A stretch of 24,239 nt of DNA, taken from a virus. Positions 1-24,239 of this stretch are shown here, piece by piece. The first letter of the stretch is position 1, and every line of letters starts with the position of its first letter. The notes under the pieces are model-generated. The model was not told the DNA's origin, made no database searches, and was given only the letters and a program-made list of their open reading frames with translations. Where the stretch lies: positions 1 to 24,239 of the IMG/VR virus record IMGVR_UViG_3300047476_001372. One strand, 5' to 3'. Both the position numbers and the translations under genes were made by a program.

Positions 1-309
1 TATGATGATAATGTCATCAGGTTTATTGTAGATGAGAATGAGTCTTACAGCATGTATCATGATCAAGATTGCTGTGAGAATGTCTCTATTAATGATATTA
101 ATGGGGATATTAATGATCTTATAGATAGTCCCATCACTCTTGCCGAAGAATCTTCCAATCGTGGAAATGATGAAGATGATTGGGGAGGCACTTTCACTTG
201 GACTTTTTACAGGCTAGCCACTGTAAAAGGTTATGTAGACATTAGATGGTATGGATCATCTAATGGCTATTATTCTGAGAGTGTAGATATTTATAGGGAT
301 AGGAAATAG
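1..309 (+). CDS. DUF7448-like phage protein (5' truncated)
   Basis: The frame is open from the first base of the window to the TAG at 307-309, so the 5' end lies outside and 102 residues are visible. The segment [11 protein letters not shown], followed by [26 protein letters not shown] and [16 protein letters not shown], matches my memory of the DUF7448 family found in many phages and plasmids. The function of that family is unknown. A hairpin terminator follows at once, so this is the last gene of its transcription unit. Confidence 0.75.
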
Positions 310-332
310 TTTTTTCATATGGCAATCGTTTA

Positions 333-368
333 CCCCGTCCCATTTCTATGGGATGGGTTTTTTATTTT
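333..368 (+). terminator. Rho-independent terminator
   Basis: The left arm 334-343 pairs with 348-357 around a TTCT loop, with one G·U pair, and a T-rich tract follows at 358-368. It ends the DUF7448-like gene. The next start codon is only 19 nt beyond the T tract. Confidence 0.85.
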
Positions 369-387
369 GTAATTAAAATTTAAATAT

Positions 388-603
388 ATGGCAGAGTTTG
401 CTAATCAGGGAGTTCCTGAGGCTATTTTAGCCGAGGAATGCTCAGAGGTAATTCAAATCATCACCAAGAAAATTAGATTTCAAGGTGGATGGAGTGAAGT
501 GCCTCCTGGAAAGGATAAGACTAGGTGGGAAATGCTTGAAGAAGAAATGAAAGATGTTCTTTTAGCATGGGACAACCTCAGAAAGGAGGTTTTAGGTTCG
601 TAA
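388..603 (+). CDS. MazG-like NTP pyrophosphohydrolase fold protein
   Basis: This 71-residue protein contains an EECSE motif near residue 17 and EEEMKDV near residue 51. These fit the ExxE...ExxD metal-binding pattern of all-alpha NTP pyrophosphatases (MazG/dUTPase-2 superfamily). Family members hydrolyse nucleoside triphosphates to monophosphates; in phages they are thought to adjust nucleotide or ppGpp pools. The protein is short and only one helical pair is clear, so activity is an inference. The start is chosen because the A/T-rich leader after the terminator ends directly at this ATG. Confidence 0.6.
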   Translation: MAEFANQGVPEAILAEECSEVIQIITKKIRFQGGWSEVPPGKDKTRWEMLEEEMKDVLLAWDNLRKEVLGS

Positions 604-630
604 TCTATTTTTTCACATAAAACCAATGTT

Positions 631-882
631 ATGCACGAATTGATTTTGCTTATTGCAACAATGCTTCCAACAGAGAAGATTGTTGCTGATCTTGTTGAGG
701 CAGCCAATGATTTGATGATTTTTCCTGATGATAAGGAAAAACAGAAAATGTTGGCAACCAATTGCCTCATCTTCATTGCTCACATGAAAACTCAGGGTGA
801 TCCTGATAAGCTCATTGAGACAATGGAGGAAGTGAGGAAAATGGAAGACAGGAGGAAACTGTTTGAGACAGAGGACAACTAA
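631..882 (+). CDS. Hypothetical small helical protein
   Basis: This 83-residue protein is predicted to be mostly helical, with a hydrophobic N-terminal segment (MHELILLIATMLP) and a charged C-terminal half rich in Glu, Lys and Asp. I do not recognise a family. It follows the MazG-like gene by 27 nt and is closed by a strong terminator, so the two genes are probably cotranscribed. The N-terminal stretch is too short to call a membrane segment with confidence. Confidence 0.6.
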   Translation: MHELILLIATMLPTEKIVADLVEAANDLMIFPDDKEKQKMLATNCLIFIAHMKTQGDPDKLIETMEEVRKMEDRRKLFETEDN

Positions 883-897
883 TTCCCTGTGTTAACA

Positions 898-931
898 AGG
901 GTGGGCTATTATTAGCTCACCCTATTTTTTC
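898..931 (+). terminator. Rho-independent terminator
   Basis: An 11-bp stem (898-908 with 913-923, one G·T) around a TTAT loop is followed by ATTTTTT. It closes the 388-882 transcription unit. The next ATG lies 17 nt past it. Confidence 0.9.
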
Positions 932-947
932 ATTTTAAAATTGAAAT

Positions 948-1265
948 ATGGATTTTTTACATCCTTGGCCTCCTCCTAAGAAGTATAGCAATCCCAATTT
1001 CATGTCTGTGAACAAGTTTAAAGACAAGTACAGAGGCATGATAGTTATAATTCCCGAAGGGAATAGGTTGCCAGTGGAGGCAGATGAGCATCTGTTTTCT
1101 GTTGACCATGACATTAGCCGTTATCTAAACCACCCAAAATATAGGGTGGTCAGTGTTAATGAGCATGAGACAGGAGATTTTGTGGATTTCACAATCCCTG
1201 TTGATCTTGATCAAAAGCCCTACAAAATAGGGTATTATGTTATTCGTGAACATTTAATAAAATAA
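948..1265 (+). CDS. Hypothetical protein, 105 aa
   Basis: The protein has a proline-rich N-terminus (HPWPPPKK) followed by a mixed, probably beta-rich domain containing MIVIIPEGNRLPVEADEHLF and IGYYVIREHLI. No family is recognised. It has no membrane segment or signal peptide. The ATG comes directly after the terminator region and an AAAATTGAAAT leader similar to the one before the gene at 388. It precedes a 22-codon ORF and the MYG1-like gene. Confidence 0.65.
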   Translation: MDFLHPWPPPKKYSNPNFMSVNKFKDKYRGMIVIIPEGNRLPVEADEHLFSVDHDISRYLNHPKYRVVSVNEHETGDFVDFTIPVDLDQKPYKIGYYVIREHLIK

Positions 1266-1267
1266 TC

Positions 1268-1336
1268 ATGTCAGACGAAGAACTGTACATAGAGGAAATA
1301 AAGACGTTTGTAATTAAATACGGAACTTATGATTAA
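1268..1336 (+). CDS. Possible 22-aa microprotein
   Basis: The ORF reads MSDEELYIEEIKTFVIKYGT plus two further residues. It starts 2 nt after the previous stop and its end overlaps the next ATG at 1329 by 8 nt, the same tight packing seen between proven genes here. It is acidic at the N-terminus. It may be a true microprotein or a leader that couples translation to the MYG1-like gene. No homology is visible, so confidence is modest. Confidence 0.4.
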   Translation: MSDEELYIEEIKTFVIKYGTYD

Positions 1337-2066
1337 GAAGATTATAACGCATGATGGGCTATTTCATGCTGATGAGGTGATGGCAATAGCCCTGATAATG
1401 GAATTTTATGGGAATATTCCTGTTGAGAGAACAAGAAACATCTCACAGGAAGACGTTGATGATCCAAATGTGTGGATTATTGACGTAAATGGTCAATACA
1501 ATCCTTCAAAAGGCTTGTTTGATCATCACCATGATGAGAGTCTTTCTGCATCTTGTGTCCTCATTCTAGATCATTTGTACATGAATAAAACAATATCCAT
1601 GGAGCTTATGACAGAACTGAGTGACAATTTTGTCGTCATCTCTAACATAGACAAGGGAGGATTCATTCCTTACAATGGCTTTCAGTTCAATAGCCTGATA
1701 AAAGGATTTAATTCTCTGCCTGATGGATTCAATGTTGCCATAGATGTATGTAGGAATTACATCAAATGTGCTATGGACAATGTTGCCAAGATGGGAGAAT
1801 CCTTGTCTATTTGGAGCAAGGGATGGACTGTTAACAACGTCATCAAGTGTTGTAGTGCATTTCCCATACATTGGAAAAGATATCCAGGAACCATCAGGTT
1901 TCTTGTATATCCCAATAATGGGAAATACAACGTTATTTCTGTAGACAGTGTGAAACATCCTGTTATTTCTAATGGAAGAGAGGAGTTTTTACATAATTCT
2001 AAATTTCTCGCAGTCTTTAAAACAGAGCAAGATGCTCTAGACTGTGCTTTAAAATCAATTGTATGA
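1329..2066 (+). CDS. MYG1-like (UPF0160) DHH-type metal-dependent hydrolase
   Basis: This 245-residue protein opens with ITHDGLFHADEVMAIALI (H8, D9, H13, D15) and has IIDVNGQYNP (D52) and FDHHHDE (D65-H68). This is the metal-ligand pattern of MYG1/UPF0160, a DHH-like phosphoesterase family whose eukaryotic member is a 3'-5' RNA exonuclease. The length is somewhat shorter than cellular MYG1 (about 300 or more residues), and the C-terminal half diverges. A role in RNA or nucleotide turnover during infection is an inference. The gene overlaps the next one by ATGA. Confidence 0.8.
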   Translation: MIKKIITHDGLFHADEVMAIALIMEFYGNIPVERTRNISQEDVDDPNVWIIDVNGQYNPSKGLFDHHHDESLSASCVLILDHLYMNKTISMELMTELSDNFVVISNIDKGGFIPYNGFQFNSLIKGFNSLPDGFNVAIDVCRNYIKCAMDNVAKMGESLSIWSKGWTVNNVIKCCSAFPIHWKRYPGTIRFLVYPNNGKYNVISVDSVKHPVISNGREEFLHNSKFLAVFKTEQDALDCALKSIV

Positions 2067-2266
2067 AAGTAATATTGTTAGTTTTGTCATGGATAGCCGT
2101 CTTTATGGTGTTGTTTTTCATTTTGTCACTAATAGGACTGCTTTGGATAGAGTCTTATAAGGAAATAACATCATCTGTCAACTGGTTCATTGCCTATACA
2201 GTGTTTATAGGCATATGGGTGGCATCAGCAGCAGTCATTGAAATAGCGGAGGAATTTGGTTTATGA
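2063..2266 (+). CDS. Small two-helix membrane protein
   Basis: This 67-residue protein has two hydrophobic segments, about residues 3-28 (VILLVLSWIAVFMVLFFILS) and about 42-60 (FIAYTVFIGIWVASAAVI), and a short acidic tail. The start overlaps the MYG1-like stop by ATGA and the end overlaps the next gene the same way, so translation is probably coupled. Small membrane proteins of this size in phages include holins and exclusion proteins; nothing here decides between them. Confidence 0.7.
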   Translation: MKVILLVLSWIAVFMVLFFILSLIGLLWIESYKEITSSVNWFIAYTVFIGIWVASAAVIEIAEEFGL

Positions 2267-2502
2267 AAAACCTATATTTGACAATGACATTTGTCATGAT
2301 TGTTACAGCCATATTCTGGTTTGTATCTGGGATCATGGCACTACAACCAACAAGGATTAATGCTTGCATAATCCTGTTTGGATGGATGGTATGTCTCATG
2401 GGAGCATACATGTATTATTCACTCTATAAAGAATTGAAAAATGATCAACAAAATCAAAATTTTCCTCTTCGGCCAAAGAGTAAGAGGAGAGAAACTTTCT
2501 GA
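2263..2502 (+). CDS. Small two-helix membrane protein with basic tail
   Basis: This 79-residue protein has hydrophobic segments at about residues 5-26 and 33-54, followed by a polar, Lys/Arg-rich C-terminal tail (RPKSKRRETF) that would sit in the cytoplasm by the positive-inside rule. It follows the similar membrane protein at 2063 with an ATGA overlap. The two may act as a pair. The function is unknown. Confidence 0.65.
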   Translation: MKNLYLTMTFVMIVTAIFWFVSGIMALQPTRINACIILFGWMVCLMGAYMYYSLYKELKNDQQNQNFPLRPKSKRRETF

Positions 2503-2590
2503 GCCATCGCTCAGGACAGTGAATACAAGATTTATTCCTCATAATGCATGGGCTTTGGAGATGAATGTCTCCAAGTGTTATGTAAAATGA
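2441..2590 (+). CDS. Possible 49-aa protein overlapping upstream gene
   Basis: The ORF begins MINKIKIFLFGQRV and ends ALEMNVSKCYVK. It overlaps the end of the membrane-protein gene by 62 nt in another frame, but it otherwise fills a 110-nt stretch without another good candidate, and it is followed directly by a terminator. No homology is recognised. The long overlap lowers confidence. Confidence 0.4.
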   Translation: MINKIKIFLFGQRVRGEKLSEPSLRTVNTRFIPHNAWALEMNVSKCYVK

Positions 2591-2612
2591 TATTATGGAT
2601 GGTTCAGAGGAT

Positions 2613-2640
2613 GGGGGCACAGAAATGTGTCCCCTATTTT
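2613..2640 (+). terminator. Rho-independent terminator
   Basis: GGGGGCACA (2613-2621) pairs with TGTGTCCCC (2626-2634) through a GAAA tetraloop with one G·T, followed by TATTTT. It ends the unit containing the MYG1-like and membrane-protein genes and lies 18 nt before the lipoprotein start. Confidence 0.85.
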
Positions 2641-2658
2641 AACCAAAAATATTATAAA

Positions 2659-2793
2659 ATGAAGAAAGATCTTGTCCAGGCAATATGTATAATCATTTTG
2701 ATTACATTAGTCTTATCATCCTGTAAGACGTTTGAGGAGTCATGTAAATCAGAATGGAAAGCATACAGATACAGGAAAGCGTTTATTAAATAA
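2659..2793 (+). CDS. Small predicted lipoprotein
   Basis: This 44-residue protein has a basic N-terminus (MKKD), a hydrophobic stretch (AICIIILITLVL) and an LSSC lipobox with Cys22. This predicts export, signal-peptidase-II cleavage and a 23-residue mature lipoprotein (CKTFEESCK...). The frame is open further upstream, but those starts lie at or before the terminator, so this ATG is preferred. Phage lipoproteins of this size include o-spanins and superinfection-exclusion proteins such as T5 Llp. The type here is not determined. Confidence 0.65.
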   Translation: MKKDLVQAICIIILITLVLSSCKTFEESCKSEWKAYRYRKAFIK

Positions 2794-2803
2794 ATCCACT
2801 ACA

Positions 2804-3130
2804 ATGAAGAAGTTCAAGTTCAACAATGAAATTGTTACAGTGAAGGAAACAAGGTATAACAATGGCAGACCTTGTTTACAACTCTTTGATTCTGAAGGAT
2901 TTCCGTATGCAACAGCAACAATTAATGTGCCCAAGAAAGAATTTGACACTGAGCTTGTTGTCATAAAGGATTATTCAGAGAATGAGGGTGTATATGAATT
3001 CCTTTTAAAGCACAATATTGTATCATTGCCTGTGGCACATTATAAAACAGGCTTTTTTTTATGTCCTGTGGCAGTGATTTTTCCTGAAGAGGAATGGGAA
3101 GGCATTCGTGATGTAGAATTGGAATATTAA
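2804..3130 (+). CDS. DUF4313-like protein
   Basis: This 108-residue protein contains RYNNGRPCLQLFDSEGFPYA, then ATINVPKKEFDTELVVIKDY and SENEGVYEFLLKHNIV. These are the features I associate with DUF4313 (PF14190), a family of unknown function common on mobile elements. The ATG at 2804 gives the usual family start. The upstream in-frame extension (from 2732) would read through the lipoprotein region and is rejected. Confidence 0.65.
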   Translation: MKKFKFNNEIVTVKETRYNNGRPCLQLFDSEGFPYATATINVPKKEFDTELVVIKDYSENEGVYEFLLKHNIVSLPVAHYKTGFFLCPVAVIFPEEEWEGIRDVELEY

Positions 3131-3141
3131 AAAACAGCAAC

Positions 3142-3555
3142 ATGTGGAAACAAGTATGTTTGAGCTTCAGAAGCTACATTCCCAAGAGAATTGAAGTGGG
3201 AATGATGTTCCTTTCATCAGTGAACGGGATGCCCTTTATATTTATTCTGGAAAGAACACCTATCAACGATGAGGAGTTTTTAAAAGAAGTGGGTTATCCC
3301 GTTGAGCCCTACATTGTGGATATAGGTGAAAATCCTGAGGATGATGTTGAAGTGGTATTGGCAGAACCCCATCAAATAGCATGGTGGGATGCTGGTGAAG
3401 ATGTAGAAGACCTCGTAGACATTGAAGTGGAAGAATTCAATAACATTTTACAACAGGACAATGGTTGGTTGGAGATAGAAATAGACAGCGATGATCAACC
3501 AAACATCTTTATGGGTAAAGTGACATTAAGACCATTAGGAGGAGAATATTTTTAA
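3142..3555 (+). CDS. Hypothetical acidic protein, 137 aa
   Basis: The protein begins MWKQVCLSFRSYIPKRIEVG and becomes strongly acidic in the middle (IGENPEDDVEVVLAEP, DAGEDVEDLVDIEVEEF), with a beta-rich C-terminus. No family is recognised. Acidic phage proteins of this size are often DNA mimics or inhibitors, but nothing specific supports that here. It is spaced 11 nt from the previous stop. Confidence 0.6.
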   Translation: MWKQVCLSFRSYIPKRIEVGMMFLSSVNGMPFIFILERTPINDEEFLKEVGYPVEPYIVDIGENPEDDVEVVLAEPHQIAWWDAGEDVEDLVDIEVEEFNNILQQDNGWLEIEIDSDDQPNIFMGKVTLRPLGGEYF

Positions 3556-3575
3556 ACTGTAAAAAAACAACAAAA

Positions 3576-3836
3576 ATGGAAAGGTTAAGATGGAAAGCAA
3601 GTGAAGACAGGCTTATTAAGTCTGTAATTGGCAAAAAGCTCGCATGGTCAGTGTCTGTAGAACTTCTTGAGAAAAGGCTTCCAAGGAGAACAACTGGTGC
3701 TATCATTCAAAGGCTTTACAAACTCACTAAAAGCAAGCCTGTGGAAACCACTAAGGTAAAAGCAGTTTCTTCCACAGGAAAAGCTACGTATGCAAGAGTG
3801 GAAAACCACGGAGATCACATCAGGTTTTATTTCTAA
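3576..3836 (+). CDS. SANT/Myb-like DNA-binding protein
   Basis: Residues 5-50 (LRWKASEDRLIKSVIGKKLA... RLPRRTTGAIIQRLYKL) show the spaced Trp-ED pattern and the RT-GAI-RL recognition helix typical of SANT/Myb-like or GcrA-like three-helix domains. The rest is basic. A DNA-binding or transcription-regulating role is inferred from the fold. The length is 86 residues and the gene sits alone between small unknown genes. Confidence 0.5.
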   Translation: MERLRWKASEDRLIKSVIGKKLAWSVSVELLEKRLPRRTTGAIIQRLYKLTKSKPVETTKVKAVSSTGKATYARVENHGDHIRFYF

Positions 3837-3853
3837 ACCCAAAAATCAGACAT

Positions 3854-4060
3854 ATGGCAACGCTTGTTTATCAGTCGTCTCTCTATCCTAAAAAGCCTTC
3901 TCTTGTGTGGGAAAACACACATATAAAGGCAGCATCTATTCTCATTGATGCCATCTTTTCAAGCAAGAAACAGAAAGATGTGGTGGTACAGAAGTCTAAT
4001 TGCACCATTTATGTTCCCTCTGATGGGAGCAAAAAGGTGATTAGGCTAAGGCATAAATGA
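3854..4060 (+). CDS. Hypothetical basic protein, 68 aa
   Basis: The protein has a Lys/Arg-rich composition, with a central helix (HIKAASILIDAIFSSKK) and a beta C-terminus (VVVQKSNCTIYVPSDGSKKV). No family is recognised. It lies 17 nt after the SANT-like gene and just before a long terminator hairpin, so it is the last gene of this unit. Confidence 0.55.
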   Translation: MATLVYQSSLYPKKPSLVWENTHIKAASILIDAIFSSKKQKDVVVQKSNCTIYVPSDGSKKVIRLRHK

Positions 4061-4067
4061 GGAGAAA

Positions 4068-4105
4068 AAAGAAAGTCCCATGGAATTTTCCGTGGGATTT
4101 TCTTT
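4068..4105 (+). terminator. Long terminator hairpin
   Basis: A 17-bp stem (4068-4084 with 4089-4105, two G·T pairs) surrounds an ATTT loop. The right arm carries the T-rich tract and the left arm carries the matching A-rich tract, so it could work in both directions. The stop of the upstream gene is 8 nt before it and the next start is 22 nt after. Confidence 0.85.
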
Positions 4106-4127
4106 ACCTTTATCTAAATTTACAACT

Positions 4128-4346
4128 ATGGAGATCATAAGCAAAAATGACCTGTATGTGGTGATTGAGATAAATCTGAATGATATTGTAAAAAGTCAGC
4201 CAATGACAAGAGCTCAGGTGAATGACTACATCCTGAGCAACTATGCAGATCAGCCATTGAAATACTTCAATGAATCAGGAAGGATACAAATCATCCATCT
4301 TGAATCTGCATCAGTGAAACAAGCAAAATTGATAGCATTCCTTTAA
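4128..4346 (+). CDS. Hypothetical protein, 72 aa
   Basis: The protein begins MEIISKNDLYVVIEINLNDI. It has a beta-strand N-terminus, a middle helix (MTRAQVNDYILSNYA) and a C-terminal helix (SVKQAKLIAFL). The frame is open upstream to an ATG at 4080, but that start lies inside the terminator hairpin and is rejected. No family is recognised. Confidence 0.6.
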   Translation: MEIISKNDLYVVIEINLNDIVKSQPMTRAQVNDYILSNYADQPLKYFNESGRIQIIHLESASVKQAKLIAFL

Positions 4347-4363
4347 CCATAAAAAAGAATAAT

Positions 4364-4510
4364 ATGTTAGCAGTTCTTACAGATGCACCTAATAGCTTTG
4401 GACCATTAGAATTGTTTGTTGTAGCAGCAATTCTCATTATATCCCTGTCAATCAAAACATGGATAAAAAGAGCTAGGGAAAGGCGTAATAGGAGAAATCA
4501 AGAATTATAA
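4364..4510 (+). CDS. 48-aa single-pass membrane microprotein
   Basis: The protein begins MLAVLTDAPNSFGPLELF. It has one hydrophobic segment (VVAAILIISLSI, residues 19-30) and a strongly basic tail (RARERRNRRNQ), which predicts N-out/C-in topology. It lies 17 nt after the previous gene and just upstream of the tRNA-like gene. The function is unknown. Confidence 0.55.
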   Translation: MLAVLTDAPNSFGPLELFVVAAILIISLSIKTWIKRARERRNRRNQEL

Positions 4511-4516
4511 AATTTA

Positions 4517-4655
4517 GTCAGGGTGGCGAAATGGTAGACGCTTTGTAAAGGTTCATTCGGAGAGATTAATTACCTTGAAGATTGATTTTACCCTGAGAAA
4601 GGACTTTATAAGATAGGTTGCAAACTAATACAGGTATCGAATCCTGTCCCTGACT
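4517..4655 (+). tRNA. tRNA-like gene (Leu-type 5' half) with interrupted anticodon loop
   Basis: The acceptor arms GTCAGGG (4517-4523) and CCCTGAC (4648-4654) pair over 7 bp. The D arm TGGCGAAATGGTAGACGC matches leucine-type tRNAs. The T arm is ACAGG/CCTGT (4630-4634/4643-4647), with an 8-nt loop TATCGAAT instead of 7. CCA is not encoded. TTGTA (4543-4547) pairs with TGCAA (4619-4623) as the anticodon stem, leaving 71 nt where 7 are expected, an extra 64 nt or so. No clear U33 or anticodon can be assigned, and the long variable arm expected of tRNA-Leu is absent. It could be an intron-containing tRNA, a decayed tRNA or a tRNA mimic. Confidence 0.5.
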
Positions 4656-4672
4656 ACTAAAAATTAAATGTT

Positions 4673-4846
4673 ATGGCACAAACAGAATTAGCTTATTTAT
4701 TGTATGAGCTTGAAAACTGGGATGAAGATAAACCCATTCAAGTTAAAAATCTAAAAAGGATGATTGAAAAGTCATTTAAAAGAAAAAGAATGGATGAAGA
4801 TGAACAAAATATACAATCCAGTATGGATGAAATAGAGCATGATTAA
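4673..4846 (+). CDS. Hypothetical charged protein, 57 aa
   Basis: The protein begins MAQTELAYLLYELENWDEDK and continues with a basic central helix and an acidic tail (SSMDEIEHD). It is likely all-helical. It starts with the ATGGCACA sequence shared by several otherwise unrelated genes between 4.6 and 11.2 kb. It follows the tRNA-like gene by 17 nt. The function is unknown. Confidence 0.55.
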   Translation: MAQTELAYLLYELENWDEDKPIQVKNLKRMIEKSFKRKRMDEDEQNIQSSMDEIEHD

Positions 4847-4858
4847 AAAATTAAATAT

Positions 4859-4945
4859 ATGACCCCAATTAATTATTTCATCATGCACATCGGATTTGGG
4901 TTATGGTTTTATGTGGGTTATAAAATTGGTAAATCTAAACGATAA
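4859..4945 (+). CDS. 28-aa membrane microprotein
   Basis: The ORF begins MTPINYFIMHIGFGLWFYVG and ends YKIGKSKR: one hydrophobic helix with a basic tail. The leader AAAAAATTAAATATATG resembles that of the gene at 388. Coding is suggested by the leader, the spacing and the membrane-like composition only. Confidence 0.4.
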   Translation: MTPINYFIMHIGFGLWFYVGYKIGKSKR

Positions 4946-4983
4946 AACACAGTTAGGGTGGTTGAATAAACGCAAATAAACAT

Positions 4984-5085
4984 ATGATAGGTGGTATTAT
5001 AATGTGTATAGCTGCTGTTGTATTGTACATCAATCTGTTAAGGTTAGCAGCAGTGTTCTTGGCTTGGCTTACAAAGAGGAAATAA
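4984..5085 (+). CDS. 33-aa membrane microprotein
   Basis: The ORF begins MIGGIIMCIAAVVLYINLLR and continues with a second hydrophobic stretch (LAAVFLAWL) ending in TKRK. This gives one long or two short membrane helices with a positive C-terminus. It is one of several tiny membrane proteins in this part of the window. No function can be given. Confidence 0.45.
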   Translation: MIGGIIMCIAAVVLYINLLRLAAVFLAWLTKRK

Positions 5086-5119
5086 GTTTACACATTTAAA
5101 GCATTTCAGTTTACAAAAA

Positions 5120-5285
5120 GCTAGCTCCGTTGGCCAGGAGATCGAAAAACAGGAACACCAATTTGGTGCAAAAATCTTCCTAATCGTTTGTAGGCATGTT
5201 CTTTAGCATTTTCTAGCATGGTTAAATAGAAAATGTTTTTAATATAGACTAATTAAGACATAATTTAGAATTATGTCTTTTTTTA
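5120..5285 (+). ncRNA. Candidate structured non-coding RNA with own terminator
   Basis: This gap of about 220 nt between genes holds no convincing ORF but has several nested pairings. GCTAG (5120-5124) pairs with CTAGC (5213-5217), enclosing a CTCC/GGAG hairpin (5125-5140, loop GTTGGCCA), then AGGAA/TTCCT (5151-5155/5177-5181) around the hairpin CACCAATTTGGTG (5156-5168). A strong terminator follows at 5255. The CTCCGTTGGCCAGGAG hairpin resembles a tRNA D arm, but no acceptor or T arm fits. This is a fold made by eye; no known RNA family is recognised. Confidence 0.3.
5255..5285 (+). terminator. Rho-independent terminator
   Basis: A perfect 11-bp stem (5255-5265 with 5269-5279) with a TAG loop is followed by a run of T. 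It closes the preceding intergenic region or the small membrane-protein unit. The next ATG is 22 nt downstream. Confidence 0.9.
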
Positions 5286-5307
5286 TGCATAATCAAAAAC
5301 AAAAAAC

Positions 5308-5508
5308 ATGAAAAAAGCTGTTCGTCAAACCAAATGGTGGTGGTGGTTCCCCATAATCTCCTTGTTTTTCATTGAAGAACAAGTGGAATGGACCATCAGC
5401 ACAATGAATGAGAAAGACAGATACATGAGAACAATTCTTGTTACAGTGATGCTTTGTCTGCATACATGTGCAGTGTTCATCATCATTTTCAACTTAGTAT
5501 TTAATTAG
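5308..5508 (+). CDS. Small membrane protein with Trp-rich N-terminus
   Basis: This 66-residue protein carries a KWWWWFPIISLFF segment near residues 9-21 and a clear C-terminal hydrophobic helix (about residues 43-64, LVTVMLCLHTCAVFIIIFNL), separated by a charged loop. The start follows an A-rich leader after a terminator. The function is unknown; a host-membrane role is an inference from topology. Confidence 0.65.
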   Translation: MKKAVRQTKWWWWFPIISLFFIEEQVEWTISTMNEKDRYMRTILVTVMLCLHTCAVFIIIFNLVFN

Positions 5509-5515
5509 TAAAAAA

Positions 5516-6133
5516 ATGAAATACAATCTAATTAAAACAGACAACTACCTATTGGTGGTAGATGATTCAGAGATTAAAGAAGGTGATTGGTTTTTTAGAG
5601 ATGGTTCAATTCATAAATGCTTTAGAGTTCATAGAACAGATATTGAATTTTTAACTTCAATTGATTCTATTTATTGTGGTTCAAATACATTTTGGAGTAA
5701 AGAATATTGCAAGAAAATCATGGCTCACGCCCCACTCAACAATTCACCCATCCTTGAAGGTGTACCACTACTGCCACCGCTTGAAGATGATGTTGAGAAG
5801 TTAGACGAAGAACATTCCCCGTATCCCAAACCTTACAAGACATACGAAAAGGGCTTCGATAAGGGCTACAACAAAGCCCGTGAGAAGTATAAGTTCACGG
5901 AGGAAGATATTCGCCAAGCATATCTTTTTGGTAAATCCATGATGTCGCCAAAGAACTTTGAAAAGTATCTCCAATCCCTCCAACAATCAAAACTACCTAT
6001 TGCGTTTGAGTGTGAGATAGAAAGAGTATTCAAGCACAATGAACACATGGAAAGAGAGTTCTATGAAGTTCCCAAAACCATCACCAACTCTGAAGGTAGA
6101 ACAGAATGGGTGGGGAAATACATTTACGAATAA
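5516..6133 (+). CDS. Conserved Bacteroidota-phage protein, 205 aa
   Basis: The N-terminal half (YLLVVDDSEIKEGDWFF... KKIMAHAPLNNSPILEGVPL) and the later GFDKGYNKAREKYKFTEEDI match, from memory, a recurrent family of unknown function in Bacteroidota phages and prophages. The N-terminal part appears beta-rich; residues about 110-160 form helices. The G-x(3)-GY-x-KA-x(3)-Y-x(2)-EEDI segment is also found in the next gene, which suggests a shared module. It overlaps no gene and lies 7 nt after the previous stop. Confidence 0.7.
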   Translation: MKYNLIKTDNYLLVVDDSEIKEGDWFFRDGSIHKCFRVHRTDIEFLTSIDSIYCGSNTFWSKEYCKKIMAHAPLNNSPILEGVPLLPPLEDDVEKLDEEHSPYPKPYKTYEKGFDKGYNKAREKYKFTEEDIRQAYLFGKSMMSPKNFEKYLQSLQQSKLPIAFECEIERVFKHNEHMEREFYEVPKTITNSEGRTEWVGKYIYE

Positions 6134-6142
6134 AATAGAGTT

Positions 6143-6535
6143 ATGAATAATAAAGAAGAGCCTAAACAAGAACTCCCACAATTAGGGACAAAAGAGTTTA
6201 ATGATTTGGCTTCCGTTTATTTTGGTGGTAATCCTAAAAAAGAAACTGATTGGGAAGAACAACCAAAACAAGAAACACTTGAAGAAGCTGCTAAATTATA
6301 TATAGGAGTGCCTATTACTAGAATTATAGATGATGAAGAAAGATACTACACTTCAAACATAGGTGAGTACGATGCTTTTATTCAAGGTGCTAAATGGCAA
6401 GCAGAAAGAATGTATAGTGAGGAAGATATGAAAAGTTTTGGACAATTTTGTGCTGATTACGATTATAGGTGTTGGGGTAAAAAAACTCAAGAAGAAATGT
6501 TACAGATTTGGTTAGAAGAATTTAAAAAGAAATGA
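6143..6535 (+). CDS. Conserved phage protein sharing the GAKWQAE-YSEED module
   Basis: This 130-residue protein has a Gln/Glu/Lys-rich N-terminus (EEPKQELPQL, EEQPKQETLEEAAKLY) and a C-terminal helical module DAFIQGAKWQAERMYSEEDM. That module resembles the end of the upstream 205-residue protein and many small Bacteroidota-phage proteins. The function is unknown. It ends one base before the next ATG (TGATATG). Confidence 0.65.
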   Translation: MNNKEEPKQELPQLGTKEFNDLASVYFGGNPKKETDWEEQPKQETLEEAAKLYIGVPITRIIDDEERYYTSNIGEYDAFIQGAKWQAERMYSEEDMKSFGQFCADYDYRCWGKKTQEEMLQIWLEEFKKK

Positions 6536-6536
6536 T

Positions 6537-6824
6537 ATGACAACACAGGAATTCAACGAGAAATACAAACAATACATACCTAAAGGTTGGTATGGATTAT
6601 CATTTGATATTCCAAAGGTGACAGAGTATTTAGATGAGGTGATGCAAGACTTAATTACTATCCCTGGTTTTGAGCTACATCAAATTAAATTAAAATTTAA
6701 TATGGCAAGGTTCTATTTTGACACTAAATGGAATCAAAAACATTTGGAACTGTATTTAGGGCATGGTATTGAACAGAAAATTGATAAATTAGTAAAAGAA
6801 TACGATGAAAAAAATAAAATGTAA
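6537..6824 (+). CDS. Hypothetical conserved protein, 95 aa
   Basis: The protein begins MTTQEFNEKYKQYIPKGWYG, followed by TEYLDEVMQDLITIPGFELH and LKFNMARFYFDTK, a pattern I recall from other Bacteroidota phages. It appears to be a mixed alpha/beta soluble protein. No function is known. A vestigial second start (ATGAAAGGTATATAT) begins at its stop codon. Confidence 0.65.
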   Translation: MTTQEFNEKYKQYIPKGWYGLSFDIPKVTEYLDEVMQDLITIPGFELHQIKLKFNMARFYFDTKWNQKHLELYLGHGIEQKIDKLVKEYDEKNKM

Positions 6825-6842
6825 TGAAAGGTATATATATAT

Positions 6843-6956
6843 ATGATTGGTAACGTGATGACTTTTGATATTTTAGGTTTTTGTGAAAATTTTAATTCAC
6901 CACAAGAAGCATATTCAGCAGCGTTTGATTACATTCTAAATAACAATTTGATATGA
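6843..6956 (+). CDS. 37-aa small protein, coupled to next gene
   Basis: The ORF begins MIGNVMTFDILGFCENFNSP and continues QEAYSAAFDYILNNNLI. The second part looks like an EEA-type helix common in this gene neighbourhood (for example TYEEAELACLDKL at 9276-9653). It ends with an ATGA overlap onto the next gene, which supports real translation. It may be a truncated relative of a larger accessory protein. Confidence 0.5.
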   Translation: MIGNVMTFDILGFCENFNSPQEAYSAAFDYILNNNLI

Positions 6957-7441
6957 CACAACAGGAAATACAAGAGCGTAATAAGCAAATAGCATTGATG
7001 CTTGGGGCAATATATTCAAGTCATGCAGATGCATGGGGTTTTGGTAACGCACGAATTGAGCCTAATGAATTAAAGTTTGGTAATGAGATTTTCAAAGGAT
7101 GTGTTTGGGCTGAAAGATTTGAAAAAGAATTAAAATTCCATTCAGATTGGAACTGGCTCATGGAATCTGTTGAGTTTATAAAGAAGAATATTAAGACTTC
7201 AAAAGACACACAAGATGCTAAAATCGGAGAGTTATTCATAGACGAGTGGGAATTTAGAGTGAAACAATACTATTTAAGGATTATTCAGTGGACTGAAAAT
7301 GGGTGGAGAATGTTTGACGGAAAGGAAAATTCTGAATTAAGCATGTTTTACATAATAGGAGAAAATTGTGAATCCGAGAAAGAAGCTGTATTTTTAATAG
7401 TTTCAGATTTTGCTAAACTTTACAACGACAAGAAATTATGA
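6953..7441 (+). CDS. Conserved Bacteroidota-phage protein, 162 aa (LKFHSDWNWLME family)
   Basis: The pattern NKQIALMLGAIYS near the N-terminus, LKFHSDWNWLMESVEFIKK in the middle and SEKEAVFLIVSDFAKLYN at the end matches a family I recall as very common in Bacteroidota phages, with no known function. It is soluble and mainly helical. It overlaps the previous gene by ATGA and the next by 4 nt (ATGA at 7438), so it is part of a translationally coupled string. Confidence 0.7.
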   Translation: MTQQEIQERNKQIALMLGAIYSSHADAWGFGNARIEPNELKFGNEIFKGCVWAERFEKELKFHSDWNWLMESVEFIKKNIKTSKDTQDAKIGELFIDEWEFRVKQYYLRIIQWTENGWRMFDGKENSELSMFYIIGENCESEKEAVFLIVSDFAKLYNDKKL

Positions 7442-7686
7442 AAGGTATATATCTAACAGAAGAAGGAAAGAAAGCTATTGAAGATGAGATAGCTGAGCTT
7501 GAAGATTATACTTTCGCAACACAAGACTTATATCTTGAGGGAAGTATTAAAGGACACCTTTATTGTCTAAAAGAAATCTTATCCTCAGCAACAATACTTC
7601 CTATTTATGAATCTTTAGGTCATGCCATGCAGAATAAAGATTTACACAATCCAAATGGAGTGATTATTCAACCAAAAACCAAATAA
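7438..7686 (+). CDS. Conserved small phage protein, 82 aa
   Basis: The protein starts MKGIYLTEEGKKAIEDEIAE and contains YCLKEILSSATILPIYES, both hallmarks, as I recall, of a small family found repeatedly in Bacteroidota phages. The first half is likely a coiled helix. The first 15 bases of the gene are identical to a broken start at 6824, which suggests duplication of the gene start. The function is unknown. Confidence 0.65.
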   Translation: MKGIYLTEEGKKAIEDEIAELEDYTFATQDLYLEGSIKGHLYCLKEILSSATILPIYESLGHAMQNKDLHNPNGVIIQPKTK

Positions 7687-7687
7687 C

Positions 7688-7903
7688 ATGGCACAGACAG
7701 AACCAAACGAAGCAGCATTCACTTTAAACGTTCCTGATAGATTTTTTCAAGAAAGACTTACAAAAAGAGAATACTTTGCGGCAAAAGCATTTCAGGCATT
7801 GATAACAAGTGATAAAGAAGTATGGAACACAACTGATGGGTACGCTCAATTAGCAGTTAAACTTGCAGATGCACTTATTGAAGAACTTAACAAAACCAAA
7901 TAA
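7688..7903 (+). CDS. Conserved small phage protein (LTKREYFAA family)
   Basis: This 71-residue protein contains RLTKREYFAAKAFQALI and AVKLADALIEELNKTK, the two ends of a small helical family that I recall as frequent in phages of Bacteroidota and other phyla, of unknown function. The leader AAACCAAATAACATGGCACA is repeated exactly before the gene at 10543. It lies 1 nt after the previous stop. Confidence 0.75.
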   Translation: MAQTEPNEAAFTLNVPDRFFQERLTKREYFAAKAFQALITSDKEVWNTTDGYAQLAVKLADALIEELNKTK

Positions 7904-7904
7904 T

Positions 7905-8342
7905 ATGAAACCTTTTACAATTGAAGCCTGGAAGGCAGGAGAAGAAATAAGGACAAGAGATGGAAGAAAAGTCACTGAGCTTGTATGTTTTCAAGAAGCT
8001 CTTCTCATATACCCATTTGCTGGAGTGATAGCTGGTGATACAGGAGTGAGCACATGGGCAACAAGCGGATTGCTTTTTGAAAATGAGGAAAATGATGAAG
8101 ATCTTGTGGTTTGGGATATGGGTGATTGGAAGATAGATGGATCATTCTATGTCAAAAATCTACAATTCTGGTTCACTGAATCGTCAAAAATGTTAAGAGA
8201 TATTGCAGAGGAACAAGACTATGACAAAAGAATTAGTCTCTATCACAAGTATTCATGGATGTCTTATGAGCTTATAAGGCTTATAAATGATGTCAAGCTC
8301 ACAAGAGAAATGCTTGAGGAAAGATATGCAAACAGGAAATAG
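7905..8342 (+). CDS. Conserved phage protein, 145 aa
   Basis: The protein starts MKPFTIEAWKAGEEIRTRDG, and the RTRDGRKVTEL segment with later YPFAGVIAGD is a beta-rich module I recall from many Bacteroidota-phage small proteins. The C-terminal half (MLRDIAEEQDYDKRISLYHK...) is helical. The ATG is chosen at 7905 because it lies 1 nt after the previous stop and is preceded by AAACCAAATAAT. The upstream in-frame start at 7863 would overlap coding sequence. Confidence 0.65.
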   Translation: MKPFTIEAWKAGEEIRTRDGRKVTELVCFQEALLIYPFAGVIAGDTGVSTWATSGLLFENEENDEDLVVWDMGDWKIDGSFYVKNLQFWFTESSKMLRDIAEEQDYDKRISLYHKYSWMSYELIRLINDVKLTREMLEERYANRK

Positions 8343-8355
8343 TTAAAACCAAGTT

Positions 8356-8793
8356 ATGAGTTACAAAGTAAAACTGGAATTGTTAGCCAAATATAGAGAA
8401 GATGCTATAGCAAATGACTTGTCTGGCATAGTAGAGGATATAGACCGTTGGATTAAATACTCAGACGCTAAGAATATTCTTTCTGGGTATATTATGATTG
8501 CTGAGCATAATGTTAATTCAATCTTACGAAGCGAAAAGATTTGCGAGCCTTACAAGGACGAGATTCGCAAAGATCTTGGGATTGTGGATGATTATTTCCA
8601 TTTTGGTGAGAGTATGGAGATAGATACAGATTCTTCCACATCAACAGAACCTTTCTTCATAGGTTGTGGATTGGTAACAAGCGAACATAAACAAAAGTGT
8701 TTATTGGTAAATAACCTTGTGTGGAATATAGAATTCACTCACAATCATGTTGGTCAATACACAATGCTCAAGTTCAAAAAAGTAAAACAGTAG
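8356..8793 (+). CDS. Hypothetical protein, 145 aa
   Basis: The N-terminal third is helical (KVKLELLAKYREDAIANDLS), the middle is charged, and the last 50 residues are beta-rich (PFFIGCGLVTSEH, LLVNNLVWNIEFTH). No family is recognised. It is followed by a strong terminator, which ends the operon of small genes starting near 5308. Confidence 0.6.
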   Translation: MSYKVKLELLAKYREDAIANDLSGIVEDIDRWIKYSDAKNILSGYIMIAEHNVNSILRSEKICEPYKDEIRKDLGIVDDYFHFGESMEIDTDSSTSTEPFFIGCGLVTSEHKQKCLLVNNLVWNIEFTHNHVGQYTMLKFKKVKQ

Positions 8794-8799
8794 ACAAAT

Positions 8800-8838
8800 A
8801 GGAAATGGTTGCTTATATTTGAGCAATCATTTCCTTTT
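8800..8838 (+). terminator. Rho-independent terminator
   Basis: A 14-bp stem (8800-8813 with 8822-8835, one G·T) has an 8-nt loop and a CCTTTT tail. It separates the 5308-8793 unit from the next. The following ATG is 17 nt downstream. Confidence 0.9.
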
Positions 8839-8855
8839 CATCAAAATCAAAAATC

Positions 8856-9155
8856 ATGAGTAAGATGGAACAAGAAAAAATATCTGTGGATACAGCTCCA
8901 CATTATAAACTGGTCAGAGAAAATGATGGACTAGTGAAACAATCAGATAAAATATCATGGATTGAGTGGGATGACACTAAGAGTTTTAAAGAACTACACA
9001 ATGAAATTGCTGTTGGTAGGTCTTGTTTGTTGGGACCTACAAGTTTGTTCTTTGCTTGGCAAACTACGCCTGTGACAGAAATCCTTGAGCAATCTTCCAC
9101 ACACATAAAGTTCAAGACATTAAACAGCGTATATAACTTACATATAACTAAATAA
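8856..9155 (+). CDS. Hypothetical protein, 99 aa
   Basis: The protein begins MSKMEQEKISVDTAPHYKLV and has a C-terminal beta-rich part (SLFFAWQTTPVTEILEQSST, HIKFKTLNSVYNLHIT). No family is recognised. A second Met three residues in could also be the start. It opens a new unit immediately after the terminator. Confidence 0.55.
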   Translation: MSKMEQEKISVDTAPHYKLVRENDGLVKQSDKISWIEWDDTKSFKELHNEIAVGRSCLLGPTSLFFAWQTTPVTEILEQSSTHIKFKTLNSVYNLHITK

Positions 9156-9156
9156 T

Positions 9157-9270
9157 ATGGAAAAAGAATGTTTTATTGATGTGGTAGATGGAATAATTTT
9201 AATTTCGGTGATTATCACCTTATTTTGTTCTTTTATCATGTGGAAGTCATCAAAAGATATAAAAAAATAA
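9157..9270 (+). CDS. 37-aa membrane microprotein
   Basis: The ORF begins MEKECFIDVVDGIILISVII and continues TLFCSFIMWKSSKDIKK: a single membrane helix (about residues 12-29), an acidic N-terminus and a basic C-terminus, predicting C-in topology. It sits 1 nt after one gene and 5 nt before the next. It belongs to the series of tiny membrane proteins in this window. Confidence 0.55.
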   Translation: MEKECFIDVVDGIILISVIITLFCSFIMWKSSKDIKK

Positions 9271-9275
9271 ATAAC

Positions 9276-9653
9276 ATGAAAAAAGAATTTGTTCCTTACG
9301 AGCAAGCGTTACAGTTAAAAGAACTTGGGTTTGATGAGCCTTGTTTTGCTGTTTATATTGATAAAACATTAATAATAGAAGATGATTGGTTATATTCAAC
9401 AAACCAAGATACTTTTATAGAATCAAGTAATTTTACTGCACCGCTATACCAACAAGCATTTAGATTCTTTCGTGAGAATTATGGAGTTAAAGTTATCTCT
9501 GTAGGAGGTGACGATTCCCAAAAATATAGCTATCTTATTCACCTTAAGGATAATACTCAAGTGTTTGGACCATTTGAGAAAAAAGATACATACGAAGAAG
9601 CAGAACTTGCTTGTTTAGATAAACTTATTGAAATAGCAAAACAAAAACAATGA
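9276..9653 (+). CDS. Conserved Bacteroidota-phage protein, 125 aa (FVPYEQALxLKELGF family)
   Basis: The protein opens KKEFVPYEQALQLKELGFDE and contains APLYQQAFRFFRENYG and TYEEAELACLDKLIEIAK. From memory this is one of the most recurrent small families in Bacteroidota phages and prophages. The function is unknown. The next gene is a diverged tandem copy. The ATG at 9276 is preferred to the in-frame one at 9225, which lies inside the upstream microprotein gene. Confidence 0.75.
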   Translation: MKKEFVPYEQALQLKELGFDEPCFAVYIDKTLIIEDDWLYSTNQDTFIESSNFTAPLYQQAFRFFRENYGVKVISVGGDDSQKYSYLIHLKDNTQVFGPFEKKDTYEEAELACLDKLIEIAKQKQ

Positions 9654-10033
9654 AAGATTTCGTTTTTCACGAAGAAGCGTTAGCATTGAAGGAACTTGGG
9701 TTTGAATTTGACAAGGACTCAGTCTTTGTCTTTGGATATTGGAACCTAATTGAGTATGATATAGAGTGGACTTTTGACACAAGAGTCAATATGGATTCTG
9801 TTAATTACATCGAAGCCCCACTATATTCTCAGGCATTCCGTTTCTTTCGTGAGAAGCACAACCTATATGGCTTTGTAACATCAGCAACACATCCAGACAG
9901 GAATCTGAGGTTTTCATTTCACATCGTAGACAACTGGGATGTCAACGAGATATTCGACACACCTGAAGAAGCTGAAATAGGATGTATCAAAAAGCTTATT
10001 GAACTTGTTAAAAACAAACAAAACGCACAATAA
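9650..10033 (+). CDS. Tandem paralog of the preceding conserved protein, 127 aa
   Basis: The protein aligns over its whole length with the upstream 125-residue protein: KDFVFHEEALALKELGFEF, APLYSQAFRFFREKH and PEEAEIGCIKKLIELVK match the same positions. The middle (residues about 25-50 and 70-100) differs strongly. It overlaps the upstream copy by ATGA. The pair looks like a gene duplication with divergence in the presumed functional surface. Confidence 0.75.
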   Translation: MKDFVFHEEALALKELGFEFDKDSVFVFGYWNLIEYDIEWTFDTRVNMDSVNYIEAPLYSQAFRFFREKHNLYGFVTSATHPDRNLRFSFHIVDNWDVNEIFDTPEEAEIGCIKKLIELVKNKQNAQ

Positions 10034-10034
10034 A

Positions 10035-10262
10035 ATGAACCTATTTAAATTATTTATTCCGAAAGAAAAAGCACAAGTAGTTACAGAACTTGAAAGCTGG
10101 ACGGTTAGTTGGGAAGTTGCTACATCGCTTAGGTGGGGTGATTCAAAAATGTTTAATAAAGTATTTATAAAACAGCCAGACGCTAAAGAGTTTGAGAAGC
10201 AGCTTAAAGAATCTGCATCATTTCTAAATACGCCAATAAGGGTTGAGGTTGTTCGTAATTAA
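10035..10262 (+). CDS. Hypothetical conserved protein, 75 aa
   Basis: The protein begins MNLFKLFIPKEKAQVVTELE and contains ESWTVSWEVATSL and DAKEFEKQLKESASFLNTPI, a pattern I recall faintly from other Bacteroidota phages. It is probably a small alpha/beta protein. The start at 10035, 1 nt after the previous stop, is preferred to 9999, which lies in the upstream gene. Confidence 0.6.
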   Translation: MNLFKLFIPKEKAQVVTELESWTVSWEVATSLRWGDSKMFNKVFIKQPDAKEFEKQLKESASFLNTPIRVEVVRN

Positions 10263-10274
10263 TAAACTAATAAC

Positions 10275-10532
10275 ATGACACCAAAAGAAAAAGCAATAGA
10301 ATTATATCAAGAATTTCTTAGATATGTGCCAGCAGAAGAAGAATTGGAGCACAAATATGCTAAACAATGTGCATTGATAGCAGTTGATGAGATAATAAAC
10401 TCAGAACCTCGTAATCCATCCAATGTTGATTGGGATGATTGCGGTGGAACTCATGAGTATTATTACGAAGAACAACGAGAAGAAGCTGATAAATATTGGC
10501 GAGAAGTTAAACAAGAAATAGAAAAACTATAA
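10275..10532 (+). CDS. Conserved phage protein, 85 aa (AKQCALIAVDEII family)
   Basis: The protein begins MTPKEKAIELYQEFLRYVPA and contains YAKQCALIAVDEIINSEP and YWREVKQEIEKL. The KQCALIAVDEII...YW-EVKQEIEKL pattern is, as I recall, a hallmark of a small helical family in many Bacteroidota phages. The function is unknown. It ends 10 nt before the next gene. Confidence 0.75.
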   Translation: MTPKEKAIELYQEFLRYVPAEEELEHKYAKQCALIAVDEIINSEPRNPSNVDWDDCGGTHEYYYEEQREEADKYWREVKQEIEKL

Positions 10533-10542
10533 ACCAAATAAC

Positions 10543-10941
10543 ATGGCACAGAAAACGCCAATGAAAGAAGAATCTACTTACAGTTTCGGTGATTTTTCAG
10601 TTAGTGCAAATCAAATGGAAAAGGAATCTACTTACAAATTCGGTGGTAAGTTTACAGTTACTGCAAATCAAGATTTAGTTTCCACAATGCGTATCAATAT
10701 ACCTGTAAATAATGGTAAGTTTTCAATTAGCTCAAATCCAGAATTTACATTTTCCGTGCGGAACAATCCACCTATCAATGAAAAAATAGAATCTACTTAC
10801 TACTATGCAAATACTCGTAAGGTGTTAATTAATGTATTCCCAGATTTTTTTCAATTACCATATCACAATCAAAGAAAAGCAATTAGAATGCTTATATGGT
10901 GGGCAATCAAACAATACTTTAAAACACTATTCAAAAAGTAA
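10543..10941 (+). CDS. Internally repetitive protein with amphipathic C-terminus, 132 aa
   Basis: Residues 10-24 (ESTYSFGDFSVSANQ) and 28-43 (ESTYKFGGKFTVTANQ) are clear repeats. NGKFSISSNPE (57-67) and ESTYYY in the later part are weaker copies. The repeats are polar beta-strand-like units rich in Ser, Thr and Phe. The C-terminus (QRKAIRMLIWWAIKQYFKTL) is a basic amphipathic helix that could bind a membrane. No family is recognised. The leader and first codons are identical to those of the gene at 7688. Confidence 0.65.
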   Translation: MAQKTPMKEESTYSFGDFSVSANQMEKESTYKFGGKFTVTANQDLVSTMRINIPVNNGKFSISSNPEFTFSVRNNPPINEKIESTYYYANTRKVLINVFPDFFQLPYHNQRKAIRMLIWWAIKQYFKTLFKK

Positions 10942-10944
10942 ATT

Positions 10945-11148
10945 ATGGCACAACAGACAATTAAGCACAAAAGCCATTCTTTTATAAATACCTTGTTATG
11001 TGCCATTTTTCACCATATTAGAACGATTGAAGAATGTAAATTTATTGACATGGTTGATGGTAGAGAGGTAGGGCAATTCGAATGCGTAAAGTGCCAAACT
11101 AAATTTATGGCTAATTCAAAACGCAGTTGGTTTCGTTCCTATAATTAA
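10945..11148 (+). CDS. Small zinc-ribbon-like protein, 67 aa
   Basis: The protein contains a C-x(4)-HH segment (CAIFHH) near residue 19 and CVKCQTKF near residue 47. This is the Cys/His spacing seen in small prophage zinc-binding proteins (DUF1660-like, typically C-x(2-3)-H...C-x(2)-C). The match is partial and the loop between them is long. Metal binding is an inference. It shares the ATGGCACAACA start with the neighbouring gene. Confidence 0.5.
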   Translation: MAQQTIKHKSHSFINTLLCAIFHHIRTIEECKFIDMVDGREVGQFECVKCQTKFMANSKRSWFRSYN

Positions 11149-11178
11149 ATGGCACATAAAATATATAAAATAAAACAC

Positions 11179-11418
11179 ATGGCACAACAAACGGCAGTAG
11201 ATTGGCTAATAGAGCAGATTGAGCAGGTTAGACTAACACATGGTCATACACCTTTGCATAAGTTATATCAATTAAAAAAAGAAGCCAATGCGATTAACAA
11301 AAAGCAGATGCATAACGTTGCCGAAGATTGGTTGAATGAAGGTGCATCATATATGTATGACGGTAAAAGGAAGTATCAAACATTTGAACAATACTACAAC
11401 GAAAAATATGGAGAATAA
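11179..11418 (+). CDS. Conserved phage protein, 79 aa (TAVDWL...QYYNEKYG family)
   Basis: The protein begins MAQQTAVDWLIEQIEQVRLT and ends FEQYYNEKYGE. The TAV-[DE]-W start and QYYNE-x-YG end mark a family that I recall as very widespread in Bacteroidota phages. The function is unknown. The ATG at 11179 gives the family start; an in-frame ATG at 11149 would add ten basic residues. The last 11 nt overlap the next gene, which is a relative. Confidence 0.7.
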   Translation: MAQQTAVDWLIEQIEQVRLTHGHTPLHKLYQLKKEANAINKKQMHNVAEDWLNEGASYMYDGKRKYQTFEQYYNEKYGE

Positions 11419-11677
11419 ACAACAGACAGCAGTAGAATGGTTTTTTGATACATTGGTTGAAAAGGGGTATATTAAAAAATTGCCCATAGCCGAATATCAT
11501 GAAGCCAAAGAGATCGAGAAGGAACAACACGGTAACACTTGGATTTATGGCAGGATTGAGTGTCGTTGTGATGTTTATTTGGGTAAGGAGAAAACAGTTG
11601 TTCCTTCTCGATCTCTTTGGTTTCATGATATTCGGCTATTTGAGCAATACTACAACGAAACATATGGAAAAGAATAA
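11408..11677 (+). CDS. Paralog of TAVDWL-family protein carrying a 43-bp inverted repeat
   Basis: This 89-residue protein begins MENKQQTAVEWFFDTLVEKG and ends LFEQYYNETYGKE, the same ends as the upstream gene. Between them lies AKEIEKEQ, expected of the family, followed by 23 residues of spacer and a segment (VVPSRSLWFHDIRL) encoded by the reverse complement of the upstream arm. The central part is therefore not family sequence. The gene may be functional, phase-variable or damaged; the frame is intact. Confidence 0.6.
   Translation: MENKQQTAVEWFFDTLVEKGYIKKLPIAEYHEAKEIEKEQHGNTWIYGRIECRCDVYLGKEKTVVPSRSLWFHDIRLFEQYYNETYGKE
11486..11639 (+). repeat. 43-bp near-perfect inverted repeat with 68-bp spacer
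   Basis: The left arm 11486-11528 and right arm 11597-11639 are reverse complements over 43 bp with one difference (G at 11504 opposite T), which is a G·U pair in RNA. The spacer is 11529-11596. It lies wholly within the coding region of the 89-residue protein. Such a structure could be an inversion substrate or a very stable RNA hairpin. Confidence 0.95.
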
Positions 11678-11708
11678 ACATCATATAACAGACAAAAAAA
11701 CATGACAA

Positions 11709-11945
11709 ATGCCAACATTTGAAACAACGGTTGAAGTTAATTTAGATTTTGAAGTCTATTGCGGTACTTGTGGTATGGGATTGTGTATGGAAAGCAGTAC
11801 GAGAAGCAGTAGAAACAGAAACTATCCTCAGGTAGAAGTTAATGCCTGTCCTACCTGCTTTTCCAAGAAAGAGGATGAGATAGATGATTTGAAATCACAA
11901 ATAGATGAGTTACAGAAAAAGATAGACGAATTGGCAGAACAATAA
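11709..11945 (+). CDS. Zinc-ribbon plus coiled-coil phage protein, 78 aa
   Basis: The protein has an N-terminal strand segment (FETTVEVNLDFEVYCGTCG) with CGTCGMGLC near residues 18-26 and CPTC near residue 47, giving a plausible four-Cys zinc site. It then has a C-terminal heptad helix (LKSQIDELQKKIDELAEQ). This combination matches a small family I recall from many Bacteroidota phages. The function is unknown; nucleic-acid or protein binding is likely from the domain types. Confidence 0.7.
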   Translation: MPTFETTVEVNLDFEVYCGTCGMGLCMESSTRSSRNRNYPQVEVNACPTCFSKKEDEIDDLKSQIDELQKKIDELAEQ

Positions 11946-11958
11946 TATAAAGAAACAC

Positions 11959-11976
11959 ATGGAACAGAATAAATAG
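11959..11976 (+). pseudogene. Vestigial gene start (MEQNK-stop)
   Basis: AACACATGGAACAGAATAAA followed by TAG resembles the starts of the genes at 11179 and 11408 but stops after five codons. It looks like a leftover gene start from recombination at this junction. It could also be chance. Confidence 0.3.
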
Positions 11977-12001
11977 GTGCATTTTGTTAAAACTAGGTGC
12001 A
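11974..12001 (+). repeat. Pair of TAGGTGCA direct repeats
   Basis: TAGGTGCA occurs at 11974-11981 and 11994-12001, exactly 20 bp apart (about two helical turns), followed by an AT-rich stretch and then the nuclease and DnaA-like genes. It could be an operator or iteron-like site. Only two copies are present, so this is suggestive only. Confidence 0.35.
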
Positions 12002-12029
12002 AACACTCTTTAAATAAAAAATTCTAGTT

Positions 12030-12359
12030 ATGGAACTGTACAATTACAAAGCCACTGTTGTGAGAGTGGTGGATGGAGACACTGTTAAGCTGGATATTGA
12101 TCTTGGATTTAGGATGCATTGGACATCCAATTGCAGGATAGCAGGAGTGAATGCTCCTGAAATGGGAAGTGAGAAGGGTGAGGCGGCAAAAGAGTTTCTC
12201 AAAGAACTACTTCCTGTAGGTAGGGTGCTTGAAATAGAAAGCAAGCAGTTGGATAAATATGGTAGACCTATCATTGACAGCGTTCTTCATCTTGCTGGAA
12301 ATGGAATATCTCTGTTAAGTGAATACATCATATCAAAAGGACACGCTGTAAAATATTGA
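12030..12359 (+). CDS. Staphylococcal-nuclease-like (SNase) thermonuclease
   Basis: This 109-residue protein contains VVDGDTVKLDID (D15, D17), CRIAGVNAPE (R36, E44) and DKYGRPIID (R79). These align with the S. aureus nuclease Ca ligand D21 and catalytic R35, E43 and R87; position D40 is Asn here. SNase-fold enzymes cleave DNA and RNA using calcium. There is no signal peptide, so it would act inside the cell, perhaps on host DNA or in recombination. It begins the replication module and crAss-like phages often carry such a gene. It lies 4 nt before the next gene. Confidence 0.85.
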   Translation: MELYNYKATVVRVVDGDTVKLDIDLGFRMHWTSNCRIAGVNAPEMGSEKGEAAKEFLKELLPVGRVLEIESKQLDKYGRPIIDSVLHLAGNGISLLSEYIISKGHAVKY

Positions 12360-12363
12360 AGAA

Positions 12364-12786
12364 ATGAATCCGTTTAATGTCATTAAGGTGGTGTGCAAGC
12401 ACACAAATGTAAGAATTACAGATCTTTACACTGCATCCAGGAAAGGAAATATAATGATTGCCAGACAGATGAGCATGTATTTGCTTAAGAAGAAGATGAG
12501 TCTTCCATACACTGAAATAGCAAAAGTGATGACGAGGAACAAAAAACCCTTTAATCATACCACTGTCATAAGCAACGTTAACACTTTTCAAAATCTGCTG
12601 GATACCAATGATCCAATAATACTACCTTTGTATAACAAGGTGATCAGTGTATTGGAATCTGATGAGGATTTTCCAAAGGAAAAAGGGCCAAGAATCATTG
12701 TTTATTATGCAGATGAGGCAGTTGTCCATGACATTGTCAAGCTTCTGAATAAAAACTTTGAGGCTTTGTCTTATGAATTTGAATAA
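12364..12786 (+). CDS. DnaA domain IV-like DNA-binding protein
   Basis: Residues 5-80 follow the DnaA C-terminal domain: FNVIKVVCKHTNVRITDLYT, then SRKGNIMIARQMSMYLLK, SLPYTEIAKVM and FNHTTVISNVNTFQNLL. The R-Q-x(2)-MYL helix and the HTTV signature (65-68) are those that read the DnaA box in cellular DnaA. The AAA+ domain is absent. A C-terminal extension of about 60 residues is unrelated. It probably binds origin-like sites or competes with host DnaA. Cellular DnaA is about 450 residues, so this is a stand-alone domain. Confidence 0.75.
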   Translation: MNPFNVIKVVCKHTNVRITDLYTASRKGNIMIARQMSMYLLKKKMSLPYTEIAKVMTRNKKPFNHTTVISNVNTFQNLLDTNDPIILPLYNKVISVLESDEDFPKEKGPRIIVYYADEAVVHDIVKLLNKNFEALSYEFE

Positions 12787-12797
12787 AAATATAACAT

Positions 12798-12989
12798 ATG
12801 GATCCAAAACTTTATGACTACATTTTCTTTGCAAACCCTTACGAAGACTTGTGGTATGCTATTCCAAAGAGTGAATATATGCTTTGGAGCAATGGACAAT
12901 CCTCAAAAGGTGTGCTCAAGAGCAAAGACATCAATGTGTTGGTTGAACTTATTGGCAAAGGTGAAAACTTCATAAAATCACTGAAATGA
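12798..12989 (+). CDS. Hypothetical protein, 63 aa
   Basis: The protein begins MDPKLYDYIFFANPYEDLWY and ends VLVELIGKGENFIKSLK. The aromatic N-terminus and short helix suggest a small alpha/beta protein. No family is recognised. It overlaps the next gene by 4 nt (ATGA) and lies 11 nt after the DnaA-like gene, so it is part of the replication operon. Confidence 0.6.
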   Translation: MDPKLYDYIFFANPYEDLWYAIPKSEYMLWSNGQSSKGVLKSKDINVLVELIGKGENFIKSLK

Positions 12990-13252
12990 CAGTTACAGAA
13001 GAATTTGAAATACCATTCAATGATGACTATATTTATGTAGACATCACTATAGAAGCATCTTATGGCAATCTGGGCATAGGGAGTTATGAATTCTGGGGAA
13101 TAAGAGGATCAGATAACAGGTATGGATATGAAGTGGATGACATCAGTTGGGACAAAACCCTGTTTACAGAAGAACAGAATGACGTAATTGATGAATGGAT
13201 TGGCAATAACACAGAAAAAATTGATAATCTCTTAGAAAGCTACAAAGAATGA
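12986..13252 (+). CDS. Hypothetical acidic protein, 88 aa
   Basis: The protein begins MTVTEEFEIPFNDDYIYVDI and is acidic and beta-rich, with an alpha-helical end (TEEQNDVIDEWIGNNTEKID). No family is recognised. It overlaps the polymerase gene by 4 nt, so it is translationally coupled to it and may interact with it. That link is inferred from position only. Confidence 0.65.
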   Translation: MTVTEEFEIPFNDDYIYVDITIEASYGNLGIGSYEFWGIRGSDNRYGYEVDDISWDKTLFTEEQNDVIDEWIGNNTEKIDNLLESYKE

Positions 13253-15207
13253 ACGTATTAGTGTATGACATCGAATGTATGAAGGAGTATTTTCTTGTTG
13301 TGGTGTATAATCCTCAGGAGAAAGTGCATTATAGTTTTTCTGTAAATCGGTGGGTGAACCAACTGGATGAGTTTGTATATTTTACAGAGAAGCATAAAGA
13401 CTATCACTGGGTGGGATATAACAACATCAGATATGATAGTCAGGTGATTGAATGGGTGCTTAGGAACTATTCAGAGTGGCATGAGCTGAGTGCACTTGAC
13501 ATCTGTGCAAGGATTTCTCAAAAATCAGGAGATGTCATACACGATGCTAACTATGAAGTGTTACCAGAATTCTCTGAGCATCAGATGTCTCTCAAGCAGA
13601 TAGATCTGTTCAAGGTGCACCACTTTGACAATAAAAATCGCAGAGTGAGTCTCAAAAGGCTTGAATTTGAAATGGATCTTGAGAACATTGAAGAAATGCC
13701 CATTCACTTCCTGAAAGAAAATCTGACACAGGAGGAAATACAAACAACTCTTCAGTATTGTATAAATGATGTGAGTGCCACCTATCAGTTTTATTTGGTG
13801 ACAATAGGTGAAACAGACCATCCTTTATATAAGGGAAACAATCAAATTGAGCTTAGGGAGGACATAGAAGCTGAGTTTGGTATTCCATGCTTGAACTATT
13901 CAGATAGTAAGATTGGTGATGAAATGATCAAGAAATACTATTGTGAGGAGAAGAACATGGAGTATTCCAAGCTTCCTAAGAAAGGATTCTTCAGGAAGAC
14001 AGTGAATGTAAGCAACTGTATAGCCCCTTATGTCAAATTCCAGACAAAAGAACTCCAGGAATTTCTTAATGAAATAAGGAAGGAAAAGCTTGGGATGAAT
14101 GATGACTTCAAGAAAGAACTGCATTTCTATGATAATGTGTATTCTTTCATGAAGGGTGGATTGCATACAGAGAACAAGCCTAAGATATTTGAAGCTGATG
14201 AAGATGAGCTGATAATTGATTGGGATGTGAGCTCTTATTATCCTGCCACCATCATCAATAACAAGCGTTATCCTGCACATTTGGGAAAGGAGTTTCTATC
14301 TGGATACAAGAAGATGTTTGAGAAGAGATTGGAACTCAAGCCTTTAGCCAAGAAAGATAAGAAGATAAAGGGTATTGTAGGTGCTTTGAAGCTTGCTGTT
14401 AACAGTGTTTATGGTAAAAGCTCTGATGTACAAAGCTGGATATATGACAGACAGCTCACCATGTTCACCACTATTACAGGTGAATTGAGCCTGATGATGC
14501 TTATTGAGCAATATGAACTCAGTGGTATCAAAGTGATAAGTGCCAATACAGATGGTGTCACTATCAAAATAAGGAAAGAGCTTATTGAAAAGATGCATGA
14601 GATAAACAACTGGTGGTGTAAATCAACTGGTTATGAGCTTGAAAGAGCTGATTATCAGAAGATTATATTCTCAACAGTAAATGACTATCTTGCAATAAAG
14701 ACAGATGGAGAAATCAAGAAGAAAGGTGACTTCCTCACAGACTTTGAACTTCACAAGAACAAATCTGCAAGGATTGTCCCATTGGCTCTTGAATCCTATT
14801 ATGTCCATGGTGTGCCTGTGAGTGATACTATTAAGAATCATTCAAACATCTATGACTTTGCAATCAGGCAGAAATCCACTAAAGACTTTCATTATGAAGG
14901 AGTGGATAGAACAACAGGTAAGACCACTGTCTATAACAAGCTCATCAGGTATTATGTATCCAACACAGGAGAAAAGCTGTTGAAGGTGAAAAACCCTGAA
15001 TGCACCACAAATGCTGCTTCTGTAAGCCAAGTGGAAGCTGGTGAATGGATGTGCACAGTGTGCAATCATCTACCAAAAGACCATCCAATGGATAACATCA
15101 ATTATTCTTATTACATAGAAAGATGTGAGAAGATAATAAGAAAGATTGAAACAGGAGGCAAGAAGACAAATGTAATTACAAACCCCAATCAACTTTCGTT
15201 ATGGTGA
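13249..15207 (+). CDS. Family B DNA polymerase with 3'-5' exonuclease
   Basis: This is a compact 652-residue replicative polymerase. Proofreading motifs: ExoI YDIE (D7, E9), ExoII GYNNIRYD (N58, D63), ExoIII YCIND (Y170, D174). Polymerase motifs: A DWDVSSYYPA (D326), B KLAVNSVYG (381-389), C ANTDGV, where the first Asp of DTD is Asn433 and the catalytic Asp435 is kept. A KKKGDF segment near residue 490 fits the KxY/KKG-like palm motif. The C-terminus ends NPNQLSLW, a match to the bacterial beta-clamp-binding QL-[SD]-LF motif. No terminal-protein-priming inserts are evident. It overlaps both neighbours. Confidence 0.92.
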   Translation: MNVLVYDIECMKEYFLVVVYNPQEKVHYSFSVNRWVNQLDEFVYFTEKHKDYHWVGYNNIRYDSQVIEWVLRNYSEWHELSALDICARISQKSGDVIHDANYEVLPEFSEHQMSLKQIDLFKVHHFDNKNRRVSLKRLEFEMDLENIEEMPIHFLKENLTQEEIQTTLQYCINDVSATYQFYLVTIGETDHPLYKGNNQIELREDIEAEFGIPCLNYSDSKIGDEMIKKYYCEEKNMEYSKLPKKGFFRKTVNVSNCIAPYVKFQTKELQEFLNEIRKEKLGMNDDFKKELHFYDNVYSFMKGGLHTENKPKIFEADEDELIIDWDVSSYYPATIINNKRYPAHLGKEFLSGYKKMFEKRLELKPLAKKDKKIKGIVGALKLAVNSVYGKSSDVQSWIYDRQLTMFTTITGELSLMMLIEQYELSGIKVISANTDGVTIKIRKELIEKMHEINNWWCKSTGYELERADYQKIIFSTVNDYLAIKTDGEIKKKGDFLTDFELHKNKSARIVPLALESYYVHGVPVSDTIKNHSNIYDFAIRQKSTKDFHYEGVDRTTGKTTVYNKLIRYYVSNTGEKLLKVKNPECTTNAASVSQVEAGEWMCTVCNHLPKDHPMDNINYSYYIERCEKIIRKIETGGKKTNVITNPNQLSLW

Positions 15208-15683
15208 TCAAAAAAGGAACACATGCCCCATTCAGCTTTCCTAAGCTCTTGAAAGGCAATAGTATTTTGACATACAGGGTGACATTTACGGAACTCTGTA
15301 GGTATGACATAGGGCCCGAAGATCAGGGAGATATAAACAAGCTCTTTGGGATAGGATATTTCACATTAAGGAAACTTACAATGCATCACTACAACAGTGT
15401 GCGTTTTGGCTGGAATTACGATTTGGAAAATAAAAACATGCGTATATTTGCCTATTGGTATGAGAAGGGTAAGAGAATGAGCAAGTATATAAAATCAGTA
15501 GAAATAGGAGAACCAAATGACTTTTCAATAGTCATGAGTGAACAAAATCATGTTTTGATTGCTTCTAAAGCTCTGTATTTTGTAGATGTTCCTTCTAAGC
15601 CATTGGGCTATCTGTTGCATCCTTATTTTGGAGGAAATCAGACAGCTCCTCATGACATGGAGATAATAATTCGTCAGCTATGA
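15201..15683 (+). CDS. Conserved beta-rich protein with PYFGGNxxAPHD motif, 160 aa
   Basis: The protein contains HHYNSVRFGWNYD, IRIFAYWY-like strands (MRIFAYWYEKGKRM) and the C-terminal PLGYLLHPYFGGNQTAPHDM. I recall this N-S-x-R-x-GW...LGY-x(2)-PYFGGN-x(2)-APHD pattern from uncharacterised phage and bacterial proteins, probably a jelly-roll-like beta sandwich. The function is unknown. The start overlaps the polymerase end by 7 nt and the end overlaps the next gene by ATGA. Confidence 0.65.
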   Translation: MVIKKGTHAPFSFPKLLKGNSILTYRVTFTELCRYDIGPEDQGDINKLFGIGYFTLRKLTMHHYNSVRFGWNYDLENKNMRIFAYWYEKGKRMSKYIKSVEIGEPNDFSIVMSEQNHVLIASKALYFVDVPSKPLGYLLHPYFGGNQTAPHDMEIIIRQL

Positions 15684-15970
15684 AAATCACTAGAGAAAAT
15701 CTTGGAGAACATTTGATTGAATACCAACTAGGTATGGTGGGTAAAACCATGGAAGATGCCAAGAAAGATCCTCAGTGGTTTTACAACATCACCATTACAA
15801 AAGCCCAGCATGAGGAATACATGAAATATGCTATTCCCTTGATAAAGAAAGTGTTGAAATGCAACACATCAAAAGCTAGAGAGGCATTTGGATGGCTTGA
15901 TCTTGAATTTGGGCTGAGGGTGATTTTGACAAAGAAAGAGCATGATGAGATATTGAAAGATTTAGGATAG
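15680..15970 (+). CDS. Hypothetical helical protein, 96 aa
   Basis: The protein begins MKITRENLGEHLIEYQLGMV and contains WFYNITITKAQHEEYMKYAI and AREAFGWLDLEFGLRVILTK. It is helical and soluble. I do not recognise a named family. It overlaps the preceding gene by ATGA and is closed by a terminator, so it ends the SNase-polymerase unit. Confidence 0.6.
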   Translation: MKITRENLGEHLIEYQLGMVGKTMEDAKKDPQWFYNITITKAQHEEYMKYAIPLIKKVLKCNTSKAREAFGWLDLEFGLRVILTKKEHDEILKDLG

Positions 15971-15997
15971 CAAGGGTTTTATAGTGATTGATTATAC

Positions 15998-16027
15998 GCC
16001 CTGATGTTTTTACATCGGGGCTTCTTT
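15998..16027 (+). terminator. Rho-independent terminator
   Basis: GCCCTGATGT (15998-16007) pairs with ACATCGGGGC (16012-16021) through a TTTT loop with one T·G, followed by TTCTTT. It ends the unit from SNase through PolB. The next ATG is 12 nt away. Confidence 0.9.
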
Positions 16028-16039
16028 AATTTATGAATT

Positions 16040-16162
16040 ATGGGACAAGGAAAAAGAGAAAATCAAATAAGGGATTCTGAACAATTTACGGCGATATCGT
16101 TGCTTCTGATGGCAGCAATATCAATTTTTTATCTACTCTATCACATAATAAAAAACATATAA
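16040..16162 (+). CDS. 40-aa single-pass membrane microprotein
   Basis: The ORF begins MGQGKRENQIRDSEQFTAIS and continues with one membrane helix (LLLMAAISIFYLLYHII) and a short KNI tail. The charged N-terminus and hydrophobic C-terminus suggest a tail-anchored topology. It lies 2 nt before the next gene. No function is known. Confidence 0.5.
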   Translation: MGQGKRENQIRDSEQFTAISLLLMAAISIFYLLYHIIKNI

Positions 16163-16164
16163 CT

Positions 16165-16719
16165 ATGGGAGCTTGTGATTTTAGAATTTCGTACAGGGGT
16201 AAATCATTACATGATGCATACGATAGTGCTGTAGAGGACGCTATAGAAGAGTATGGTAATGATGCTTACAATGGAACAATATCCACTACAATAGGAGTTA
16301 TAGATTTCACTAATGAATACAAAAAAAGTGGGAAGTCTTTGGATGCTTTTATTTCTAATACGATTAGTAAAATGACTAAGCGTGCATGTGGTGGCATATG
16401 TATAGAAGAGCTTAAGACAAACACCAATAAGGTGAAAAGTAAGGTGGTGCATCATGTTGAGAAAGGCACTAAGAAATGGGTGTTGAAGTATGTTATAAAA
16501 GAAGGATCCACACTAGGAAATGTTTTAAGAGGTTTTCCTACAAAAGGTGAGGCTGTTAATTATGCAAGAGAGTACACAGAGAAGAACCAAATCATGACTG
16601 TTGTAGAAATGCAAAAGGTTTTGGAGAAAGGTGACACTAAAGTGGCTGTCGTAATGTATAAAAAATCCAGCGATGAAAGGTTGGGAAAATGGATTTTGTT
16701 TGGAATAGCAGCAGAATAA
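16165..16719 (+). CDS. Conserved phage protein, 184 aa (MGACDF...GTIST family)
   Basis: The start MGACDFRISYRGKSLHDAYD followed by EEYGNDAYNGTISTTIG resembles a family I recall in many large phages, where MGA-x-DF and YG-x(2)-Y-x-GTI are conserved. The C-terminal half has alternating strands and helices (KWVLKYVIKEGS, FPTKGEAVNYAREYTEK, GKWILFGIAAE). The function is unknown. It is separated from its neighbours by only a few bases. Confidence 0.65.
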   Translation: MGACDFRISYRGKSLHDAYDSAVEDAIEEYGNDAYNGTISTTIGVIDFTNEYKKSGKSLDAFISNTISKMTKRACGGICIEELKTNTNKVKSKVVHHVEKGTKKWVLKYVIKEGSTLGNVLRGFPTKGEAVNYAREYTEKNQIMTVVEMQKVLEKGDTKVAVVMYKKSSDERLGKWILFGIAAE

Positions 16720-16730
16720 ATTCTATCTTT

Positions 16731-16958
16731 ATGTTTATAGAAGATTGGGAAAGAGCACACGTGTTGGACACCATCTATCTTATGGAAGAAGAGAAGTTGT
16801 TAATGGAGGAGTTGATGCAAGAGGAAAGTGGCATCAGAGTGATTGACGAGGATAATATTTTAAACAATGATACTACAATTGACATCAGGACATTTTCAGG
16901 AGATAATAAGAAAAGGCTATTCCCTGGATTTGATATTTCTTCTGAAGCTCATAGTTGA
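16731..16958 (+). CDS. Possible acidic protein, 75 aa, overlapping next gene by 92 nt
   Basis: The protein begins MFIEDWERAHVLDTIYLMEE and is strongly acidic and helical over its first half. The last 30 residues are read from sequence that also encodes the N-terminus of the following protein in another frame. The first 45 codons have no competitor. The next protein's start is well supported, so either both are real with a long overlap, or this frame is a chance extension of a shorter gene. Confidence 0.5.
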   Translation: MFIEDWERAHVLDTIYLMEEEKLLMEELMQEESGIRVIDEDNILNNDTTIDIRTFSGDNKKRLFPGFDISSEAHS

Positions 16959-17469
16959 AGAAGAAACTATTCCAGACGGAGCTAAGATTGATCTTCTGAT
17001 TCAAATGGGAAAAAGGAAAGGTCTTATTACGGATGATTACAAAGTGTCAAAAGAGGGGATGTCTTTAATAGACTTCCTCTCTTCACCCATCACTACGACA
17101 ATCGTGAAGTTTAAGCCTAAGAATGAAGATTTTGATAGATGGTGGAAAGCATTTCCTGGCACTGATACTTTTACACACAAGGGAAAGTCTTTCAGTGGTA
17201 GCAGGAGTATGAGAGTTAAGAAAGATGATTGTAAGGTGAAGTTCAACAAAATCCTGTCTGAAGGAGATTATACAGCAGATGATCTCATAAAGGCTTTGGA
17301 AATTGAAGTGATGCAAAAGAAAGACAATTCCATTAAAACAGGGTCTAACAAGCTCAGTTATATGCAGAATAGTCTCACCTATCTCAATCAAAGAACCTTT
17401 GAGCCATTCATTGAGCTTGCAAAAGAACATAAACCCCAAGAAGAAACTTTAGGAGGAGTGGACATATGA
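16867..17469 (+). CDS. Probable phage replication protein (helicase-associated), 200 aa
   Basis: The protein begins MILQLTSGHFQEIIRKGYSL and continues DLIFLLKLI. This K-GYSLD-L-[IL]-[FY]-LLKLI start followed by LLIQMGKRKGLIT recalls conserved phage proteins next to DnaB-type helicases. The middle has DFDRWWKAFPGTDTF and KFNKILSEGDYTADDLIKAL, like replisome-organiser C-terminal regions. It overlaps the helicase gene by 4 nt. A role in helicase loading is inferred from the neighbourhood and the pattern, not proven. Confidence 0.6.
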   Translation: MILQLTSGHFQEIIRKGYSLDLIFLLKLIVEEETIPDGAKIDLLIQMGKRKGLITDDYKVSKEGMSLIDFLSSPITTTIVKFKPKNEDFDRWWKAFPGTDTFTHKGKSFSGSRSMRVKKDDCKVKFNKILSEGDYTADDLIKALEIEVMQKKDNSIKTGSNKLSYMQNSLTYLNQRTFEPFIELAKEHKPQEETLGGVDI

Positions 17470-18524
17470 GTCATTTTGAACCTTTGAAAGATGAGGTGAT
17501 AAGAGGTATAGAGGGAAAGAATAGTGGCATACCTATGGGCTTTGACAGGCTGAATAAGTATGTAGGCATCAGAAAGCGTATTTATACGTTGATTTTTGGT
17601 GCTACTGGCAGCGGTAAATCAGCTTTCTGTCATAGTGCTTACATCCTCAATCCTTTTGATTGGTGGTATGCAAACAGGCATAACACAAGCATCAAGCTGA
17701 AATTCATCCTGTTTTCTATGGAGAGGAGTAAGATATACACTCTTGCAAAATGGACTAGCAGGAAGATATTCCTTGATGAGGGGATTTTGATTCCTATTCC
17801 TAAGCTTCTTGGCTGGTGGGACACAAAGCTTACAAAGGATGAACATGACCTATTTCTCATGTATGAGGACTATATCAATGAGCTTTGTGAAATCTGTGAC
17901 ATTGTGGAAGGCGGTCAAAATCCTACAGGTGTTTACAAGTATGTGAAAAACTATGCTGAAAAAACTGGTAGGATAGAGGAAACAGGTGAGTTCAGCAAGG
18001 TGTATGTTCCAAACCATGAAAATGAGATAGTTATTCCTATTGTAGATCACTTTGGTCTTGTTAAGCCTGAAAAATCCATGAGTAAAAAGGAAGCCATTGA
18101 CAAGACAAGTGAGTATTTTCAATGGATGAGGGATTTTCTAGGATATACGCCTATTGGTGTTTCTCAGATTAATAGGGACATCAGCAATCCCATCTATCAA
18201 AAGATGGAGAGCTTTGAGCCTAATTTGGATCAGGTGAAAGAAAGTGGCAGACCTGCAGAGGATTCCGATGTAGTGGTGTCTCTTTTCCAGCCTTCCAGAT
18301 ATAAGACGAATGATGTCAGCTATACAGTGAATAAATTCATATCCCCTGAAGGAGGTGATTATTTCAGGAGTATAAAAGTGCTTAAGAATACATATGGAGA
18401 GTCAGACCTAAGAATAGGTATGGGTTTTCATGGTGCTACAGGCATATTTAAGGAGCTACCTAAACCGAAGAACATGGAGACATTCAATTATGAATCATTA
18501 TTCACAGGACAATTTTTTGTATAA
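17466..18524 (+). CDS. DnaB-type (SF4) replicative helicase core
   Basis: This 352-residue RecA-fold ATPase has Walker A GATGSGKS (45-52), FSMERSK with catalytic Glu86 (H1a), Walker B IVIPIVDHFG (Asp194), the SQINR sensor motif (233-237) and GRPAEDSDVVVSLF (H4 region). The N-terminal primase-interaction domain of cellular DnaB is absent, as usual in phage versions. It would unwind the fork 5' to 3' with the primase encoded at 22625. Cellular DnaB is about 450-470 residues. Confidence 0.88.
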   Translation: MSHFEPLKDEVIRGIEGKNSGIPMGFDRLNKYVGIRKRIYTLIFGATGSGKSAFCHSAYILNPFDWWYANRHNTSIKLKFILFSMERSKIYTLAKWTSRKIFLDEGILIPIPKLLGWWDTKLTKDEHDLFLMYEDYINELCEICDIVEGGQNPTGVYKYVKNYAEKTGRIEETGEFSKVYVPNHENEIVIPIVDHFGLVKPEKSMSKKEAIDKTSEYFQWMRDFLGYTPIGVSQINRDISNPIYQKMESFEPNLDQVKESGRPAEDSDVVVSLFQPSRYKTNDVSYTVNKFISPEGGDYFRSIKVLKNTYGESDLRIGMGFHGATGIFKELPKPKNMETFNYESLFTGQFFV

Positions 18525-18533
18525 TATAAAATC

Positions 18534-18713
18534 ATGAAAATAAACTTTTTAAGGATGACCACTCTACCTAACAAGAGGGATAAGTTTTGGCAGATAGTGT
18601 TGTTTCCAACAGTGAGTGTATATTCCAGCTATGCTGTAGAGAAGCACTATTCTATAAATGTGGAGTGGTTGTTTTGGACATTTACCACCATCATACTAAC
18701 AAATGATCAATGA
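18534..18713 (+). CDS. 59-aa small membrane-like protein
   Basis: The protein begins MKINFLRMTTLPNKRDKFWQ and carries hydrophobic stretches (IVLFPTVSVYSSYAV and WLFWTFTTIIL). It overlaps the SF2 helicase start by ATGA, so it is probably coupled to it. No family is recognised. One or two membrane segments are possible. Confidence 0.55.
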   Translation: MKINFLRMTTLPNKRDKFWQIVLFPTVSVYSSYAVEKHYSINVEWLFWTFTTIILTNDQ

Positions 18714-19789
18714 CGTTAAGAGACAAAAGGCAAGTGGAGTTTGCTAAGATGTGGCTTGAGAATCCTGATGGAATACTCAATCTATGTCCAAGGTTTGGAA
18801 AATGCAGGACAGCCATTCATGCTCTGAAGCAGATGCCTAAAGAGACAAAAGTTCTCTTAGCCTATCCAGATCTTAAGATTAAGCAAGCCTGGGTTGATGA
18901 ATTCAATACCACAAACTACAATGCAGACAATGTCACCTTCACCACACATCTCTCATTGAAGAAACATGTTGATGAAGATTATGATTTGTTGATTCTTGAT
19001 GAGATTCATTTATTGAGTGAAGCTCAGATAGAAGTGTGCAAGGAAATCATGAATGCACAGATGGATGTAATGGGTCTCACAGGCACTCTTGCAAGTGATA
19101 CACAGGAGACACTGCTCAGAGAGTTAGGACTTGGTGTACTGGCAGAGTATTCCATTGCTCAGGCTATTGAGGAAAAAGTGATAGTGGATTATGAAATAAT
19201 AGTTCACACCACCCCTTTGGATAATATTAAATTGAATGCCTATAAGCAAAAGAAAAGAACAGAGAAAAAGCAATTTGATGCATTGTCATGGGCAATAGAA
19301 CAATGCGTAAGAGAAAACAAATCCACAATGTTTCTCAGGCTTGCAAGGATGAGGCTTATACAGAATTCAATAGCTAAAGTGGAATTGACAAAGAAGCTAT
19401 TGGATAAATTTAAGGATGAGAGAGTGTTGGTGTTTTGTGGATTGACGAAGATATCAGATGATCTTGGTATTCCTTCCTATCACAGCAAGTCTTCAGAGAA
19501 ACAATTATTTCAAGATTTTGCAAGTGGTCATGGTAATCATCTGGCTGTCGTAAAGATTGGTAATTCAGGAGTGACATACAAACCACTCAATAGACTGATT
19601 ATCAATTATTTTGACAGCAATGCTGAAAACCTTGCCCAAAAGATCAACAGGTGTATGGGATTTGAATATAACAACCCTGACAAGAAGGCTTATATTCATA
19701 TTGTATCCACCAATGAAGCTGTAGAACTCAAATGGCTTTCCAAGGCATTAGAGTTTTTTGATGAAGAAAAAATAAAATATGTAAGATGA
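18710..19789 (+). CDS. SF2 helicase (DEAD/SNF2-like), Walker A with GKC
   Basis: This 359-residue protein has motif I PRFGKCRTA (27-35), motif II DEIH (97-100), motif III LTGT (123-126) and motif VI QKINRCMG (310-317), defining a superfamily 2 helicase or translocase. Motif I has Cys in place of the usual Thr or Ser that coordinates magnesium. The core is compact with no large insertions. Phage SF2 helicases in this position act in replication or recombination. It overlaps both neighbours by ATGA. Confidence 0.85.
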   Translation: MTLRDKRQVEFAKMWLENPDGILNLCPRFGKCRTAIHALKQMPKETKVLLAYPDLKIKQAWVDEFNTTNYNADNVTFTTHLSLKKHVDEDYDLLILDEIHLLSEAQIEVCKEIMNAQMDVMGLTGTLASDTQETLLRELGLGVLAEYSIAQAIEEKVIVDYEIIVHTTPLDNIKLNAYKQKKRTEKKQFDALSWAIEQCVRENKSTMFLRLARMRLIQNSIAKVELTKKLLDKFKDERVLVFCGLTKISDDLGIPSYHSKSSEKQLFQDFASGHGNHLAVVKIGNSGVTYKPLNRLIINYFDSNAENLAQKINRCMGFEYNNPDKKAYIHIVSTNEAVELKWLSKALEFFDEEKIKYVR

Positions 19790-19995
19790 TAGTAGAACTT
19801 GTAAAAGAGAAATCCTCTTTTGGAGATGACTGGTATGCTGTTTATATAGATGGAAGACATGTAATAGGATCTTTTGATAAAGAAAAAGCAGAACACTATT
19901 ACGAGAAAGCTACAAACGATAAAAAGCAAAACCAAAAACCCAGAGAAGTTTTGAAAAGAGAGGAAATCATCGTACCTTCGGATGATAAAAACTAG
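19786..19995 (+). CDS. Hypothetical protein, 69 aa
   Basis: The protein begins MIVELVKEKSSFGDDWYAVY, then IDGRHVIGSFDKEKAEHYYE, and ends in a charged tail. The first half resembles a small alpha/beta fold. No family is recognised. It overlaps the helicase by 4 nt and ends just before the AAAACTAGAA leader of the ATPase gene remnant. Confidence 0.65.
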   Translation: MIVELVKEKSSFGDDWYAVYIDGRHVIGSFDKEKAEHYYEKATNDKKQNQKPREVLKREEIIVPSDDKN

Positions 19996-20000
19996 AAAGC

Positions 20001-20042
20001 ATGGCAAGTAAATTAATTGGAATCGTAGGAAGCACTGATTAA
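20001..20042 (+). pseudogene. Remnant 5' end of the Sak4-like ATPase gene
   Basis: The short ORF reads MASKLIGIVGSTD and stops. The intact gene at 21003 begins MSSKLIGIVGNTGTGKST. The remnant carries the operon's standard leader (AAAACTAGAA then ATG), also found before the genes at 21694 and 23629, while the copy at 21003 lacks it. This points to the remnant as the original gene start, cut at the P-loop codons by insertion of the homing endonuclease. The two copies differ at most synonymous positions. Confidence 0.8.
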
Positions 20043-20056
20043 CAATATTTTAACTT

Positions 20057-20103
20057 TTCATATAGTAATTTTATTAAAAAAATTAATAATTTTACTATAT
20101 GAA
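20057..20103 (+). promoter_or_regulatory. Hairpin sequestering the endonuclease start codon
   Basis: Positions 20057-20075 pair with 20085-20103 over 19 positions (two central mismatches, 9-nt A-rich loop). The ATG of the endonuclease gene (20099-20101) lies entirely in the right arm. In T4, hairpins over the translation start of homing-endonuclease genes such as I-TevI limit early translation; this looks like the same strategy. It was folded by eye. Confidence 0.7.
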
Positions 20104-20998
20104 TATTAATATATATTGTTTGTATGACCCTGTATCTTGTAAAATAAGATATATAGGAAGAACGAGAAAACCTTTACATATTAGATTAATAGAACATATT
20201 ACTAAATCTCGTTATTATAACAAATATTTTCCTGGTAAAAATCCCCCTTATAAAGTAAATTGGATAAATTCTCTTTTGCAAAAAGGAATTGAACCAAAAA
20301 TTAAAAAACTAACTGAAATAAAAGGTTGGAAAGAATCACATTTATTTGAAAAAATGTTGATTGATAAATATAAAACCAAACTCAATTTAGTTAATTTACA
20401 AGATAGGGGACAAGGATCTAACAGCAAGATTGTTTCAGTGTTTACAAAAGAACTAATAAGTAAAACTTTAAAAGAAAAATATAAGAATAATGAAATAAGA
20501 AAAAAAGTAGTTCCTATATATACATTTGATAAATTAGGGAATTTTATTAAGAAGTACGAAAGTATTACGCTAGCAGCAGAAGATTTGCAAGTTTCAAAAA
20601 AAGTTATAATAAGTAAAATTAAAACTGGTAAAAGTATAAATAAGATTTTTGTGTCAAAAACTTCTAATTTATGTTTAGAGAATCATCTTTATATTTATAA
20701 TTATATTTCAAAACAAGTAATGTTATTTGATACTAAATTAGAAATACTTGATTTTTTAAAAATTTCAGATTTTATTTATACAGGTTTGAATAAAACTAAA
20801 AAAATAAAAAATGAGTGGATAGTTAATTCTAAAAATCCTAATTTAGAAAAACAAAATATAGTTTTATACAAAGACGGTAATGTTTATAGTTTTGATTGTG
20901 TAAAAAGTGCAGCTGCTCATATAGGATGCGTAATATATGCAGTTTATGATTTACTAAAAGGAAGAACTAACTCTGTTTACGGTTATAAAACAAAATAA
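20099..20998 (+). mobile_element. GIY-YIG homing endonuclease gene with NUMOD-like repeats
   Basis: This 299-residue protein has an N-terminal GIY-YIG domain: IYCLYD (IYC, 5-7), IRYIGRT (YIG, 18-20), IRLIEH (R29) and LFEKMLI (E84, catalytic Glu position). Three NUMOD1-like DNA-binding segments follow: VPIYTFDKLGNFIKKYESIT with LAAEDLQVSKKVI, then VMLFDTKLEILDFLKIS, then VLYKDGNVYSFDCVKSAAAH. The gene is more AT-rich than its neighbours, which supports recent transfer. It is free-standing and sits between the ATPase remnant and the intact ATPase gene. Confidence 0.88.
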
Positions 20999-21002
20999 AA
21001 AA

Positions 21003-21674
21003 ATGAGTTCAAAACTAATAGGCATTGTAGGAAATACAGGCACTGGAAAGTCAACATCTATCAAATCCCTGGACCCCAAAGAAACCTACATCATCAATGT
21101 AGCCAAGAAAGAACTTCCTTTCAAGGGCTCAGAGAAGATGTACAATCAGGAGAGCAGGAATTACAAAGAGGTGGATGAAATTACAGAAATCACTCGTTTG
21201 CTCAAAACCATTTCAGAAAAAGCTGAACACATCAAAAATGTAATCATTGAAGACAGTAATTACATGATGGCTTTTCGTATGGCTGAAAAAGCAACAGAAG
21301 TGGGATTTACAAAGTTCACCATTCTTGCAAAGGATATGGTGGATCTTTTCAGGGAAGCTCGTAAGCTTAGAGATGATTTGAAAGTTTTCTATTTCACTCA
21401 CCCTGAGACTATTGAAGATGCAGGAGAGATAGTGGGATATAAGATGAAGACATCTGGCAAGATGTTGGACAATCAGATAACATTGGAAGGATTGTTCACA
21501 ATATGTCTTTACACTCTCGTGGAAGAAAATAAGGATGGATCAGCAAGTTATAACTTTGTCACCAATAGGTACAAGAAATATCCTGCAAAGAGTCCAGATG
21601 GTATGTTCGATGAAATTAAAATCCCTAACAATCTTCAGATTGTAGTGGATAAGATTGATGAGTATTATAATTAA
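21003..21674 (+). CDS. Sak4-like RecA-fold ATPase (AAA_24 type)
   Basis: This 223-residue ATPase has Walker A GNTGTGKST (10-18) and Walker B NVIIEDS (79-85), with LKVFYFTHPE as a likely sensor strand and LFTICLYTLVEE later. This architecture fits phage Sak4/AAA_24 proteins, which act with SSB in single-strand annealing recombination. The 5' end appears replaced: an older start remains at 20001, separated by the homing endonuclease. The gene starts 4 nt after the endonuclease stop and precedes the SSB gene. Confidence 0.8.
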   Translation: MSSKLIGIVGNTGTGKSTSIKSLDPKETYIINVAKKELPFKGSEKMYNQESRNYKEVDEITEITRLLKTISEKAEHIKNVIIEDSNYMMAFRMAEKATEVGFTKFTILAKDMVDLFREARKLRDDLKVFYFTHPETIEDAGEIVGYKMKTSGKMLDNQITLEGLFTICLYTLVEENKDGSASYNFVTNRYKKYPAKSPDGMFDEIKIPNNLQIVVDKIDEYYN

Positions 21675-21693
21675 TAACAAAAACTAGAAAACA

Positions 21694-22560
21694 ATGAGCA
21701 CAATTGGAGGCAAGCGTAAAGAACAAACAAGCACAGATTTTACAAAGAAAGTGGGATTGTTTGAAGCTAATGTAATTGCAGTGAATCCTTCTATGGAAGA
21801 GTTCAAAACTGTTCTTAACATTGAGCTGAAAGAAGACAGCAAGGCAGTTGAGTATCTTGGCACTTCTCAAGATGGTAACACCACTCTCAGGCTGGATTTC
21901 TGGCTTGAGGAAGTGAAGAACAAAGAGAAGTTCAAGGTGACTTTCTTCCTTGAGAACAAGGAAAAAGAGAACAAGGATGGTACAAAGAAGCAGTATATCA
22001 ATAATGTTGGTACATGCTCATGGGCATCTGATGAAAATCTCCTTCCTGATTGGTTTAAGAAAAGGGATTATAGGGTGGCTTATGTAGGCGAAGAGGAGCT
22101 TTACAATTTCCTCAGGACATGGCTTGGTAATCTTGACTATAGGGATTCAGACACTGTCCTTGAGATTGATTGGAAGTCTCTCATGAAAGGAAATGTGAAA
22201 GACCTGAAATCTCAGATAAATGGTGAGTATTCCACATCTGTTGTTGCAATGGCCACTGTAAAAACTGTAGAGAGGGATGGTGAAGTGAAGGAATATCAGA
22301 ATGTGTACAACAAAGGTTTCCTTCCTAGCTACACTCTGAAGCAGTTCAGGCTGGTGGATTATAACAAATCTGATAAGCAGCAGAGTCTTAGGAGCAAGCA
22401 GTCCAAAGAACTGAAGCCTCATGAAAGGTTTGTTGTAACTGTCACTGGTGAATATGGATGCCGTGATTTCTACACATTTGCAGACCTGCGTGATTATAAT
22501 TCAGACGATAATATCACTGCATCTGATGCTGTCATCAGCCAGGATGGTCCTGATTATTAA
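21694..22560 (+). CDS. Putative single-stranded DNA-binding protein, 288 aa
   Basis: The protein begins MSTIGGKRKEQTSTDFTKKV, with beta strands typical of an OB-like core (FKTVLNIELKEDSKAVEYLG, KFKVTFFLENKEKEN, YINNVGTCSWASDENLLPDW) and an acidic C-terminus (DAVISQDGPDY). In crAss-like and related phages a protein of this type and size lies between the Sak4-like ATPase and the primase. The position and the C-terminal acidic tail support the SSB call; sequence identity to known SSBs cannot be judged here. Confidence 0.65.
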   Translation: MSTIGGKRKEQTSTDFTKKVGLFEANVIAVNPSMEEFKTVLNIELKEDSKAVEYLGTSQDGNTTLRLDFWLEEVKNKEKFKVTFFLENKEKENKDGTKKQYINNVGTCSWASDENLLPDWFKKRDYRVAYVGEEELYNFLRTWLGNLDYRDSDTVLEIDWKSLMKGNVKDLKSQINGEYSTSVVAMATVKTVERDGEVKEYQNVYNKGFLPSYTLKQFRLVDYNKSDKQQSLRSKQSKELKPHERFVVTVTGEYGCRDFYTFADLRDYNSDDNITASDAVISQDGPDY

Positions 22561-22581
22561 TAAGGTTTGTTAAAAAGATAG

Positions 22582-22613
22582 AAGCCCTCATAGAAATATG
22601 GGGGCTTTTTATT
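22582..22613 (+). terminator. Rho-independent terminator
   Basis: An 11-bp stem (22582-22592 with 22597-22607, one T·G) with a GAAA loop is followed by a T-rich run. It closes the SF2-helicase-to-SSB unit. The primase ATG lies 12 nt beyond it. Confidence 0.9.
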
Positions 22614-22624
22614 ATTTTTATAGT

Positions 22625-23617
22625 ATGGTAAAAGGTAAACGGAAGATTCCTCTTTTGGTAGATACAATACTTGATAAGATCACTCCATATGACATATTCC
22701 GTTATTACATGCCTTCAAGGAATTGGAAGCTGAATGCTGTCACTAATTCACCATTTCGTAAAGATAGAAATCCTTCTTTTCTCATAAGCAACAGATCAGG
22801 ACATCTGTCTTTTATAGATTTTGGTAATATAAACTATCGTGGAGATTGTTTTGACTTTGTACAAAAGATGTTCAACATTCCAAAGATGGAAGATGTGCTG
22901 AAGAAGATAGACAGTGACTTTGGTCTTGGCATATCTACAAGCGAAGTGAAAGACTACAAAGCAATAGTGGGACAGTATAAACAACCAACTGAAGTGAAGA
23001 GGATTTCCTTCATTCAGGTGGTTACAAGGAAGTTCACTGAGGCTGAATTGAAATACTGGAGTGATTATCATCAGTCGTTAGATGACCTCAAGAAGAACAA
23101 TGTTTATGCAATAAAGAAGGTTTTTCTTAACAGACAGCTTCATCCAATGGCTGAAAGAGAGATGGTGTTTGGCTATTTCTATGATGGACATTGGAAGATA
23201 TATCGTCCTTTTGCTGATAAAAAGAGCAAATGGGTTCCTAACAATGTACCTATAAGTGCCATGGATGGTGAAATAAAAGAGTGTGACACACTTTTCATCA
23301 CAAAAAGCAAGAAAGACTTTCTCGTATTAAGCAAAATTATTCCTTGTGTGTGTGCTGTTCAGAATGAAAGCACTGGTTGTTTCACCCCTGAAAATGTTGA
23401 ACGTATAAAAACAAATTCCAAAAGACAGATTTTGGGATTTGACAGTGATGTTACAGGAGTGTCAAGCTCTCAGCAGATCACTAAGCTTTTTGATTTTGGA
23501 TATTGTAATGTCCCAAGAAAACTCCTGTCTGAAGGGATAAAGGATTTTGCAGATTGGGCAAAAAATTATGGACTTGACACAGTGAAAGATTATTTAGAGA
23601 AAAAAGGTGTAATCTAA
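22625..23617 (+). CDS. DnaG-type primase with degenerate zinc finger and Toprim domain
   Basis: In this 330-residue protein, residues 41-80 follow the CHC2 zinc-binding domain (SPFRKDRNPSFLI... GDCFDFVQKMF), but the usual Cys/His metal ligands are missing. The Toprim region has TLFITKSKKDFLVL (223-235), where the catalytic Glu of the EGxxD pattern is not present, and ILGFDSDVTG (DxD, 273-275), which keeps the metal-binding aspartates. The ITKS-x-KD form is one I recall from other phage primases. The start at 22625 is chosen because 22598 lies inside the terminator. Confidence 0.8.
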   Translation: MVKGKRKIPLLVDTILDKITPYDIFRYYMPSRNWKLNAVTNSPFRKDRNPSFLISNRSGHLSFIDFGNINYRGDCFDFVQKMFNIPKMEDVLKKIDSDFGLGISTSEVKDYKAIVGQYKQPTEVKRISFIQVVTRKFTEAELKYWSDYHQSLDDLKKNNVYAIKKVFLNRQLHPMAEREMVFGYFYDGHWKIYRPFADKKSKWVPNNVPISAMDGEIKECDTLFITKSKKDFLVLSKIIPCVCAVQNESTGCFTPENVERIKTNSKRQILGFDSDVTGVSSSQQITKLFDFGYCNVPRKLLSEGIKDFADWAKNYGLDTVKDYLEKKGVI

Positions 23618-23628
23618 AACTAGAACAA

Positions 23629-24141
23629 ATGACACAGAGATTTGAAAAGGCGTATAATGCTTTATACAACGCATTTATGAATGATACTCTTGCGAAAGAT
23701 ACATGTATTGCATGTGCGGTGGGCAATATTGTTGCAGATGCAATGGCAGGAAAAGTATATCGTAACTCAGACGGAGTATGGAAGTGTACCATGGATAATA
23801 AATGGTGGAGCGATATGTTTATGACAAGTTTCGATGGACAACGTATCAAAACAATAAAAGAGGATCCCAATGTAAAAAATCTTCGTAAAAGGATTTACAT
23901 ACTAACTGGGTACAAATGGAATGAGCTAGCAAAAATAGAAAAAGCGTTTGAGAATAACACCAAAATAAGTCATTTACATTACAACGAACATACCAAAAAG
24001 GAAATCATGGAAGACCAGTTTAACGGTCTTATGGCAGTGATGGATGTACTTATTGAATTGGATGAAATCAAAGAAGGAAAAAAGTACAAAGATGTTTTCA
24101 AATCAAAACTTGAATTTTGTAAGACAAATTTAGTATGTTAA
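23629..24141 (+). CDS. Conserved Bacteroidota-phage protein, 170 aa
   Basis: The N-terminal part (RFEKAYNALYNAFMNDTLAK, then CIACAVGNIVADAMAG), followed by MFMTSFDGQRI and TGYKWNELAKIEKAFENNTK, matches a family I recall in many Bacteroidota phages near replication genes, with no known function. The two Cys in CIAC and the helical layout are notable. It has the AAAACTAGAA leader and overlaps the next gene by 7 nt. Confidence 0.7.
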   Translation: MTQRFEKAYNALYNAFMNDTLAKDTCIACAVGNIVADAMAGKVYRNSDGVWKCTMDNKWWSDMFMTSFDGQRIKTIKEDPNVKNLRKRIYILTGYKWNELAKIEKAFENNTKISHLHYNEHTKKEIMEDQFNGLMAVMDVLIELDEIKEGKKYKDVFKSKLEFCKTNLVC

Positions 24142-24239
24142 ATCAACCTGAAAATGTAAAACATCTTATTGAAGCCATTGAAGAGAATACAGAATGGCTA
24201 TCCACCACTGAAGGAGATGAGGTGGAATGTATAGGTATT
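24135..24239 (+). CDS. Hypothetical protein, 3' truncated by window end
   Basis: The frame opens MLNQPENVKHLIEAIEENTE and remains open for 35 codons to the end of the window. It overlaps the previous stop by 7 nt, as in other coupled pairs here. The visible part is helical and acidic. No family is recognised from so short a piece. Confidence 0.6.
   Translation, partial: MLNQPENVKHLIEAIEENTEWLSTTEGDEVECIGI

Follow-up and report, generated by a model that had tools for sequence, protein, structure and literature searches.

A tRNA-like element between two phage genes and a family of candidate intergenic RNA processing marks

In mitochondria, tRNAs located at the borders of genes in polycistronic RNA are cut out of it and the mRNAs are thereby released, which is known as tRNA punctuation. 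The phage elements described here are likewise tRNA-shaped units at gene borders, with cutting proposed, but they cannot decode and many of them are only about 42 nt long. Another incomplete tRNA, the tRNA-like domain of tmRNA, keeps the acceptor and the T arm, has a reduced D region and lacks the anticodon arm. The phage elements share with it the retained acceptor and T arm and the missing anticodon arm, but no tmRNA (i.e., tRNA-like ends combined with a tag reading frame) was found by ARAGORN or cmscan in the window, the whole stretch of DNA analysed here, which is a virus record of 24,239 bases. The form of tmRNA, the properties of RNase Z and the requirement of tRNAs for U33 are used in this work as general background.

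RNase P cleaves model hairpin substrates and also mRNAs such as that of T4 gene 32 (PMC11143913). The short phage elements have the same parts as these hairpins, an acceptor stem, a T stem and a T loop, in an mRNA context, and differ from the hairpins, as the cited part of that work presents them, in being a natural recurrent family located at gene junctions with fixed spacing. Hammerhead ribozymes occur in phage intergenic regions and in polycistronic RNAs, including a position 13 nt before the start codon in haloviruses HF1 and HF2 (PMC3088659). The hammerhead-like motifs reported below, for which self-cleavage is predicted, also lie shortly before start codons, but, in contrast to what the cited sections of that study describe, they share their type of gap and leader length with tRNA-like elements of the same loci. 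Finally, theta ribozymes, which are HDV-like, adjoin phage tRNAs and are postulated to trim real tRNAs (PMC10879173). Both there and here phage RNA processing would combine tRNA and ribozyme, but in our case the tRNA-like element and the hammerhead-like motif are in separate gaps, which sets them apart from theta ribozymes as far as the cited part of that report goes. The tRNA shape as a processing mark is a known principle, and a demonstration of cutting would add to the novelty of the combined system.

The phage and the intergenic element

The window phage encodes a family B DNA polymerase, helicases, Sak4 and a primase. Its primase matched 133 named phage records, the best among the matches listed being gut phages such as cr115_1 and cr10_1, with others named CrAssphage, and because of these matches the phage is probably crAss-like, an assignment made by sequence similarity and not by a tree. 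The whole window had no megablast match among named phages, four weak matches to the window region were found there, and 37 relative loci were collected with one window protein.

Two further places in the window are recorded as separate observations. Positions 11486-11639 form a near-perfect long inverted repeat, where an Rfam microRNA match stays below cut-off; since both repeat arms correspond to one stretch of another phage record, G002, in both orientations, this is probably an inverted duplication within a small gene. In the region 20000-21040, an ORF directly upstream of the Sak4 gene carries a motif by which we take it to resemble a GIY-YIG endonuclease, and ahead of this ORF, near 20000, is a short sequence similar to the beginning of the Sak4 gene; together these suggest a homing insertion.

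The element itself occupies the gap between two small ORFs of the same strand (Table 1). Its acceptor stem has seven pairs, with a possible eighth, A-U, at 4516/4655, and is stacked on the T stem with its T loop, giving 7+5 pairs (8+5 when 4516/4655 is counted). The D arm and the T arm are 88 nt apart. The predicted fold is better in energy than 196 of 200 shuffles (z -2.30), a clear but not an extreme value. In the window, a strict scan for an acceptor stem with a T arm found no site but this element, and a looser one added six other sites, which have no D arm of its kind. Applied to a large set of phage loci, the strict scan yielded 33 matches in 1.68 Mb, a total that includes overlapping loci and some repeated matches, compared with one match in a shuffled copy; this and the other shuffled controls are single copies, except for the five sets of the gap closing-helix comparison below. 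An intrinsic terminator was considered as well and rejected: there is no plus-strand hairpin with a T run, and one weak site is on the minus strand.

Table 1. Features of the tRNA-like element and its neighbours in the window
Feature	Positions	Strand	Remark
Upstream small ORF, 48 aa	4364..4510	+	stop codon 4508-4510, 6 nt before element
Whole tRNA-like intergenic element	4516..4655	+	4516-4654 identical in G001 and G002
Acceptor stem, 5' strand GTCAGGG	4517..4523	+	
D arm, Leu-type, GG at 4533-4534	4525..4542	+	
Long imperfect hairpin replacing the anticodon arm	4543..4611	+	minimum-energy fold
Variable region with one weak predicted 3-bp hairpin (4614-4627)	4612..4629	+	fold
T arm, 5-bp stem, 8-nt loop TATCGAAT	4630..4647	+	
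Acceptor stem, 3' strand CCCTGAC	4648..4654	+	
18-nt leader from acceptor stem to next ATG	4655..4672	+	would become the 5' leader after 3'-side cutting
Downstream small ORF, 57 aa	4673..4846	+	no PHROGs match

Decoding, introns and the long forms

The sequence-only reading had called the acceptor, D and T arms convincing, the D arm leucine-type and the T loop eight bases long, and the window sequence and its fold bear this out: all three arms are intact, and the T loop TATCGAAT exceeds by one base the seven of a usual tRNA. It had also reported that the only pairing for an anticodon stem encloses 71 nt and that no anticodon loop is visible. Such a pairing can indeed be drawn, at 4542-4546/4621-4625, but it encloses 74 nt, and the minimum-energy fold prefers the hairpin at 4543-4611. 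The anticodon loop is missing as described: the window element offers at most three of five anticodon-stem pairs and lacks U33, so that it does not have the 5-bp stem, 7-nt loop and U33 of a functional tRNA. Two tRNA-Trp controls gave five and four pairs in the same test, both with U33.

Elements with the same acceptor sequence but other middles were found in further phages, and none of ten such elements has a five-pair stem with a 7-nt loop in place. Two of the ten reach four pairs, and one of the two also has U33 and thereby matches the weaker tRNA-Trp control; in one of the ten, an AGTCAGG-framed element, the T loop is absent. Among the nine elements with a T arm the stretch from the D arm to the T arm varies from 28 to 102 nt. 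In G002, five tRNA-like units are packed in 1.4 kb, mostly with small ORFs between them, and their arms agree while their middles differ, with extra bases in the D loop of one. ARAGORN gave these same-acceptor elements conflicting names (Leu for a G002 unit, Tyr, Pyl, undetermined), which is expected in the reading that we favour because selection would keep the top half only.

These elements bear on the possibility that the locus encodes a tRNA from which a small intron is removed by splicing. The arms do fit a tRNA and the stem enclosing 74 nt can be drawn, but neither drawable anticodon-type stem, read from the sequence, leaves U33, and the extra bases vary in length and in place among elements with the same arms. 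ARAGORN called no tRNA in the window, and the covariance-model check that the sequence-only reading proposed (cmscan up to E 5) returned six matches, none of which is a tRNA, an intron or a tmRNA. No group I core was found by the Rfam intron model in that search; group I introns are far larger than the extra stretch of this element, and we know of no bulge-helix-bulge intron enzyme in bacteria. We regard splicing as extremely improbable. A tRNA with a small insert and a decayed intron, both suggested earlier, fare no better, since the middles range over the lengths given above, the additional bases of one G002 element are in its D loop, and no parent form turned up that lacks the interruption and has a proper anticodon arm. 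Free variation apart from the arms, which the sequence-only reading had named as evidence against itself, is nearly what the related elements present. Its suggestion of a tRNA mimic seen by host enzymes is the one that fits best, but as a processing mark within mRNA, and its interpretation as a whole is partly supported. The tRNA-like element at 4516-4655 is real, though it is neither a working tRNA nor an intron-bearing one.

A 25-base pattern from the 5' end of the element matched two viral stretches, twice in each; these belong to records G001 and G002, apparently the same phage. In both, 139 nt are identical to the window element, which there lies between different genes. The block of similarity between the window and G002 spans 4516-4668, with differing flanks outside it. 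Six other stretches are common to the region and the window at 83-94% identity, which means that genes have been exchanged between the window phage (35% GC) and G002 (43-47% GC in its pieces). The 5' flank of the window copy resembles the 5' flank of a different G002 element, and this similarity suggests recombination at these elements.

tRNA genes come and go in phage genomes, and the element could be a former tRNA-Leu with a degenerated lower half and no present function, as its Leu-like D arm and the neighbouring G002 unit called tRNA-Leu would have it. Decay, however, leaves unexplained the intact arms and the perfect acceptor pairing, the identity of 139 nt between phages that otherwise share stretches at 83-94%, the presence of several such elements in many phages and the spacing of 6 nt on one side and 18 nt on the other, and we consider it improbable.

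In the window's relatives, a loose acceptor/T-arm scan gave mostly chance-like AT-rich matches, and those weak tRNA-model matches that were examined are tmRNAs, tRNA calls or noise. As separate observations, ARAGORN called a tmRNA in all five of the relatives L053, L054, L055, L057 and L064, and the three searched with Rfam (L053, L054, L055) each had a tmRNA above cut-off; these are apparent tmRNA genes. tRNA-like units with odd D/anticodon regions are present in G033, a relative of the window phage (L052 1501-1568 and L060 1501-1563), and another, with an odd D or anticodon region, in L069 (1176-1259).

The short form and its position between genes

A minihelix of about 42 nt was found in G002 and in relatives recruited by a primase/helicase, a search from which 80 of 143 loci were kept; the best named relatives of this protein include Bacteroidota phages. 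The minihelix consists of a 7-8 bp acceptor stem, a linker usually with ATGGT, a T stem of 5-6 bp and a loop TTCRANN. There are 40 distinct minihelices in 2.07 Mb of loci, some of them overlapping, and none in a shuffled copy. In their alignment, for which the register of one sequence (L165) was corrected and six were lengthened at both ends by a single base, both sides change in 12 of 13 pairs, 94.7% of the cells pair and the covariation score is 0.742, compared with 0.149 when shuffled and at most 0.187 when slid. The T-loop sequence and the GG of the linker are kept, and many minihelices stack 13 pairs, not 12.

The exact minihelix pattern matched 22 viral-contig stretches and had no match in genome contigs, which contain five distant protein relatives. 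The minihelix covariance model matched 24 of 47 phage records, up to eight times each; eleven of the 47 had been recruited by the pattern itself and all match, as do 13 of the other 36. Among 34 sources the model gave four matches, all in one piece of G002 (L068), and it matched neither the window nor any of the 29 loci searched among the window's 37 relative loci. One minihelix compared with named phages produced weak partial matches in 20 records. Rfam identified no family for these elements in the window, in G002 or in gap regions of several of these phages, except for tRNA matches to some long forms. Searches by title and beginning of abstract in one open-access library, a scope that leaves aside subscription papers and preprints, brought up no paper on intergenic tRNA-like minihelices of phages.

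For 26 of the 40 minihelices the distance to an ORF-opening ATG downstream is 17-20 nt, mostly 18-20 nt, compared with 283 of 10,000 random positions. On the upstream side, 33 of the 40 have a stop codon that ends an open stretch, at a distance of -8 to +18 nt. Of random positions, 8.5% combine a stop no farther than 30 nt away with an ATG no farther than 50 nt away. The window element, 6 nt after a stop and 18 nt before an ATG, has the same constant stop-to-start placement on the same strand as the short form. Placement is looser in the other long forms (ATG gaps in nt, n=13 including the window: 18, 24, 18, 32, none, 40, none, 86, 14, 16, 15, 17 and 2).

Hammerhead-like motifs, other RNAs and the proposed processing

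The gap of one such phage reads CTGATGAG...GAAAC, and a motif scan found seven distinct sequences with the type I hammerhead core CUGANGA / GAAA / UH and three stems, compared with none in a shuffled copy. Their predicted cleavage sites lie 19, 19, 22, 19, 19, 19 and 20 nt before an ATG, taken as the first one downstream whether or not it opens an ORF. Motif and minihelix occur together, in separate gaps, in five loci (L084, L086, L174, L182 and L191); one of the motifs is at 12088-12139 of L191. Rfam support for hammerheads is weak, with one of three recognised in the searched stretch at 17.6 bits against a cut-off of 48.5. The leader length that the motifs and the minihelices have in common is the best indirect sign of cut junctions.

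The sharing of this type of gap by hammerhead-like motifs would be unexpected if the element acted in trans as a decoy, binding or blocking a host tRNA enzyme or a tRNA-cutting defence nuclease. Mimicry of the top half of a tRNA without decoding is what a decoy might use, but a fixed position between stop and ATG is needless for action in trans and an anticodon-reading nuclease would find no anticodon, so that a decoy seems to us very improbable.

A closing helix is present in 188 of 339 distinct gaps of these phages, and its end lies 19 nt before an ATG in 18 gaps, compared with 12 across five shuffled sets together. In many gaps the same outer helix surrounds other interiors without a T loop; the set of such frames (n=113) includes the same element in two registers, and tallies of the GAACTG...CAGTTC and GTCAGG...CCTGAC frames are unusable as numbers since these outer strands are each other's complements and both strands were counted. 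One class in the same stop-to-ATG frame (alignment A2; for example, L189:1138-1183:-) is about 46 nt long and has the outer helix GAACTG..CAGTTC and a hairpin loop that is often AGCGATA or AGCGAAA. In 18 aligned sequences of this class both sides change in 10 of 15 pairs, with a covariation score of 0.539 compared with 0.141 when shuffled, and no Rfam match was found for it in the searched loci. It is possibly a new ribozyme or a processing site. Since RNAs without a T loop share the outer helix and the leader, T-loop recognition is not the whole story, and these RNAs may be new ribozymes or else be cut in some other way.

Such interiors also agree with a structured insulator, in which the outer helix matters and not tRNA mimicry, and which would, with no specific cutting, uncouple the translation of neighbouring genes, shield mRNA ends or position the initiating ribosome. 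The fixed distance of about 19 nt to the ATG could equally mark the edge of that ribosome. An insulator leaves unexplained, however, the T-loop sequence and linker GG of the minihelices, the D arm of the long forms and the hammerhead-like motifs, and we hold it to be rather unlikely.

We favour, with moderate confidence, the reading of the element as a tRNA-like punctuation mark between genes, at which host RNase P and/or RNase Z would cut and so separate the messages. It would be a non-decoding RNA derived from a tRNA, placed in the gap between two same-strand genes. Environmental phages would carry a family of such intergenic marks, of which it is the long form and the minihelix the short form. 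The short form is close to a minimal RNase P substrate; a D arm and an arbitrary middle are what the long form has in addition. The features kept, i.e., the acceptor/T-stem stack, the T loop and the GG of the D loop, would be those read by bacterial tRNA-processing enzymes, and the lower half could be free in form because the element never decodes. If the phage transcript runs through the element, host RNase P could cut it on the 5' side and/or RNase Z on the 3' side; as the distance to the ATG is constant, the 3' border would be the important cut, which would favour RNase Z. Cutting would separate the neighbouring messages and provide the next gene with a short leader, of 18 nt in the window. 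The 139-nt copy, the elements with the same arms and varying middles, the covariation of the minihelices, the spacing and the hammerhead-like motifs in such gaps speak for punctuation. Against it stand the RNAs without a T loop in the same frame, the 8-nt T loop of the window element, the 13-pair stacks of minihelices, the loose spacing of long forms, the blank result of the minihelix model in the window and the weak Rfam support for hammerheads.

A broader proposal is more tentative, and we would put it at somewhat under an even chance: a group of environmental phages, probably of Bacteroidota, splits long messages by interchangeable RNA marks located about 19 nt before start codons. These would be tRNA mimics, either enlarged or miniature, at which host RNase P or RNase Z cuts, self-cutting hammerheads and at least one further covarying class, maybe an undescribed ribozyme. 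The marks would pass from one phage to another, as indicated by the identical copy that the crAss-like window phage has. A natural minihelix family that is close to the classic RNase P substrate and shares phage gene borders with self-cleaving ribozymes would make tRNA punctuation testable outside organelles. Such a family would also explain some of the 'broken' tRNA predictions in phages, and it is a source of compact processing sites and of candidates for new ribozymes.
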